A stretch of DNA of 64,000 bases, from assembly GCA_903879705.1 (NCBI GenBank), contig CAIRMO010000094.1, forward strand, positions 1-64,000, given 5' to 3'. The notes under the pieces are model-generated. The model saw nothing but the letters and a program-made list of their open reading frames with translations. It ran no database searches and had not been told where the DNA came from. Of this stretch, positions 1-64,000 are shown in pieces; position 1 is the first letter of the stretch, and every line of letters starts with the position of its first letter. The stretch comes from an uncultured Candidatus Competibacteraceae bacterium (GTDB lineage Bacteria > Pseudomonadota > Gammaproteobacteria > Competibacterales > Competibacteraceae). A program made the translations under genes and the position numbers.

Positions 1-1110
1 ATCCGTGACCATCAGCACCGCAGCCGGGGCGAATTACAGGCCGCGCTGCGAGCGCTGGAGGGTGATTCGCCGGATTACCGCATCGTGCGCGGCTTCGCTC
101 ATTTGGCCTTGAACACCGCTGAATTCACTCTGGCGACTGGCGATCTGCAACCGGAACTGTTGCGCCGGGAACTGTTTACCTTGGCAGCGGAGCGCGGTGG
201 TTATGGTGAAACCCAGGCTCAGGCGGTGCTGGAAGCGGTCGCGCCGCGCTATCAACTGGAAGCGGAAATCCTGCGTGAAGCCTTGTACGCTGATCTGCCG
301 GAAAACCATCGACTGACCGTGTTGCCGGAATTCACCCCGGAACGGCTGATTGACCGTTACAACCTCGCCCAAGCCCAAGGGCTGCTGTATTCGGCGCTGC
401 ACCTGCGCCTGACCGCCCATCGCAATGTCCCCGGCGAATACCGTCGCCTGTTTCGCCATCTCAAGTTCCACGGCCTGATGTACGCGGTTGAAGGTCATCT
501 GGACGACGGCTACCAGATTTATGTGGACGGCCCGGCCAGCCTGTTCAAGCAAACCCGCAAGTACGGGTTGCAAATGGCGATGTTTTTGCCGGCGCTGTTG
601 CGGGTCACCCGCTGGGCGATGGAGGCGGTGTTGCAACGGGATGGGCTGGAATTGCGCTATCAAATCGATTCGCAATCGCCGTTACGGTCGCTGGATGCGC
701 CGCCGCCGGCGTATGACAGTCTGCTGGAGGAACGCTTCGCCACTCGCTGGGAGAAGCTGGGAACGCCGTGGGTGCTGGAACGGGAGGTGGAAATCGTCGA
801 TTTGAAGGGGACAGTATTCGTTCCCGACTTTGCCCTGCGCCATCCCGATGGGCGGGTGGCGCATATCGAGATCATGGGCTTCTGGCACCCCGACTATTTG
901 CGCCGCAAGCTGGACAAACTGCGCCGCGCGGCCATGCCTGATTTAATCGTGGCGGTCTCGGAGCGGTTGAATGTCGGAGCGGCGGATTTTCAGGATATTC
1001 CCGGTCCGGTACTGTTCTTCAAGGGCAAACTCGAACCCCGGCAGGTATTAACGGTGCTGGAGACACTGGGGACCACCCGCGCTGAAGAGGGCCTGCGCCC
1101 GGCCAAGTGA
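1..1110 (+). CDS. DUF790/Bax1-family nuclease, 5' end missing
   Basis: The reading frame is open from base 1, so the N-terminus lies outside the window. The GTG at 85 is probably an internal codon. The visible protein has the DUF790 (Bax1) layout, with a helical N-terminal part and a C-terminal PD-(D/E)XK-like nuclease region: VPDFAL near base 825, then HIEIMGFWHPDYL and a lysine-rich stretch. Bax1 proteins bind XPB-type DNA helicases and cut DNA structures during repair, so an XPB-like helicase gene just upstream is expected. That partner is inference, because the upstream sequence is not visible. A gap of 109 bases separates it from the next gene. Confidence 0.8.
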   Translation: MRDHQHRSRGELQAALRALEGDSPDYRIVRGFAHLALNTAEFTLATGDLQPELLRRELFTLAAERGGYGETQAQAVLEAVAPRYQLEAEILREALYADLPENHRLTVLPEFTPERLIDRYNLAQAQGLLYSALHLRLTAHRNVPGEYRRLFRHLKFHGLMYAVEGHLDDGYQIYVDGPASLFKQTRKYGLQMAMFLPALLRVTRWAMEAVLQRDGLELRYQIDSQSPLRSLDAPPPAYDSLLEERFATRWEKLGTPWVLEREVEIVDLKGTVFVPDFALRHPDGRVAHIEIMGFWHPDYLRRKLDKLRRAAMPDLIVAVSERLNVGAADFQDIPGPVLFFKGKLEPRQVLTVLETLGTTRAEEGLRPAK

Positions 1111-1219
1111 CGGCGGCGGTGATCCGCGAAGGCTGCCGCGCAGCCCGACGTCTGGCAGGCCCGGGGCGAGGAAGGATTGCGGCAGGCGCGAAAACGCTAC
1201 GGCTGGGAGGCAAAAGTCG

Positions 1220-1954
1220 ATGAATCTGACTCTGGCGGTGGACGAAATTCATTTATGGCTGGCAGATTTGGATCAGCCGCCGAGGCCATTGTCAAAACTG
1301 GCCGCGACTTTGACACAGGATGAACAGGAACGAGCCGCACGATTCCGCTTTCCCGAACATCAAGCCCGGTTTATCGCTGGGCGGGGTCTATTGCGAGAAC
1401 TGCTGGGCGGGTACTTGAACCGGCCAGCGGCAGCGCTGAGGTTCTGCCAGGGTGCGCACGGTAAGCCGGAATTGGCAGGGAAAGAGGCCGCAGCCGGATT
1501 GCATTTCAATCTGGCGCACAGTGGTCATCGGGCGCTCTATGCGGTGGCCCGCCGTGAAGTAGGTGTTGATCTGGAAAAACCGGATCGGTCAGCAGATTAT
1601 GCGGCGATTATTGCCCGGATCTGTGGGTTGCGGGAACGGGCGGCATTCCAGACCATCCCGCCAGAGCAGCGTCAGAACGCCTTTTTTGCCTGCTGGACCT
1701 GTAAGGAAGCTATCGCCAAGGCGCTCGGCAGTGGTTTTGCCAGTGGCTTACAAACCCTGGACGTATGTTTTCTGGATGGCGACCGGGCAAAACTGCATGA
1801 TCCGGCAGGTCGGGAATGGGCGGTAATGAATGTGCCATTGGAGCCGGGTTGGGCCGGGGCTTTGGCGGCAGTGGGCGCAGACTGGCGCTGGATAAGCATT
1901 CCTCCTCTGAATTATCCCGGTGATAACGGTGAGTCCTGGCCAGGGCATCTGTAG
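1220..1954 (+). CDS. 4'-phosphopantetheinyl transferase (Sfp/AcpT type)
   Basis: This 244-residue protein transfers the phosphopantetheine arm of CoA to a serine of carrier proteins. The family signatures are present: GVDLEKPDR near residue 114, with the Mg-binding acidic residues, and the WTCKEAIAKALG motif near residue 159. The length suits the two-domain Sfp type. The ATG at 1220 follows a purine-rich GGGAGG stretch about 10 bases upstream. It could activate the acyl carrier protein encoded at 41081-41350, but no neighbour links it directly to that pathway. It is flanked by an unrelated nuclease gene and a convergent sensor kinase gene. Confidence 0.88.
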   Translation: MNLTLAVDEIHLWLADLDQPPRPLSKLAATLTQDEQERAARFRFPEHQARFIAGRGLLRELLGGYLNRPAAALRFCQGAHGKPELAGKEAAAGLHFNLAHSGHRALYAVARREVGVDLEKPDRSADYAAIIARICGLRERAAFQTIPPEQRQNAFFACWTCKEAIAKALGSGFASGLQTLDVCFLDGDRAKLHDPAGREWAVMNVPLEPGWAGALAAVGADWRWISIPPLNYPGDNGESWPGHL

Positions 1955-2045
1955 ATCGGGCAGAATCAAGTCATAGCCGTTCTTGCGATGAAGTGTGCAA
2001 ACCGTGAAAAATGTCCGGTGAACTGATCAGGAGAATCGCAGCTCC

Positions 2046-4901
2046 TTATCCGGTCCGATTTCTTTCTGCAAATTCCAGCGCCACATCCAGCGCCTCCATG
2101 AATTCATTGACCTTGATCGGCTTGGTGATATAGCGGAAGAACCCGGCCTCCAGGCCTTTCGTGATATCGCGGGGCATGGCATTGGCACTGATAGCGATAA
2201 CCGGGATGTGCGCCGTGGCCGGGTCCAAGCGCAGGATCTGCAAGGCTTCGAAGCCGTTGATGCCAGGCAGATTGATGTCCATCAGGATCACATCCGGCTG
2301 GGCCGCCCGTGCTATCTCGATGCCGCTGTTTGCGGTTGTCGCTGTCATCAAGCACATGTCGATATAACGGGCGATGATTTGTTCGACCAGCTTCATGTTC
2401 GCTGTGTTGTCCTCTACATAGAGCAGCGTGTGCAGCCGCGTTCCGCGAGAGGGTTGCGGTGGAGCCGATACTGCGACGTCGCTTTCCATGTCAAGGTGTG
2501 GCTCAGCCACCGAGGGCAGTTCGAACCAGAATATGCTCCCCACCCCGGGGGTACTTTCCACCCCGATGCGGCCCCCCATCAATTCGACCAGTTGTTTGGA
2601 CACCACCAAGCCAATTCCGGTGCCTTCCTCGTTGCCCGCCTCCTGTCCGAGACGGTTGAACGCCTGGAATAGCTGCGCTATCTGATCCGGATTCAGTCCC
2701 ACACCGGTGTCGCTGATGCTCACCCGAACGTATCCCGGCCGGTTCTGGGTACGGTTTACCTCGACCGTTCCCTGCTTGATGTTGTATTTGATCGCATTGG
2801 AAAGCAGGTTGATGAGTATCTGCTTCACCCGGGTTCGGTCAGCCAAAACAAAACAGGGCCTGTTGATTTGGGGAAAGATCATGCGGATGTTGCGCTGCTG
2901 CGCCAGCGGCTCGATCATGCCTTGGCATTCGAGCATGACTTCAGCCAGGGCCACCGGCTCCCGCGACAGGGGCATCTGTCTGGACTCGATCTTCGCCAGA
3001 TCGAGGATTTCGTCGATCAGCGTTAGCAGATGCCATCCCGCCTGAAGAATCTGGGTGATGCTGTCCTTCTGGGTGGGTGTGGGCGGCGGGAGATCGGATT
3101 CCATCAACTGGGAGAATCCGAGAATGGCATTGAGCGGGCTGCGCAGCTCATGGCTCATGCTGGACAGAAATTCCGATTTAGCGAGGTTGGCTTTTTCCGC
3201 CGCAGATTTGGTACTCTCCAGCTCGACGTTCTTTTCTTGCAGCACCTGATCCAGGCGTTTGCGTTCGGTCACGTCGCGCGCCGCCGCGAACACGCCCTGT
3301 AGCCTCCGGTCCCGGTCGTAGAAGGTGGTGGCATTGTAGGACACCACCGTTTCTCTACCGTCCCTGGCGCGGACAGTGAGTTCGTAGTTGGTGATCTTCT
3401 TTTCACTCAGGACCCGGTTGATGCTGGTCTCGGCCCGATTTGGATCAGTGAAGTAGTTCTTGAATGGGGCACCAATCAATTCGTCGCGGGTACAACCGGT
3501 GAGCGCCTCCATCTGTTTGTTGACGTCGGTGATGATGCCGTCCGGATCAGTGGTCATCAGCCCGTCGATGTTCGCTTCGAACAGGGAGCGGGTGTAGAAC
3601 TGCTGATCGCGCAAGCGCTGACCGAGCAGCTTCCGCTCTTCCTCGACCTGCTTGCGGGCGGTGTTGTCGGTGCCGATCAACAAGTAACCGATGATGGCGT
3701 CGTCTTGAGCGTCGCGTAGCGCGGTGACCGATACGATGGCCGGGAAGCGGCTGCCATCCTTACGGATATAGGTCAGTTCGTAAATGTCCTCGATGCCGCG
3801 CGAAGCCTTGAACACCAATGCCTCAAAGCCGGGCTTAATCGGGGTTTCGAGTTCCGCGCTTAATGCTTTCGCCCGGGCAATCACTTCCTGCGGATCGGAA
3901 ATGTCGGCGGGCGTAATGTTGTTTAGAACCTCGGCGGCTGCATAGCCCAGCATGCGCTCGGCACCGACATTGAAGATTTGAATGACGCCCTTCTCGTCAG
4001 TGGCGATACTCGAAAAGTTGGCGCTGTTAAAGATCGCAAGCTGCAAGGCTCCCGCTTTAAGCAATGCGGCCTCGGCCTGCTTGCGGGCGGTGTTGTCGGT
4101 GCCGATCAACAGGTAACCGATGATGGCGTCGTCTTGAGCGTCGCGTAGCGCGGTGACCGATACGATGGCCGGGAAGCGGCTGCCATCCTTACGGATATAG
4201 TTCAGTTCGTAAATATCCTCGATGCCGCGCGAGGCCTTGAAGATCAACGCCTCGAAACCGGGCGTAATCGGGGTTTCGAGTTCCGCGCTTAATGCTTTCG
4301 CCCGGGCAATCACTTCCTGCGGATCGGAAATATCGGCGGGCGTAATCCTGTTCAGAACGTCGCTGGCCGAGTAGCCCAGCATACGTTCGGCACCAATATT
4401 GAAGAGTTGAATAGTGCCATTTTCGTCGGTGGCAATAATCGAGAAATTGGCGCTATTGAAAATTGCACTCTGCAGGTTCCCCGTCGTAAGCCGCACCTCT
4501 TCGGTCTGCTTGCGCACGGTGATGTCTTCGTAGATGCCCAGCAGGCCGACGACCTGGTTGTTTTCGTCCCGCAGCGGCATCTTGGAGGTGACCACCCAAA
4601 TTTTATTGCCGTCCGGTGTCGTCTGCGGCTCTTCGTAATTTAGCTTGGGAGTGTCCGATGTCATCACGGTCTGATCGTCGGCGCGGTACAACTCAGCCAG
4701 ATCGTTCCACCCCATTTCAAAATCAGTTTTACCGATCAGTTCGTTCGGGCTGGAGTATCCGGCATCTTTCGCAAACAGAGTGTTGCAGCCCAGATAGCGC
4801 GAATCGCGATCCTTCCAGAATAGACGGGCGGGGATACTTTCTACGATGGACTGGAGCATCTTCGCTACAGGAAAATTTACGGGAAGGATGTTATTGGGCA
4901 T
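2046..4901 (-). CDS. Hybrid sensor histidine kinase, four PAS domains plus receiver
   Basis: The protein has 951 residues. Four PAS/PAC modules occupy roughly residues 15-130, 145-273, 288-416 and 430-545. A HisKA domain follows with phosphoacceptor His near 583 (MSHELRSPLNAIL), then a HATPase domain with the G box EGTGIGL, then a C-terminal receiver with Asp in DVILMDINLP near 875. No membrane segment or signal peptide is visible, so it probably senses an internal cue such as redox state or a small ligand. PAS2 and PAS3 are nearly identical copies of each other. The ATG at 4901 follows GAGG at a normal distance. No DNA-binding response regulator is adjacent, so the output partner is unknown. 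Confidence 0.92.
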   Translation of the reverse strand: MPNNILPVNFPVAKMLQSIVESIPARLFWKDRDSRYLGCNTLFAKDAGYSSPNELIGKTDFEMGWNDLAELYRADDQTVMTSDTPKLNYEEPQTTPDGNKIWVVTSKMPLRDENNQVVGLLGIYEDITVRKQTEEVRLTTGNLQSAIFNSANFSIIATDENGTIQLFNIGAERMLGYSASDVLNRITPADISDPQEVIARAKALSAELETPITPGFEALIFKASRGIEDIYELNYIRKDGSRFPAIVSVTALRDAQDDAIIGYLLIGTDNTARKQAEAALLKAGALQLAIFNSANFSSIATDEKGVIQIFNVGAERMLGYAAAEVLNNITPADISDPQEVIARAKALSAELETPIKPGFEALVFKASRGIEDIYELTYIRKDGSRFPAIVSVTALRDAQDDAIIGYLLIGTDNTARKQVEEERKLLGQRLRDQQFYTRSLFEANIDGLMTTDPDGIITDVNKQMEALTGCTRDELIGAPFKNYFTDPNRAETSINRVLSEKKITNYELTVRARDGRETVVSYNATTFYDRDRRLQGVFAAARDVTERKRLDQVLQEKNVELESTKSAAEKANLAKSEFLSSMSHELRSPLNAILGFSQLMESDLPPPTPTQKDSITQILQAGWHLLTLIDEILDLAKIESRQMPLSREPVALAEVMLECQGMIEPLAQQRNIRMIFPQINRPCFVLADRTRVKQILINLLSNAIKYNIKQGTVEVNRTQNRPGYVRVSISDTGVGLNPDQIAQLFQAFNRLGQEAGNEEGTGIGLVVSKQLVELMGGRIGVESTPGVGSIFWFELPSVAEPHLDMESDVAVSAPPQPSRGTRLHTLLYVEDNTANMKLVEQIIARYIDMCLMTATTANSGIEIARAAQPDVILMDINLPGINGFEALQILRLDPATAHIPVIAISANAMPRDITKGLEAGFFRYITKPIKVNEFMEALDVALEFAERNRTG
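3652..4509. repeat. Tandem in-frame duplication of a PAS domain, unit 429 bp
   Basis: Bases 3652-4080 and 4081-4509 are near-identical copies of a 429-bp unit (143 codons). The repeated part encodes the middle two PAS modules of the sensor kinase. Long stretches match exactly, for example from 3653 and from 4082 onward, and differ only at scattered positions. The high identity at DNA level suggests a recent duplication within the gene. Confidence 0.9.
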
Positions 4902-4924
4902 GAGCGACCTCGGTTAAAGCACAA

Positions 4925-4960
4925 ATCGGGCGCTGGTATTACGCCAGATTGGCGCCCGAT
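4925..4960. promoter_or_regulatory. Inverted repeat upstream of the sensor kinase gene
   Basis: A 9-base arm ATCGGGCGC (4925-4933) pairs with GCGCCCGAT (4952-4960) around an 18-base spacer. It lies 24 bases upstream of the kinase start codon, in the 238-bp gap before the DUF2845 gene. It could be an mRNA leader hairpin or an operator; the sequence does not say which. Nothing else in the gap could be assigned. Confidence 0.35.
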
Positions 4961-5139
4961 GAATGGCAAAGGCTGGTCGAAGCCAGTGTGGCAGGCGCTT
5001 GAATCAATGGACATTATCAGAAATCTCAATTTCAGCATTAGGCTACTGCTGAGGAAACAGCAGGTTCACTTTCAGTTATTTATCAATATTGAACAATTAG
5101 TTAAACAACTTCACGTCGCACGGGGGGACTGAATGCTTA

Positions 5140-5526
5140 CTATTGGCGCGGCCCGTCAGCAATGCCGACCAGCGTCTCGCCGTGGAAGGTCAGCGTTCGG
5201 AGAAAGGTCCCCGGCCCGAAGCTGTATTCCCATTTGTAAACCGGAATAAGCCGGCGGGTTTCGGTTTCATAGCGCGGCTGCCCCGGATAGGGCGATCCCG
5301 GCACAGGATTAGCCGGGTAGTAACCATCATTACGGCGCACGGTCTCTTCGATAAAACCATCCTGCCAGGCGTGTTGCGGATCGCCACAGAGTTGCTGAAC
5401 CCGCGACTGCGAATCGCCGGTATCCACCAGATAGCCGCCGCAGCGCATGGTGTCGGCCACCGCAGTGGATATGCCCGCTACCGCTAAAACGGCGATCAAG
5501 AGCCAGCGTTGATGATTGTCATACAT
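5140..5526 (-). CDS. DUF2845 family exported protein
   Basis: About 128 residues from the ATG at 5526. A GTG at 5538 is also in frame but leaves no room for the GGGAG ribosome site, which sits about 11 bases before the ATG. The N-terminus WLLIAVLAVAGISTAVA is a signal peptide, so the mature protein is probably periplasmic. The DUF2845 pattern is present: an early cysteine pair region (MRCGGYLVDTGDS), VQQLCGDP, and a C-terminal YSFGPGTFLRTLTF segment. The function of the family is not known. It is the last gene of the pcnB-folK-panB-panC run, just downstream of panC. Confidence 0.75.
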   Translation of the reverse strand: MYDNHQRWLLIAVLAVAGISTAVADTMRCGGYLVDTGDSQSRVQQLCGDPQHAWQDGFIEETVRRNDGYYPANPVPGSPYPGQPRYETETRRLIPVYKWEYSFGPGTFLRTLTFHGETLVGIADGPRQ

Positions 5527-5547
5527 GGAGAAGCTCACTCCCTCTGT

Positions 5548-6393
5548 TCAGATTATCGCCAGATTGTCGATTAGTCGCGCCCGACCTAGCCAGGCCGCGG
5601 CGAAAATTCGTACCTCGGTATCGTCCGGTGCCGGACGTTGTAAATCGTCGGCGCGACGAATCTCGACATAATCCGGGCGGAAACCCGCCGCCGCCAGCCG
5701 CACCTTGGCGGCATTTTCCAGCACCGCGATCGCCCGCTCTCCGCCCCGCCACTGTTCCGCCGCCGCCTGCAAGGTCGCGTACAGCGTCGGAGCTATCGCC
5801 CGCTCTTCAGCCGACAGATAGGCATTGCGCGAACTCATGGCCAGCCCATCGGCTTCGCGCACCGTAGGGCCGCCGACAATTTCGACCGGCAGATCCAGGT
5901 CAGCGGTCATGCGCCGGATGATGACCAGTTGTTGCCAGTCTTTCTCGCCGAAAACCGCCACATCGGGCTGGACCAGGTTGAACAGTTTGGCGACTACCGT
6001 AGCGACGCCGCCAAAATGAACCGGGCGGTTGGCGCCACACAGCAGTTGCGACAGCCCAGGTACGCTGACCTGGGTCATGTCTGCCAGTGGCCGTGGATAA
6101 ATAGCCGTCACTCCGGGGGCAAACAGCAGATCCAGGCCGGCGGCTTCCAACTGGAAACTGTCATCAACCCGTGTGCGCGGATAGCCGGCAAAATCTTCAT
6201 CGGGACCAAACTGGGTCGGGTTGACGAAAATACTGGCGACGGTGCGCGGGGCCAGTTGCCGTGCCCGTTCGACCAGACTGAGATGACCCCGGTGCAGGTT
6301 GCCCATAGTAGGAATCAGGGCGACCCGCTCGCCAGCCCGTTTCCAGGCGGCAACCTGAGTGCGTAATTCGGCAATGCGGTGGACGGTTTGCAT
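5548..6393 (-). CDS. panC: Pantothenate synthetase
   Basis: This 281-residue cytoplasmic enzyme joins pantoate and beta-alanine using ATP, the last step of pantothenate (vitamin B5) synthesis. It carries the nucleotidyl-transferase motif MGNLHRGHLSL near residue 30, the FVNPTQFGPDEDF segment, FGEKDWQQL and the MSSRNAYLS loop near residue 185. Length matches the family. It lies 17 bases downstream of panB on the same strand, so the two are co-transcribed. Confidence 0.97.
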   Translation of the reverse strand: MQTVHRIAELRTQVAAWKRAGERVALIPTMGNLHRGHLSLVERARQLAPRTVASIFVNPTQFGPDEDFAGYPRTRVDDSFQLEAAGLDLLFAPGVTAIYPRPLADMTQVSVPGLSQLLCGANRPVHFGGVATVVAKLFNLVQPDVAVFGEKDWQQLVIIRRMTADLDLPVEIVGGPTVREADGLAMSSRNAYLSAEERAIAPTLYATLQAAAEQWRGGERAIAVLENAAKVRLAAAGFRPDYVEIRRADDLQRPAPDDTEVRIFAAAWLGRARLIDNLAII

Positions 6394-6410
6394 GGCGCGT
6401 TCTCTGGTGA

Positions 6411-7229
6411 TCAGGCGAGGCAGTGTTCGGGGCCGGGAAATTCGCCGCTCTTGACGGCGCGGACATAGGCTTCCGCCGCTGCTTGCAGGCTGTCACAGCC
6501 GATCAGAAAGTTTTTGGAGAATTTTGGGCGGTGGCCGGGGGTAATGCCGAGCATATCGTAGCTAACCAGCACTTGGGCGTCACACCCCGCTCCGGCTCCA
6601 ATGCCGATCAATGGAATGGTCAGCGCTTCGGTCAGCCGCACCGCCAGTTCCGCTGGAATGCACTCGACCAGGGCGATGTCAGCGCCGGCCTCCTGCAACA
6701 GCAGCGTCTCATCGATGATTTGGCGTGCAGCGGCTTCCCCTCGGCCCTGCACTTTGTAGCCGCCCAGTTTATGCACTGACTGCGGCAGCAGACCCAGATG
6801 GACGCAGGAGGGAATGCCGTTGCGGCTGAGTTGACGCACGGTTTCGGCCAGCCAGCCGCCGCCTTCCAGTTTGACGATATGCGCTCCGCCTTCCTGCATC
6901 AGCCGGGCAGCATTGCGGACGCCCTGATCAACCGTGGCGTAGCTGGCGAACGGCATATCGGCCATCAGCAGCGCCGTCCGGCAGCCATTCGCCACCAGCC
7001 GGGTGTGATAGATCATGTCTTCCATCGTGACCGGCACCGTGGTTGGTCGGCCCTGAATGACCATGCCCAGCGAATCGCCAACCAGCAGCACTTCTATCCC
7101 CGCGGCCTCCAGCAGCGTGGAAAAGCTGGCATCGTAAGCCGTCAGAACGGTGAACTTCTCCCGGTCACGCTTCATCTTCGCCAGGGCGGTCAGCGTGATC
7201 GGTTTGCGGGTAGTTTGTTCCTGGTACAT
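6411..7229 (-). CDS. panB: 3-methyl-2-oxobutanoate hydroxymethyltransferase
   Basis: This 272-residue enzyme converts 2-ketoisovalerate to ketopantoate with methylene-tetrahydrofolate, the first committed step of pantothenate synthesis. Motifs seen are LTAYDASFS near residue 29, VGDSLGMVIQG with the Mg-binding Asp, ADMPFASY, and IGIGAGAGCDAQVLV with LGITPGHRPKF near the C-terminus. The folK stop lies 28 bases upstream, and a short GGTTAAA tandem sits in the gap. Pairing with folK is common and makes sense through the folate cofactor. Confidence 0.97.
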   Translation of the reverse strand: MYQEQTTRKPITLTALAKMKRDREKFTVLTAYDASFSTLLEAAGIEVLLVGDSLGMVIQGRPTTVPVTMEDMIYHTRLVANGCRTALLMADMPFASYATVDQGVRNAARLMQEGGAHIVKLEGGGWLAETVRQLSRNGIPSCVHLGLLPQSVHKLGGYKVQGRGEAAARQIIDETLLLQEAGADIALVECIPAELAVRLTEALTIPLIGIGAGAGCDAQVLVSYDMLGITPGHRPKFSKNFLIGCDSLQAAAEAYVRAVKSGEFPGPEHCLA

Positions 7230-7241
7230 GGGCGGTGTGAA

Positions 7242-7262
7242 GGTTAAAGGTTAAAGGTTAAA
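7242..7262. repeat. Short tandem repeat GGTTAAA x3 between folK and panB
   Basis: Three perfect copies of the heptamer GGTTAAA fill the gap and run into the folK stop codon. It is a simple-sequence tract. A length change would alter the folK-panB spacing and the folK stop context. There is no evidence that it does so. Confidence 0.7.
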
Positions 7263-7767
7263 AATTAAGGGCTGAAAGCTGTTCCAGCCGGGCAATCGCT
7301 TGTGGCGGGCAGGATGCCAGCAACTCCGCCAGCATTCCCCGTCCGGGAATCGTCAGTAGCGGGGCGATGTCATGCAGAGGATGCAGGACAAAAGCCCGTT
7401 GATGCAGGCGGGGATGCGGCAGGGTGAGCCACGGATCGGTGCGGGTCATCTGACCGTAGAGCAGCACGTCCAAATCCAGGGTCCGCGTCCCCCAACGCAC
7501 AGCGCGAACCCGACCCTGCGCGGTTTCAAGCGCCTGCAATGCGTTCAGCAGATCGTCTGGCGTCAGCATGGTATCCAGGGCGGCGACCGCGTTGATGTAA
7601 TCCGGCTGGCCGGGTGGACCACCGACCGGTGCCGTGCAGTACAGCGGGGAGCGGACAACGCCCGCACTGGACGGAAGATCATTGAGTGCTTGAAACGCAT
7701 GCTGCACCTGAGCGACGGGGTGATCCAGATTACTACCGATGCCAATGTAAGCCCGCACGGACTGCAT
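7258..7767 (-). CDS. folK: 6-hydroxymethyl-dihydropterin pyrophosphokinase
   Basis: This 169-residue enzyme transfers pyrophosphate from ATP to hydroxymethyl-dihydropterin in folate synthesis. The family signature is clear: YIGIGSNLDHP at the N-terminus, TRTLDLDVLLYG near residue 100 with the Mg-binding aspartates, and LPHPRLHQRAFVLHPL. It starts at the ATG at 7767, 18 bases after the pcnB stop, so it is probably translated from the pcnB message. Confidence 0.96.
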   Translation of the reverse strand: MQSVRAYIGIGSNLDHPVAQVQHAFQALNDLPSSAGVVRSPLYCTAPVGGPPGQPDYINAVAALDTMLTPDDLLNALQALETAQGRVRAVRWGTRTLDLDVLLYGQMTRTDPWLTLPHPRLHQRAFVLHPLHDIAPLLTIPGRGMLAELLASCPPQAIARLEQLSALNF

Positions 7768-7785
7768 AATAGTTGACTCGGCAAT

Positions 7786-9159
7786 TCAGGTTTCAGAAGG
7801 CGGTGGACTCGCAGCATCCGATTGGCCAGCAGCGCGGGATTTGCGCCGGCGACGCGGTTTGCCCTTTTTAGCCTTGGGCGTGGGTAACACGGCCTGAAGG
7901 CGGCCCTTTTCGTCCATCGCCATAAACCGGGTCCACCACTCGGCCAATTGCGCCGCGGGTTCGTCGGTTTCGGCCCGCAGCAGCAAAAAATCGTAGCCCG
8001 CACGAAACCGGGGATGCGTCAGCAACCGCAGCGGGCGTTTACCGATGATGACGGTCAACCGCTGCTGCATTTCCCAGATTTCCTGCATCGGCAGGCTGTA
8101 GCGCCGTGGCAAGGCCGTGCAGCGGATTTGCGTCTCAACCACCGCGTCCGCCGCAATTTGCAGCGCCTCGTACTCGTTCTGCCCGTCCATCTGCAACTGG
8201 CGCATTTGTTCCACCAGCGGCTCCCACAGTAAGGCGGCGAACAGGAACGCTGGAGCTACCGGCTTGCCTTCCGCCAAGCGGGCGTCAGTTCCGGCCAGGG
8301 CGCGCATCAGCAAGGTTTTCGGGTAATGCTGCTGCTGACGGTTCAGGCAGCGTTCGGTCGCCGGGAACAGACAGCCGAATAGCCGGTAATGGCGCAACAG
8401 TTCAAAGGTCTGGAGGGCGCTGCCACCCAGAAACAGCTTGAGGATTTCGTCGAACAACCGCGCTGAAGGAATTTTCTCCAGCAAATGCCCCAGCCGGTGC
8501 AGCGGCGCTTCGGTCGCTGGATCGATTCGCAAACCCAGCTTGGCGGCGAAGCGCACCGCCCGCAACAACCGCACCGGATCCTCGTGGTAGCGTTCGACCG
8601 GGTCACCGATTAGCCGGATCAGCCCGGCCTTGAGATCGGCTAGACCGCCCACATAGTCCAGCACTGCAAAATTGGCGATGTCGTAGTACAGGGCGTTAAT
8701 GGTGAAATCGCGCCGCCAGGCATCGTCTTCGATCCCGCCGTAGACGTTGTCGCTGAGAATGCGACCATCAGCCGCCCGTTCAACCGTGGAGCCGTCGCCA
8801 TCCTCGTTGTCGTCGCCGTGGCCACGAAAGGTAGCGACTTCAATGATTTCTGCGCCAAACTGAACATGCGCCAGCCGGAACCGCCGACCGATCAGCCGGC
8901 AGTTGCGGAATAGCTTGTAGATTTGTTCGGGACGGGCGTCAGTAGCGATATCAAAGTCTTTTGGTTCGCGGCCCAGCAGCAAATCCCGCACCCCACCGCC
9001 CACCAGGCAGGCGCGATAACCGGTTTCGCGCAGCCGGTACAGGACCTTGACGGCGTTGGGGCTGATGTTGGCCCGCGAGATGTTGTGTTCGGGGCGGGGA
9101 ATGAGGATCGGTTGACGATTCAGGATGGCGGCGTCCAGAGCAGTGATTTCTTGTCGAAT
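7786..9159 (-). CDS. pcnB: Poly(A) polymerase I, probable non-AUG start
   Basis: This polymerase adds 3' poly(A) tails to RNA and promotes its decay. The class II nucleotidyl-transferase core is present: LVGGGVRDLLLG, then KDFDIATDA with the catalytic Asp pair, RRFRLAHV, DAWRRDFTINALYY and RLIGDP. A basic arginine/lysine tail rich in KAKKGKPRRRR follows, as in E. coli PcnB. The conserved N-terminal region extends upstream of the first in-frame GTG (9003), which lies inside the LVGGG motif. From there back to an in-frame stop inside tRNA-Glu there is no ATG, GTG or TTG. An ATT at 9159 gives a family-length protein of about 457 residues; E. coli pcnB is known to start at AUU. The exact start is inference. 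Confidence 0.9.
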   Translation of the reverse strand: MRQEITALDAAILNRQPILIPRPEHNISRANISPNAVKVLYRLRETGYRACLVGGGVRDLLLGREPKDFDIATDARPEQIYKLFRNCRLIGRRFRLAHVQFGAEIIEVATFRGHGDDNEDGDGSTVERAADGRILSDNVYGGIEDDAWRRDFTINALYYDIANFAVLDYVGGLADLKAGLIRLIGDPVERYHEDPVRLLRAVRFAAKLGLRIDPATEAPLHRLGHLLEKIPSARLFDEILKLFLGGSALQTFELLRHYRLFGCLFPATERCLNRQQQHYPKTLLMRALAGTDARLAEGKPVAPAFLFAALLWEPLVEQMRQLQMDGQNEYEALQIAADAVVETQIRCTALPRRYSLPMQEIWEMQQRLTVIIGKRPLRLLTHPRFRAGYDFLLLRAETDEPAAQLAEWWTRFMAMDEKGRLQAVLPTPKAKKGKPRRRRKSRAAGQSDAASPPPSET

Positions 9160-9178
9160 GCGGAAACGCGGGTATAAT
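9151..9178 (+). promoter_or_regulatory. Candidate promoter of tRNA-Glu, with palindromic -10
   Basis: A perfect TATAAT (9173-9178) lies 16 bases after TTGTCG (9151-9156), about 31 bases before the tRNA. The -10 sits in the palindrome GGGTATAATACCC. The other strand therefore reads TATTAT (9179-9174), about 14 bases before the proposed pcnB start, and one element might serve both directions. Confidence 0.6.
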
Positions 9179-9209
9179 ACCCGCTTCCCTTCAAGACGCC
9201 AGTTATCCC

Positions 9210-9285
9210 GCTCCCTTCGTCTAGTGGTCTAGGACACCGCCCTCTCACGGCGGGAACAGGGGTTCGAAACCCCTAGGGAGCGCCA
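9210..9285 (+). tRNA. tRNA-Glu (anticodon CTC)
   Basis: The 76-base cloverleaf has acceptor arm GCTCCCT (9210-9216) pairing with AGGGAGC (9275-9281), then G and an encoded CCA. The anticodon stem CCGCC/GGCGG encloses loop CTCTCAC, giving anticodon CTC. The T-loop reads TTCGAAA. Its 3' half is the integration site of the element to the right. Confidence 0.96.
9242..9285 (+). repeat. att site inside intact tRNA-Glu (left end)
   Basis: This 44-bp sequence, from the anticodon loop through the encoded CCA, recurs at 17811-17854 with one mismatch (G at 9266 versus A at the matching position in the T-loop). It is the core direct repeat produced by site-specific integration. The left copy belongs to the intact tRNA. 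Confidence 0.92.
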
Positions 9286-9320
9286 ATCAAATCAGGCGGT
9301 TATGGTTTGAGCTGCGGATT

Positions 9321-9364
9321 TTGCCCAATATTTGCCCAATATACGGGGATAGATACGGGTAGAC
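9321..9364. promoter_or_regulatory. Candidate integrase arm-type sites, left end
   Basis: Two copies of TTGCCCAATA (9321-9330 and 9332-9341) lie 11 bp apart, one helical turn. The second continues into ATACGGGGA, a perfect match to the right end at 17706-17723. A GTAGAC box follows at 9359-9364. The same arrangement at both ends suggests arm sites for the integrase or its directionality factor. Confidence 0.55.
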
Positions 9365-9373
9365 AGCATCAAT

Positions 9374-9476
9374 CCATGATCCGCTGCAACATGGTCTGCA
9401 ACACGCGACAAAACAACTAGATCAAACTGATCCAGTTGTGCTGCAACCCATGATCCGCTGCAACGTGGTCTGCAAC
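9374..9476. repeat. 29-bp direct repeat pair beside left att
   Basis: The 29-bp sequence beginning CCATGATCCGCTGCAAC occurs at 9374-9402 and 9448-9476 with a single mismatch, spaced 74 bp apart. Between and after them lie two 13-bp palindromes, GATCAAACTGATC (9420-9432) and GATCATGTTGATC (9488-9500). The non-coding stretch 9286-9526 thus looks like a protein-binding region at the element end. Confidence 0.75.
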
Positions 9477-9526
9477 TGTTATCGGTGGATCATGTTGATC
9501 TACCCTTGTTCCGGGCTGCAACCCTG

Positions 9527-9892
9527 CTATTGAGCGCACATCCCGCGAATAGTTGAAGCGCCCAGCGGAAAGTTGTCCATTCCACAGAGTTTGCGTTCCA
9601 CATACAGCCGCTTGCCAATGGCGGCGTAACTTCCGCCAGTTGATCGCCATTGGCGAACCAGCACTTTAATCGATTTCCGATCCGGTTCTGATAGGTAAGC
9701 GTAAGGCACTAGCGGTGTTCTAGTCTGCGTACTAGCGGCGCGACTAGCGGGCGGGCTGTTTTCCATAGCGGCCAGTGCTTTCCCGATCACGGCTGCATAG
9801 GGAGCGGCGAATTCAGCCGACAGCCGCTTGAGAGTGTCGAAAGCGACTTTATCAAGCTGAAAAGAAACTTGGTGAGTGTCGGGTATGGTCAT
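9527..9892 (-). CDS. Unknown small protein, possible DNA-binding
   Basis: The chosen ATG at 9892 gives about 121 residues. A TTG further upstream would add 14 weakly supported residues. The N-terminal part (HQVSFQLDKVAFDTLKRLSAEF) looks like a short strand followed by helices, as in ribbon-helix-helix proteins. The C-terminal part (IKVLVRQWRSTGGSYAAIGKRLY) resembles a helix-turn-helix. I do not recognise a family. It is the last gene of the element on the minus strand, next to the left att repeats, and could bind them. Confidence 0.55.
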   Translation of the reverse strand: MTIPDTHQVSFQLDKVAFDTLKRLSAEFAAPYAAVIGKALAAMENSPPASRAASTQTRTPLVPYAYLSEPDRKSIKVLVRQWRSTGGSYAAIGKRLYVERKLCGMDNFPLGASTIRGMCAQ

Positions 9893-10124
9893 GAACGGTA
9901 AATTGCCAATTATTAGCAGTATGGGCGGGTTCAAAATGGGGCCGCGTCAGCCGGCTTTCAGGCGGCAGGGGCGGCGGATCACCAGTGCAGAAGTAGGTAC
10001 TTCCACAGTTGGCCTACGCTAACCATCTTTCAAATGTCGACTTTCTAGCAAGCGGGCCTATGGTTTGCGCTGTACTCGGCTCGTCGGCTTTGAAACACCC
10101 CTGCTGGGGTTCTTTATGGAGCGG

Positions 10125-10679
10125 TCAAGCCACTCCAAACTCCTTCTTTCGTTCCTTGATTTCGTTTATTTCCAAACCGAGTTTATCCATTTGGTTTTGA
10201 AGCTCAGCCATTCTTGACAATCGCTGATCGTTGTTCAAAGAATTAATCGGCCAATCAATTTTCTCTAGTATATGGGGGATGCTGGATCGCATTGCTTCGG
10301 TCAAAAAAGCATCTAATCCCATTTGCAACCGATTTTGAGGATCAAAGGCGATCATTGCCCCGCCCCTAACGCTCTCAAGATTAGCTAAGTTCTGCCGACT
10401 CGCTTTATATCTAGCAAAATTTTCCCTCATTTTTTTTAAGGCGGTTTGCTCAATAAAGTCGAGGTACTGGTTAAGGAAAGTCGCGCCCTCATCACGTCCA
10501 GGGGGCAATTCGTTCAATTCACGCCATTCAGTAGCAAGTGCATTATGCTCGGCATTTTTTTCATCGAGCAGATTGTTGATCTTGCTGGAAAGTTCTCGGA
10601 TTTTTGGCGTTGCGGCTTCTATTTCGGAAAAGACGCCATTGGCAAAATCACTGACCGTATTGATAACCTTTGTAAACAT
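10125..10679 (-). CDS. Unknown coiled-coil protein of the satellite
   Basis: The 184-residue protein starts at an ATG preceded by GGAGCGATCCC, a good ribosome site. It is rich in charged residues and in helix-forming heptads: residues 25-60 (IRELSSKINNLLDEKNAEHN) and the C-terminus (MAELQNQMDKLGLEINEIKER) look like coiled coils. There is no signal peptide or membrane segment. I do not recognise a family. Its position downstream of the small terminase gene matches where satellites keep genes that interfere with helper-phage packaging, but that role is only a hypothesis. Its DNA is more AT-rich than the host genes. Confidence 0.7.
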   Translation of the reverse strand: MFTKVINTVSDFANGVFSEIEAATPKIRELSSKINNLLDEKNAEHNALATEWRELNELPPGRDEGATFLNQYLDFIEQTALKKMRENFARYKASRQNLANLESVRGGAMIAFDPQNRLQMGLDAFLTEAMRSSIPHILEKIDWPINSLNNDQRLSRMAELQNQMDKLGLEINEIKERKKEFGVA

Positions 10680-10776
10680 GGGATCGCTCCTTAGATTGAA
10701 GTTGCAGCAGTTAGGGAAAGGTTAACAAAGCTTTTTTGCTTGTGGGGTAGGTTTGATTTTAGATTGTCGGCGATGT

Positions 10777-10980
10777 TCATACGACGCGCCCTCCATTTTT
10801 AATGAATGCGCAACGCTGTTTCGGGGTCATGTTGTCAAAACCGGCGCGGGTCATGGTCTGTCCGGCGCTCACGGTTTTTTCTGACTGGCTGCCTATAATT
10901 TTGTAGCCGTGCTGGCTGTAAAAATCCTGTTCGGACTGGCTTGAGCTATCAAAGCATTGTTTTGAGACTGCGAGGTTCAT
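10777..10980 (-). CDS. Unknown small protein (67 residues)
   Basis: The ATG at 10980 follows GGAG with a 6-base spacer, which favours it over an in-frame TTG four codons upstream. The protein is polar, with a Ser/Gln-rich first half (SKQCFDSSSQSEQDFY) and a C-terminal MTPKQRCAFIKNGGRVV. No family is recognised. Its 5' end overlaps the 3' end of the next upstream gene by 32 bases, which suggests translational coupling. Confidence 0.55.
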   Translation of the reverse strand: MNLAVSKQCFDSSSQSEQDFYSQHGYKIIGSQSEKTVSAGQTMTRAGFDNMTPKQRCAFIKNGGRVV

Positions 10981-11146
10981 TTGTTTCTCCAAGCTGTGGT
11001 TTTGGTCTCGATTCGTTTTCCAGAATCAAACGCTCGATTTGCCCGATCATTAGCGCACGCAGGGGTTGTCCGCTTTGGGCGGAAAGCATTTTAAGCAGGC
11101 GGCGTTGTTCGGGGGTGACTTGAAAAGTCAGGGTAACGAGATTCAT
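10949..11146 (-). CDS. Unknown small protein, possible ribbon-helix-helix
   Basis: This 65-residue product (MNLVTLTFQVTPEQRRLLKML, then QPLRALMIGQIERLIL) begins with a strand-like stretch followed by two helices, compatible with a short RHH-like regulator. The ribosome site is weak. It overlaps the following gene by 32 bases. Confidence rests on sensible composition and the compact gene arrangement rather than on a family match. Confidence 0.5.
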   Translation of the reverse strand: MNLVTLTFQVTPEQRRLLKMLSAQSGQPLRALMIGQIERLILENESRPKPQLGETNEPRSLKTML

Positions 11147-11167
11147 TGCATGAGTTTACCATAAAAT

Positions 11168-11350
11168 TCAAATACAGCAATACTTAAAATCGGTGGCGAG
11201 GCGGTCGGCTGTGGATTCGCGGGTATCATTTTGATCCTCGCGTTTTACCGCGTTTTCATTTCCCGGCCTTGCGTATGCGTCCTGCTTGGCATACAGGGCC
11301 AGGACGGAATCTAGTCGAAACAATAATCCACAGGTGGGAGCGGCATTCAC
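11168..11350 (-). CDS. Possible small protein coupled to terS
   Basis: A GTG at 11350 overlaps the stop of the small terminase gene in a GTGA arrangement, which permits reinitiation. The 60-residue product is hydrophilic in its second half (KREDQNDTRESTADR) and has no recognised family. Part of it is encoded by a near-copy of the GATCANNNTGATC palindrome found elsewhere in the element. It may be non-coding spacer instead. Confidence 0.35.
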   Translation of the reverse strand: MNAAPTCGLLFRLDSVLALYAKQDAYARPGNENAVKREDQNDTRESTADRLATDFKYCCI

Positions 11351-11910
11351 ACGGTCGCCTTGGCACTATCCGCCAGCCGGCCGGGGAGTTGGGCGGCGGT
11401 GGTCGCCATGTCCAGCATCGCCTGATCCAACTCCGTCAGCAGCAGGGTGTGGATGGCGTGTTCGTCGCTTTCGGCAGCGAGGCGCGGGGCGATCTTGTCC
11501 GGTATCCGTTCCAGGGCGGCGCGGAATTGCGCGGCCAAGGTGGTATAGGCGAGATGCACATCGGCGAGTTCGACCAGTTCACCGGACCGTTGCCGCTCGC
11601 GCATTTCGGCGATGTTGGCTTCGTGGTGTTCGCGCTTGGCGCGGCTCAGTTGCAGGTCGTAGCCGGTCTGGGTGATCGCGCAGTCCGGGAGCGGTTGCCG
11701 GGCGGGATCGGCTGGGGTCAGGGCGGGTAGAGGCTGGCATTTCGGGATACGAGGGCGGGTATTTTTCTCCCATTGGAAATTCGCAATCTCTGGATCAATT
11801 TTGCCGTCGATCAGGCTGATCCGATTGTCCCGGATCGCCTTGAGTACGGCGGTGTGGTGGCAGTTACGGCGGCGAGCGTATTCAGTGATGCTGATCAGAT
11901 TGATGGCCAT
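11347..11910 (-). CDS. terS: Nu1-like terminase small subunit
   Basis: This 187-residue protein begins with a winged helix-turn-helix region (SITEYARRRNCHHTAVLKAIRDNRI) like phage DNA-packaging protein Nu1. The middle helix (DLQLSRAKREHHEANIAEMRERQ, typical of the family) is followed by VELADVHLAYTTLAAQFRAALERIPDKIAPRLA, also characteristic. Small terminase subunits recognise the pac or cos site and load DNA onto the packaging motor. No large subunit accompanies it. In a satellite, a solitary TerS can redirect a helper phage's packaging machinery to satellite DNA. Its identity is fairly firm; its role in piracy is inference. Confidence 0.8.
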   Translation of the reverse strand: MAINLISITEYARRRNCHHTAVLKAIRDNRISLIDGKIDPEIANFQWEKNTRPRIPKCQPLPALTPADPARQPLPDCAITQTGYDLQLSRAKREHHEANIAEMRERQRSGELVELADVHLAYTTLAAQFRAALERIPDKIAPRLAAESDEHAIHTLLLTELDQAMLDMATTAAQLPGRLADSAKATV

Positions 11911-12057
11911 AATGTGACTAAATCAGCCTATATCAAGGGGTTAGTGACCAATATGTGACTCAATGGGTGGCCTATGCCTAGACTACTTTTGCCGTCTCAA
12001 TTACCCGTAATGTCCCGAATACGCCAGGCACCTCCACACTTGGCGGGCTGGCTGAGT

Positions 12058-12085
12058 CTATGGTGCTATGGTGCTATGGTGCTAT
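12058..12085. repeat. Tandem GGTGCTAT x3
   Basis: Three perfect 8-bp copies of GGTGCTAT (12062-12085) follow CTAT. They lie in the non-coding region between the terS start and the origin candidate. No other signal was seen in 11911-12180 apart from an AT-rich tract near 12163-12181. Confidence 0.7.
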
Positions 12086-12180
12086 GGGCTTTTCGATTAT
12101 TTTTCATTTAGCCTCTATAGAGGTTTTCTCCCGTTGCCGCCGTTGCCGTTATGCAACAGCATGGTTTTTATATATTTTTT

Positions 12181-12352
12181 ACGTTTCGGGAGCGTCCCAA
12201 AACTGTCCACAGGAACTTTCTCCCGTAGACTTAACCCATCTAAATAATGCCTACAGGAACTTTTCTCCCGTAGACATTCCCGTAGACATTCCCGTAGACA
12301 TTATTTAGTTTTATAAAACAATTAGTTAATAGCTGCGTCTACACGTCTACAG
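12181..12352. other. Candidate replication origin with GTAGAC iterons
   Basis: Three perfect 12-bp tandem copies of CCCGTAGACATT fill 12267-12302, and a related copy lies at 12222-12233. Both blocks are preceded by ACAGGAACTTT(T)CTC. Two inverted GTCTAC boxes lie at 12337-12342 and 12345-12350. AT-rich tracts flank the block on both sides (12163-12181 and 12301-12332). It sits directly downstream of the primase/helicase gene. Iterons plus AT-rich DNA beside a replication gene are typical of satellite and plasmid origins; function is inference. Confidence 0.6.
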
Positions 12353-12353
12353 G

Positions 12354-14615
12354 TTAAACTTGCGTACAGGTAGAAGTTTCCTTTACCCATACCCTGATCT
12401 TCTTTCTCCAATCCATTTCAGCACGGGTCACTTTCTGCACATAGCCCTGCAATCGCATAATCCCGCTGAGCCGTTTCTGTGCGGGATTGCTCTGTTGATC
12501 GATCCTCAAGCCAATCCCCGTGAGAATACTTCCGGTAGTCAGGGGTGGCGGGGAACCGATGCTTGAGCCGGTTAAGCGGTCAACAGCGGCCATTACCGCG
12601 TCGGTCCATGCGTCCGCTTCCAAGTGAGCGGAGCGGGCTTCCTCGGCCTGGTTAAGCGCATCGGCCTGTGAGACGTACCACGGTTTTTTGTCGATAACTT
12701 GAGCCGCTGCTTCTCCCAGCAGTTGAGCGACAACCTGAGTCAGTGCCTCGGTATCAATCGGGGCGCAAAGGGTGATCGGCCAAAAGCGGCGATTGCCGGT
12801 TGGATCACGCAAGAATTGCGGATCGTTGGTCGTGCCAACAAAGCTCACGGTACGGGGGAAATCGCTGGCGTATCGGCCAAACTTCTCACGGAAATGATCG
12901 CTACGGGTGGCCACAAAGGACTTGATAGCCTCAAGGCTGGCGGTCTTGATAGCGGCCAATTCCGCCAGTTCGGCAATGACAATCCCCCGAACATTGATCT
13001 TGGCTTCCGGGTTGCTCACGTCGCCAATCGCATCGGTAAAGGCTTCCGGTTGCACTGCATCAGCGATGATTTGAGCGGCTGAGGATTTACGCCAGCCTTG
13101 TGGCCCAAACCAAACTAAAACATCATCGCGCTTGCAGCCGGGGTACAGGACGCGGGCCGCTACGCCTCGTAGCCACTTCTCGCCAATTTCCTGTAGGTAA
13201 TGGGTATTGTCTGCGGTATGAGTCGCGTTCAGGTAGTCAACCAGCCACGTTTTCAGGCGTGAGAGACCATCCCATTTGGCTGCCAAATAACGCAGGCGGT
13301 CCTGAGCCGGATTGAAGGCGTTGCGGTGGGCAACCGCCATGACCGCCAAATCTACGGTTTCTCGGCCAAATGGCACTTGGTGGGTTTGATTTATCCAAAT
13401 CATCGTCTCAGCCGTATCAGCATCTTGCCAAGCACCAGCGGGCGACGCATAAGGCGTTGCCGTCCTTTTTTCGATTTGCTGGCGAAACTCGTTGTAGCCG
13501 ATAACGCCTTCCCATGCGTTCTGTGAGAGGAATCGAACGGCATTGAGCAGCGTCCGATCTAATCCTTTCTTGGGGGTGGTTTCCTCTGTACTTGCGCCGA
13601 TAGAGGGGCCGGGGGTGTTTTTGGCTTTGGTTGCGGGTTCTCCGTAGCCTTGCATCCCCAATGCTTTAGTGGCCGCTTTGAAGTCACCGCCATGCTCCAG
13701 GGCGGCGTATGCAGCAAACTTGGAGATCGGCTTTTGCGTAGCAAAGGGCGTGGAACTGCTCCAGACGTACAGATAGCCCTTGCCCTGCCAGTTGGTCGCT
13801 GCGCTAACGCCTTCCGACTTGCCGGGGCGTCGCCAGTAAGTCGCCCCTTGGCGCTCAAACAGCCGGATCCATCCTTGCGGAATCAGCAGATCGTCCCAAC
13901 TGGCGCGGGCGTTGTAGGCGTCGCCAGGGCGCTCGTGGGTTTTCGCAGAGAGATCATTTTGATCCCTCTGATTCTGCGAGCAAGGATCATTTTGATCTTT
14001 GCTTGCGCCCGGCACATGGAAGGTCCGCGCCAAGGTGAACAGATTGGCGCGTTCATCGACGGTCAAGGTGGGGATCGTGCTGAATCCGCCATTGAGTAGG
14101 CAGTAAGGTTTGCCGGTGGGGTGAACCTTGCCATGACTGGGGGCGGTAATGATGAAACCGCCTTCGCCGCGAGTTTCGATCAGCGTCTTGATTCTGGGCT
14201 TGCCGGCTTCGTCTACTCCGTCAGGGCGGGTTGCCAACTTGGCATTTCCGCCAATTTCGGGGCAACGATACAGATAATGAAAACCGCCACCGGGCGAGGA
14301 TTCGATATAGCCCGTTTCCAGTTTGCGGATAACCGCGCCCAAACCAGCATCGTCGGCAATATCCTTGAAATGCTGGTAAGCGTCAGCATCGTCAAATTCA
14401 AACGCCTCGAGGTTGCCGGATACCGCGCCGGAAATTACGCCAATGCCAGTCAGCCCGTTGGAATACCATTTTTTCAGTTGGTCGGGATCGGGGCGTTGCT
14501 GTTGGTAAGGTTTCCAGGGTTTCGGGAGCGGTGCTTTGCTTCCGTCATGGCGAGGCGGAACAATTGACAATCCGGCGGCGTGGCCGGCCAGTGCGGTTTC
14601 GAGCAGGGAATTCAT
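12354..14615 (-). CDS. Primase-polymerase / VapE-like helicase replication protein
   Basis: The ATG at 14615, preceded by GGAG 10 bases upstream, gives 753 residues. Upstream codons in the same frame fall in the control RNA region and are probably untranslated. The N-terminal part resembles bifunctional primase-polymerase domains (FEFDDADAYQHF with acidic residues, then SSPGGGFHYLYR and LIETRGEGGFIITAPS). The C-terminal part is a VapE-type ATPase: LVWFGPQGWRKSS (Walker A-like), VIAELAEL (Walker B-like) and SFVGTTNDPQFLRDPTGNRRFWPI. A DQND-rich linker separates the two. Such proteins drive autonomous satellite replication, as P4 alpha does, probably from the adjacent iterons. Confidence 0.88.
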   Translation of the reverse strand: MNSLLETALAGHAAGLSIVPPRHDGSKAPLPKPWKPYQQQRPDPDQLKKWYSNGLTGIGVISGAVSGNLEAFEFDDADAYQHFKDIADDAGLGAVIRKLETGYIESSPGGGFHYLYRCPEIGGNAKLATRPDGVDEAGKPRIKTLIETRGEGGFIITAPSHGKVHPTGKPYCLLNGGFSTIPTLTVDERANLFTLARTFHVPGASKDQNDPCSQNQRDQNDLSAKTHERPGDAYNARASWDDLLIPQGWIRLFERQGATYWRRPGKSEGVSAATNWQGKGYLYVWSSSTPFATQKPISKFAAYAALEHGGDFKAATKALGMQGYGEPATKAKNTPGPSIGASTEETTPKKGLDRTLLNAVRFLSQNAWEGVIGYNEFRQQIEKRTATPYASPAGAWQDADTAETMIWINQTHQVPFGRETVDLAVMAVAHRNAFNPAQDRLRYLAAKWDGLSRLKTWLVDYLNATHTADNTHYLQEIGEKWLRGVAARVLYPGCKRDDVLVWFGPQGWRKSSAAQIIADAVQPEAFTDAIGDVSNPEAKINVRGIVIAELAELAAIKTASLEAIKSFVATRSDHFREKFGRYASDFPRTVSFVGTTNDPQFLRDPTGNRRFWPITLCAPIDTEALTQVVAQLLGEAAAQVIDKKPWYVSQADALNQAEEARSAHLEADAWTDAVMAAVDRLTGSSIGSPPPLTTGSILTGIGLRIDQQSNPAQKRLSGIMRLQGYVQKVTRAEMDWRKKIRVWVKETSTCTQV
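13952..13997. repeat. Pair of GATCATTTTGATC palindromes in the primase gene
   Basis: Two identical 13-bp palindromes lie at 13952-13964 and 13985-13997, 33 bp apart (three helical turns). They encode the repeated Asp-Gln-Asn-Asp in the linker between the two domains. Related palindromes occur at 9420-9432 and 9488-9500, with a near-copy at 11224-11236. Confidence 0.7.
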
Positions 14616-14642
14616 GATCTTAAATCTCCAAAAAAAGGTTGA

Positions 14643-14735
14643 TTGGAGACTGACATCCGCGCCGCATTCCGGTAAAATTACGCTCGCGAGGGCGTAATTT
14701 TTATGTGGTTTTACAGGGCGCGGGCCAGTCTCCAA
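14643..14735 (-). promoter_or_regulatory. Nested inverted repeats upstream of the primase gene
   Basis: On the minus-strand transcript, GGAGACTGG (from 14733) pairs with CAGTCTCC (from 14652). An inner hairpin lies within this, formed by AAAATTACGC (14674-14683) and GCGTAATTTT (14692-14701). The inner stem followed by a T run could act as a terminator. The outer arm TTGGAGACTGG (14735-14725) is also complementary to an RNA segment encoded at 15161-15171. The layout recalls the seqA/seqC control region before the P4 replication gene. Confidence 0.55.
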
Positions 14736-14753
14736 GGTAACTTGGGGCTGGCT

Positions 14754-15038
14754 TTAGTCGTTTATGGGGGTGGTGAAACTTGCTTTTCCCGTCTCGCCAA
14801 TCCGATCTGCCAATACATCAATCGTGTTGGCAATGATCGCCAGTTGATTGAACATCCCCAACCGCGCCGAATCGCTGTTCAGGGTTTCGCATTGATCGAC
14901 GGGGGCAACAAACAGGTCAGCCAACAGCCACAGGGTGGCGCTAATTGCATTCAGGGCATCGCCGATACAGCAGGCTGGCAGCGGTTGGTCGGGGTCATGG
15001 TCAAGGTAGGAATGGCGTAGGGAAACGGGCGAAGGCAT
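14754..15038 (-). CDS. Unknown 94-residue satellite protein
   Basis: The ATG at 15038 follows GGAG with a 9-base spacer. The frame stays open further upstream, but there it passes through the structured RNA region and is probably not translated. The protein has a predicted helical middle (IGDALNAISATLWLLADLFV) and a second helix (MFNQLAIIANTIDVLADRI). No family is recognised. It lies between the two complementary RNA segments, in front of the primase gene, so it may be an early or immunity-operon gene. Confidence 0.55.
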   Translation of the reverse strand: MPSPVSLRHSYLDHDPDQPLPACCIGDALNAISATLWLLADLFVAPVDQCETLNSDSARLGMFNQLAIIANTIDVLADRIGETGKASFTTPIND

Positions 15039-15121
15039 ACCAGCAATCTCCAACAGGTTCAGCGGGAACCGGCGTGGTGCCGGGGAACGGGCGGGGCTGG
15101 AAAACTGCCTGTAAGTGCAGC

Positions 15122-15193
15122 GCACAGCATTGCTACTGTGCATCCCCACCAATCCCCCGATTGGAGACTGGCGACCAGAATCCGGGCGGATTC
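15122..15193 (-). ncRNA. Candidate C4/P4-immunity-like antisense RNA
   Basis: The minus strand can fold into consecutive hairpins: GAATCC/GGATTC (15193-15178), CCAATC/GATTGG around GGGG (15164-15149), and GCACAG/CTGTGC (15141-15122). Beside the second hairpin it presents CCAGTCTCCAA, perfectly complementary over 11 bases to the primase leader at 14725-14735. P4 CI RNA and P1/P7 C4 RNA work by such pairing upstream of a replication or antirepressor gene. Exact ends are unknown and the assignment rests on this layout. Confidence 0.4.
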
Positions 15194-15301
15194 CAGGCGT
15201 AAAAAAAGCACGATGACGGTGTGCGGTGCCGCTTACAGTCGCGTTTTCCAGGCGCTTGTGAGCAGTATAGCCGGGCCGGGCGGCGTTGCAAGGGGCAGCG
15301 T

Positions 15302-15541
15302 TCATCCGGCGGCCTGTTGGGCCTGGGGGGCGGTTTCCGCTTCCCGTGCAGCGATGAATTCATGCAACGCCTTGACGGCGATATAGCGACGTACCCCCAG
15401 CGTGTAGGAGCGCAGCCGACCGTTATTGATCTCGCTGTACAGCGTGGCGCGGCAAACGGACAAGGCGCGGCAAGCGTCGGCAACGCTCAAGGCTTCTTGC
15501 TGGACCGGCTTGACGGCGGGAAAGGTGATGATTGTGTTCAT
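15302..15541 (-). CDS. AlpA-family / excisionase-type DNA-binding regulator
   Basis: This 79-residue protein has a MerR-like helix-turn-helix: LSVADACRALSVCRATLYSEINNG, followed by the wing RLRSYTLGVRRYIAVKALHEFIAARE. This is the HTH_17/AlpA pattern. In satellites such as P4 (Vis) and Gram-negative PICIs, AlpA-type proteins act as excision factors or as the switch that starts the replication genes. It lies between the unknown gene at 15650 and the primase operon, which fits a master regulator. A 23-bp palindrome sits about 80 bases upstream. Confidence 0.82.
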   Translation of the reverse strand: MNTIITFPAVKPVQQEALSVADACRALSVCRATLYSEINNGRLRSYTLGVRRYIAVKALHEFIAAREAETAPQAQQAAG

Positions 15542-15618
15542 GCGTTCGCCCTAGTGATTGAATTGACCGGGGCAAACCTTACAAGCAATTTTCCTTACTA
15601 TTCAACCCGCAAAGGGTA

Positions 15619-15641
15619 GGTAGGTTGACCTACAACCTACC
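15619..15641. promoter_or_regulatory. Palindrome upstream of the alpA-like gene
   Basis: GGTAGGTTG (15619-15627) and CAACCTACC (15633-15641) form a perfect 9-bp inverted repeat with a 5-base centre. It lies between the stop of the upstream gene and the AlpA-like start. A regulator-binding site is more likely than a terminator because no T run follows on either strand. The binding protein is unknown. Confidence 0.45.
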
Positions 15642-15649
15642 GCATGTTC

Positions 15650-16222
15650 TTATTTGTTACGGGTATTTCCACCTCTGCGGCGGTATTCGGGGCGGATAAC
15701 CTGATCAATGTGGTCTGCCATTGTGGGCGTCATCTCGCGGTGTTCTATCAGCCATTGAATGATGTCCTTTTTCTTGGGCGGGTGGCTTGGATCGTGATTC
15801 AGCCAAAACTTAATAATTGCTGCTTGCAATGCGTCAAGGGCGGGCGTGTGGTAGTCAGGCGGATCATCGGTAGTGACGGATTTATCGGGCGGCGAATCAG
15901 GAAACAGCAACGGCGGGCGAATGCATCTGAGCGCGTTTTCCAAGGTCAAATCAGCAGCCGGTTGTGGAATAAACAAAAAGCGGGGCTTAAATACGCTATG
16001 AGTTTCCGCCCAATCGCGAAGGGCGCTCCGTGAATAGCGCGACGCCCGCGCCAATTGTCCTTTGTCCAACGCTTCTCGAATGTCCCACAAGATTCTATTC
16101 CCCATAGCAGGGAGCGTCTGGCCAGGCTTACCGGGCGGCTCCAACCCGCACCAAAGCCAGCCTATTTCACGCGGGTCAAAATCAGAAACAGTGTCCCAAT
16201 ACTCGAAATTTGCCGGGTCCAT
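15650..16222 (-). CDS. Unknown satellite protein, 190 residues
   Basis: The ATG at 16222 follows an AAGGTG stretch at a reasonable distance; an upstream in-frame start would add 25 arginine-rich residues. Segments seen are DFDPREIGWLWCGLEPPG near the N-terminus, a basic middle and a C-terminal part with KFWLNHDPSHPPKKKDIIQWL and an arginine-rich end. The lysine-rich helix followed by IQWLIEHREM looks like a nucleic-acid contact, but no family is recognised. It lies between the integrase and alpA genes. Confidence 0.65.
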   Translation of the reverse strand: MDPANFEYWDTVSDFDPREIGWLWCGLEPPGKPGQTLPAMGNRILWDIREALDKGQLARASRYSRSALRDWAETHSVFKPRFLFIPQPAADLTLENALRCIRPPLLFPDSPPDKSVTTDDPPDYHTPALDALQAAIIKFWLNHDPSHPPKKKDIIQWLIEHREMTPTMADHIDQVIRPEYRRRGGNTRNK

Positions 16223-16324
16223 TGAATCGCACCTTGCGCACCTTGGAAAAAGGTCGCCGCGCCAGGGCCGGGCAAGGTGCGAACCCGGCCTTTTCACGGG
16301 CCAGGCTAGGCGCGGCGGATTCAG

Positions 16325-17680
16325 TTATCGGACTTTCGCCACAGGGAGAGCCACCACGTTTGAGGGCGCATCCAATCCAAACCGGGGCGCACTGGCACGG
16401 ATCGCTTCAGCCACATAGGACGGGGCTAAATGCCCGTAGTGTTTTTCGATCATGCGGGTATCCCGATGGCCCAAATTCTGCGCCAGAACCAACAACGGCA
16501 TTCCCGCCATAACCGCCAAGCTGGCGTAGCTATGCCGCAAAACGTGAAAGCTGATCGGCGGATCAATCCGGGCATTCTGACAGGCTTGGCGAAGCGGGCG
16601 CTGATTGCGATTGTGAGTCCAAGAGGGCAAATTAGAACCACGGTTCTGATTTGAATCGCTGGGCAAATTGGCCCCGCGAGGCCAATTTGAAGCAGCGCCG
16701 GGGGATAACAGCAGAGCATCGGCGGGCCGACCTATCGCCAGTCGGTTAAACAGATCGATCCCTTCTTCCGTTAGAACCACATGCCGACCATGCCCACTCT
16801 TGGTTTGCCGGATATGCACGGTTCCCGATGTCGGATTGAAGTCAGCAGTTACCAGCCGCGCCAATTCCCCATGTCGGCAACCGGTCGCCAATGCAGCCTG
16901 TACCAGATCGCGCAAATCGCCGGGGCTGGCATTCATCAATCGCTGGCATTCGTGGACTGTCAGGTAGCGCAACCGGGCGGCGTCGGCCTGGGGGAACGGT
17001 TTGACCTTGCGCCAAGCGCTGTCATCCGTCGCCAGTCCTTCCCGCCAAGCCAGATTTAGCGCGGCTTTGAGTGTGGTCAGAATCCGGTTTACGGTCGCTT
17101 TCCGCTTGCGGGCCGCGTCGGGATCGTGGTCGGTTTCCCGATAGCGCTGGGCTTGTCCAGGGCGGGTTCGTACTCGAGGCGGTTGACTGGCGAGGGTCGT
17201 TAACCAGGCGCGGATTCGGGCCGGGGTCAAGCGGTTGATCGGGAGGGTTCCCAGCGCGGGAAGGATGAAAGCCTCGGCGCGGTTCCGGGCATCGGCGGCT
17301 GATTTTCGATGCTGTTCCATCCATAGCAGATAAGCCTGAAGTGCATCGGCAACCGTGTACTTCTCAAGGTCGGGAGTCAGTCCAGCCGCATTTTGAGCGA
17401 ACCGGGCGGCGCGCAGGCGGGCTTGGGCTTGCGCCTGGGTAAAACTCAGAATCCCGATCCCGTCCGGATCGGCGCCGTCATCAGCCGGGCCGATCATTTC
17501 TTCCTGATAGCGTCCACCGCCCGCATACCAGCGCACCAGCCACTTACCGCCCGTTTTACCCTTTCGATAGCCCAGATGTGTTCCCGGATCAATGGAACGC
17601 CAGTAGGGTTTGCCACAGGTAGTGAGCCGGGCGCGGGCGGCGCGGGTGTCGAGTCGAGTATCACGGACCGTTTTCGCCAT
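16325..17680 (-). CDS. int: Tyrosine-type site-specific integrase
   Basis: About 451 residues from the ATG at 17680; an upstream in-frame start at 17740 is less likely because it would read through the arm-type repeats. The N-terminal arm-binding part contains KGKTGGKWLVRWYAGG, and a core-binding SAM-like domain follows. The catalytic domain shows all the expected residues: ATGCRHGEL (Arg), the TKSGHGR strand region, HVLRHSYAS (His-x-x-Arg), LGHRDTRM (His) and the nucleophile Tyr in EKHYGHL. It catalyses integration into the 3' half of tRNA-Glu. Its 5' end faces the right att site only about 130 bp away. Confidence 0.95.
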   Translation of the reverse strand: MAKTVRDTRLDTRAARARLTTCGKPYWRSIDPGTHLGYRKGKTGGKWLVRWYAGGGRYQEEMIGPADDGADPDGIGILSFTQAQAQARLRAARFAQNAAGLTPDLEKYTVADALQAYLLWMEQHRKSAADARNRAEAFILPALGTLPINRLTPARIRAWLTTLASQPPRVRTRPGQAQRYRETDHDPDAARKRKATVNRILTTLKAALNLAWREGLATDDSAWRKVKPFPQADAARLRYLTVHECQRLMNASPGDLRDLVQAALATGCRHGELARLVTADFNPTSGTVHIRQTKSGHGRHVVLTEEGIDLFNRLAIGRPADALLLSPGAASNWPRGANLPSDSNQNRGSNLPSWTHNRNQRPLRQACQNARIDPPISFHVLRHSYASLAVMAGMPLLVLAQNLGHRDTRMIEKHYGHLAPSYVAEAIRASAPRFGLDAPSNVVALPVAKVR

Positions 17681-17694
17681 AGTCTCCCCAATTG

Positions 17695-17723
17695 ATGCCC
17701 AATAGTTGCCCAATATACGGGGA
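17695..17723. promoter_or_regulatory. Candidate integrase arm-type sites, right end
   Basis: ATGCCCAATA (17695-17704) and TTGCCCAATA (17706-17715) lie 11 bp apart. The second extends to ATACGGGGA, identical to the left end over 18 bases. Both pairs have the same orientation relative to the element. They overlap the leader of int, so the protein that binds them could also repress int. Confidence 0.55.
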
Positions 17724-17732
17724 GGAACGGCG

Positions 17733-17800
17733 GTAGACAACTATAGACAGTTTTTTAGGAATCAAGCAGTTGACTATACGGCTATAGACAGCTATAGACG
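17733..17800. repeat. TAGAC-box repeats beside right att
   Basis: GTAGAC (17733-17738) and a series of CTATAGACA/G motifs, including a 10-bp tandem GCTATAGACA-GCTATAGACG at 17781-17800, lead up to the att repeat. The same TAGAC core occurs in the origin iterons and at the left end. Confidence 0.6.
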
Positions 17801-17810
17801 GTTAGGGCAT

Positions 17811-17854
17811 CTCTCACGGCGGGAACAGGGGTTCAAAACCCCTAGGGAGCGCCA
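17811..17854 (+). repeat. att site, right end (tRNA-Glu 3' fragment)
   Basis: This 44-bp partial copy of tRNA-Glu matches 9242-9285 except for one base in the T-loop (TTCAAAA instead of TTCGAAA). No acceptor 5' strand or D-arm precedes it, so it is a fragment, not a second tRNA. Bases 17855-18083 to its right hold nothing I can assign with confidence. Confidence 0.92.
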
Positions 17855-18083
17855 TTTCATCCCCCGCATTACCCATGAAATCCCTGGAGATGCAGGCCGA
17901 GGACGCGCTGGCCTTGGTGCTGATGGCGACAAACGCTACAGCCGCTACCGCCCCGGTTGCCGTAGTCTCTCCAGATGCTGCAGTCGGCCAGAACCTGAAG
18001 GTACTCATTAGGAGATTGGTCTTGGCGGCAGGTCACGCCTACCCAACGAGACCAACAAAACATGGGATAACTGCTTGATTTGA

Positions 18084-18160
18084 TGGTGGCTATGGGTGGA
18101 CTCGAACCACCGACACCGGCATTATGAGTGCCGTACTCTAACCAGCTGAGCTACATAGCC
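18084..18160 (-). tRNA. tRNA-Met (anticodon CAT, elongator type)
   Basis: On the minus strand the 77-base cloverleaf begins GGCTATGTAGCTCAG and ends with an encoded CCA. The anticodon stem CGGCA/TGCCG encloses CTCATAA, giving CAT. A D-loop GCTGGTTAGAG and T-loop GTTCGAGTC are present. The acceptor begins with a paired G, and the body resembles the E. coli elongator tRNA-Met rather than initiator tRNA. A tRNA-Ile2 identity cannot be fully excluded. Confidence 0.93.
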
Positions 18161-18245
18161 ACGGAAGGAGGGGTTGAAGATAAGCGGCAAATTATGCGGA
18201 GGTGGTGCGGGGCTGTCAAGGAAATATCATGATTCCACTATCCGT

Positions 18246-19295
18246 TCAGAATAACTCGATATCGCCTTCATCCATCGATTGTTGCAAGACTGCTGCACTT
18301 TTCTTGATCAGTGAAGTTCCCCGTAATGGTTGTAACCCGCTGTTAAGTTCCAGCAGCGCTATCTGGGGATTGCCACCGCTTTGCGCTGTTTCAACAAACC
18401 GGTCCAGGCGGTCATACACATCCACCAGCCCTTGTTCCTGTTCGCTCAGTTCACGGTCGGCATGGGATAACAACTGTCCAACAATATCCTCGAATTGCAA
18501 TGACTGTACGGCCAATCCCACACTGCGATCAATCCCGCGAGTCAGATCGGAAACCTGGCCGAGATTCTCGGAAATGAACTGATTCATGACCGCCAGTTTG
18601 GCAAACAGCAAATCCGCCCGGTCCTTGGCCTCAATCAGCGAACCCATATCGCGCATCGCCATCTGGTTCACCACGTCCCGGGTTTCGCGGACGATCTTCT
18701 TGGATCTTTCCACTTGACTGCGGATTTGTTCGTTCATTTTTGCGGAACTCTGCGACAGGTTGCGCATCTCGGTCGCCACCACCTGAAATCCCCGACCGGC
18801 CTCGCCCGACCGGGCCGCTTCAATAAAGGCATTCAAAGACAGCAGGTTGGTTTGCTTGGTGATCATCTCGACATGGCCGATCAACGAAAAGGTCTGGTTG
18901 ACGACATCGGTCATGGCCTCCATCTTGGCGATCACCCCGCTACTTTGGGCGCTGACCTGATCGAGCGTATTCAGGAATCCTTGCAGAATGGCCGACATTC
19001 CATCAGCGATTTCCTTGACGCTGCTGCGGTTGGTGCGCGGTTTTGACGCGCCATCCTGGGATACCTCATCCATCAGCGAGGCCACCAGTTGCTGCTGGGC
19101 GCGGGTCTGGGTGTTCAGCCCATTGAAACTGTTGCCGAGTTTGATCACGGCATCGCTAATAATGGTCTTGCCACGCCGAATGTCGTCGTGAACCTTGACA
19201 TCCTTCAGATTTAACACGTCCCGCAGCGCACTCAGGACCTCAATCACGGTTCGCAATAACTGCTCAGACGAAGCCTGAGCCTCCTTTTCACTCAT
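18246..19295 (-). CDS. Soluble MCP-like signalling protein of the che operon
   Basis: About 349 residues from the ATG at 19295, which overlaps the cheB stop in an ATGA arrangement. There is no membrane segment or periplasmic domain. The central part is an MCP-type coiled-coil hairpin with a degenerate tip, [20 protein letters not shown], where chemoreceptors read [18 protein letters not shown]. The C-terminal half is helical ([20 protein letters not shown]). It probably joins or modulates receptor arrays or binds CheA-W as a cytoplasmic receptor, but no specific ligand domain is recognisable. It is the last gene of the operon. Confidence 0.78.
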
Positions 19296-20395
19296 CGAAA
19301 GCGTTCCTCCGCGAACCGCATGAGCTGGGCCGGGATCGCTTCCAGCGGCATGATCTTGTCCACTCCGCCCAGTTTCACCGCCTGGCCGGGCATCCCCCAC
19401 ACCACGCTGGTTTGTTCATCCTGGGCGATGGTGGGTGCCCCGGCATCATGCATTTCCTTCATCCCTTGCGCCCCGTCATCGCCCATGCCGGTCAGAATGG
19501 CACCCACCGCATTCACCCCTGCATTGGTTGCTACCGACCGGAACAGGACGTCAACGCTCGGTCGGTGCCGATTGACCGGCGGGCCGTTGTTCAGGCGGCA
19601 AACATAACGAGCGCCGTCGCGCACCACCATCAGGTGCTGGTCGCCAGGGGCAATATAGGCGTGTCCCGTTAGCACCTGCTGACCGTCCCGGGCTTCGCAG
19701 ACCGCAATCGCGGAAATGGAATCCATGCGCCGGGCAAATGGACCGCTAAAGGCCTCCGGGATATGTTGGGTAATGACAATTCCGGGACAGTTTAACGGCA
19801 TGCGGATCAGCACTTCCTTGATCGCCTCGGTGCCACCGGTGGATGCGCCGATCGCGATAATGCTTTCGGTCGTTTTGAAATGCCGGGGTGGATCGCCGCG
19901 TTGCAGAATGACATCCGCCGAATATTTTTCGCCGACGGGCACCATTGGTTTGGCGGCCGGTGGGGTCGATCGCCGATGATCCTGCACACGCGCCCCGGCC
20001 GCAACCCGGACTTTCTCGCGAATTTCCAGCGCGTAATCATCCAGTCGGTGAGCCATATCCACCTTGGGCTTGGTGACAAAATCCACCGCACCCAGCTCCA
20101 GCGCCTGCAACGTCACCCCGGCGCCCTGTTCGGTCAGCGATGACACCATCACTACCGGCATGGGCCGCAGTCGCATCAGATTGCTCAGGAAGGTCAGGCC
20201 GTCCATGCGCGGCATTTCGACATCGAGGGTCAGCACGTCGGGATTGAGTCGCTTGATCTTTTCCCGCGCAGCATAAGGATCGGTCGCTGAACCGACCACT
20301 TCGATGCCGGGATCCTTGTTGAGGATCTCGGTGAGAATCTGGCGAACCAGCGCCGAGTCGTCAACGATAAGCACCCGGATTTTATCGCCGGCCAT
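19292..20395 (-). CDS. cheB: Chemotaxis glutamate methylesterase/deamidase
   Basis: The ATG at 20395 gives 367 residues and overlaps the cheD end by 14 bases. The N-terminal receiver domain has VDDSALVRQ and phospho-acceptor Asp58 ([10 protein letters not shown]). The C-terminal methylesterase shows the serine motif [20 protein letters not shown] with the catalytic His, and [12 protein letters not shown] with the catalytic Asp. It removes methyl groups from receptors and adapts signalling after phosphorylation by CheA. Confidence 0.97.
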
Positions 20396-21059
20396 GGTTG
20401 AAATCTCCAAACAGCTCGACCTCGCCGCCTTGAGCGGCTTCCCGCCGTAAATTGGCCAGATAAACGGTCTCTTGCTGAACAATCGTCTCGCTGCGGATAT
20501 TGCGCAGCTTTTTCAACAGGACCTTGCCCGTGGTAGGGAAGTACGCCATGCGCCGGGGAAAGTCGCCGCCGACATCTTCAGCCGTCATATTCAGGCCTTC
20601 GGTGCGCAAGTAGGCGCGAATGAAAGTGATGTTTTGCAAGCCGATATCCGCCATGTTGTTCAAGATGCGCCCACCGCCGAAAATTTTGATTTCCAGATGC
20701 TCGCGCCGGCCACCACCGTATTTAAGAATGCAGTTGACCAGCCGTTCCATGGCATAACTGCCATAGGCGGCGTCGGCGCTCAACCCATGTGGCCCGGAAG
20801 TTTCCCGCCCTTCCCGCTCCATCGGCAACATAAAATGATTCATGCCGCCGATGCAGGTCAGCCGGTCGCGAATGCACACCGAAATACAGGAGCCGAGGAC
20901 CGTGGTGATCATTTCGTGGCGATGGGTGGCGTAATACTCGCCCGCCAGAATTCGCACAACTTCGACATTTTGCACCGGATCCCAATAGCTGTTCATGTGG
21001 GCAAATTCCGGCCAGCGCAGATGATTCAACTGCCGGGAAGGGTTTAAAACCGTAGCCAT
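20382..21059 (-). CDS. cheD: Chemoreceptor glutamine deamidase
   Basis: This 225-residue protein deamidates receptor glutamines. Family motifs are [14 protein letters not shown] (catalytic Cys), GGMNHFMLP (His), KIFGGGRIL and [18 protein letters not shown]. The N-terminus is longer than in Bacillus CheD, and the protein ends with an acidic VELFGDF tail. It lies 10 bases downstream of cheR and overlaps cheB, so the three adaptation enzymes are translated together. Confidence 0.95.
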
Positions 21060-21069
21060 GGTCGCTTAC

Positions 21070-21906
21070 CTAGAGGCACTTCCGGTAAATGGTCTTACCC
21101 AAGGGGGCGAAGCGCTCAGTGACCTTGAACAGCGACTCGGAATGACCCACCAGCAGATGCCCCCGGTCAACGAGCAAATCGGCAAACCGCTCAAACAATA
21201 TCCGCTGGGTCGGTTTATCAAAATAAATAACGACGTTCCGACAGAACACTACATCGAAAGGCCCGCTCATCGGCCAGTTCTCCATCAGATTTAATTGTCG
21301 GAAGGTGATCAAATTGCGCAGCGTTTCTGCGGTGCGCACCAGTCCCGATTGCTCGCCACGCCCTTTCTGGAACCAGCGTCGCAACCGCATTTCGGGCAAG
21401 TCTTTAACGCGGTTCCATTCATACACGCCCCGTTCAGCGGTCGCCAGGACATTGGAATCCAGGTCGGTTGCCAGAATCTTCACATCCCAACCGACGGCGG
21501 GTAAGCTCTCCCGCAGCACCATGGCAATCGAATAAGGCTCTTCGCCGGTTGAACAACCCGCTGACCAAATCCGAATCCGCCGATTGCTGAAGCTTCGTTC
21601 CCGAATCAGGGCCGGGATCAGTTCTTTGGACAGAAACTCGAAATGGTGCGATTCCCGAAAAAAGGAGGTCAGGTTAGTGGTCAGGGCATTAACAAATTCG
21701 CCCATGTCGGCAGCCGTGTCGCCGCCAGCCTCCAGTAGATCGCAATAGTCCCCGAAGCGCCGCAAACCGCGTTGCCGTAACAGCCGCGACAACCGGCTAT
21801 ACACCAGCTCGCGCTTGCCATCCGCCAGCGAGATTCCCGCCGCTTCGTTAATGATGCGCCGGATGCGTTGAAAATCCTGGTCGGAAAACTCAAATTCAGT
21901 GTCCAT
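21070..21906 (-). CDS. cheR: Chemotaxis protein methyltransferase
   Basis: This 278-residue SAM-dependent enzyme methylates glutamates on receptors. An N-terminal helical domain (FQRIRRIINEAAGISLADGK) precedes the Rossmann domain with IWSAGCSTGEEPYSIAM (SAM binding) and FDVVFCRNVVIYFD. The beta-subdomain that can bind receptor pentapeptides is present between them. The receptor at the far end of the operon ends with DWEEF, a suitable tether. A 225-bp gap with palindromic repeats separates it from the upstream mcp. Confidence 0.96.
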   Translation of the reverse strand: MDTEFEFSDQDFQRIRRIINEAAGISLADGKRELVYSRLSRLLRQRGLRRFGDYCDLLEAGGDTAADMGEFVNALTTNLTSFFRESHHFEFLSKELIPALIRERSFSNRRIRIWSAGCSTGEEPYSIAMVLRESLPAVGWDVKILATDLDSNVLATAERGVYEWNRVKDLPEMRLRRWFQKGRGEQSGLVRTAETLRNLITFRQLNLMENWPMSGPFDVVFCRNVVIYFDKPTQRILFERFADLLVDRGHLLVGHSESLFKVTERFAPLGKTIYRKCL

Positions 21907-21985
21907 GGTTCAGCCGGTGGTGACAATCGCTTAGATGATTTCCAACAAAAGTTATACCCGCCAATAACGGTAACACTTCGCTTTC

Positions 21986-22103
21986 CGTCATTCCCGCGAA
22001 TGCGGGAATCCAGCAACCCCGCTGCAAGACTGGATACCCGCATTCGCGGGTATGACGACCATCTTCGCGGGTATCACGACCACCTTCGCGGGTATCACGA
22101 CCA
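21986..22103. repeat. REP-like palindrome and 21-bp tandem repeats
   Basis: CGTCATTCCCGCGAATGCGGGAATCCAG-type and GGATACCCGCATTCGCGGGTATGACG-type arms form the dispersed intergenic palindrome common in proteobacteria. It runs into three 21-bp tandem units (22041-22061, 22062-22082, 22083-22103) built on TTCGCGGGTATCACGACCA. It lies between mcp and cheR and may alter mRNA stability or termination within the operon. Confidence 0.8.
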
Positions 22104-22131
22104 GCGGAAACAACACGAACTCCTCGCGGGA

Positions 22132-24123
22132 TCATCTTTTCGGGAAATCGCCTTGTCTGCCAAACCTGGATCGTTTGGGCTGATCGATTTTGAAAAAACC
22201 CACCAGGTCTTGCAGTTCACGCGCCTGATCGCCCATCGACTGACTGGCCGAGGCGGTTTCTTCGACCAGCGCGGCGTTCTGCTGGGTGACCTGATCCATT
22301 TGCAGAATCGCCTTGTTGACCTGTTCAATCCCGCTGGCCTGCTCACGGGCGGCGGCGGCCATTTCAGCCACGATATCGCTGACTTTTTTCACGGAGGTCA
22401 TGATTTCACGCAAGGTCTGGCCCGCCCGATCCACCAGTTTCCCACCGTCTTCGACCTTGGCAACGCTGTCAGTGATCAGCTTCTTGATCTCCTTGGCGGC
22501 ATCGGCGCTGCGTTGTGCGAGTTTCCGCACTTCACTGGCCACCACCGCAAAGCCCCGACCCTGTTCACCCGCCCGGGCGGCTTCGACCGCGGCGTTCAAG
22601 GCCAGCAGGTTGGTCTGGAAGGCGATTTCATCAATGACGCCAATAATATCGGCGATCTTGCGGCTGCTAGTGTTGATCGCACGCATCGCGGCGACCGCCT
22701 GATCCACCACCTGCCCGCCTTGTTCAGCCTGAGTCCGCGCCGCACCCGCCAGGGCATTGGCCTGCCCGGCATTATCAGCGCTCTGCTTGACCGTGCTGGT
22801 CAATTCTTCCATGGACGAGGCGGTTTCTTCCAGCGTCGAAGCCTGCTCCTCAGTGCGCTGTGACAGGTCGGCGCTGCCGTGGGCGATCTCACTGGCCACG
22901 GAACTAACTTGGCTAGAAGATTGGGTGACTTCCCCGATGATCCGCCGCAATTCCTCACCCAGCGTTTGCATGGCTCTGGCCAAATCGCCGGCTTCGTCGT
23001 AACGCCGGCACAGCACGGCGGAAACCTCGCGGGAAATGTCGCCACTGGCGAACTGATCGAGCAGGACAACGATCTCTTTCAGGGGGACTACAACGCTGCG
23101 GGTGATCAGCCATGCCAGGATCAACGCCAGCGCCAAACCAAGACCGGTTGCAGTCAGGCTGAACACCTTGATGAAATTGGCAGTCTGGTTAGCCTCACGA
23201 GCAGCATCCAGCCCAACCTTGTCATTGATCTCGACTAGTGTGCCGAGCGCCGCTGCGACAAACAATTCATCATTGTTAGCCAGCACCTGCTGCTTCATCC
23301 GCTCCTGTAGTTTGACAGCCTTGATGATCTCATGCCGCATTGGGCGCATCAGTTCAATGATCTTCAGCGCGTTAGGGTAGAGCGTCCGAGTGAATTCAGT
23401 CTGGACTAACTCTTTTTCGCCGCGTTCCAGCCCCTGCTTGATGTTCTGAATGCTGGACAGCAGTGCCTCGTTTAACGGCTGGATTTGCTGCCGACCCTGA
23501 TTAATGACGGCATTATCGGTCTTGATTTGATCTATCCAGTGGGCACTGTCTTTAGCCAGCGGCGTATTGAGACGATCATCGTCGGTTAGCGGCGCACCCG
23601 ACTGGAAATGCAGGGTCAGTACTGCGATCATTTTCCAGAACGATCCGCGAATTTCGAACAGGGTTTTCAGCAACCCATCGGGATCGCGGACACCGAGCGC
23701 TTCGAACTCGCGGGACGTTTTGACGTAGTCCTCGTGGTTTTTCCACCAGAGATCCCAGGCCGGGACCAACGCTTTCCAGACGGCATCTTCTTCCGGGAGT
23801 TGCGGCAGGGAATCGTAAATCTTCCATGCGGCGTCCGCCCGCTGCTTGGCGACGGCGAACCACTGGTATTGCACTTCACGGCTATTGGCATCCAGACCCA
23901 AAGATAGCAAGGCGTTTTTGCCGCCGTCCACCGCAGTTTTCACCTCGCTGATAATCAGGAGAGATTTCAGGCGGGGTAGCCGGTTATCGCCGAGATCGGC
24001 AATGCTTCTGCTGCTTTTGACCGCGCCGTAGTAGCCAGCCAGCCCCAGTAGTAATGCAATAATAGCCACCAGTCCAAAACCGAGTCCAAGCCTTTTGCCG
24101 ATCGTGAGTTGAAACATGTTCAC
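22132..24123 (-). CDS. Methyl-accepting chemotaxis protein
   Basis: A chemoreceptor of about 663 residues. The chosen start is GTG; an ATG two codons later is equally possible. TM1 covers about residues 12-33 (LGLGFGLVAIIALLLGLAGYYG). A periplasmic helical sensor domain reaches to about 310, where TM2 lies (LTATGLGLALALILAWLITR). A HAMP and the cytoplasmic signalling hairpin follow, with the fully conserved tip [30 protein letters not shown]. The C-terminus (GRQGDFPKR) has no CheR-binding pentapeptide, so methylation probably depends on neighbouring receptors. It is sandwiched between cheW and cheR. Confidence 0.95.
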   Translation of the reverse strand: MNMFQLTIGKRLGLGFGLVAIIALLLGLAGYYGAVKSSRSIADLGDNRLPRLKSLLIISEVKTAVDGGKNALLSLGLDANSREVQYQWFAVAKQRADAAWKIYDSLPQLPEEDAVWKALVPAWDLWWKNHEDYVKTSREFEALGVRDPDGLLKTLFEIRGSFWKMIAVLTLHFQSGAPLTDDDRLNTPLAKDSAHWIDQIKTDNAVINQGRQQIQPLNEALLSSIQNIKQGLERGEKELVQTEFTRTLYPNALKIIELMRPMRHEIIKAVKLQERMKQQVLANNDELFVAAALGTLVEINDKVGLDAAREANQTANFIKVFSLTATGLGLALALILAWLITRSVVVPLKEIVVLLDQFASGDISREVSAVLCRRYDEAGDLARAMQTLGEELRRIIGEVTQSSSQVSSVASEIAHGSADLSQRTEEQASTLEETASSMEELTSTVKQSADNAGQANALAGAARTQAEQGGQVVDQAVAAMRAINTSSRKIADIIGVIDEIAFQTNLLALNAAVEAARAGEQGRGFAVVASEVRKLAQRSADAAKEIKKLITDSVAKVEDGGKLVDRAGQTLREIMTSVKKVSDIVAEMAAAAREQASGIEQVNKAILQMDQVTQQNAALVEETASASQSMGDQARELQDLVGFFKIDQPKRSRFGRQGDFPKR

Positions 24124-24157
24124 GCAGATTCATTCCTAAAATATTATTGAGTCATCG

Positions 24158-24187
24158 TCCCCCGGTCCCCCGCGAAGGGGAGGGGAG
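24158..24187. terminator. GC-rich hairpin between cheW and mcp
   Basis: TCCCC (24166-24170) pairs with GGGGA (24177-24181), with further C and G runs extending the stem. It lies in the 69-bp gap between cheW and the downstream mcp. Without a clear T run it is more likely an attenuator or a REP-like element than a strong terminator. Confidence 0.4.
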
Positions 24188-24192
24188 TCAAT

Positions 24193-24765
24193 TCAGGTGT
24201 GCATCGCTTCTGCTGGCCGGACTGATTCCATCGCGAACATTTCCTCAATACTCAACAATCGATCTACATTCAGCAACATGACCATCCCGTCTTCAATGGT
24301 CACCAGTCCGCTGATAAATTCGGTATGCACTGCGGTGCCAAAGTCAGGAGGATCTTTAATATCGGCGGGGTTATTGATATTAAGTACGTCCGATACGCCA
24401 TCCACCACCATCCCGATAATTCGATCACCGTGTTCCGACCGCACCGTGACCACAATCACCACCGTGGTCTTGGTGTACTCAACCGATTCGAGTCCGAACC
24501 GCAGTCGCAGGTCGATCACCGGCACAATCGCGCCGCGCAGGTTCATCACCCCGCGCACAAAGAAGGGCGCATTAGGCACCTTGGTAACGGGTACCCAACC
24601 GCGAATCTCCTGCACCTTGAGAATATCAATGCCATAGGACTCTCCGGCCAGGATGAAGGTCAGGTATTGCAGACCTTCAGCGGTCGCGCTGGCCGCAGCT
24701 TCGCGCCTGAGATGGGTATTTAACGTCGCTAAATCAGTGCCTTTCGTCGCCATTGTCTGCCTCAT
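24193..24765 (-). CDS. cheW: Chemotaxis coupling protein
   Basis: This 190-residue adaptor links receptors to CheA. The CheW fold is evident: LQYLTFILAGESYGIDILKVQEI, then VPNAPFFVRGVMNLRGAIVPVIDLRLRFG and IIGMVVDGVSDVL. The ATG at 24765 overlaps the cheA stop in an ATGA arrangement; an ATG four codons later is possible. Order cheY-cheA-cheW-mcp-cheR-cheD-cheB matches Pseudomonas che cluster 2. Confidence 0.96.
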   Translation of the reverse strand: MRQTMATKGTDLATLNTHLRREAAASATAEGLQYLTFILAGESYGIDILKVQEIRGWVPVTKVPNAPFFVRGVMNLRGAIVPVIDLRLRFGLESVEYTKTTVVIVVTVRSEHGDRIIGMVVDGVSDVLNINNPADIKDPPDFGTAVHTEFISGLVTIEDGMVMLLNVDRLLSIEEMFAMESVRPAEAMHT

Positions 24766-26780
24766 GTCACCGCATTGTTGACCCGGATCAGTCCGGAGAT
24801 ATCGAGAATCAAGCCTACCCGGCCATCGCCCAGGATCGTAGCGCCCGCCACGCCCGCCACGCGCCGGAAATTCTTTTCCAGGGATTTGATGGAAATCTGT
24901 TGCTGGCCCTGCAAATCATCCACGAACAGTCCGACTTGTCGGCCATCGGCCTCCACCACCACCAGCAGCCCTTTTTCCAGATTGGTCACCGCCCCTTCGG
25001 CCCCAAACTGTTCGTACAGCCGCAGGACGGGCAGATGCTGACCGCGGAATCGCAGCACCTCGCCTTTGCCGGCCACCCGATTGACGGTTTCGGCGCGAAT
25101 TTGCACCGACTCGACAATCGACAGCAGCGGGATGATGTAGCAATCATGGCCGACGCTGACCAACTGCCCGTCCAGAATCGCCAGCGTCAGCGGCAGGCAG
25201 ATAGTAATCTTCGATCCGCGTCCTGGTTGGCTCGCGATCTGGATGCTGCCGCCGACATCCTGGATATTACGGCGCACCACGTCCATGCCGACCCCGCGCC
25301 CGGAGACATCGCTGATTTCTTTGGCGGTCGACAAGCCGGGATGAAAGATCAGTTCATAGATCTGATCGTCGCTATAGTCCTCGCCGGGCCGGAGTAAACC
25401 TGCGTCGAGGCCCTTGCGCCGCAGCGCCTCCCGATCCAGCCCGCGTCCGTCATCACCGACTTCGATAAAAATGCTGCCGCTCTTGTGGTAGGCATTGAGG
25501 GTGATGGTGCCCATTGCCGGCTTTGCTCCGCGTTCGGCAGGCGGCTCGATGCCGTGATCCAGACTGTTGCGAACCAGATGCACCAGCGGATCGCCGATTT
25601 TCTCGATCACGGTCTTATCAATTTCAGTCTGCTCGCCACTGAGCCGCAGTTCGACCTGTTTACCCAGCTTTTCGCTGATGTCATGCACCATGCGCGGGAA
25701 GCGGCTGAACACGGAACTGATCGGCAACATTCGGATCCGCATCACATGTTCCTGCAAATCGCGGGTGTTGCGCTCCAGTTGATCCAGAGCCTCGTGCAGC
25801 TTGTCCATCCGGTTCATGTCGAAATCGACGCCCAATGCACTCAACATCGACTGGGTGGTCACCAGCTCGCCCACCAGGTTGATGACGGCATCTACTTTGT
25901 CGATGCCGACCCGGATCGAGCCACTGTCAGCGGCTGCCCCGGCTGACCGCCGGTCGGTTCTACGCCGGTCATTCCCCCGCCGATCAAGCAGTAACTCGCC
26001 TTGCTGGGCGTTCTCGGCGACAACCTCCTGTTCAGCAGGGTCAGGCACGGTGAGTTCTTCCAGCGGCTCAATGGTCAGATCGCTGTCATCCTCAACCCAG
26101 GCAAAGACCTCGGCGACGGCCTCACAGGTGGCACTGCCGCGCAATTCCAGTTCCCAGGTCAGGTAGCAGTCTTCCGGCTGCATCTCGGCCAGACGCGGCA
26201 ATCGGCTGAAATCGGGGCGAACAGTCAGATCGCCCAACGCCGCCAGTTCCCGGAAGATGCGCACCGGATCGTTGCCGCTGCGCATCAGATCCAGATGTGG
26301 CCGGAAGCTGATTCGCCACCCGTCTGCCAGAACCGGCGGTAGCTGAATGGCCGTAGTGCAGCGGTTGCCGGCACCGGTTACCGACTTTTTCTGATCCAGC
26401 AGTTGCACCAGTCGCTCCCGCAGTTCCTCAACCCGGGGAGCGTCAAAATCGGTGTTGTTTCGCACAGCCATCAGCATTTCCCGCAGGCAGTCCACCGATT
26501 GCAGCAGGGTGTTGATCGCCTCGCTGGTGACCGCCATTTGGCCTTCGCGCATCTTGTCCAGGAGCGTTTCCATCACATGGGTGAAGCCGGTCACTTCCTT
26601 AAAGCCGAAAGTGCCGCTGCCGCCCTTAATAGAGTGGACTGCCCGGAAGATGGTGTTGACCTGATCCAGATCAGCCGCCGCGCCGGGTGGCAAAGCCAAC
26701 AGCCCGGCTTCCATGATATCCAGCCCTTCAAGGCTTTCCTCAAAGAAGGTCTGGACGAATTGCCCGATGTCAATAGCCAT
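24762..26780 (-). CDS. cheA: Chemotaxis histidine kinase
   Basis: The 672-residue kinase autophosphorylates in response to receptors and passes phosphate to CheY and CheB. The N-terminal HPt domain has the acceptor His49 in RAVHSIKGGSGTFG. A variable region follows, then the dimerisation helix pair (GIDKVDAVINLVGELVTT), the HATPase with VRNSLDHGIE and GVGMDVVRRNI, and the CheW-like C-terminal domain (VSVGHDCYIIPLLSIVESVQI). No separate P2-type CheY-binding domain is obvious beyond the linker. It follows cheY by 6 bases. Confidence 0.97.
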   Translation of the reverse strand: MAIDIGQFVQTFFEESLEGLDIMEAGLLALPPGAAADLDQVNTIFRAVHSIKGGSGTFGFKEVTGFTHVMETLLDKMREGQMAVTSEAINTLLQSVDCLREMLMAVRNNTDFDAPRVEELRERLVQLLDQKKSVTGAGNRCTTAIQLPPVLADGWRISFRPHLDLMRSGNDPVRIFRELAALGDLTVRPDFSRLPRLAEMQPEDCYLTWELELRGSATCEAVAEVFAWVEDDSDLTIEPLEELTVPDPAEQEVVAENAQQGELLLDRRGNDRRRTDRRSAGAAADSGSIRVGIDKVDAVINLVGELVTTQSMLSALGVDFDMNRMDKLHEALDQLERNTRDLQEHVMRIRMLPISSVFSRFPRMVHDISEKLGKQVELRLSGEQTEIDKTVIEKIGDPLVHLVRNSLDHGIEPPAERGAKPAMGTITLNAYHKSGSIFIEVGDDGRGLDREALRRKGLDAGLLRPGEDYSDDQIYELIFHPGLSTAKEISDVSGRGVGMDVVRRNIQDVGGSIQIASQPGRGSKITICLPLTLAILDGQLVSVGHDCYIIPLLSIVESVQIRAETVNRVAGKGEVLRFRGQHLPVLRLYEQFGAEGAVTNLEKGLLVVVEADGRQVGLFVDDLQGQQQISIKSLEKNFRRVAGVAGATILGDGRVGLILDISGLIRVNNAVT

Positions 26781-26786
26781 ATGGTG

Positions 26787-27149
26787 TCATCCCAGCACTT
26801 TGTTAACCGTCGCCAGCAGTTTTTCGGGATTGAACGGTTTGACGATCCAGCCGGTAGCGCCGGCTCCCTTGCCTTCCATTTTTTTGTCAGTGGTAGATTC
26901 GGTGGTCAAGGTCAGGATCGGGGTGAACTTGTAGGCTGGCAACGCCCGCAACTCCCGAATCAGGGTAATGCCGTCCATATTGGGCATATTGATGTCGGTG
27001 ATCACCAGATCGGACGGGGCTCCTTTGGCTAGGCCCAAGGCCATCACTCCGTCTTCAGCCACCATCACCTGATGTCCGGCTTCCTTGAGGGTGAATTCAA
27101 CCATCTGCCGCATGGACGCGGAATCGTCCACGATGAGTATTGTTGCCAT
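26787..27149 (-). CDS. cheY: Single-domain response regulator of the che operon
   Basis: A 120-residue stand-alone receiver with the acidic pair in LIVDDSASMRQM, phospho-acceptor Asp52 (ITDINMPNMDG) and the conserved Lys in GWIVKPF. There is no output domain. It is the likely phosphate acceptor of CheA and the motor-binding output or a phosphate sink. The usual conserved Thr/Ser switch residue is present in TLTTESTTDKK. Confidence 0.95.
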   Translation of the reverse strand: MATILIVDDSASMRQMVEFTLKEAGHQVMVAEDGVMALGLAKGAPSDLVITDINMPNMDGITLIRELRALPAYKFTPILTLTTESTTDKKMEGKGAGATGWIVKPFNPEKLLATVNKVLG

Positions 27150-27215
27150 GTACTGAAATCTCCTCCCGCTTAAAATCGGTCATTGCTGCCGCGTCGATCC
27201 AGTGCGGACTGGGGG

Positions 27216-27506
27216 TTACGCGGATTCTTCGCCAGGTTCGTCGAGGCGAAGACTATCGGTCAGCCCCAGCAGGCGTGCGCCCTCGATCAGCGCCGGCGAC
27301 GGGTTGCGCCAGCGTATCGGCAGCTTCTGCAGGTGGGTCTCGACGCTCAGACTCAGGAATAACTGTAGTGCCGCTGTGTGGACTTTGCGCACCGCATGAC
27401 CGTCAATCTCGACCGGTTCCTGTGCTTGCAGTGCGCACAGTAATTGCCGGTGCAACGCGCTGGCGGTAGCAATATCCAGTTCAGGCGGGCATTCAATGAT
27501 CGCCAT
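27216..27506 (-). CDS. STAS-domain protein of the che operon
   Basis: A 96-residue stand-alone STAS domain like anti-sigma-factor antagonists: AIIECPPELDIATASALHRQLL, then VEIDGHAVRKVHTAALQLFLSL. The serine that is normally phosphorylated in SpoIIAA-like proteins is replaced in the HTAALQ segment, so regulation by phosphorylation is uncertain. STAS proteins occur in several che operons, where their job is unknown. The spacing to the mcp is 11 bases. Confidence 0.85.
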   Translation of the reverse strand: MAIIECPPELDIATASALHRQLLCALQAQEPVEIDGHAVRKVHTAALQLFLSLSVETHLQKLPIRWRNPSPALIEGARLLGLTDSLRLDEPGEESA

Positions 27507-27517
27507 AAAGGACTCCT

Positions 27518-29542
27518 TTAGAACTCTTCCCAGTCTTCAGCGCCGGCATGGCCACCGGGTTTTTTCTCAGCCGGAGGACGGGCAGCCGGTTTAGCGGCGG
27601 TGGCGGGTTTAGCGACGATGGCGGCGGGTTTAGCGGCCAGTCTGGCTGCCGGTTTAGCCCCACCGAACTTGCTGGCGGGCGGATGGGCGCTGGTGTGCGC
27701 CCGGGTTTCGCTCCGGGGACTGGCGCTGGCAACCCGCTGGATCGTTTCGTGATGATCCAGCTTGAAGAACGCCATCAACTGTTGCAGATCGCGGGCCTGA
27801 CCCCCCATCGCCTGACTGGCGGCGGCGGTTTCTTCCACCAGTGCTGCGTTCTGCTGCGTGACCTGATCCATTTGCAGGATGGCCTTGTTGATCTGCTCAA
27901 TCCCGCTGGCCTGCTCACGGGCAGCGGCGGCCATTTCGGCGACAATGTCGCTGACTTTCTTCACCGAAGTCATGATTTCACGCAGGGTATGCCCGGCCCG
28001 ATCCACCAGCTTGCTGCCATCTTCGACCTTGGCGACGCTGTCGGTGATCAGCGCCTTAATTTCCTTGGCGGCATCGGCACTGCGCTGGGCCAGCTTCCGC
28101 ACTTCACCGGCCACCACCGCAAAGCCCCGGCCCTGCTCGCCCGCGCGGGCGGCTTCGACCGCGGCATTCAAGGCCAGCAGGTTGGTCTGGAAAGCGATTT
28201 CATCAATGACCCCGATGATATCGGCAATCTTGCGGCTGCTGGCGTTGATCGCGCTCATCGCGGTCACGGCCTGATCGACCACCTGCCCGCCCTGTTCGGC
28301 CTGTGTCCGCGCCGCCCCGGCCAGTTGATTGGCCTGTCCGGCGTTGTCGGCGCTCTGCTTCACGGTCGAGGTCAGTTCTTCCATCGACGAAGCGGTTTCT
28401 TCCAGCGCTGAAGCCTGTTCTTCGGTGCGTTGCGACAGATCACCGCTCCCCTGGGCGATCTCGCCGGCCGCGGAATTGACCTGGTCGATGGTCTGCGTGA
28501 CCTTGCCCACCATGTCCTTCAGTTGCACCGCCATCTCATCCAGCGCATGGGCTAAATCGCCGATTTCATCGCCGCGTTGCAGGTATTGCGGATCGATGCG
28601 CTGAGTGAGATCGCCGCCAGCCACGATTTTGGCAAAATCAACGCCATACGCGAGTGGGCGGGAAATCATGTTGGCGAGAATGATCCCGATCAGCACGCCC
28701 ACCACCACCGCGATCACCAGCCCAACGCCGATAATCGAATTGCTCTGGGTTTGGATGGCGATCATGCCCTTGGCGGCGTCGGACGCGGCGTCAAAGGCGA
28801 GACGGACGACATCCACGCCGAGCGTCTGCATTTTGGGCAGGATTTCCTTGGTCAGCTTGTCGTCGTTTTCAATCCAGAGCGCCGCCGCCTTAAAATAATC
28901 TTCGGTCGCTTTCCGTGCCTGATTGACCCTGTCGTCTTTTCCAACCGGATCGATTTCATTGTAATAACGGGTCAGCTCAGCGCGCAGACCGATCATCACC
29001 TTATAAAACTCGCGGTTCTTGTTGATGCGCTCCTCCTTCTCCGCCTTCATGATTCTGAGTGCGGTAATGTTGACGTTAAGCGCCGCTTCATTTTTGGTGC
29101 TTTGGTAGTATTCCTCAGCTAACTTCGCTACCAGCAGACCCTCGGTGATCATCGTCTTGACCGCGGCCTTATTGGCCTTGAGCGCAGCTACGCCGTTTTC
29201 ATAACCCTTGCGATATTCCAGGGTAGCAACGCGCGCCTCTTTTGACTGTTTTAACAGCTCTGGATCGGTCGAAGTTTTATCGATGCTATCCAGTGCGGCA
29301 ATGATGGTATCGATATCCTTCATGGCCTTGGTATAGCTTTCTTCTTTCTCCTCCAACAGGTAGTTTTTCTCCTCCTGGATCGTCAGGTAGGCATAGCGCT
29401 CGACTTGGGTGGCTTCCTCCAAACCATCGAATTTAGCGCGGATGGTGTTCAGATTGACGATGGCCGTGATTCCGAGGGCCAACAGAACAACCAGTATCAG
29501 GGAAACGCCGGTAAGGATCTTGAGGCGGATATTCATTCGCAT
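27518..29542 (-). CDS. Methyl-accepting chemotaxis protein with C-terminal DWEEF tether
   Basis: The ATG at 29542, preceded by AAGGTG, gives 674 residues. TM1 is near residues 8-30 ([21 protein letters not shown]), and a helical periplasmic domain follows. TM2 is near 290 ([22 protein letters not shown]). A HAMP and the canonical signalling hairpin come next ([25 protein letters not shown]), nearly identical to the other receptor of this operon. A flexible Ala/Pro/Lys-rich linker of about 50 residues ends in DWEEF, matching the xWxxF pentapeptide that docks CheR and CheB. It is the first gene of the che operon. Confidence 0.95.
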
Positions 29543-29781
29543 GGGATTACACCTTATGAATGATGGAGTGAATTGATGAAAGCGGTTAACCCGGAGCAAA
29601 CCACTCGGCCTATTTGCCCAATGAACAGGCATTAGGAGCTAAATGGTTACATACCAATGGCCCTTGGTGATGAATTCAAGCCGGGGCCAAAGCACTCTTG
29701 TTGGAAATAATACTAGCACTGTTCGGAAACAGGATATGGGAGCCGGAGAATTTCTTTATGGCTGGGGGCGGAAAACCGGCG

Positions 29782-30228
29782 TTATAGGGGCGCAGCCCGC
29801 AGCCAGAACGTCGCCGGCCCATCATTGACCAGACTGACCTGCATGTGTGCGCCGAACTGACCCGTTGCTACTGGCGCATACTGCCGGTGGGCCTGCGCCA
29901 GCAGGTCGTCGAACAGGCGTCGCCCCTGGTCGGGCGGTGCCGCCGGAGTAAAGCTGGGCCGCAGGCCTTTGCCGGTATCCGCTGCCAGGGTGAACTGGGG
30001 AACCAGCAGCAATCCACCGCTGATGTCACGCACGCTTAAATTCATTTTGCCCTCGGCGTCGGCGAAGACCCGGTAACCGAGCAACCGCTCCAGCAAGCGT
30101 TCAGCCTGCCGCTCACTATCGCCGCGTTCAACTCCAACCAGCACCAGCAATCCCGCGCCGATTTCCCCAACCAGGACGCCATCAACCACCACTCGGGCTT
30201 CGATGACTCGTTGCAACAAGCCGATCAT
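29782..30228 (-). CDS. dtd: D-aminoacyl-tRNA deacylase
   Basis: This 148-residue enzyme hydrolyses D-amino acids from mischarged tRNA. The family motifs are present: [18 protein letters not shown], with the Gln-Phe-Thr active site, and NDGPATFWL near the C-terminus (NxGPxT type). Its ATG overlaps the pip stop in an ATGA arrangement. Bases 29543-29781, upstream of the mcp, hold no promoter I can recognise. Confidence 0.95.
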
Positions 30229-31175
30229 GCCAGCCGGTCGGCAAAACGCTGGGTGGCGGTGATGAGTGCATCAACGATACCGGGTTCGCTGGCGGCATGA
30301 CCCGCTGGCGTCACAATGCGCAATTCTGCCTCTGGCCAAGCGCAGTGGAGCGCCCAGGCGTTGTCCAGCGGGCACACCACATCATAGCGGCCATGAACGA
30401 TCACGCCGGGAATGCCGCGCAACCGGTGAGCATCGCGCAGCAGTTGTTCGGGTTCCAGAAAGCAATGGTTCATAAAGTAGTGGCACTCGATCCGGGCCAG
30501 ACTGAGCGCCCGGTGGATCTCGCCAAACTGCTCGACCGTCGCCGGATTGCTCTCCAGGGTCAGCGTTGAGCCTTCCCACCCCGCCCAGGCCTTCGCGGCT
30601 CGCAACCGCTCCAGTTCATTGGCGCTGGTCAGCCGCCGATAATAGGCCCGCACCAGATTATCCTGCTCCGCCGCTGGAATCAGGGCGATAAAATGCTCCC
30701 ACAAGTCCGGGAACAGCCGGTTGGCACCCGATTGGTAGAACCACTGAATATCCTGATCGCGGCATAGAAAAATGCCGCGCAGAATCAGGCCGAGTACCCG
30801 CTCCGGGTGAGTTTCGGCATAAGCCAGCGCCAGCGTCGATCCCCAGGAACCGCCAAAGACCACCCACTGGTCGATCTTCAGGTGTTCGCGCAGCCGTTCA
30901 ATGTCAGCCACGAGTCGCCAGGTGTCGTTGTCACGCAGCTCGGCGTGGGGACTGGATTGACCGCTGCCACGCTGATCAAACAGCACGATGCGGTAACGCT
31001 GCGGATCGAAGAACCGCCGGTGCATCGGTTCGCAGCCAGCACCAGGGCCGCCATGCAGAAACAGCGCGGGCAGGCCGTCAGGAATGCCGCATTCCTCAAT
31101 ATGCAGGGTGTGCAGACCATCGACCGCCAGGCGCTGGGCGGCATAGGGTTTGATATCGGGAAACTGGAAACGCAT
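30225..31175 (-). CDS. pip: Proline iminopeptidase
   Basis: The ATG at 31175, after CGGAG, gives 316 residues; upstream in-frame codons are likely leader. It is an alpha/beta-hydrolase that removes N-terminal proline from peptides. Features seen are the oxyanion [22 protein letters not shown], the nucleophile in [13 protein letters not shown], and the late [10 protein letters not shown] and GHAASEP segments with the Asp and His. It is coupled to dtd downstream. Confidence 0.95.
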
Positions 31176-31209
31176 GAAAAAACTCCGAGGTGGGCGCGGG
31201 CGGGGAAAT

Positions 31210-31962
31210 TCAGAGAATGTAGTCCACCACCGCGTCGAGATCGTCAAACACCCGGCCACCGCCGGGTTCAACCCGAGCCTCATCGCCGGGGCGGTATTTG
31301 CCGGTTCGCACCAGGACGCCCTGCAGGCCGGCCGTCAGTGCGCCGCGCACATCCATTTCCGCATCATCGCCGACCATGACCACATCCTGCGGCGGCAAAT
31401 CGAGACTGTTGACCGCCGCCAGGAAAAAATCGGGGGACGGCTTGCCCAGCACGACGGCTTCCATTTCCGCCGCATATTCCAGCGCGGCCATAAACGGCCC
31501 GACGTCCAGATTCAGGCTATCGCCGTTGCGAAAGTAGCGGTTGGAACCCATCGCCAGCAAGGGCAGACCCTCCAGCAATAGCCGAAAACACCGGTTGAGC
31601 GTCTCGTAAGTAAAACCGGGGCCGGCATCGCCCAGCAGCACTGCGCTTGGCGACAGCCCGATCAGATCGGCAAACTCGCCCTGAATATCAGGATGAACCA
31701 GCAGATGCGGCGTCAGTTTACGGGCAATCAGATAATGACGGGCCGCGACAACCGGCGTGAATAGATGCTGGATCGGCGCTTCCAGACCGATGCGTGCCAA
31801 CCGGTTAGCGATGGCGCTGCGAGGGAGTCGGGTGCTGTTGGTAACAAAGCGCATCGGGATGCCCGCCGCACGCAGGCTAAGCAACGCTTCGCGGGTACCC
31901 GGCAAGGGATAGCCGTTGACGTATAACACGCCTTCCAGATCAAGAAGAACGCCGTGGATCAT
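31210..31962 (-). CDS. HAD-IIA family hydrolase (NagD/LHPP-like)
   Basis: About 250 residues from the ATG at 31962; a GTG three codons upstream is also possible. HAD motifs are LLDLEGVLYVNG, RFVTNSTRLPRSAI and VVLGKPSPDFF with the Lys, followed by MVGDDAEMDVRGALTAG. The first aspartate motif reads DLEG instead of the common DxDG, as in the LHPP-like subgroup. Substrate is unknown; phosphate esters or phospho-amino acids are typical. It precedes pip on the same strand. Confidence 0.9.
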   Translation of the reverse strand: MIHGVLLDLEGVLYVNGYPLPGTREALLSLRAAGIPMRFVTNSTRLPRSAIANRLARIGLEAPIQHLFTPVVAARHYLIARKLTPHLLVHPDIQGEFADLIGLSPSAVLLGDAGPGFTYETLNRCFRLLLEGLPLLAMGSNRYFRNGDSLNLDVGPFMAALEYAAEMEAVVLGKPSPDFFLAAVNSLDLPPQDVVMVGDDAEMDVRGALTAGLQGVLVRTGKYRPGDEARVEPGGGRVFDDLDAVVDYIL

Positions 31963-32094
31963 GCTGTTCACTGGGGTCGGATGGAAAACCGCGTTACGCC
32001 ATCGACCGGTGGCCGTGGTTGCCGCCGGCGGGTAATAAGCGTTTCAGTGAGTATAGAAGGCGGTTTGATAAAGATCAGGGCGTCTTCGCGTGAG

Positions 32095-33191
32095 TCAGGT
32101 TGCAATCCGATCCCGTCCTTCCTGCTTGGCGCGATACATGAGCTGATCGGCGCGCTGCAACCAGCCTGGCACATCATCCTGAGCGCTCAGTTCAGCGATG
32201 CCCATCGATGCGGTAATGCTCAAGGCCTGGTTGTCGTGGAAGATGTGCAGCCCCCGGATCGCCTGCTGCAGGCGATCGGCCAGGATTTTGGCCGATTCCA
32301 GGGTGGTTTCCTGGAGAATAATGGCGAATTCCTCGCCGCCATAGCGGGCCACGAAATCGCTGCGGCGTGGAAAGGCCTGCACACAGCAGTCAGCGAATTT
32401 CTTCAGCATGGTATCGCCTACCGGATGGCCAAACCGATCATTGATGCTTTTGAACAGATCGAGATCGGTCATCAACAAACAGGCCGGCTGGGCGGAAAGC
32501 CGGTGTAGTTCAAAGGTGCGAAGCAGCTGCTGGTCAAAGGCCTTGCGGTTGTACAACTGGGTCAAGGGATCCAGTTCCATCTCCTGGCGGGCGGCGGTGA
32601 GTTCCTCGCGCATGACTCTCAGCCGGCCCGTCAGATTTTCGAGCAAGCTGCGGTGGGCTTGCTGCCGCACCTCAATAATGTGTCCGACCGCGCCGATCAC
32701 CTGCATCGCCTCGTGCTTGATGGCGTCCAGAGACGCCTTGCTCTCGATAATGTTTTTCAGGTCACTGAGGCGGTCGGCGACTTGCTCCTGATCCTCGTCA
32801 TCCTCGGCAATGGCTTTGCCCAGGGTATCGATGAAATTGCCCAAAACCTGGCGAATGTTCTTAGAGTTGCTGGTGACGTAGGCATTCTCGCTGTGGCAGA
32901 TTTGGGTGACGAAATCACGCAACCCCAGCCAGTTGCGGTCGGCTTGCCCACTGCGTTCGGCGCTGTTGCCCTCAACACCCGGTTGCGGGGCGGCGATCAG
33001 GATATGCCGCGCCCACTGCTCGCACTGTTCACTGATGGTCTGAGCGCTGATCTCATCGAGATCAAAGGCGTATTTCCCAAGATACGGAGGATCGCGCCGG
33101 TCGCGTCCAGCGCAGGATCGCTGGCGACTGACGGCATCGGATCGAGGGGTTGAACGCCGGGTTTCTTGTCGTCTTTTTTAGTCCAGAACAT
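32095..33191 (-). CDS. Diguanylate cyclase (GGDEF), frame-shifted near the start
   Basis: The C-terminal domain carries LDPLTQLYNRKAFDQ, LDLFKSINDRFGHPVGDTML and the active site RYGGEEFAII. The N-terminus reads FWTKKDDKKPGVQPLDP from the ATG at 33191, then DATGAILRILG, and loses frame at a TTTCCC run (33073-33078). After a one-base correction the frame continues KYAFDLDEISAQTISEQC into the long open frame. The whole is about 365 residues with no membrane segment. As written the gene would not make the full protein, so it is either a recent pseudogene or a sequencing error. It makes the second messenger c-di-GMP. Confidence 0.8.
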
Positions 33192-33278
33192 GGCTAGCCG
33201 CCCTATGCAGTACTCATTCAAGGTTTTCGGTCAGACACGATTTACTATGCCGAATCCATGGTCAAGCGCGTCCAGGAG

Positions 33279-35600
33279 TTAGCCCATCCGGATCAGTAGC
33301 GGCCGGGCCATGACCAGCGCCGCGCTGAAGCTGGCTGCGACCCCGATGTTGACCGTCAAGCCGATCGCCCGCAATGCCGGCAACTCGGAAGTCGCCAGCA
33401 TCCCGAACACGGTCAGAGCAGAACCGCAACAAACCAGCAGCGCGTGCAGGGTCTGGCGGCGTTGCTCCGGATCAGCGCCGGGCCGGCTGAAAAACAAGCC
33501 GTAATCGACACCAATCCCCAACACCAGTAACAGCGACACCAAATGAAACAGCGACAGCCGCTCACCGAGGGCCAGGAGTGAGGCAACGGTGAAAATCAGG
33601 GCAACGGCGACCGGCAGCAGTGCAGCAATGACGCCCCGCCAACAGCGCAGCCCGATCCAGATCACCGCGATAATCAGCGCTACGCCCCAGATTAGCCGCT
33701 CCAAGGCCGTGGTACGGAATCCGGCCACCAGTCGGTTGGTTTCGGCCCGCAAATCCAGATACCAGGTATGACCGACCGCGCTCGGCGGCAAGCCAGCGGC
33801 TAGTAATTGCGGATTCTTCACCCCGCTCAACGGCAACAACGCGGTCCAGCCCCGTTCGCCGGGGAATAGCAAAACGCCGATCCGGGTTCCCAATAGCGTC
33901 CCGCGTAAATCTTCCGGGCGCACCGGCGGGGCAGTACGGGCGGCGGCAAGCGCGTCAAGAAAGGGCGTAAACAGGCCGGGTTGAAAGGGTAATCCCTCGG
34001 CAGCGTGGGCGAGATCAGCCGCCAGTAATTCTCGCTCAGGCCACTGCGCCTGTCGTTGATGTTGAGTCTGTTGACTGGGCAGATAGCGGGCCGCGGCTTC
34101 ATAACCGGCCAGCAACCCTTCCCGCTGTTGCCCATCGAGCCAGGCGGCGACGATTTCGCTCTGCTGTAAGGCGATTTCCGCATCCGGCGCGGTAATGGCG
34201 ATCAAGTGCCCGACTTCCGGCGCGCCCAGCGCACTCCGCAACGCCTGATCCAGTCGCAATAACTGACGCGGGACCGGACTAAGTGCGGCGATGTCGTCTT
34301 CCCACACTGGCGGCGCTTTGATCACCAGAATCAGCAACATCAGTAATCCACCGATGCCCACCGCCAGCGCCAGTCGGGGCCGTGGCTCCAACAGCGCGTT
34401 CATCCAGATGCCCACGCCAACCACTCGCGCTGGTCGCCAGTCTGGTGGAAGCAGGGTTGGCAACAACCAGCGAGTCGTTGCCGCCGCCGCAGTGATCCCG
34501 GCGATGGTAAACACGCCCAATTGGCTCAGGCCAGGCACATCCGGGGCGATCATCCCCAGACAGCCCAGCATGGTTGTGGCCGCGCACAGCCGCAGGGTCG
34601 GCCACAGGCCGCGCAAGGTATCCCGCACCGTTTCCCCGGCTTGGCGGTGACTGAACAGGTAGGTCGGATAATCCAGGGTTTCGCCGAGCAGGGTCAGGCT
34701 GAACGCCAAGGTCAGGGCGTACATCTTGCCGAACAGCAGATCGACCGCCGCCGCTCCCGCCAGCAGCGCCGCCAGCAGCGGCAATGCGCCGATCCAGACG
34801 GTCAGCCCCGAGCGGTAGACCAGTACCAGTATCAGCACCACCCCCAGCGTTGCTAGGACGCTTAATAATTCCGCCTCAGCCCGCACCGTGTCCTCGGCCA
34901 GGGTCGCGATCACGCCGGGGCCGCTCATTTGCAATTGAACCGTAGTTCCGGCGGCGGCGGTGACGAAGGCGACGCGAATGGCGGTCACGGCCTGCCGTTG
35001 TCCCGCCAGGTCATAGCCAGCAGCGCGAGTTTCGACCAGCAACAGGGCGCGGCTGCCATCCGCCGCGAACCAGACGCCCAGCCGTTTAGCCGGCTCGCGG
35101 ATTCCGCCCTGCCAGCGTTTCAGCAAGGTCAATAATTCACCGGTCGGATCAGCGGGTAACCAGCGCTTTTGCACGACTGCCAGCGGCGATTGCAATTCCC
35201 GCAGGCGTTGGTGCAGCGCGGTTCGCAAGGCCTCCGGGGTAAAGCGTTCCGGCCCCACGGTAGGACTCAGCAGGTAGCGGTGAGCGAACAGCGTGTGCAA
35301 TTCGGCGTCGGGCAAGGCATCCGCGCCATTGGCAATGCGGACGAAAGGGCCGCTGATTCGCAGTGACACGGCCAACTGGCGGCTGACGGCAGCGCATTCG
35401 ATTTCCGCCGCGCCGGTCAACCCGATCAGGATCAGCCGGGTGGTTGGGCCACTGCGCAATTGCTCCAGCAGCAGTTCCGCCACCGGATCGGCGCGAGGCA
35501 CAAACAGGGTCAGATCGGCGACGACCGGGGTTTTCAGGATGATCCCGCCACAAAGCAACGCGGCCAGCAGCCAGAACAGCGGAATTTGCCAGTGGCGCAT
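33279..35600 (-). CDS. MMPL/RND-type exporter of a lipid pigment locus
   Basis: The 773-residue protein has the MMPL topology. TM1 is at the N-terminus (LFWLLAALLCGGIIL), followed by a large periplasmic loop. Then come five to six clustered segments near 250-420 (LLSVLATLGVVLILVLVY, ALTLAFSLTLLGETLDYPTY), a second loop and a final cluster near 640-770 (LVLGIGVDYGLFFSRPG). Such exporters are fixed members of aryl-polyene and xanthomonadin clusters, where they move lipid-linked products. It lies 7 bases downstream of the restriction gene and on the same strand as the LolA, dehydratase, acyltransferase and ACP genes. Confidence 0.85.
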   Translation of the reverse strand: MRHWQIPLFWLLAALLCGGIILKTPVVADLTLFVPRADPVAELLLEQLRSGPTTRLILIGLTGAAEIECAAVSRQLAVSLRISGPFVRIANGADALPDAELHTLFAHRYLLSPTVGPERFTPEALRTALHQRLRELQSPLAVVQKRWLPADPTGELLTLLKRWQGGIREPAKRLGVWFAADGSRALLLVETRAAGYDLAGQRQAVTAIRVAFVTAAAGTTVQLQMSGPGVIATLAEDTVRAEAELLSVLATLGVVLILVLVYRSGLTVWIGALPLLAALLAGAAAVDLLFGKMYALTLAFSLTLLGETLDYPTYLFSHRQAGETVRDTLRGLWPTLRLCAATTMLGCLGMIAPDVPGLSQLGVFTIAGITAAAATTRWLLPTLLPPDWRPARVVGVGIWMNALLEPRPRLALAVGIGGLLMLLILVIKAPPVWEDDIAALSPVPRQLLRLDQALRSALGAPEVGHLIAITAPDAEIALQQSEIVAAWLDGQQREGLLAGYEAAARYLPSQQTQHQRQAQWPERELLAADLAHAAEGLPFQPGLFTPFLDALAAARTAPPVRPEDLRGTLLGTRIGVLLFPGERGWTALLPLSGVKNPQLLAAGLPPSAVGHTWYLDLRAETNRLVAGFRTTALERLIWGVALIIAVIWIGLRCWRGVIAALLPVAVALIFTVASLLALGERLSLFHLVSLLLVLGIGVDYGLFFSRPGADPEQRRQTLHALLVCCGSALTVFGMLATSELPALRAIGLTVNIGVAASFSAALVMARPLLIRMG

Positions 35601-35606
35601 CGGGGA

Positions 35607-38375
35607 TTAATCCAGGTTGGAGCGTTGCCGACGGCGCGGCGGCTTTGCAGCAACTGGCCCGACCAGCGGACTGGTGAGTTGCTGATAGCGCGTAAACAGG
35701 AAGGCGACCCGGTCGCTGTCGCTGCTGAATTTGCGTTTCGCATAGGCGGCATCCACTGCCGCATCCAGTTGATGATGCGCCTTGGTCAATTCCGGGGGCA
35801 TGGTCAGCGGATCGTAAAGATCGGCCAATGATGCCTCCGGGAATCTGGCCCGGGCATCCAGTACCGCCTGCGCGGTATTTGCAATGGCCTGTCGCTGTTT
35901 TTCAGTGGGTAATAGTGGCCATGGGAAGTTGTTATAGACGATAGTATTAGAATACTGATAACTAATTTCCAAACGTCCACCGGTATAGCGCATCCAAGCC
36001 ATATGCATAGTTGATTGCAGTACACCAAAGTGATAAAGGGTAGCATCTGGAATCAATTGCAGACTGCCACTGGCAATCCAGTCTCTTGAAATAAAGCCTA
36101 TGGGAATAAATGCCCGTCTCTCAGAAGACACTTTTGGAATCACCAGATAATCCGAGATGGGTTGTCTGTTTTCAGTAAATAGCGTTGGAAATTTTGCCCA
36201 TTCTCTGGTTCTTGATTTATCGCTTTCAAGCCTTTTTTCTTGGACTTTTTTAACAATATTTGTCACCTTTGGCATTCTTCTTAACTCCTCTGGTTTTATG
36301 TCCTGTAACCATAAACAGTAGCGTTTTTCACCATTAATAAATTCATCGCCACCGATGAATCGCTTGATCCACGGTTCCGCCTGGGGTTCTATTTTAATTA
36401 AATCACCTTTTTCTGCTTCGGAAAGGATGAGATAACCAAAATCAGTAGCCTCGCTGCCCTTACTGATTTCAGGAACGGAGCATAGCGGTTTCGCTCTTCT
36501 CTCCAGCAAACAAATCGGCGCATCAACCAAATAAGGGTTGATTGATTTTGCGGCGATTTCGTGGGGTTCATTCGGAACCGTTTTATAATCAAAAATCCGC
36601 TTGTTTTCGGCTTCATGCAAAGCAAATCCAATGATAACGCAATGGACGGCGGCTTTGCCTGGTGCTTCGCTGGACCATTTAAAATTTTGATGGGCAAAGC
36701 TGATTTTAACGCCATGCTTGAGTAATTCAGACCAAAGAACACCGACTTGCTCGCCTTGGCTAATCGAGTTGGTTGAGACAAAAGCAGTTCTAATCGCCGG
36801 ATTGTCCGCCATATAATCTACTGCCTTACGATACCATGCCGCCACATAATCGAGAACCCCGGTGCCCGGCGCATCAGAGAAAATCCGCATCATATCTTCT
36901 TTTTGGGCTGGTTTTTGTTCCTTTTTTCCCACAAACGGCGGATTGCCCAAGATATAGCTCAATGCCGCCGGTTTTACGATCGCGCGCCAGTCAAGTTGTA
37001 GCGCATTACCATGAACAATCGTGGCTGATTTACGCAACGGTAATCGGACAAAATAGCGGCCAAATTCCTCTGACACCCGCAGGTTCATCTGGTGATCCAT
37101 CAACCATAACGCAGTTTGAGCAATTTGCGCCGGAAATTCCTCAATCTCAATTCCATAGAACTGATCGACATCGCACAGGATATTGAATTGCCCCACGTCC
37201 AGCGAAGCAGTTCCGTTCTTTTTATAAAGAATACGCAAAATATCCAATTCCAGTTCGCGCAATTCCCGGTAGGCAATCACCAGAAAATTTCCGCAACCAC
37301 AAGCGGGATCGAGGAATTGGAGTTGCGCCAACCGCTGATGAAATTCCGCCAGCAGGCGAGGCTGGTTTTTCAGCCGTTCAAATTCGGCCCGCAACTCATC
37401 CATGAACAATGGCTGGATCAGCTTAAGGATGTTTTTTTCGGTGGTGTAATGCGCGCCCAGATTGCGCCGCCGTTGTTCATCCATCACCGACTGGAACAGA
37501 CTGCCAAAGATCGCTGGCGAAATCCGGCTCCAGTCCAGCGCACAACAGTCCAGTAGAATTTGCCGCATCCCCATGTCAAAAGTGGCAATCAGTAGGCGCT
37601 CGGTAAACAGAGTGCCATTGACATAGGGAAATGCGGCCAGTTGCTCATCCAGCCGCTTGAAGCGTTGTTCACCCGGGGTATTAAGAATCTGAAACAGGTG
37701 CGCCAGCCACTGCGCTACATCCTGGCCATCTTCGGCGGTACGTTGTTCAAGCAAATCCTGAAACTGGCGGCGTTCAAAGATGCTGGTGTCCTCGGCGAAC
37801 AGACAAAATAGCAGACGCACCAGATACAGCTCCAGCTCATGACCGTCATAACCAGTGGCTTTAAGCTGGTCATGCAGTTTACCCATTCGCTCGGCGGCCT
37901 GGACATTGACCGGATCCTGTTCCTGATAGATCGGGGTCTGATAACCAGCGATAAAACTGAATTGCCGTACCTGCTGGTACAACTCTTCCAGCGGGAATTC
38001 GTTCTGGGTACTCGCTTCTAAATCATATAAACGGAAGCGGGCAAAATCACAGACCAGAATATAGCGGGGCAAGTCCCGGTCTTTAATTCCGGGAAAATAA
38101 TCCTTGGCCTGAGCGTAGGCCCGATCCAAATTTTTACCTCGCGACTTATGCTCAATGAGCAGAATGCCACGCCATAGCAGATCGATATAGCCATCCTTGC
38201 CGTCAATTTTCTTGACCTTGGTCTCGAAAGTCGCTACCCGCTTACGCGATACGCCAAAGATGTTGAAAAAATCATCCCAGAAGGTTTTAGCTTCGGCCTT
38301 CTCGGAAGTTTCAACCGCCCATTGCTGGGAGAATTTCAGGGCGCGCTCTTTAATTTCATTCCACGATAAAGGCAT
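35607..38375 (-). CDS. MmeI-like type IIL restriction-modification enzyme
   Basis: The ATG at 38375, after GAGG with an 8-base spacer, gives 922 residues. One chain holds nuclease, methyltransferase and target recognition. The nuclease has Asp65 in GYIDLLW and Glu75-His-Lys77 in LIEHKS. Methyltransferase motif I is LDPACGCGNFLV, and motif IV is GNPPFVGK, typical of N6-adenine methylation. A C-terminal recognition domain follows. Such enzymes methylate one strand of their site and cut unmodified DNA beyond it, protecting against phages. It sits in the middle of a biosynthetic operon with gaps of 10 and 6 bases, and its central part is more AT-rich than its neighbours, suggesting acquisition. 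Confidence 0.9.
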   Translation of the reverse strand: MPLSWNEIKERALKFSQQWAVETSEKAEAKTFWDDFFNIFGVSRKRVATFETKVKKIDGKDGYIDLLWRGILLIEHKSRGKNLDRAYAQAKDYFPGIKDRDLPRYILVCDFARFRLYDLEASTQNEFPLEELYQQVRQFSFIAGYQTPIYQEQDPVNVQAAERMGKLHDQLKATGYDGHELELYLVRLLFCLFAEDTSIFERRQFQDLLEQRTAEDGQDVAQWLAHLFQILNTPGEQRFKRLDEQLAAFPYVNGTLFTERLLIATFDMGMRQILLDCCALDWSRISPAIFGSLFQSVMDEQRRRNLGAHYTTEKNILKLIQPLFMDELRAEFERLKNQPRLLAEFHQRLAQLQFLDPACGCGNFLVIAYRELRELELDILRILYKKNGTASLDVGQFNILCDVDQFYGIEIEEFPAQIAQTALWLMDHQMNLRVSEEFGRYFVRLPLRKSATIVHGNALQLDWRAIVKPAALSYILGNPPFVGKKEQKPAQKEDMMRIFSDAPGTGVLDYVAAWYRKAVDYMADNPAIRTAFVSTNSISQGEQVGVLWSELLKHGVKISFAHQNFKWSSEAPGKAAVHCVIIGFALHEAENKRIFDYKTVPNEPHEIAAKSINPYLVDAPICLLERRAKPLCSVPEISKGSEATDFGYLILSEAEKGDLIKIEPQAEPWIKRFIGGDEFINGEKRYCLWLQDIKPEELRRMPKVTNIVKKVQEKRLESDKSRTREWAKFPTLFTENRQPISDYLVIPKVSSERRAFIPIGFISRDWIASGSLQLIPDATLYHFGVLQSTMHMAWMRYTGGRLEISYQYSNTIVYNNFPWPLLPTEKQRQAIANTAQAVLDARARFPEASLADLYDPLTMPPELTKAHHQLDAAVDAAYAKRKFSSDSDRVAFLFTRYQQLTSPLVGPVAAKPPRRRQRSNLD

Positions 38376-38385
38376 CAGCAGATCC

Positions 38386-38946
38386 TCAATGCGACTCAAT
38401 GGTCATCAGACTGCGGTCGCCGTCCGACTCCAGCGTTTCGACGCTGAGAATCCGGTCATTTTGCCCACGCATGACAATAGCCGCGACATAGCCGGCAGCG
38501 GTCGGATCGAGCGGGGTCAGGCGCAGCGTCCAGTGCGCGGGCGTCCCCTGAAACTCCAGCCGGTAGTAGCGTTCCAGGGTCGCCCGATCACCGGCCTGAG
38601 TGGCGCGAATCGCCTCGACGAACGGGCGCAATTGCGGGTAGCCGTTCAGATTGAAATCGCGCCGGCCACCGTCTGGAGTGTCCACGGTCAGCCACTCGCC
38701 ATCAGCGACGTAATCTTCCGGCTGCGGCTGCACGGTCTGTTTCCGCAGATAGGCCGGAGCTTGGTAATACAGCCACCCGGTGGTCACTAGCGGTTGCTGG
38801 AGCATGGCGAGGGTCTTTTCTTCCCGGAACTCGGCTTGCAGCGACTTCACCGCGGCCAACATCCGCATGACCTCGGTCAGCGCCTCATCCGCGGTGGCCG
38901 CCGCCAGCGGCCAGCACAACAGTAATATGCCGATCCCGCGCATCAT
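38386..38946 (-). CDS. LolA-like periplasmic lipoprotein/lipid carrier
   Basis: This 186-residue protein has a signal peptide (GIGILLLCWPLAAATADEA) and a LolA-type beta fold: VKSLQAEFREEKTLAMLQQPLVTTGWLYYQAPAYLRKQT. LolA-related proteins are standard members of aryl-polyene clusters and probably carry the hydrophobic product or an intermediate across the periplasm. The true chromosomal LolA for lipoproteins is likely elsewhere. The start overlaps the dehydratase stop by four bases. Confidence 0.85.
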   Translation of the reverse strand: MMRGIGILLLCWPLAAATADEALTEVMRMLAAVKSLQAEFREEKTLAMLQQPLVTTGWLYYQAPAYLRKQTVQPQPEDYVADGEWLTVDTPDGGRRDFNLNGYPQLRPFVEAIRATQAGDRATLERYYRLEFQGTPAHWTLRLTPLDPTAAGYVAAIVMRGQNDRILSVETLESDGDRSLMTIESH

Positions 38947-39455
38947 CCGGCCTTCACCCCCGACCCCTCTCCCGGCGGCGGGAGAGGGGAGCGAACCGGT
39001 TGCGGGATGATAATGATCCGGGCTTCAGCCAGGGTTTGGACCCCGGCGCTGACCCGGATCGCGTAGATGCAGCGCCCGGATTCGTTCAGCAATTGGTGAG
39101 CCGTGACGTGCAGCGGCGCGGGAATCAAATCCAGTTCGGCAACGAACCAGTGGGCATCACGCAGGGCGGCCAGATAGCCGGGCGGGGCGGTTTGCCCGGT
39201 CGTCCGGGCGCACAAGCCACCATGCACCGCCGCCGCCTGAGCGCCATATTCAAAGGCGTGAATCGCTGACAATCGGCCCTGCCGACGGAGTGGATTGGCC
39301 GGATCGCGATGGGTATTCGTCACACACACAATCGCGTCCTCGTCCCATTCGGTGACGGCATCCAGCAGACACATCGCCCCGGCATGGGGAATCAGCGCTT
39401 CGATGTGCGTTTTGTTGATGGGCATGAAGCCGGTGGTGGGCGGAGGGGTGGTCAT
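38943..39455 (-). CDS. Hotdog-fold 3-hydroxyacyl-ACP dehydratase-like (ApeP-like)
   Basis: A 170-residue protein with ALIPHAGAMCLLDAV (FabA/Z-like active-site loop with His), RLSAIHAFEYGAQAAAVHG (helix with the catalytic Glu) and FVAELDLIP. This is the aryl-polyene dehydratase pattern, which produces double bonds during chain growth. The ATG at 39455 is 3 bases from the previous stop; an ATG ten codons later is possible. The last 15 residues (RSPLPPPGEGSGVKAG) are encoded by a palindromic repeat rather than family sequence. Confidence 0.85.
   Translation of the reverse strand: MTTPPPTTGFMPINKTHIEALIPHAGAMCLLDAVTEWDEDAIVCVTNTHRDPANPLRRQGRLSAIHAFEYGAQAAAVHGGLCARTTGQTAPPGYLAALRDAHWFVAELDLIPAPLHVTAHQLLNESGRCIYAIRVSAGVQTLAEARIIIIPQPVRSPLPPPGEGSGVKAG
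38964..38989. repeat. REP-like palindrome within the dehydratase 3' end
   Basis: CCCCTCTCCC (38964-38973) and GGGAGAGGGG (38980-38989) form a perfect 10-bp stem with a 6-base loop. It is a widespread intergenic hairpin type, here translated as the C-terminal tail of the dehydratase. Confidence 0.75.
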
Positions 39456-39458
39456 GGT

Positions 39459-40148
39459 TCAGCTAATCCGGGCCAGGCGGTGGCGGTTGCGGGTCCAGCG
39501 CGACCAGAGCCGGCCAACGTGGTACCAGTGCAGGTAATAGGTTTCTCGCAACAGCCGCCCCACGGTCGGCAGGTTCAACCGCAGACGATCTTCGGCAGCG
39601 CACAGATTGGCTTGCAAACCCAGCCCGGCGGCCATGATCACGCTGCGGGCCAGATGGTAGCGGTTGGTCACCAGCGTAAACGGTTGTTCCCGTACCTCGG
39701 TCAACAGTTGCCGGGCTTGCCGCAGGTTTTCGAGGGTGTGCAACGAGTGATCTTCGGTGAACAGGCAGGCGGCGGGTACCCCGGCTTCGATCAGAAACTG
39801 CCGCCCGTGCGCCGCCTCACTCAGACTGCCCCCGGTATAGCCGCCGACCAGTAGAATCCGTCGCTCCGGATTGGCCCGATACAGCGCGGCGGCGCGGTGC
39901 AGGCGAAGCGCGTAATCGGGCTGGATCCGATCCCGCCGTAACCGTACCCCCAGCACCACGATCCAGCCGTTGGCGTTATCGGTTGCCGGCACGGTCCGGG
40001 CCACTTGCCAAACCCGGCCCAATAGCCACAATCCGCTCAACCCGCCGGTCGCCAGCAGCACCAGATTCGACAGCGCCAGCATCGCCAGCCCGTCCAGGCC
40101 CATGCCCCATTGCCGGGCGAAGCGTTGGGATTGCAGGTTCGGTTTCAT
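39459..40148 (-). CDS. YdcF/ElyC-type DUF218 membrane protein
   Basis: The ATG at 40148 overlaps the acyltransferase stop (ATGA) and gives 229 residues. One or two N-terminal membrane segments (LAMLALSNLVLLATGGLSGLWLL) precede a DUF218 domain with VVLGVRLRRDRIQPDYALRLHRA, ILLVGGYTGG and LVTNRYHLARS. The biochemical role of DUF218 proteins is poorly known; some affect envelope carrier lipids. Its tight coupling to an acyltransferase and a dehydratase points to the lipid product of this locus. Confidence 0.8.
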   Translation of the reverse strand: MKPNLQSQRFARQWGMGLDGLAMLALSNLVLLATGGLSGLWLLGRVWQVARTVPATDNANGWIVVLGVRLRRDRIQPDYALRLHRAAALYRANPERRILLVGGYTGGSLSEAAHGRQFLIEAGVPAACLFTEDHSLHTLENLRQARQLLTEVREQPFTLVTNRYHLARSVIMAAGLGLQANLCAAEDRLRLNLPTVGRLLRETYYLHWYHVGRLWSRWTRNRHRLARIS

Positions 40149-41047
40149 GGCGCATCCTCTGCCCAATAATCGTAAAAATTGAACCAGTTATAAGGCGCGA
40201 GGCGGGCGTAATGTTCCAGCCGATCGGCGTAGCGTTGCGCCCATTCCGCGAGTTGTTCCTGCCGGTGGCAGCGATCCAGGTCGATCCGTTCCGCCAGTAA
40301 TTCAAAGTGAGCGTCGTAGCGGTTATTGCCCCGATACAGCCCGAAAAACAGGATCACCGGACAGCCGGTCAGCGCGGCCAGCAACAGCGGCCCGGCGGGA
40401 AACGGCGTGTCCTGACCGAAAAACCGGCATTGCACCGTCTTTTCCCCCGGAACGACCCGGTCGCCCAATGCCCCAACCATGCAGCCTTGCGCCACGCTTT
40501 CCTGAACCTTTAACAAGCTATCCGGCCCGCCGCTGATCGAAATCACCGTTTCGGCCAGCGCCGGATTCAACGCGCTGAGGTAGCGGGTCATGCCCTGATT
40601 GTGTTCAGTGTTCATCAGGATCCTGATCGGAAAATGCTTTACGGTGACACCCAGCGCCCGCAATGCTTCAAAGCTGCCCAGGTGCGAACCCAACAGGAGG
40701 CAACCTTGCCCGGACGCGGCCTGATCCAGAATCAATTGATCGTTAAACAAGCGGACGTCAAACCGATCCAGCCGTCCGGAGAGGAAATACAGCCGATCCA
40801 GAAGGGTCGCGGCGAAACAGTGAATATGGCGGAACAGGTCCCGCAGGCGGGGTTTACGACCCAGCACCCGCCGCAAATAAAGTTGCGATCCACGCCGGGC
40901 GGCGGTAGCGGTCAGCAGAAAGTAGAAGGTGATGGGATAAAGCAGGGCGCGCCCGGCGGGCCGGCCCATATGCAGCGTGATCCAGTGAATCAACCGCAAG
41001 GCGGTGAGATTGCCCCGTTCCGGCAATTTTGCCCAGTTCCCGCTCAT
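40145..41047 (-). CDS. LpxL/HtrB-like lysophospholipid acyltransferase
   Basis: This 300-residue protein has one N-terminal membrane helix (ALLYPITFYFLLTAT) and the acyltransferase motif HLGSFE (HX4E type) near residue 120, then LGDRVVPGEKTVQCRFFG and FPAGPLLLAALTGCPVILFF. The HX4E form is that of lipid A late acyltransferases. Homologues in aryl-polyene clusters acylate a lipid that anchors the polyene. It lies downstream of the ACP gene and upstream of the YdcF-like gene. Confidence 0.88.
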   Translation of the reverse strand: MSGNWAKLPERGNLTALRLIHWITLHMGRPAGRALLYPITFYFLLTATAARRGSQLYLRRVLGRKPRLRDLFRHIHCFAATLLDRLYFLSGRLDRFDVRLFNDQLILDQAASGQGCLLLGSHLGSFEALRALGVTVKHFPIRILMNTEHNQGMTRYLSALNPALAETVISISGGPDSLLKVQESVAQGCMVGALGDRVVPGEKTVQCRFFGQDTPFPAGPLLLAALTGCPVILFFGLYRGNNRYDAHFELLAERIDLDRCHRQEQLAEWAQRYADRLEHYARLAPYNWFNFYDYWAEDAP

Positions 41048-41080
41048 GCGCGGCCTGCTGCGGTCAATCGGATGATGCGG

Positions 41081-41350
41081 TCAGCGGGTGCGCTGCTGCG
41101 CGATGTGCTGACTCAGCGCACGCAATGAGGCGAAAATACGCCGGTTTTCCTTGTCTTCGGAGCGCAGTTGAAAGCCGTAGGCTTTGGAAATCGCCAGCGC
41201 CAGTTCCAGCGCGTCGATCGAATCCAGCCCCAACCCCTCGCCGAATAACGGATCTTCCGGCTGAAGGTCTTTCGGCTGAAGGTGTTCCAGGTGCAGGGTT
41301 TCGACCAGCAGTCGGGCAACATCCAGTTCGAACGGCGAGAGAGCTTCCAT
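41081..41350 (-). CDS. Acyl carrier protein
   Basis: An 89-residue carrier protein with the phosphopantetheine attachment site GLDSIDALEL (Ser44). The four-helix length is normal, though the first loop contains a duplicated LQPKDLQPED. It would carry growing acyl or aryl-polyene chains and be activated by a phosphopantetheinyl transferase such as that at 1220. Only one ACP is visible here; aryl-polyene clusters usually have two. It is the first gene of the minus-strand run, divergent from the chorismatase gene. Confidence 0.93.
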   Translation of the reverse strand: MEALSPFELDVARLLVETLHLEHLQPKDLQPEDPLFGEGLGLDSIDALELALAISKAYGFQLRSEDKENRRIFASLRALSQHIAQQRTR

Positions 41351-41534
41351 ATGCGGCCTCGTGAGGATTGAATCGGGATTGAATCGGGATTAAACGGCGT
41401 TAAAACGACAGGATGGTCTGAATCGATGATTTTAACCATAAACCATAATCCTGTACCATGATCAGCGCTCGGCGCTGGAATTTCCCCGCCCGGCCTGCCG
41501 TCGTTCCACTACATTTTCTGACCCTACCTCCCGC

Positions 41535-42554
41535 ATGGTTCTTCCTTTTACCGTTGCCTATTGCGATGCAAACAGCGCCGATGAACACTTGGCCGACGAT
41601 CACCGGCTGGCGCTGATTCGGTTTCAGGAGCCGGTTCGCGTGGACCCGGATCCGCGCAGTTGCCCGGTGCCGTTGCCGGAATTAGGCGGAGCAGCCACCG
41701 CCGAAGTCTGGCTTAGCCCACGACCGGTGCAGGCCGGCATGGTCAGCGGGGTTGGTTATGCCGGCAATGGCGATGTTCTGTTTTTGCAACTCCGGTCCAA
41801 TGAGTACGCCCCGGACGCCCTGCAACCCCTGACGGCCATCGCTTACCGGCGATTGTTCGCTGTCGCCCGCGCTCAGGGTTATCCGCATTTTCTGCGCATC
41901 TGGAACTATGTGCCCAACCTCAATCAGGAGTGCGGCGGGCTGGAACGCTACCTGGCGTTCTGCGCTGGCCGCCGCCAAGTGCTGGACGCGGTGCTGGCCG
42001 ATGTGGAAACCCGCTTGCCAGCAGCCTCGGCCATCGGCTTTCCGGCATCTTTCGTTCCTCTGGCTAAGGAAGAAAATGTGGGAAAAAACGGCTTGCGGTT
42101 ATATGCGCTCGCGGCGCGGGAGTCGGGCGAGCAAATCGAGAACCCGCGCCAGGTCAGCGCCTTTCATTACCCGCCTGAATATGGCCGGCGCGGCCCCTCA
42201 TTTTCCCGCGCCGTGCTGAAAAGATGGGGCAACGACGGCCATCACCTCTATATTTCCGGTACCGCCAGCGTCGTCGGTCACATCAGCCGGCATGACGATC
42301 TGATGGCGCAACTGGATGAAACGCTGGTCAATCTTGAGGCGCTGCTGACTGTGGCCAGTCGGCGGGCAGCGACGCCATTGCAGCCGGCGCTGCTAAGGGT
42401 CTATGTGCGGCCAGCCAGCGACCCGGCCCCCTTGCGCCGGCGGATCGTCCAGGCGTTCGGGAGCGCCGTGCCGATGCTCTTTCTACAGGCGGATATTTGT
42501 CGCCGGGAACTGTTGATTGAAATCGAAGGGCTGGCGGTCAGCCCCGCCGGTTAA
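41535..42554 (+). CDS. XanB2/FkbO-type chorismatase (hydroxybenzoate forming)
   Basis: A 339-residue protein of the chorismatase/RidA-related family. Segments seen are VSGVGYAGNGDVLFLQL, AYRRLFAVARAQGYPHFLRIWNYVPNLN, the basic RRGPSFSRA and the C-terminal YISGTASVVGHISRHDDLMAQLDETLVNLEALL block. XanB2 of Xanthomonas makes 3-hydroxybenzoate, the starter of xanthomonadin, from chorismate. The position beside ACP, acyltransferase, dehydratase and exporter genes supports that role. FkbO/Hyg5-like relatives make other dihydroxy acids, so the exact product is not certain. Confidence 0.85.
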   Translation: MVLPFTVAYCDANSADEHLADDHRLALIRFQEPVRVDPDPRSCPVPLPELGGAATAEVWLSPRPVQAGMVSGVGYAGNGDVLFLQLRSNEYAPDALQPLTAIAYRRLFAVARAQGYPHFLRIWNYVPNLNQECGGLERYLAFCAGRRQVLDAVLADVETRLPAASAIGFPASFVPLAKEENVGKNGLRLYALAARESGEQIENPRQVSAFHYPPEYGRRGPSFSRAVLKRWGNDGHHLYISGTASVVGHISRHDDLMAQLDETLVNLEALLTVASRRAATPLQPALLRVYVRPASDPAPLRRRIVQAFGSAVPMLFLQADICRRELLIEIEGLAVSPAG

Positions 42555-42581
42555 ACCACTGCTTCAAGGGAGCGTCGTTTC

Positions 42582-43565
42582 GTGAAACCCGACCAGCCGC
42601 TCAAACCGCATCCGATTCTGCCGGATTACTACCCTGATCTGGCGCGGCGACCGGCGTTCGTGCGCGGGCTGTTTGATCGCACTGCCGGTTATTACGACCG
42701 GGTCAACCGTCTGTTTTCACTCGGTTCTGGCAGTTGGTATCGCCGCCGCGCCTTGGTTCGGGCTGGTTTGCGCCCCGGCATGACCGTGCTGGATGTCGCG
42801 GTCGGCACGGGTCTGGTGGCTCGCCAGGCGCTGGCGATCACCGGCGATCCGCAATCGGTGGTCGGGCTGGATGTCAGCGCCGGAATGCTGGCCGAGGTGG
42901 GCCGACTGCTGAAAATTCCGCTGATTCAAGGTCTGGTGGAGCAGTTGCCGGTCACTGATGCGGCGTTTGACTTCGTCAGCATGGGCTACGCCCTGCGCCA
43001 CGTCGCTGATCTCAATGCCACTTTCCGCGAGTTTCACCGGGTGCTGCGGCCCGGCGGTACACTGCTGATCCTGGAAATTGCCCGACCCGCGCCACCGTTC
43101 AAACGGGCCTTGCTCGAGTTCTATCTGGGCCGGCTGATTCCGCTGCTGAGTCGGTTGACCACCGGTAACCGCGATATGCAAACCCTGATGCGCTACTACT
43201 GGGACACCATTGAAAACTGCGTCCCGCCGGAAACCATTATCGAAGCCATCCGCGCTACCGGATTTGCCCAGGCGGGCTGCACCGTGGATCTGGGTCTGTT
43301 CCGCGCCTATTTTGGGCGCAAGGCCGGCGCAGCGGTCAGCCTTTCCCAGATTTCCCGGCTCAGCGGGCCTGCATCCGGCCACCCGGATCGAAGCGCCAGG
43401 GCCGGGAGATTTGCAGCAGATCGTAGCGTTGGCGCAAGGCCGGCGGAAACAGCGCGTAAGGCGCACCCAGCCGGACGATCTGTTGCGCCGCCCGGTCCAG
43501 TTCGGGATGACCCGATGAGCGGACGACCCGAACCTCTTGCAACGAACCATCGGCGCGAAGGGTGA
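42582..43565 (+). CDS. UbiE-like SAM methyltransferase with odd C-terminal extension
   Basis: A GTG start at 42582 follows GGGAG. The Rossmann core resembles UbiE/MenG: FDRTAGYYDRVNRLFSLGSGSWYRR, VLDVAVGTGLVARQAL (motif I), VGLDVSAGM and VSMGYALRHVADL. Homology-like sequence ends near residue 248 (LFRAYFGRKA). The remaining 80 Arg/Ala/Pro-rich residues are read from the antisense of the convergent tonB gene, a 206-bp overlap. It may methylate a quinone or, in this context, the aromatic head of the pigment. It lies 28 bases after the chorismatase gene. Confidence 0.85.
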   Translation: MKPDQPLKPHPILPDYYPDLARRPAFVRGLFDRTAGYYDRVNRLFSLGSGSWYRRRALVRAGLRPGMTVLDVAVGTGLVARQALAITGDPQSVVGLDVSAGMLAEVGRLLKIPLIQGLVEQLPVTDAAFDFVSMGYALRHVADLNATFREFHRVLRPGGTLLILEIARPAPPFKRALLEFYLGRLIPLLSRLTTGNRDMQTLMRYYWDTIENCVPPETIIEAIRATGFAQAGCTVDLGLFRAYFGRKAGAAVSLSQISRLSGPASGHPDRSARAGRFAADRSVGARPAETARKAHPAGRSVAPPGPVRDDPMSGRPEPLATNHRREG

Positions 43566-44367
43566 CATCCAGCACCGGACCGGTGGTCAAATTCAGCGTG
43601 CGGGCGACGCTCGGAAAATTCATTTCCCCGATCTGCTCTACCTTGCGCACCCAGGCAGCGATGTAAAAACCTTCCAGTGACTGGGTATCGTTAGGATTGA
43701 CCCGCTTGTTGCGCACCTCAGCCGATGCCCGGCGCTGGGTCTCGGCTTCGAGGCTGGCGACCTGACCGAGTAAAGCAGCGCTGTCCAACCGGGGAGTAGC
43801 TGTGCTGGTGCTGGTACGCTCCGGACGCCGGGGAATCCGGTTCGACGCAGCGGCCACTGCCGGCGTGGCTGGCTTCGGTGCCGGCGGCTGGATCGTGCGG
43901 GGTTTGACCAGTGGCGGCGTTACCGTTGGTTCAGGCGGTTTAATCGGTTTAATCGGTTTGGCGGGTTTGAGCAGGGTTACGATTCGTGGCGCAGGAGCAG
44001 GTTTAGCGGGAGCCGGCGATCGGGCTGGCGCTAACCGTTTCGGGGCCGGTTTGATCGCGATGACCGGTTTGGGTAGCATCACCGGCGGCACCGGTTTCAC
44101 TTCGACCGCCGCCTCCAGTAGCGTCAGCAGTGCTGGCTCCAATGGCAAAAGCGCTGGTTCCGATTCTGGCCCGGCAGTGGACTCCGAATCCCTGGGCGGC
44201 GTTATCGCCGGCAATAGCCGCACCTCGAACCGGTGCGGTGTGGGGAGTTGAAACGTGCGCCAGTCCGCCGGGATGAACAGCAGGGCGGCGTGCAGGCCCA
44301 GCGCCAGTAGCAGCGCCAGCACCAACCGGCGGGTGCCGCCATTCACGTCGCGGGCCGAGGAGTTCAT
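43360..44367 (-). CDS. TonB-family energy transducer (TonB3-like)
   Basis: This 335-residue inner-membrane protein has TM LVLALLLALGLHAALLFI near the N-terminus and a long Pro/Lys-rich periplasmic spacer with repeated KPAPKR/KPIKP-type segments. A C-terminal TonB domain follows (FYIAAWVRKVEQIGEMNFP, VLDVTLRADGSLQEVRVVRSSGHPELDRAA). The YPxxA-like loop is degenerate. In Pseudomonas aeruginosa, tonB3 lies next to gshB and the pil-chp genes and affects twitching motility; the same context occurs here. It is co-directional with gshB. Confidence 0.88.
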   Translation of the reverse strand: MNSSARDVNGGTRRLVLALLLALGLHAALLFIPADWRTFQLPTPHRFEVRLLPAITPPRDSESTAGPESEPALLPLEPALLTLLEAAVEVKPVPPVMLPKPVIAIKPAPKRLAPARSPAPAKPAPAPRIVTLLKPAKPIKPIKPPEPTVTPPLVKPRTIQPPAPKPATPAVAAASNRIPRRPERTSTSTATPRLDSAALLGQVASLEAETQRRASAEVRNKRVNPNDTQSLEGFYIAAWVRKVEQIGEMNFPSVARTLNLTTGPVLDVTLRADGSLQEVRVVRSSGHPELDRAAQQIVRLGAPYALFPPALRQRYDLLQISRPWRFDPGGRMQAR

Positions 44368-44382
44368 TGCTGCCAGCGCGGA

Positions 44383-45333
44383 TCAGCGCTGCAATCGCCG
44401 CGCGATCACCGCCATTAGTTCCCCACCAATATCCAGCCCGAACTGCCGGTCCAGTTCCCGGGCGCAGGTCGGGCTGGTGACATTGATCTCGGTCAGATAA
44501 TCGCCGATCACGTCCAAGCCGACGAACCACAGGCCCATTTCTCGCACACGCGGCGCAACCTGGGCGCAAATCCAGCGGTCACGCTCGTTCAGCGGTACGC
44601 CTTCCCCGCGTCCGCCCGCCGCCAGATTAGCCCGGGTCTCGCCCGCCTGAGGAATTCGCGCCAGCGCATACGGAACCGGTTCGCCGTCGATCAGCAAAAT
44701 ACGCTTATCGCCGGCGATCACCTCCGGCACATAGCGTTGCGCCATGCTCAACCGCTGGCCATGCGCGGTGAGGGTTTCCAGAATCACGTTCAGGTTGGGA
44801 TCGTCCGGGCGCAACCGGAACACCGACGCTCCGCCCATCCCATCCAGCGGCTTGACCACCATGTCACGATGTTCGCCCAGAAATGTCTTGAAGCGCGCCG
44901 CGTCCCGGCTCACCAGCGTCGGCGGGCAGCACTGCGGAAACTGTAGCGCGAACAGTTTTTCGTTGGCGTCACGCAGGCTGCGGGGGCGGTTGACAACCAG
45001 CGTCCCGGCCGCCTCCGCCAGTTCCAGCAGGTAGGTGGTGTAAATGTATTCCATATCAAATGGCGGATCCTTACGCATCAGGATGACCGACAATTCCGCC
45101 AGCGGCAGTTCCCGTTCGCCGTGGAAAGCGAACCAATCGTGCTGATCGTCACGGACGCTCAGTCGCCGGGAGCGACCGCATACGGTATTGCCCCGGGCGT
45201 AGAGGTCGGACTGCTCAAAATAGTGCAGCTCCCAACCGCACGCCTGGGCGGCCAGCAACATGGCGAAGGTGGTATCCTTTTTAACAGTAATGGCGGCAAT
45301 GGGATCCATCACCACGCCCAGTTTGATCGTCAT
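44383..45333 (-). CDS. gshB: Glutathione synthetase
   Basis: The ATG at 45333 gives 316 residues, the usual length; a TTG six codons upstream is less likely. This ATP-grasp enzyme joins gamma-glutamylcysteine and glycine. Motifs are LGVVMDPIAAITVKKDTTFAML, MRKDPPFDMEYIYTTYLLE, VVKPLDGMGGASVFR and VGLDVIGDYLTEINVTSPT. It is 15 bases upstream of tonB and divergent from pilI. Confidence 0.97.
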   Translation of the reverse strand: MTIKLGVVMDPIAAITVKKDTTFAMLLAAQACGWELHYFEQSDLYARGNTVCGRSRRLSVRDDQHDWFAFHGERELPLAELSVILMRKDPPFDMEYIYTTYLLELAEAAGTLVVNRPRSLRDANEKLFALQFPQCCPPTLVSRDAARFKTFLGEHRDMVVKPLDGMGGASVFRLRPDDPNLNVILETLTAHGQRLSMAQRYVPEVIAGDKRILLIDGEPVPYALARIPQAGETRANLAAGGRGEGVPLNERDRWICAQVAPRVREMGLWFVGLDVIGDYLTEINVTSPTCARELDRQFGLDIGGELMAVIARRLQR

Positions 45334-45368
45334 GGTCGGTTTATCCGTCAAAATGTCAAAATGATTGT

Positions 45369-45394
45369 ATCGCCGGTTTCAAGCGACCGGCGAT
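45369..45394. promoter_or_regulatory. Inverted repeat in the gshB-pilI divergent region
   Basis: ATCGCCGGT (45369-45377) and ACCGGCGAT (45386-45394) form a perfect 9-bp inverted repeat with an 8-base loop. A direct repeat GTCAAAATGTCAAAATG lies beside it at 45347-45363. The gap between the two divergent genes holds both promoters, so this may be an operator. No promoter could be assigned with confidence. Confidence 0.4.
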
Positions 45395-45599
45395 CAGGAG
45401 CGCGTACCGCCGCGCACGAAACGGATTACAGTTTCCGTCATGGCGTCAGCGCCGTTAGTATGCTAAATAAAGAATTGAAAAACCCGGCCTGATCGAATCA
45501 AGCCAGCGGCCCATGAACAGCATGGCAATCCTCATGCCCATATCATGCCTGTTCCGTGCGGTGGCCGCCCAGTTCCGAATCCCATTAGAGGACTGTCCT

Positions 45600-46172
45600 G
45601 TGGCCGATGCGGCTATCCATACCCCTGCGGCGTCTCTTCTGCAGCATCCCTTTGATATTCTGTTGCAACTCGACCAGCGCATTCGGGAAAAGGCACCGAT
45701 CGCGGCAGCAGGTGCGCAGCTGTCGGAAATTCGTGGACGGCTGGCGCTGCGTCTCGGTTCGTGGAACCTCCTGTTCTCGATGGATGATGTCGCAGAAATT
45801 ATTCCGGTTCCCCGCAGCATCACTCGGGTGCCTGGTGTTAAGCGCTGGCTACTGGGTATCGCCAACCTGCGCGGCCGGGTCATCTCGGTCTCGGACTTGC
45901 GGGACTTGCTGACTGGCCGACCCCTCTCACGGTTGCCGGGCAGCCAGGTCGTCGTGTTGCGAGCCGGCGAATGGGATTATGGCCTGCTGGCGGATGAAAT
46001 CATCGGCATGCGCCACTTCGGACCGCAACACCGGCTGCCCGCGCTGGATGCCGTGGATGCCAGTCTGCGGCCTTATGTACTCGAGGCGTTTCTGAGCGAC
46101 AATCAATACTGGCTGGTTTTCAACAGCACCCGGTTGCTGACTGACCCGGCTTTTTTGAATGCGGCCAACTAA
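45600..46172 (+). CDS. pilI: Twitching-motility CheW-like adaptor PilI
   Basis: The GTG at 45600, after AGAGGA, gives about 190 residues; an ATG at 45513 would add 29 atypical residues. The CheW fold is visible: LALRLGSWNLLFSMDDVAEIIPVP, LLGIANLRGRVISVSDLRDLL and YGLLADEIIGM. In the Chp pathway PilI couples PilJ to ChpA. The usual response-regulator genes pilG and pilH are not present between gshB and this gene. Confidence 0.88.
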   Translation: MADAAIHTPAASLLQHPFDILLQLDQRIREKAPIAAAGAQLSEIRGRLALRLGSWNLLFSMDDVAEIIPVPRSITRVPGVKRWLLGIANLRGRVISVSDLRDLLTGRPLSRLPGSQVVVLRAGEWDYGLLADEIIGMRHFGPQHRLPALDAVDASLRPYVLEAFLSDNQYWLVFNSTRLLTDPAFLNAAN

Positions 46173-46248
46173 AATGTAAACTTTACGGTCAGGGCATTTT
46201 TCAGGCGTTTCCCCGCCGGATGCCGGATTGGGGAGCTATCAGGATCCA

Positions 46249-48333
46249 ATGTTTAACGAGAACCAGAAAATGCGTGATTCACGAGATTATTCGACATCGA
46301 AAGGGGTTTCAGTCACTTATTTAGGGTTGCTGGGCGCGCTGGTGTTGTCCGTCGCGCTGATGGGGATCGCCTTCATTGCGCTGGAACGGCAGGAGAACTA
46401 CAGCAAGACCTACATTGCCCGGTCCGGCGAGTTGCGTCTGCTGTCGTACGCCATTGTGGCCCAGACCCTGGAGGCCGCCCGCGGCAGGGACGCCGCATTT
46501 GCCCAGATCAAGGACAGCCGCGACCGGTTTGACGCGGCGCAAAATGACCTCAAAAACGGCAATTCGACCGGATTGCCGCCCTCGCCGGAGCGGGATCAAC
46601 CGGCGCTGACTGAACTGGACAGCCACTGGAAACCGGTTAGAGCAGACATCGACGCTATTCTGGCCGGACGCGATGCCGCGGTATCGATCAGCGATTTCCA
46701 GCGCCTGCTGAAAGGACCGTTAACCCAGATGGTTGCCTTGTCTGAGGAATTGGCCAAAAGTCTGGCCAATAACCGCATTGATTCCAGGCAGGTTTATTTT
46801 GCCACTAATCAACTGCAACTGGGTCGGCAGATCGACAACGATCTTGAACGCTTGCTGACTGAGGGCGGCTCGGAGGCCGCTACCACCGCCGACCGCCTCG
46901 TGCGCAATGTTAATCAGTTTGGTAAGGTTCTTAAAGGAATGCGCGAGAGCGATTCCAAGATGGGCATCGATCGCGTCACCATATCCGACAGCGCCGGCAA
47001 GCTGGCTGATCTGGCCGAGTTGTTCAAATCGCTCGAGGCCGAAACGACGCATATCGTTGAAAAGGCCCCGGAACTGATTAAAGTTCAGAATGCTGCCCAA
47101 GGCGTAGTGGATAAAGCCGCTGCGTTGCAAAAAGCCACTCGCCAACTGCTTGAACATTATGTCCTGACGGCGGGTGACTACCGGGTTTTCGGTTTATTGC
47201 TCAGCTATCACGTCCTTTATGGGTTGGGCTTTATGACGCTGACGCTGCTGGGGGTGCTGTTTTATGTTCAGAATCGGGAAAGCCGGCAGCAGATCGTCAA
47301 TGCCGAGCAGCGTAAACAGGAAACTGAGGAGCAGAACCGCCGTAATCAGGATGCCATTTTGCGACTGCTCGATGAACTCGGCAATTTGGCTGAAGGCGAC
47401 CTGACCGTGCAGGCCAGTGTCACCGAAGACATCACTGGCGCTATCGCTGATTCGGTGAATTACGCGATTGAAGCGTTGCGTGACTTGGTGTCGACCATCA
47501 ACAGCACCTCCGGGCTGGTAGCCGCCGCCGTGCAGGAGACCAGCGCCATCGCGGACCGGCTTGCCAAGTCCAGCGAAATCCAGTCCCGCCAGATCGAAAA
47601 TGCCAGTGCTACCGTCATGCAGATGGCTCAATCCATGGATGAGGTGTCAGCCAAGACCTCCGCGTCCGCTGAAGTCGCTGAAAAATCAGTCGGCATTGCT
47701 CACGAGGGTGGCGACCGGGTGCGACGCACCATCCACGGCATGAACGCTATCCGCGAACATATCCAGGACACCTCCAAGCGCATTAAGCGGTTAGGCGAAT
47801 CCTCACAGGAAATCGGCGACATTGTGGCCCTGATCAACGACATCGCTGACCAGACCAATATTTTGGCGCTGAACGCGGCGATTCAGGCCTCGGCGGCGGG
47901 CGATGCTGGACGCGGCTTCGCGGTGGTCGCCGACGAGGTGCAGCGCTTGGCCGAACGCTCCAGCAATGCAACCAAGCGGATCGAGCAACTGGTCAAGACC
48001 ATTCAGGCCGACACCAACGAAGCGATCATCTCCATGGAAAAAAGCACCTCCGAGGTGGTCGGCGGTTCGGGTCTGGCGGAAAAGGCCGGCGAGGCGCTGG
48101 AAGAAATCGAGAAGGTATCCGCCAAACTGGCCGAATTGATCGACGAGATCTCCAAATCGGCCGGGCAGGTGTCGGAAATGGCTTCGCGGGTGTCGTCTGC
48201 CATGATTTCCATCAACGAGATCACTGGCCAGACCGCCGAAAGTAGCGTGGCGACCGCTTCCGCGATTGGCAAACTGAATCAACTGGCGCAGGAATTACGG
48301 CAATCAGTTGCCGGCTTCCGGCTGCCGGATTGA
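46249..48333 (+). CDS. pilJ: Type IV pilus chemoreceptor PilJ
   Basis: The ATG at 46249 (AGGA four bases before it) gives 694 residues. TM1 is [23 protein letters not shown], and a two-module PilJ-type helical periplasmic domain reaches to about residue 310. TM2 is [22 protein letters not shown] and a signalling hairpin follow, with tip [30 protein letters not shown], where the [12 protein letters not shown] variant is typical of PilJ. It ends SVAGFRLPD with no pentapeptide. It senses surface contact or pilin and signals through PilI to ChpA. Confidence 0.95.
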
Positions 48334-48430
48334 ATCGGTGCGCGCTGAGACGGGCTGTGTACCGTGATTCCGACTAGCCCGTTTCCGTGCGGCAACGGCC
48401 CGTCAGACCGGTCGCCCGTGCCGAGGTAGC

Positions 48431-51400
48431 ATGATGATTTCGCGGCGTGTCGCGGATAACCCATTAGTTGCCCTCAAGGATGATCTGCTGCTCGCCCTGC
48501 GGCGAATTCAGCTCGACCTGGACGACTATCGCGACCATCCCGCTGAGATCGGGCCGCTGGAAACCATGGTGGACGCCATTGATCAAGTCCGCGTACCCCT
48601 GGCGGTGCTGGATCATCAGCAGGCAGTGGCGCTTTTGGATGTGATGCGCGAGACCGCGCTGGCGCTCACCAGAGGCGAGCTGCAATCACTGGATATCACC
48701 GTGCTGCAGCGAGCTGCCGATCAGTTGACCGGCTATCTGGGCGCGTGTCTGTCGCCGGGCAACCGCCGCCGGCCAGATGCCGAATTATCCAGGGCTGCGG
48801 AGGCCTTGCGGCGTGCGCGCCGCCAAAGTGGCGTGGCCACTACGGGCGACACGGTTCAAGCCGCGGCGGAAGAATCCACCATGGGGTCGCATGCGATCAT
48901 GGAGGTCCTACGGCGGCTCCAGCAGGCCATCGTTCGGCTGGAACCGGCGGCCGACCAGCCCCAGCCTTGGGAGGTGTTGCGCAATGATTTGCGAATTCTG
49001 TACTGGATGCTGGCTGAACGAGACTGCTCCCGCCCCGCGTATGCCATCGGCCGGCTGGATCGGATTGTGGAGGCGCTGGCCGCTGGCGCCGCTGAATCCT
49101 ACGGATCATTGGTCAGTGGGGTCTGTGCCGAGATTCTGGCTCAACTCAGCTATGGCCTGGAGTCGGCGGAGGGTGGCTTACCGTCATCGATGGTTTTGCG
49201 CCGGACCGAAGACCATCTGGCGCAATTGGATATGCTCCTCAATATGTCGGCCCTGACGGAAACCGCGATCGCCGCAGCGCTGGTCAAGCCACCGTCCACC
49301 CCACCCACGCCGCTTGCCGTAATGTCTGATTTTGGGTTGAATCTTTCTGAAGGGCCGGCCCCGGCATCGCTGATGCCAAAGCCGGAGGCGAAGCACCGGG
49401 AATCCACGTCGGCGACCTGGGATGAAACCAGCACTTTTGACTGGCCGGAACTGAACATCCAATGGCCGGAGCCGGAACCCGCCGCCGTGCCGGTTTCCAG
49501 TGTTGAATCGGCAGTGTCCATTGCCGAAATCGCCCCGGAGTTGGGGCTGGAACCGGGCACGCTCGATGGAGATGAAATGGCGATCGCTGCCCGGCTGATC
49601 CCTTTGATCGGGTTAGTGGACGCCGATCCGGAATTCGTGGAAGTGTTTATTGAGGAAGCGCGCGATGTGTTGGCCACGGTTCGGGAACAGTTGGGCCTCT
49701 GGCGCGCGGATCTGACTGATCGCACGGCGCTCACGACCATCCGTCGAGCTTTTCATACCCTCAAGGGTAGTGGCCGGATGGTCGGTGCAACCGTCATTGG
49801 TGATTTCGCGTGGGAATTTGAAAGCCTGCTTAACCAGGTGCTGGAGGGTAGTTTGGCCGCCTGTCCGGCGATTGCCGACACAATGGCGGCGGCAGTAGCG
49901 GGTTTGGCTCCGCTGGTCGGCGAGACGCCGCTGCGGGGAGGGGAGCTGGAAGCGCTGCCGGCGCTGGTCGCCCAGGCACGGGCACTGCTACAGGCGGGGC
50001 CGAAATCAGAACCAGAATCAGCGCCGGCGAAGTCGCCGCGTCCTACCCTGGCAGTTGCGCCAGGCATTGACCCGGAGTTTGTCGAAGTTTTTCTCGAGGA
50101 AGCGCACGGCGAGTTGGTTACCATCCAGGCACAACAAGCGCTCTGGCGGAAAAATCTGGCCGATCGTCAAGCGATGACCGTCATTCGCCGGGCGTTTCAC
50201 ACCCTCAAGGGCAGCGGCCGGGTGGTTGGCGCGACGGTGATTGGCGATTTCGCCTGGTATTTTGAAAATCTGCTGAACCAGGCTTTGAACGGCGCGCTGG
50301 CCGCTTCGCTGTCCATGGTCGATTTGGTCGAAGAAGCCGCTCTGGCCTTGGAACCACTGCTCGGGGTCGCTCCGGTGGTGGCGGATGAAACCCTGGACAT
50401 TCTGGCGCAACTAACGGCCCGGGTTGATGAATTGTTGCAAGCAGCGCCAGCCCACGGCATCCCGGTTTCGCTCGAACCGCTTAAAATGCTCGAGCATGTC
50501 GCATTACCATTGGCAGAAACCGGTCCGCCGGCGGATCTTGCGCCAGCCGAACGCTTAGTGGTCGACCCGGAACTGGTGCAGGTTTTCCAGTACGAAGCCG
50601 CCGAAATTCTGGATGCCAGCGACGCCATCCTGCAACAACTGCGCACCGATCCAGACAATACCGGGTTGTTGAATGATTTGCGCCGGGGCATGCATACCCT
50701 CAAGGGTAGTTCACGCATGACCGGCATTATGGTGGTTGGCGATCTGGCCCATGCCGCCGAATCAGTGCTGGATGCGCTGGGTAAGAGTACCGGTCAGGCG
50801 ACCTCAACGGTACTGGACACTCTACAAAATACCCTGGATCACCTGAACCGGATGCTGGCGAAAGCGGCTGGGGGGATCAGTCCCCCGGCGGCGATCGAGC
50901 TGATCGGCGAACTGCATCGGTTAGCGGATACGATCGTTAAGGGTGAACCACAGGGAGCCTTGCCACCCACACCGTCGATGGCGGGGAAACCGGTGGCGGT
51001 GGCGCTGCCTCCGGAACCTCGTTCATTCCGGGCCATGACCGAACTGGATCAGGAGCTGGCGCAGATTTTCCAGACCGAGGCGTCAGAAATTCTCGATTCC
51101 AGCGATGTGATTTTGCAACGGCTGCGCAGCGATCCGGACAATGTTGAATTACTCAATGATCTGCGTCGGGAAATGCATACCCTTAAGGGCAGCTCGCGGA
51201 TGGCCGGGTTCATGGTGGTTGGCGATCTGGCCCATGCCGCTGAATCGGTGCTGGATGCACTCAGCAAGGAAACCCTGAAGGTCTCACCGCAGGTATTGGA
51301 GCCCGTCCAGCGGACGCTGGATCGGTTGCATCAACTCCTGGCGGGATTGCGCGACGGGATCCAGCCGTCAGCGCAGCAGGATTTGATTAATGTTCTGCAT

Positions 51401-53377
51401 GGGCTGATCAGCGGTAAGCCGGTAGAACCCATTCAGTCGCCGGTCGTGCCGACCACGCTGGCGGTGGTGCCGGTGGCAAAGCCGGGCGAACGTTTGGCGG
51501 GGAAACCAGCGCCCGCCGGGGTGCCCACCGACGCCATCCGCGTCAGCGCTGCGCTGCTCAATACCCTGGTCAACCAGATGGGGGAAAGCAGCATCTTCCG
51601 CGCCCGCATCGGTCAGGGCGTCAGTTCGATGGGTGAGAATCTCAGTGACATGGAGCAGACCATCGCCCGGTTGCGTCGGCACGTCAATCATCTTGCCACT
51701 CAGGCCGAAGCCCGGATCCAGTCCCGGCATGATCAAGGCCCCAAGGGCCACCAACTGGATTTTGATCCTCTGGAGCTGGATCGCTTCACTGAATTGCAAC
51801 AGCTCAGCCGGTCGCTGATGGAGATCGCCGAAGACCTGGGCAGCGTCGGCAATGCCTTGGGCGAGCATACCCGCGACATCACCACGCTGCTTGACCAGCA
51901 GGGGAAGGTCAACAAGGAAATCCAGCAGGGGTTGATGCGCACGGGCATGGTGCGTTTTGGCAGCATCATTCCACGGTTGCGGCGGGTGGTGCGGCAGGCA
52001 TCCCAGGATATGGGCAAACGGGCCGAGTTGCTGGTTGACGGCGAGGCAGCGGAGGTTGACCGCACGGTATTGGAAAACATGGTCGCGCCGCTTGAACATA
52101 TGCTGCGCAACTCGCTGGCGCATGGGATTGAACTGCCAGAGCAACGCCGGGCGACCGGCAAGCCGGACATCGGCACTATCACCCTCAGCCTGCGTCGGGA
52201 AGGCGCGGAGCTGGTGCTGGAGCTGAACGATGACGGCGCAGGGATCGATTTTGCCGCGATCCGGGTTAAGGGCGAGGAAAAAGGACTCCTGCTGCCGGGG
52301 CAGCCCGCCACCAAGGATGAACTGATTGGGTTGTTGCTGCGCCCCGGCTTTTCCACCGCCAGCGCGGTCACTCAAGTGTCCGGACGTGGCGTTGGCATGG
52401 ATGTGGTGAATGAAGCGATTCGATCCATGCGCGGGGCGTTGTTGATCCAGAGCGAATCTGGACGGGGGACTCATTTCATCGTGCGGTTGCCGTTCTCGCT
52501 GGCGGTCACTCAGGCGCTGCTGGTCCAGTCTGGCGATGCCACCTTCGCGATTCCTCTGTTGAGCATTGAGCGGGTGACGCGGATCAAGGAAACCGAATTT
52601 AAAGCCTACCTGTCTGGCGAGCAAGTTCAGTATCAATATGGCAATCGGAACTACCCGATTCACAGCCTGGGTATTCTGGTCGGCGGCGAGCATGTCCTGC
52701 CCTTCGATGAAGCTAAGGATCGCCGGCCGCCGACCCTGCTGTTTTGCAGCGCAGAAGCCAGTGCCGCCTTGCAGGTCGATGCGGTGCAAAGCAACCAGGA
52801 AATTATTGTCAAACCGGTCGGCCCCCAGTTCAACGGAGTACCGGGCATTTCCGGAGCGACAGTGCTGGGCGATGGCCGGGTCGTGGTGGTGCTGGAACTG
52901 GCGGCGCTGGTACGCAATATCGGTTCGCAACGGCAGAAGCAGACCGAAAGCCGGGCGCTCCGGGCGGCGCGCCAGGAAACTCGGCAAGAGAAGCTCACCA
53001 TTATGGTCATTGACGACTCGATCACCATGCGCAGGGTCACCGCGCGCATTCTGGAGCGTCACAATATCCAGGCGATCACCGCCAAGGATGGTCTGGATGC
53101 GGTCGCCATGCTGCAAACCCATGTACCTGATCTGGCGATTCTCGACATCGAAATGCCGCGCATGGACGGGTTCGAAGTGGTCGCTCATGTTCGCAATCAG
53201 CCGTCTCTACGCCACTTGCCGATTATCATGGTGACCTCGCGCGGCGGCGAGAAGCATCGCGAGCGGGCCATAAAACTCGGTGTCAACGACTATCTGACCA
53301 AGCCTTATCAGGAAGAACAGTTGATGCTGTCGATTCGCAAGATTCTGGGCGAACGGGCTTTGGAACTGATTACCTGA
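48431..53377 (+). CDS. chpA: Chp-pathway CheA-like kinase ChpA (four HPt domains)
   Basis: The 1648-residue hybrid kinase regulates type IV pilus extension. Four HPt domains have the phospho-His at about 442, 590, 755 and 916, all in the pattern FHTLKGS or MHTLKGS. Dimerisation and HATPase regions follow (VDRTVLENMVAPLEHMLRNSLAHGIE, RGVGMDVVNEAI), then a CheW-like domain (VQSGDATFAIPLLSIERV) and a receiver with Asp1572 (ILDIEMPRMDG). The HPt domains fall into two near-duplicate pairs. Pseudomonas ChpA has more phosphotransfer domains and is about 2,470 residues, so this is a shortened form. The start ATG follows GAGGT. Confidence 0.95.
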   Translation: MMISRRVADNPLVALKDDLLLALRRIQLDLDDYRDHPAEIGPLETMVDAIDQVRVPLAVLDHQQAVALLDVMRETALALTRGELQSLDITVLQRAADQLTGYLGACLSPGNRRRPDAELSRAAEALRRARRQSGVATTGDTVQAAAEESTMGSHAIMEVLRRLQQAIVRLEPAADQPQPWEVLRNDLRILYWMLAERDCSRPAYAIGRLDRIVEALAAGAAESYGSLVSGVCAEILAQLSYGLESAEGGLPSSMVLRRTEDHLAQLDMLLNMSALTETAIAAALVKPPSTPPTPLAVMSDFGLNLSEGPAPASLMPKPEAKHRESTSATWDETSTFDWPELNIQWPEPEPAAVPVSSVESAVSIAEIAPELGLEPGTLDGDEMAIAARLIPLIGLVDADPEFVEVFIEEARDVLATVREQLGLWRADLTDRTALTTIRRAFHTLKGSGRMVGATVIGDFAWEFESLLNQVLEGSLAACPAIADTMAAAVAGLAPLVGETPLRGGELEALPALVAQARALLQAGPKSEPESAPAKSPRPTLAVAPGIDPEFVEVFLEEAHGELVTIQAQQALWRKNLADRQAMTVIRRAFHTLKGSGRVVGATVIGDFAWYFENLLNQALNGALAASLSMVDLVEEAALALEPLLGVAPVVADETLDILAQLTARVDELLQAAPAHGIPVSLEPLKMLEHVALPLAETGPPADLAPAERLVVDPELVQVFQYEAAEILDASDAILQQLRTDPDNTGLLNDLRRGMHTLKGSSRMTGIMVVGDLAHAAESVLDALGKSTGQATSTVLDTLQNTLDHLNRMLAKAAGGISPPAAIELIGELHRLADTIVKGEPQGALPPTPSMAGKPVAVALPPEPRSFRAMTELDQELAQIFQTEASEILDSSDVILQRLRSDPDNVELLNDLRREMHTLKGSSRMAGFMVVGDLAHAAESVLDALSKETLKVSPQVLEPVQRTLDRLHQLLAGLRDGIQPSAQQDLINVLHGLISGKPVEPIQSPVVPTTLAVVPVAKPGERLAGKPAPAGVPTDAIRVSAALLNTLVNQMGESSIFRARIGQGVSSMGENLSDMEQTIARLRRHVNHLATQAEARIQSRHDQGPKGHQLDFDPLELDRFTELQQLSRSLMEIAEDLGSVGNALGEHTRDITTLLDQQGKVNKEIQQGLMRTGMVRFGSIIPRLRRVVRQASQDMGKRAELLVDGEAAEVDRTVLENMVAPLEHMLRNSLAHGIELPEQRRATGKPDIGTITLSLRREGAELVLELNDDGAGIDFAAIRVKGEEKGLLLPGQPATKDELIGLLLRPGFSTASAVTQVSGRGVGMDVVNEAIRSMRGALLIQSESGRGTHFIVRLPFSLAVTQALLVQSGDATFAIPLLSIERVTRIKETEFKAYLSGEQVQYQYGNRNYPIHSLGILVGGEHVLPFDEAKDRRPPTLLFCSAEASAALQVDAVQSNQEIIVKPVGPQFNGVPGISGATVLGDGRVVVVLELAALVRNIGSQRQKQTESRALRAARQETRQEKLTIMVIDDSITMRRVTARILERHNIQAITAKDGLDAVAMLQTHVPDLAILDIEMPRMDGFEVVAHVRNQPSLRHLPIIMVTSRGGEKHRERAIKLGVNDYLTKPYQEEQLMLSIRKILGERALELIT

Positions 53378-53404
53378 TGCCGGACACTGGACCCCTGATA
53401 TTCC

Positions 53405-53878
53405 ATGGAAACCTCCGCTAATCTCCGCTGCCTGCTGATCACGGTGCAGGGTGGACAAATTATTCTGCCCAACAGCCTGGTCGTCGAAGTGCTGCCTTAC
53501 GCCTCCCCGCTGCGAATCGAAACAGCGCCGCACTGGGTGGTGGGAGCGATGCTGTGGCGTAATCTGACCACGCCGCTAATCAGTCTGGGACGGCTGATCT
53601 TCCGGGTGGCTCCCGCCGCTGATCTTAATTCCCGCATTATCATCGCCCATACCCTGGGTGCCGATTCCAAGCTGCCACACTTTGGCATTCTTGGCACTGC
53701 TGCCCCGCGCCCACTCAATTTACAGCGTCATGAGATTGCGCCAGACCCCAATACACCCCAAACCGAACGCAACCGGCCGGGCATTCTCAGTTGGGCGCAC
53801 TATCAGGATCAACCGGTCATCATCCCGGATATAGAAACGATTGAAGCCGTATTGCAGCCGCTGGTGCGTCAGGTCTGA
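53405..53878 (+). CDS. chpC: CheW-like protein ChpC
   Basis: A 157-residue CheW-type domain (IILPNSLVVEVLPYASPLRIE, WVVGAMLWRNLTTPLISLGRLIF) located 27 bases after chpA. In Pseudomonas, chpC encodes the second CheW of the Chp pathway, linking further receptors to ChpA; chpB lies between chpA and chpC there but is absent here. The N-terminal strand pattern is normal and the C-terminus is short. Confidence 0.85.
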   Translation: METSANLRCLLITVQGGQIILPNSLVVEVLPYASPLRIETAPHWVVGAMLWRNLTTPLISLGRLIFRVAPAADLNSRIIIAHTLGADSKLPHFGILGTAAPRPLNLQRHEIAPDPNTPQTERNRPGILSWAHYQDQPVIIPDIETIEAVLQPLVRQV

Positions 53879-54297
53879 TCGATGTGATCTTCAACGGCGC
53901 GGCTAACCGCAAGTCCGTTGGGCAGGTGTCTATCGAGCGGGTGTCCGACAACAGCGCTGGCCGACTGGATGGGCTGTGGGCCGTGGGCGGGCTATGCCGA
54001 AATCGCCATTAAGCGGCTGGTCGGGCGAGACAGCTCATCGGGCTACTTTCTGAATGGAACCCGTTGCCGCCGGCATTTCCAGGTACAAGGAGCGCCGGCG
54101 CAACACCGAAACTGGTATTCGCCACACTCGCGAAAATCTTGGCGGGGGATTTCTTTAGCTTGAATGTTGGCCTGATGGGTGTGGTTTGTGAAACAGCAGG
54201 AATTTGAGTATAAACGGCGGCATTCAACCTCCAGCGCAGCAGCGCGGGGATCACGTTTTAGCATCGTCATCACGATGTCATCCGGGGCTTTCGATTC
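53879..54297. other. Gap between chpC and zipA with no assignable feature
   Basis: This 419-bp stretch holds only short open frames with poor codon composition, such as 53918-54163 on the plus strand. I see no tRNA, strong hairpin or clear promoter. It probably contains the zipA promoter and the end of the chp operon. Confidence 0.6.
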
Positions 54298-57169
<2,872 letters not shown>

Positions 57170-57226
57170 GCCGTCGATTTTTCAATCATGTCGGGACAAG
57201 GAACTGCTCCCGACGTACTCGATCGA

Positions 57227-57751
57227 TTACGGACGGCGGCTGGATTCGCTGAAAGGAGTGGCAGCGGGAAGATCAGTCACACGCGATGCCAGCCGCACCA
57301 GATCGCCCGCCATGCTGCTGGCGCTGACCTGATTGTTGGCATGCAACATACAAATCAGGTCCGCCTCGCCCCGGGTGAGACCGCACAACTCCACGATCTC
57401 ATCAGCACCCGCACCCTGCAACGCCAGCTTGGTGGCAATCTTGAAGGACTTCTGTTCCGGATCCCGATTCAGCGGCAAACCCTCCTGTCCCGCCTGTTCC
57501 CGGAGTTGCCCAATCTGCACCTCCAGTTTCAGCAACCGTTCGCCCATTGCCGCCAGCGCCAGCATGACCCCTTTCAAATCCTGATGCAGATTAGGCATCT
57601 CTTCCCGCCCCACTTCCCGCCCCACTTCCCGCCCCACTTCCTGGACCGGTCCGCTGGACCAGCGGGCGATCATAAAACCAAGCCCAATCAATAGCGCGTT
57701 ACCGGCCAGCAGGGCAAGAGTAGCCGTGGCGTGTAATAAAAGGTCATGCAT
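57227..57751 (-). CDS. DUF2802 protein of the flagellar cluster
   Basis: A 174-residue protein with one N-terminal membrane segment (LALLAGNALLIGLGFMIA), then a coiled coil and a small C-terminal helical domain (ATKLALQGAGADEIVELCGLTRGEADLICMLH). This is the DUF2802 pattern, whose Pseudomonas member (PA1465) lies at the end of the flagellar chemotaxis cluster. A short linker contains repeated EVGR. Function is unknown. It lies 30 bases downstream of motD and convergent with ligA. Confidence 0.8.
   Translation of the reverse strand: MHDLLLHATATLALLAGNALLIGLGFMIARWSSGPVQEVGREVGREVGREEMPNLHQDLKGVMLALAAMGERLLKLEVQIGQLREQAGQEGLPLNRDPEQKSFKIATKLALQGAGADEIVELCGLTRGEADLICMLHANNQVSASSMAGDLVRLASRVTDLPAATPFSESSRRP
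57601..57641. repeat. 12-bp tandem repeat within the DUF2802 gene
   Basis: Three perfect copies of CTTCCCGCCCCA (57601-57636) plus a partial copy encode repeated Glu-Val-Gly-Arg units in the linker after the membrane segment. Copy number changes would be in frame. Confidence 0.85.
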
Positions 57752-57781
57752 GGCTTAACCCTTGGCGACTGATGGAAACCA

Positions 57782-58786
57782 TCAGGGTTTTTGGACGGTG
57801 GTCGCCACCCCGGCGGCGGATAGTGGTTCGGCCAGAGCAGCCTGAAGCTTGGCCGGCGCAGCACCCGGTTCGTTCAATTTCAGATCGACCGGATAACGCG
57901 CATCGATGTTGCCCATGATCACGAGTACCACCCGCCGATTCTGGATCCGGCCCGATTCGATGCTGTTATCGGCGATGGGTTGATATTCCCCATAGCCAAC
58001 CGCCGACATGCGTTCAGGATGTACCCCGTCGTTCATCAGGATATGCACCACACTGGCCGCTCGTGCTGCCGACAGCTCCCAGTTGGATGGATAGACCGAA
58101 GTGTTAATCGGCCGGTTGTCAGTAAAACCCTCGACCTGAACCCGGTTGGAAATTTCCCGCAAAATGTCGGCGATTTTCCCCAGGGGGTCCATCGCTTCAC
58201 GATTCACAGTGGCGCTACCGCTGGGGAAGAGCACACTGTTTTTGATTTCCACTTCGATCCAGAACTCGTTGCGCCGAAGATTGACCATGTCGTTGCGAAT
58301 CAGCGTCGACAGGGCGGATTGCAGCTTCTGCATCACTTTGGCCAGATTCTGGTCGGACTGGCTGTCCTTGCCGGCGGCGGCTAGGGTTAGAATGGCCGCC
58401 GCCGCCTTGCCGTTACTGGGGCCACCGTTTATACCAGAATCCCTGGTCAACATTACGATCGCCCGGGGTGAACGCTGAATCATCGCGCTGGGCATAGGGC
58501 GCATGTCAGGAGCTACATTGCTTTTTTTCGGGCTGGGCTGGCCAGTCGCCTGCGAGGTCTGCTCTCCAACCATTTCGGCTAACTGGATCACCTTGGCGCT
58601 ATGCGGAGTCGGGGATCGAAACGCGACCACCATTGAGTCCGCCAACACCCGGAATTTACCCTCGTTGACTGAAGACACTGAATACATGACCACGAAGAAG
58701 GCAAACAGCAGCGTGATAAAATCCGCGTAGGACACCAGCCAGCGTTCGTGATTCTCGTGCGCTTCAGCGTGTTTTTTGCGGCTCAT
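57782..58786 (-). CDS. motD: Flagellar motor stator protein MotB/MotD
   Basis: The ATG at 58786, 10 bases after the motC stop and preceded by GAGGA, gives 334 residues. A single TM with the proton-carrying Asp lies near the N-terminus (WLVSYADFITLLFAFFVVMYS). The C-terminal OmpA-like peptidoglycan-binding domain reads VEGFTDNRPINTSVYPSNWELSAARA and GYGEYQPIADN. The linker between is longer than in E. coli MotB. It pairs with motC to form the stator. Confidence 0.93.
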   Translation of the reverse strand: MSRKKHAEAHENHERWLVSYADFITLLFAFFVVMYSVSSVNEGKFRVLADSMVVAFRSPTPHSAKVIQLAEMVGEQTSQATGQPSPKKSNVAPDMRPMPSAMIQRSPRAIVMLTRDSGINGGPSNGKAAAAILTLAAAGKDSQSDQNLAKVMQKLQSALSTLIRNDMVNLRRNEFWIEVEIKNSVLFPSGSATVNREAMDPLGKIADILREISNRVQVEGFTDNRPINTSVYPSNWELSAARAASVVHILMNDGVHPERMSAVGYGEYQPIADNSIESGRIQNRRVVLVIMGNIDARYPVDLKLNEPGAAPAKLQAALAEPLSAAGVATTVQKP

Positions 58787-58796
58787 GGCGGCGTCC

Positions 58797-59540
58797 TCAA
58801 TGTTGGATGAACCCTTGCAGGCGCGATTCAATATTGCGCGGATTTTCGCCGTGGGCGATGGCGATGACTCCTTCGATGATCAACTCGCAAAGCCGACCTT
58901 TCCTTTTGATGGCCGCTTTGATCTTATTGCCCATTGGTAAGGCGAACACATTGGCCAGCACCAGGCCGTAAATGGTGGCGACGAAGGCTGCAGCGATGCC
59001 GCCCCCCAGTTTGCTGGGGTCGGCCAGGTTGCCCATGACGTGAATCAGGCCCAGCACCGCGCCGATGATGCCGATGGTGGGCGCGTAACCACCCAACGCA
59101 TCAAAGAACGTGATCGCCTGCAACTCGCTTTCTTCATGGATGGTCAGGTCCATCTCCAGAATGTGGCGGATTTCCTCCGGTTCCTTGCCGTCCACCAGTA
59201 ATTGCAGGGCTTTGGAGGCGAAGGGATCGGGTTCCTGTTGAATATGATCTTCGAGCTTCAGCAACCCTTCCTTGCGGGCGATGTTACTCCAGCCGACGAT
59301 TTTTTCGATGGTTTCCTGCATAGCGACGGTTGGCGGCATAAACGCCCATTTGGTCCGCCCAAGCGCCCGCTTGAACACATCCATCGGCAGTTGAATAAGT
59401 ACCGCGCCGAAGGTGCCGCCAAATACGATGACGAATGCCGGGCCGTTGATTAGCGAACCGATGTGTCCACCCTCGATGATCATTCCACCGATGATGCCGC
59501 CAAACGCGATCACCAAGCCAGCTAGAGTCAAAATATCCAT
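58797..59540 (-). CDS. motC: Flagellar motor stator protein MotA/MotC
   Basis: A 247-residue protein with four membrane segments: TLAGLVIAFGGIIGGMIIEG, FVIVFGGTFGAVLIQLP, and two late ones around PTIGIIGAVLGLIHVMGNL and IAAAFVATIYGLVLANVFALP. Functional prolines and the charged cytoplasmic loop are in place. It forms the proton channel with MotD. It begins 27 bases after the fliA stop. Confidence 0.95.
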   Translation of the reverse strand: MDILTLAGLVIAFGGIIGGMIIEGGHIGSLINGPAFVIVFGGTFGAVLIQLPMDVFKRALGRTKWAFMPPTVAMQETIEKIVGWSNIARKEGLLKLEDHIQQEPDPFASKALQLLVDGKEPEEIRHILEMDLTIHEESELQAITFFDALGGYAPTIGIIGAVLGLIHVMGNLADPSKLGGGIAAAFVATIYGLVLANVFALPMGNKIKAAIKRKGRLCELIIEGVIAIAHGENPRNIESRLQGFIQH

Positions 59541-59567
59541 GTGGTCTGCTCCAAGGCTATCCGTGAA

Positions 59568-60293
59568 TCAACCCGCGCTGCTGGCGACCCGGGAACGCAA
59601 CCGAGCCAGCGCCTGACTGTGCAACTGGCTGACTCGGGACTCGCTGACGCCCAATACCGCGCCGATTTCCTTCAAATGCAATTCTTCGTCGTAGTAGAGT
59701 GACAGCACCAGTTTTTCCCTCTCGGGTAATAAATCAATGGCGGTGGCCAGCAGTTTGAGCAGGTGTCCCCGATGAACCGTTTCGGACGGATCGTCGCCGG
59801 GTGCGGGAATGCGCTGGACTTCGCTGTCTTCATCAGTACCGGCTTCCTCGAGCGACAGGATCTTCTGGCCGCGCAAGTCCGTTAGCATATCGTGGTATTC
59901 GGCCAGCGGGATGCCGAGATGCTCGGCGATGTCCCGATCCCGCGCCTCGCAACCCGTTGCAGTCTCGATTGCGTGAATCGCCGCCGCTACCTCGCGGGCC
60001 TTACGATGCACTGAGCGGGGTACCCAGTCACCCTTGCGAATCTCATCGAGCATTGCCCCGCGAATGCGCGGCTCGGCGAAGGTGGCGAAACTCGCGCCCT
60101 GCGTGGAATCATAGCGCCGCGCCGCTTCCAGCAATCCCAGCATGCCCGCCTGGATGAGATCATCTACCTGTACCGACGCCGGCAATCGCGCTAGCAAGTG
60201 ATAGGCGATCCGCTTAACTTGGGGGGCGCTGCGGGTGATCAAGTCATCCGCACTGCCGCCGCCCAGGCTGGCGTACAGGGCCACGCCTTTCAT
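59568..60293 (-). CDS. fliA: Flagellar sigma factor 28
   Basis: A 241-residue sigma-28. Region 2 is ITRSAPQVKRIAYHLLARLPASVQVDDLIQAGMLGLLEAARRYD and the FATFAEPRIRGAMLDEIRKGDWVPRSV segment. Region 3 follows, and region 4 carries the HTH HLKEIGAVLGVSESRVSQLHSQALARLR. It directs RNA polymerase to late flagellar and chemotaxis genes. Its ATG overlaps the flhG stop (ATGA). Confidence 0.97.
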   Translation of the reverse strand: MKGVALYASLGGGSADDLITRSAPQVKRIAYHLLARLPASVQVDDLIQAGMLGLLEAARRYDSTQGASFATFAEPRIRGAMLDEIRKGDWVPRSVHRKAREVAAAIHAIETATGCEARDRDIAEHLGIPLAEYHDMLTDLRGQKILSLEEAGTDEDSEVQRIPAPGDDPSETVHRGHLLKLLATAIDLLPEREKLVLSLYYDEELHLKEIGAVLGVSESRVSQLHSQALARLRSRVASSAG

Positions 60294-61180
60294 TCACCCC
60301 GTTCCTCCGCCGAATAAGCGGGGTTGATCATCCGCTCAATGAAAAACTGGAGATAGCCGCTGGCGGTGCGCGGCATCGGCCACCGCCCAATGATTTGGGT
60401 AGCCAAGCGGTGAAAAGCTTCCGCCGAGCGGCTGCCGGGGAAGGCTTCTACGACCGCCCGTTGCGCTTGCACCGCCTTGCGCAATTGCGGATCTTCGGGA
60501 ATGGCTCCGAAAAAATTCAGGATGACATCGAGGAATCGATCAGTGACTTTGACCAGTTTGGCGAACAGGTCTTGGCCTTCGCGGGAAGTAGTCACCCGGT
60601 TGGCCAGAATATGAAACCGATCCACGCCGTAATCCTGGCTCAGCAACTTGATCAGAGCGTAGGCGTCGGTAATCGAGGCCGGTTCGTCGCAAACCACCAT
60701 GATCACTTCATGGGCGGCCCGGCTGAAAGTCACGACACTGTCGGAGATGCCGGCGGACGAGTCGATGAGCATGACGTCCAGCGATTCGTTCAGTTCGCTG
60801 AATGCGCTGACGATCCCGGCGTTTTCAGCCGGTGTCAGTTCAGCCATCCGCTTGATCCCGGAACTGGCCGGGATGATCCGCATCCCGTTTGGTCCGACGA
60901 TCATCACCTCTTGAAGCGTCCGTTCCTGATTAAGGACATGGGAGATGTTATAGAGCGGATTCAGGCCCAGGACCACATCAACATTGGACAGCCCTAAATC
61001 AGCATCCAGCAGCAGGACGCTCTGGCCCTGCAGGCTCAGGGCTAGTCCGAGATTGACCGTGATGTTGGTTTTACCTACGCCGCCCTTGCCGCTGGCGACG
61101 CAGATCACCCGCACTGGCCGGCGCTGGTTAAGTTGCTGGATTCCGGCACCCTGACTAGCGATTGTCTCAGCAGAAGGCAT
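60290..61180 (-). CDS. flhG: Flagellar number regulator FlhG/FleN
   Basis: The ATG at 61180, which overlaps the flhF end by 14 bases, gives about 296 residues; the open frame continues further upstream inside flhF. It is a MinD/ParA-type ATPase with the deviant Walker A motif ASGKGGVGKTNITVNLG, VLLLDADLGLSNVDVVLGL and LIDSSAGISDSV. It limits polar flagellum number together with FlhF. Confidence 0.95.
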   Translation of the reverse strand: MPSAETIASQGAGIQQLNQRRPVRVICVASGKGGVGKTNITVNLGLALSLQGQSVLLLDADLGLSNVDVVLGLNPLYNISHVLNQERTLQEVMIVGPNGMRIIPASSGIKRMAELTPAENAGIVSAFSELNESLDVMLIDSSAGISDSVVTFSRAAHEVIMVVCDEPASITDAYALIKLLSQDYGVDRFHILANRVTTSREGQDLFAKLVKVTDRFLDVILNFFGAIPEDPQLRKAVQAQRAVVEAFPGSRSAEAFHRLATQIIGRWPMPRTASGYLQFFIERMINPAYSAEERGE

Positions 61181-62522
61181 TAGCGACCAACCTGTGACCA
61201 AAGGTAAGAGCGAGCGCATCGCTTTCAGCGGCTTCGCCATACAGCCCGGCAAATTCTTCACCTATGCGGAGCAGGACATCGATGCGCGCCACCTGCAGAT
61301 CTTCCGGCACTCGCTGGCCGTTACTGATATAGGCTAACGGCAGTGTTTTTTCGTGAACCACCGAGAGTACTGCGCCCATCCGGGTGGTTTCGTCCACCTT
61401 GGTCAGAATGGCGCCGCTCAAGGGGTTTTTGGTATTGGCAAAGGCGGCGGCTGTTTCCCGCAAGACCGAGTACTGGGCATTGGCCGCCAGCACCAGATAA
61501 CTACGGATACGAGGCGCGCCGGCGCTGCCGTTCAGCAGGGCGAACTGTTGCGACAGACGCAGGTCGCGCTGACTCATACCGGCGGTGTCAATCAGAATCA
61601 GCGATTTGTCGGAGAAAGCCGTAATGGCATCTTGCAGTTCCTGGGCAGTGCGCACCAGCTTGACCGGCGTATCCATGATCATGCCAAACGTGCAAAGTTG
61701 TTCATACGCGCCGATCCGGTAGCTGTCGGTGGTGATCAGCGCGACATGGTGTGGCCCGTGTCGCAGGTTATAACGAGCTGCCAGCTTGGCGACAGTGGTG
61801 GTTTTGCCCACCCCGGTCGGACCGATGAGAGCCACGATGCCGCCTTGGCTGAGAATATCGTCCTGAGTGACCGCCAGACCGTGTCCCAGGGTTTCCAGCG
61901 CCAACCGCCAAGCCTGATCGGGATTCGGTTCGCTAGCGGCGGCGTCAGCCAAGCGCAGGCACAAGTCAGGGCTGAAGCCGAAATCCATCAACTGACTCAG
62001 CAAGTCAGCCCGGTGCGGCTGCTGGCGGGCCAGATCGCCCCAGGCCAGCCCCGACAGTTGTTGTTCCAGCAGGTTGTGCATAACCCGGATCTCGTGGCGC
62101 ATTTCAACCAGTAGCGGATCCTGCGACCACACAACGCGGGATTTGTCAGCGGGTGCGGGCGTGCGTTCAGTAGTGAGTGCGGGTGTGGTTCGCAGTGCTG
62201 CGGATAGCTTCGAAGCGGAAGGAGGTGTCTGGCCGACGGATGGTTCCGCAGTCCGTGCGGGTTCACGGCGAGTCGGGATTGCGCTGGGGACGGGAGCCTC
62301 CGGTTCGTGGGGAGTCCAGCGTGGCGCACTGCCGGTCGTCTCGGCCAGCGACAACTGCGGTATGCTTTGCATCAGCTTTTCGTCGTAGTCAACCGCCGCA
62401 ACAATTTCAAAGCCGGCGCTGGTGCGCTGATTGGACAGGATCACGGCGTCGGGACCCAGCTCATCCCGGATCTTGCGCATCGCTTCTCGAATATTGGCAG
62501 CGCACAATCTTTTGATTTTCAT
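61167..62522 (-). CDS. flhF: Flagellar GTPase FlhF
   Basis: A 451-residue SRP-type GTPase. A basic N-terminal domain (KIKRLCAANIREAMRKIRDELGPDAVIL) and a Pro/Ala-rich linker precede the NG domain with GPTGVGKTTTVAKLAARYN, LITTDSYRIGAYEQL, LIDTAGMSQRD and LTKVDETTRMG. It places the flagellum at the pole. It follows flhA after 72 bases. Confidence 0.96.
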   Translation of the reverse strand: MKIKRLCAANIREAMRKIRDELGPDAVILSNQRTSAGFEIVAAVDYDEKLMQSIPQLSLAETTGSAPRWTPHEPEAPVPSAIPTRREPARTAEPSVGQTPPSASKLSAALRTTPALTTERTPAPADKSRVVWSQDPLLVEMRHEIRVMHNLLEQQLSGLAWGDLARQQPHRADLLSQLMDFGFSPDLCLRLADAAASEPNPDQAWRLALETLGHGLAVTQDDILSQGGIVALIGPTGVGKTTTVAKLAARYNLRHGPHHVALITTDSYRIGAYEQLCTFGMIMDTPVKLVRTAQELQDAITAFSDKSLILIDTAGMSQRDLRLSQQFALLNGSAGAPRIRSYLVLAANAQYSVLRETAAAFANTKNPLSGAILTKVDETTRMGAVLSVVHEKTLPLAYISNGQRVPEDLQVARIDVLLRIGEEFAGLYGEAAESDALALTFGHRLVANAFC

Positions 62523-62594
62523 GATGTTATTCCCGCTGTTGTCGCGACTTCGGCTTTCGGTCCAGCCGCGTCTGGTTCGCTTACTTACCCGCTG

Positions 62595-64000
62595 TTACTT
62601 ACCCACTGTGGCGATCACTTTGAGTTTCCGGTCCTCAGGAATCTCGCTGAAAGCCAGGACGTGGAGACTGGGTATCCCGTGCCGCGCAAAGCGCGCCAGC
62701 ATGACGCGCAGCGCGTCTGGAACCAATAGCACCGCCGGTTGACCGAGCAGCTCCTGTTTTTGCGCGGTATCCACTAGCGCCTTATGCAGACGTTCAGCCA
62801 ATCCTGGTTCCAGGGCTACCTGTTCATTGCCCATCTGCAGAGTGCGCAGCAATATCTGTTCCAGCTCAGCGGCCAGGGTTATGACCGGTAATTCATCCTC
62901 CAGGCCATTGATACTTTGGATAATCATTCGACCGAGACTGACCCGGACCGCCGCAGTCAATACGTCAGGGTCCTGACTTTTGGCGCTATGCTCCGCCAAG
63001 GTTTCGGCGATCGTCCGTAGATCCCGGATCGGCGCTTGTTCAATCAGCAGATTTTGCAGCACCCGCACTACCACCCGCAGCGGCAAAGTCTTGGGCACCA
63101 AATCCTGAATCAGGCGCGGCGACACGTTCGCCAAGCGATCCAGCAGTTGCTGGGTTTCCTCATGGCCGAGCAGTTCATGGGCATGGGTCAGCAGAATTTG
63201 ATTGAGGTGGGTCGCGATCACGGTGCTGGCGTCGACCACGGTATAGCCGAGCGTCTGAGCTTGTTCGCGCAGGTTCGGTTCGATCCAGATCGCCGGCAGC
63301 TTGAAGGCCGGGTCCTGAGTGACGATACCGGGCAGCGGGCTATGCACCTGGCCGGGATTGATCGCCAGTTGCCGGTCGGGAAAAGCTTCGGATTCAGCAG
63401 CGGTCACGCCTAGCAGGGTGATCCGGTAGGCGGTCGGGGCCAGATCGAGATTGTCGCGGATGTGGACCGGCGGAATCAGGAAGCCCAGTTCCTGGGAAAG
63501 TTTCTTGCGGACCCCCTTGATCCGGGCCAGCAGTTGGCCGTTCTGGTTGCGATCCACCAGCGCGATCAGCCGGTAGCCGACTTCCATGCCAATGGTGTCC
63601 AGTGGCGGCACATCGTCCCAACCGACTTCCCGGGTGTCCAGACCGTCAGCAGCCGCGCCGGGTTCGGCGAGATCGCCGCCGCCTGGTAGTGTTGGCGCGG
63701 TTTGCTGCTTGGCGCGAATCCGCCAGGCCATATAGCCGGCTCCGCCGGCCAGGCTGAGAAACACCAGATTGGGCATTCCCGGAATCAAGCCGAGAATGCC
63801 GATGATGCCGGCCGTGATCGCCAGCGTTTGTGGTTTACCAAACAGTTGCAGGGTGACCTGCTGACCGATGTCCTGGGAGCCGGAAGCACGGGTGACAATA
63901 ATGGCGGCGGCGGTGGACAGCAGCAGCGCCGGGATCTGCGCCACCAGTCCGTCACCGATGGTCAGCAGGGTATAGAACTGGGCGGCTTCGGCCAGCGGCA
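62595..64000 (-). CDS. flhA: Flagellar export protein FlhA, N-terminal part outside window
   Basis: The frame runs off the end of the window (FYTLLTIGDGLVAQIPALLLS at the edge), so the first membrane segments are missing. The last membrane region (LAITAGIIGILGLIPGMPNLVFLSLAGGAGYMA) is followed by the cytoplasmic domains with EVGYRLIALVDRNQNGQL, VHIRDNLDLAPTAYRI and VDASTVIATHLNQIL. These form the nonameric export gate ring that docks chaperone-substrate complexes. Confidence 0.96.
   Translation of the reverse strand, partial: PLAEAAQFYTLLTIGDGLVAQIPALLLSTAAAIIVTRASGSQDIGQQVTLQLFGKPQTLAITAGIIGILGLIPGMPNLVFLSLAGGAGYMAWRIRAKQQTAPTLPGGGDLAEPGAAADGLDTREVGWDDVPPLDTIGMEVGYRLIALVDRNQNGQLLARIKGVRKKLSQELGFLIPPVHIRDNLDLAPTAYRITLLGVTAAESEAFPDRQLAINPGQVHSPLPGIVTQDPAFKLPAIWIEPNLREQAQTLGYTVVDASTVIATHLNQILLTHAHELLGHEETQQLLDRLANVSPRLIQDLVPKTLPLRVVVRVLQNLLIEQAPIRDLRTIAETLAEHSAKSQDPDVLTAAVRVSLGRMIIQSINGLEDELPVITLAAELEQILLRTLQMGNEQVALEPGLAERLHKALVDTAQKQELLGQPAVLLVPDALRVMLARFARHGIPSLHVLAFSEIPEDRKLKVIATVGK

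Follow-up and report, generated by a model that had tools for sequence, protein, structure and literature searches.

A probable immunity and replication-control leader built on a C4-type antisense RNA in a P4/PICI-like satellite of Competibacteraceae

We describe a control region that is probably the immunity and replication-control leader of a P4/PICI-like satellite, built on a C4-type antisense RNA. The region lies on a contig of an uncultured Candidatus Competibacteraceae bacterium (CAIRMO010000094.1), of which a stretch of 64,000 nucleotides, the window, was analysed. Judged from its sequence, the module is a divergent C4/P4-type RNA, and all the functional steps that we attach to it are predicted or borrowed from P4, P1 and IsrK.

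The element and its genes

The region appears to be part of an integrated P4/PICI-like satellite of about 8.6 kb (Table 1). On the minus strand the order runs integrase, int-alpA RNA, a 190-codon open reading frame, AlpA, the control region, p94, the primase-helicase and terS, and the same order is found in P4, with ORF88, c4-a1b1, C4, small genes and the alpha primase. Ten open reading frames of the element were searched against Pfam and PHROG, and the integrase, AlpA, primase and terS were recognised. The small protein p94 gave no Pfam or PHROG match at E 0.1, and tblastn identified homologues at 45-60% identity in L014, L046 and L051. Protein-pattern scans of genome contigs and viral contigs returned no relatives of the primase.

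Two further observations concern the element and its genome. Between the 190-codon frame and alpA, positions 15619-15641 hold a perfect 9-pair inverted repeat, GGTAGGTTG-ACCTA-CAACCTACC on the plus strand, which may be a terminator on the plus strand or a site for a protein. The window's own genome also carries a second stretch, L018 (contig C76, 3185-4222 and 9592-9942), in which the N-terminal half of a primase is 48% identical and a homologue of a 135-residue protein is present at 71%.

Table 1. Features of the element and its control region, in window coordinates
Feature	Position	Strand	Details
Integrated element, ~8.6 kb	9242-17854		44-nt direct repeat at each end, the copies differing at one position
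44-nt repeat copies	9242-9285 and 17811-17854		First copy is the 3' part of tRNA-Glu
Small terminase subunit (terS)	11347-11910	minus	phrog_57 7.4e-24
Primase-helicase, Prim-Pol and VapE-like domain	12354-14615	minus	PF09250 4.1e-15, PF05272 2.4e-55, phrog_1313 2.3e-78
Primase SD	14623-14631	minus	TTGGAGATT
B	14643-14653	minus	TCAGTCTCCAA; predicted partner A or primase SD
A	14725-14735	minus	TTGGAGACTGG; predicted partner Z or B
Z	14744-14752	minus	GCCAGCCCC; directly 3' of the p94 stop codon
p94, 94-residue small protein	14754-15038	minus	Stop codon 14756-14754
p94 SD region	15044-15053	minus	TTGGAGATTG; predicted D partner
Divergent C4 antisense RNA	15075-15165	minus	RF01695 25.4 bits, sub-threshold
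C4 outer stem	15158-15144 with 15096-15082	minus	a' loop 15115-15109; b' 15105-15097
D	15161-15171	minus	CCAGTCTCC / CCAGTCTCCAA; in the C4 5' flank
Hairpin	15178-15193	minus	GAATCC-gccc-GGATTC
Terminator-like hairpin	15201-15224	minus	GCAC/GTGC + T7
b1-a1 target	15232-15255	minus	0/20000 permutations
b1	15251-15243	minus	CTGGAAAAC; hairpin loop, stem 15255-15253 with 15243-15241
a1	15238-15232	minus	CTGTAAG
Promoter-like sequence	15264-15291	minus	TTGCAA-16-TATACT
AlpA-like HTH_17 protein	15302-15541	minus	PF12728 3.1e-10; phrog_66 excisionase/regulator 2.4e-05
int-alpA RNA (RF02996)	16241-16316	minus	40.1 bits, cut-off 35.8
Tyrosine integrase	16325-17740	minus	PF00589 8.7e-19, phrog_1 4.1e-57

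A divergent member of the C4 family

The original prediction had placed an antisense module resembling P4 CI/C4 before the primase gene, and pointed to the Rfam C4 model as a check. Under the permissive Rfam settings used for the window scan, RF01695 does match the window, at a score of 25.4 bits that falls short of the gathering cut-off of 45 bits. This sub-threshold match, the same fold and the same gene order as in P4 bear the placement out, as does the hypervariable yet matched a'b'/b1a1 pair described below. The companion family c4-a1b1 (RF03163) was not found in the window even at E 10. Four of the 12 relatives' loci scanned matched RF01695 at 43.9, 38.7, 37.9 and 35.8 bits (E 2.2e-05 to 0.0023), and the remaining eight gave no match at E 1. 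P4 itself scores 74.9 bits for C4 and 44.1 bits for c4-a1b1 (cut-off 46.7), together with isrK-like matches and a terminator with a T7 run.

A DNA search matched the region in 12 of 39 family genomes at E 0.001 or better. The 12-locus alignment consists of the window, ten loci from this search and G024, which was found through the primase search. G003, G021, G022c and G025b, with matches of about 45 bases and no C4 surroundings, were left out along with the partial G014 and with G033b, which is near-identical to G033; G032 gave a short match in the DNA search and was afterwards read as a full locus.

Single-sequence folding returned the C4 shape, with its outer stem, first hairpin, a' hairpin and b' linker, in 11 of the 12 members. 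The exception is G035a, which prefers a hairpin of D with the C4 5' arm. Among the ten closer sequences 87.5% of the cells in the C4 helices are paired, a value that none of 500 shuffles reached. Two-sided changes fall at 8 of the 25 C4 pairs in this set (reached by 8/500 shuffles) and 19 further pair types occur in the helices (66/500), with no two-sided change in the outer stem. A model, R1, scores 93.9 bits on the window by construction. It matches 10 of the 39 family genomes; among 369 genomes of the class, strict filters left 2 that match, both from the window's family. It matched none of 19 viral contigs fetched by a looser pattern. R1 misses L011 and L051, which are home to the divergent members G024 and G032. 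Two related elements, L014 (G034, with a p94 homologue) and L058 (G010, with a Z-A-B leader), carry no C4-like RNA by R1, and in G020 (L090) neither the C4 model nor that of sRNA-Xcc1 gave a match at E 0.1.

The likeness to P4 CI/C4 (RF01695) and c4-a1b1 (RF03163) extends over the outer stem, the hairpin, the a' hairpin loop and the b' linker, and further to b1 in a hairpin loop, a1, the T-run terminator and the placement of the module, with an AlpA/Vis-type gene on one side and the primase operon on the other. One difference is that the window's RNAs lie under the Rfam cut-offs. As the window's C4 score is also below those of the four relatives that match RF01695, we considered whether the module is a decayed, functionless relic; with the hypervariable pairs intact, the searched genes in open frames and both att repeats present, we judge this highly improbable.

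An own-specific contact between a'b' and b1-a1

The b1-a1 segment (15251-15232) is complementary to a'-b' (15115-15097). Across the 12 members the pairing of each a'b' with its own b1a1 has a mean energy of -24.3 kcal/mol, compared with -14.1 kcal/mol for swapped partners, and none of 20000 permutations was as good. The own pairing is the best in its row for 10 of the 12, and the gap between own and swapped partners is -10.2 for the real segments and -0.35 when a'b' is shuffled (mean of 40 shuffles). The own-specific antisense contact would thus be that of a'b' with b1-a1, segments that are hypervariable but matched. Covariation in relatives, proposed originally as a check on the pairing of D with the primase leader, was observed at b1a1/a'b'; D:A is not supported by conservation, its segments mostly occurring apart.

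In all 12 members a1 is followed by AGCGG and then by a terminator-like hairpin with a T-run, the stem of which varies in sequence while its pairing is kept. The window's GCAC/GTGC hairpin is absent from a consensus terminator scan that required stems of at least five pairs. The b1 hairpin is present in the printed minimum free energy structure of nine members, the others being G035a, G017 and G036. The promoter-like CTTGC and TAT-CT are repeated in most rows of alignment A1 that extend that far.

All the predicted contacts could form within one transcript, and the region could accordingly be read as a cis-only translation switch that makes no trans antisense RNA and in which the C4 fold is inherited structure. 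We find this improbable: b1a1 is hypervariable and matched as it is in P4 and canonical C4, a terminator lies between b1a1 and C4, and RNAs of the C4 and IsrK types are reported to act in trans in the accessible text of PMC5320573 and PMC4825925.

The contact was compared with that of 29 canonical C4 loci plus P4, a set from which L118 was dropped for its short downstream sequence. There a'b' is own-specific both upstream and in the 160 nt downstream (0/10000 permutations each). In canonical C4 the a'b' segment matches the SD region of the next gene (b2-a2), whereas in the window's clade it is D that is complementary to the SD. No own-specific match of a'b' was seen in the clade to the next gene's SD (11724/20000 permutations) or, in the 12 clade loci, to the 160 nt downstream of C4 (14495/20000).

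A second site for a'b' was observed in the alpA leader at 15578-15594 on the minus strand (GGAAAATTGCTTGTAAG), which forms 17 contiguous pairs with the window's a'b', two of them G-U. In an element-wide scan it was the strongest sense-strand site, at -27.4 kcal/mol against -25.8 kcal/mol for b1a1, and with a longer query it reached -32.6 kcal/mol. It is conceivable that a'b' also or mainly targets this leader (15594-15578), with C4 limiting AlpA, an idea that is compatible with the main explanation. The site is not shared over the 12 members, where own pairings average -24.8 and swapped ones -24.3 (4827/20000 permutations), and we regard such targeting as unlikely.

The D strand and a predicted switch at the p94 SD

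D is complementary to three segments, namely the p94 SD, the C4 5' arm and A. The SD contains GGAGACT or GGAGATT in 8 of the 10 members with a canonical or near-canonical D; the SDs of G036 and G022b fit D more poorly. In G024 and G032 D differs, and the SD differs too. The covariation of D with the SD is weak, being equalled in 349 of 20000 permutations over the 12 members and in 3920 of 20000 over the ten with canonical D. Adding G020 gave 28/20000, with a D segment that was chosen by eye. A member's own D:SD pairing beats all 25 canonical-locus SD regions in 5 of the 12, and that of G022b is not distinguished, 10 of the 25 canonical SD regions being as good. Inspected by eye, G020 (L095) has a D-SD pair of its own, in which TTGCTCCTA faces TAGGAGCAA, and retains a site resembling b2-a2 at the SD; it is possibly an intermediate between the canonical arrangement and that of the window.

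Two competing states are predicted when the stretch of leader between b1 and the start of the following gene is folded. In the first b1a1 pairs with a'b' and D with the C4 5' arm, and in the second the C4 stem forms and D pairs with the SD. When b1a1 is blocked the C4 stem is predicted in 12 of 12 members and D:SD in 11. When no segment is blocked, the prediction is b1a1:a'b' for G035a, G022a, G015, G022b, G032 and G024, the D:arm pairing being partial in G032 and absent in G024. For the window, G017, G036 and G033 it is the C4 stem with D:SD (OFF), as it is for the most part for G025a and G035b. For the window, then, the model gives OFF as the predicted state even without C4, and ON is not predicted. 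Between ON and OFF the openness of the SD falls from 0.81 to 0 in G015, from 0.44 to 0 in G022a and from 0.46 to 0.25 in G024; in ON the SD gains little in G035a and G032 and nothing in G022b.

A D strand as a general feature of C4 is not supported. In the canonical loci the C4 body is own-specific to the SD region (0/20000) and the C4 5' flank is not (12848/20000); here the SD region was crudely located with a simple pattern finder, used in the canonical and Pseudomonas tests alike, several of whose picks in the 30 canonical loci look wrong. The segment preceding C4 in Pseudomonas gave 3051/20000. Inspection by eye shows that some Pseudomonas/Stutzerimonas loci, such as L128 and L131, have ACCTCTG immediately 5' of C4. 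This segment is complementary to the SD core CAGAGGT, and a D-like strand may be wider than the window's clade. In P4 (L061) we observed by eye that ten bases of an arm of the first C4 hairpin (minus 2988-2979, GGCAGCCTCC) are complementary to 2879-2870 (GGAGGCTGCC), the SD region of the gene that follows C4, a match that comes on top of the a2-b2 site.

In the C4 precursors of P1 and P7, RNase P cleaves where the outer stem begins on its 5' side, as the accessible part of PMC5320573 describes. Since D lies 5' of that cut, the mature C4 RNA would, by analogy, lack it.

A four-segment leader before the primase

Segments Z, A, B and the primase SD form a leader that was found in 4 of the 39 family genomes (the window, G010, G035 and G024). 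A fifth hit, in G031, spans 23 bases only, and a diverged copy is present in G032. The upstream reading frame ends at one common position in the window, G035a and G024 and 13 nt further on in G010 and G032. In all four close members the free fold pairs Z with A and B with the SD, and A:B forms once Z is blocked. The predicted probability of a free SD then rises from 0.02 to 0.24 in the window, from 0.00 to 0.36 in G010 and from 0.00 to 0.97 in G035a; in G024 A:B forms but the SD stays shut (0.01), so that the SD opens in three of the four. G032 does not show this fold pattern. Shuffles of the interior were never equally stable (0/200 for each close member), and the size of the switch was matched by 2, 1, 0 and 64 of 200 shuffles in the window, G010, G035a and G024, respectively. 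Two-sided changes occur at 2-3 of the predicted leader pairs among the four sequences. As a ribosome at the p94 stop codon would cover Z, we infer from these folds a translational coupling of p94 and primase through Z-A-B-SD. The T-run after B was considered as a terminator and set aside; the diverged G032 lacks it.

The original prediction concerned this leader. It proposed that D (CCAGTCTCCAA, minus 15171-15161) is complementary over 11 bases to A (TTGGAGACTGG, 14735-14725), which a direct reading confirms as exact, and that a second copy of D can pair locally with the same arm around an inner terminator-like stem. The copy is present at 14652-14643 (CAGTCTCCAA), with 10 of the 11 bases and a T before it, and folding supports its pairing with A. 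On the minus strand no T-run follows the inner stem, and in the terminator scan it was terminator-like on the plus strand only. The segment 14745-14605 folds at -49.1 kcal/mol, where its shuffles average -29.2 (z -5.7), and none of 200 shuffles was equally stable. The related sites at the primase SD and the p94 SD and the b1-a1/a'-b' complementarity were not part of that prediction.

The role given to D as the antisense segment, with leader A as its target, is not backed by conservation; the own-specific antisense contact is that of a'b' with b1-a1. Among the eight canonical-D members with enough downstream sequence, six have D without the A/B leader, and the leader occurs without canonical D in G010, G024 and, diverged, G032. 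The two are found together only in the window and G035a. D:A is thus probably not the conserved contact, and we rejected it as such, yet it is the stronger duplex where D and A coexist: -22.6 kcal/mol in the window and -21.5 kcal/mol in G035a, against -15.4 and -16.1 kcal/mol for D with the next gene's SD. In the element-wide scan no site paired better with D than A did, leaving aside the strand complementary to D itself.

A pairing of D with A, whether D belongs to a C4-like small RNA or to the transcript that also carries A, would leave B covering the primase SD, and the SD does remain closed in the model when A is blocked. This fits the exact complementarity and the energies in the two elements that hold both segments. 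The distribution of the leader speaks against it, as do the greater closeness of Z and B to A in cis and the position of D 5' of the RNase P cut described for C4 precursors (PMC5320573, accessible part). The greater strength of D:A over D:SD where both exist has raised our estimate from a very slim chance to a small one, and we still hold this reading to be doubtful; in the window and G035a elements D:A may be an added contact.

Matching segments in sRNA-Xcc1

A scan of genome contigs for b1-a1 followed by a terminator returned at least 80 loci (L126-L205). Among the loci listed, 8 are from Competibacteraceae, 67 from Pseudomonas/Stutzerimonas and 5 from others treated as chance; no viral contig matched the b1a1 pattern. 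The eight Competibacteraceae loci, which are seven of the 12 members plus G033b, were left out along with the five chance loci. One Pseudomonas/Stutzerimonas locus failed the filters, and the remaining 66 reduced to 42 distinct loci. In these a'b' matches both b1a1 and the SD region (0/20000 permutations each), and the four that were scanned with Rfam all proved to be sRNA-Xcc1 (RF02221), at 68.5-74.3 bits.

A class-wide search at E 1e-4 found RF02221 in 22 of 369 genomes, and 11 of these exceeded the cut-off. Sampling by the RF02221 model alone, we fetched 30 of 35 hits (L206-L235) and used 29. In the 140 nt upstream the own pairing averages -29.4 and the swapped pairing -24.4, and in the 80 nt downstream -22.8 and -18.7 (0/20000 in both cases). 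Longer stretches, for which L211 was dropped for its short upstream sequence and a composition control was run, gave 0 and 1 of 20000 permutations, and the 16 loci over the cut-off alone gave 0/20000 upstream and 0/20000 downstream. Targets were absent at -280 to -100 upstream and were located within 140 nt. These tests suggest that sRNA-Xcc1 members show C4-type matching, with an upstream target and a downstream target close to the SD.

The window's clade shares with sRNA-Xcc1 the b1a1/a'b' logic and, as far as the Pseudomonas loci picked up by the AGCGG-containing pattern are concerned, the AGCGG after a1. The downstream target is retained in RF02221 members, unlike in the window's clade. 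The RF02221 cut-off of 53 bits was not reached by the relatives' loci, of which only L023 (29.8 bits), L031 (27.3) and L038 (27.3) gave scores, and the window is not listed. Rfam places RF01695 and RF03163 in clan CL00128, and RF02221 has no clan. C4 and sRNA-Xcc1 are listed as separate families in the accessible text of PMC12189769, and that of the original sRNA-Xcc1 report presents a novel sRNA with many predicted targets (PMC2996969). A link between C4 and sRNA-Xcc1 was not found in the literature searched, subscription papers being mostly beyond reach.

Discussion

The C4 fold, the covariation of a'b' with b1a1, the recurring D-SD complementarity and the conservation of Z-A-B-SD can be read in the aligned sequences, and around them we propose the following mechanism, in which transcription, processing, termination and repression are borrowed by analogy from P4, P1 and IsrK. 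A transcript would start near 15257, make b1-a1 and then reach the terminator, and RNA that reads through would carry C4. Freed in trans, C4 would pair through a' and b' with the b1-a1 of new transcripts, and with segments that are hypervariable but matched each element would address its own type.

The two leader switches are both predicted by folding. Where the transcript's own b1-a1 holds a'b', the C4 5' arm would keep D and the next gene's SD would be less covered. Where b1-a1 is taken by C4 in trans, the transcript's own C4 domain would fold and D would be released onto that SD. Without a ribosome at the p94 stop, Z:A and B:SD would form and the primase would be off; a ribosome there would cover Z, allowing A:B to form and freeing the primase SD.

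In P1, ant is controlled through coupling to the upstream icd gene. Compared with P1/P7 c4, the coupled gene here would be the primase, by way of the four-segment leader. The c4 RNA of P1 and P7 controls ant as an antisense RNA acting around the ribosome-binding site (PMC12197685, accessible text). IsrK (RF01394) of Gifsy-1 is also similar: it has a short terminated isoform, its read-through mRNA adopts two folds, and the following gene is translationally coupled. The accessible part of PMC4825925 describes the two folds and the action of the short isoform in trans, calls the P4 SeqA RNA a structural homologue of that isoform, and proposes coupling by ribosome elongation with the structure of the second ribosome-binding site unchanged. 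In contrast to IsrK, the window's leader is predicted to switch structure beside the stop codon.

It is tempting to view C4, sRNA-Xcc1 and the Competibacteraceae RNAs as one large class of hypervariable antisense immunity tags of satellites and prophages. In one branch of the class, SD recognition would have moved from b2-a2 to a D strand in cis, and a coupling switch for the replication gene, triggered at a stop codon, would have been added. We put this forward tentatively, with slightly under an even chance of being right. If it is true, sRNA-Xcc1, which has been discussed in print with regard to virulence, would be mainly an immunity RNA; our analysis suggests that this orphan, virulence-linked family is of the same antisense kind. 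The module would extend P4-style RNA immunity to satellites of the Competibacteraceae, in a form that lies below the Rfam cut-offs, and it suggests how the RNA strand that reads a ribosome-binding site can change. In these elements the proposed leader would tie synthesis of the primase to translation of the preceding gene.
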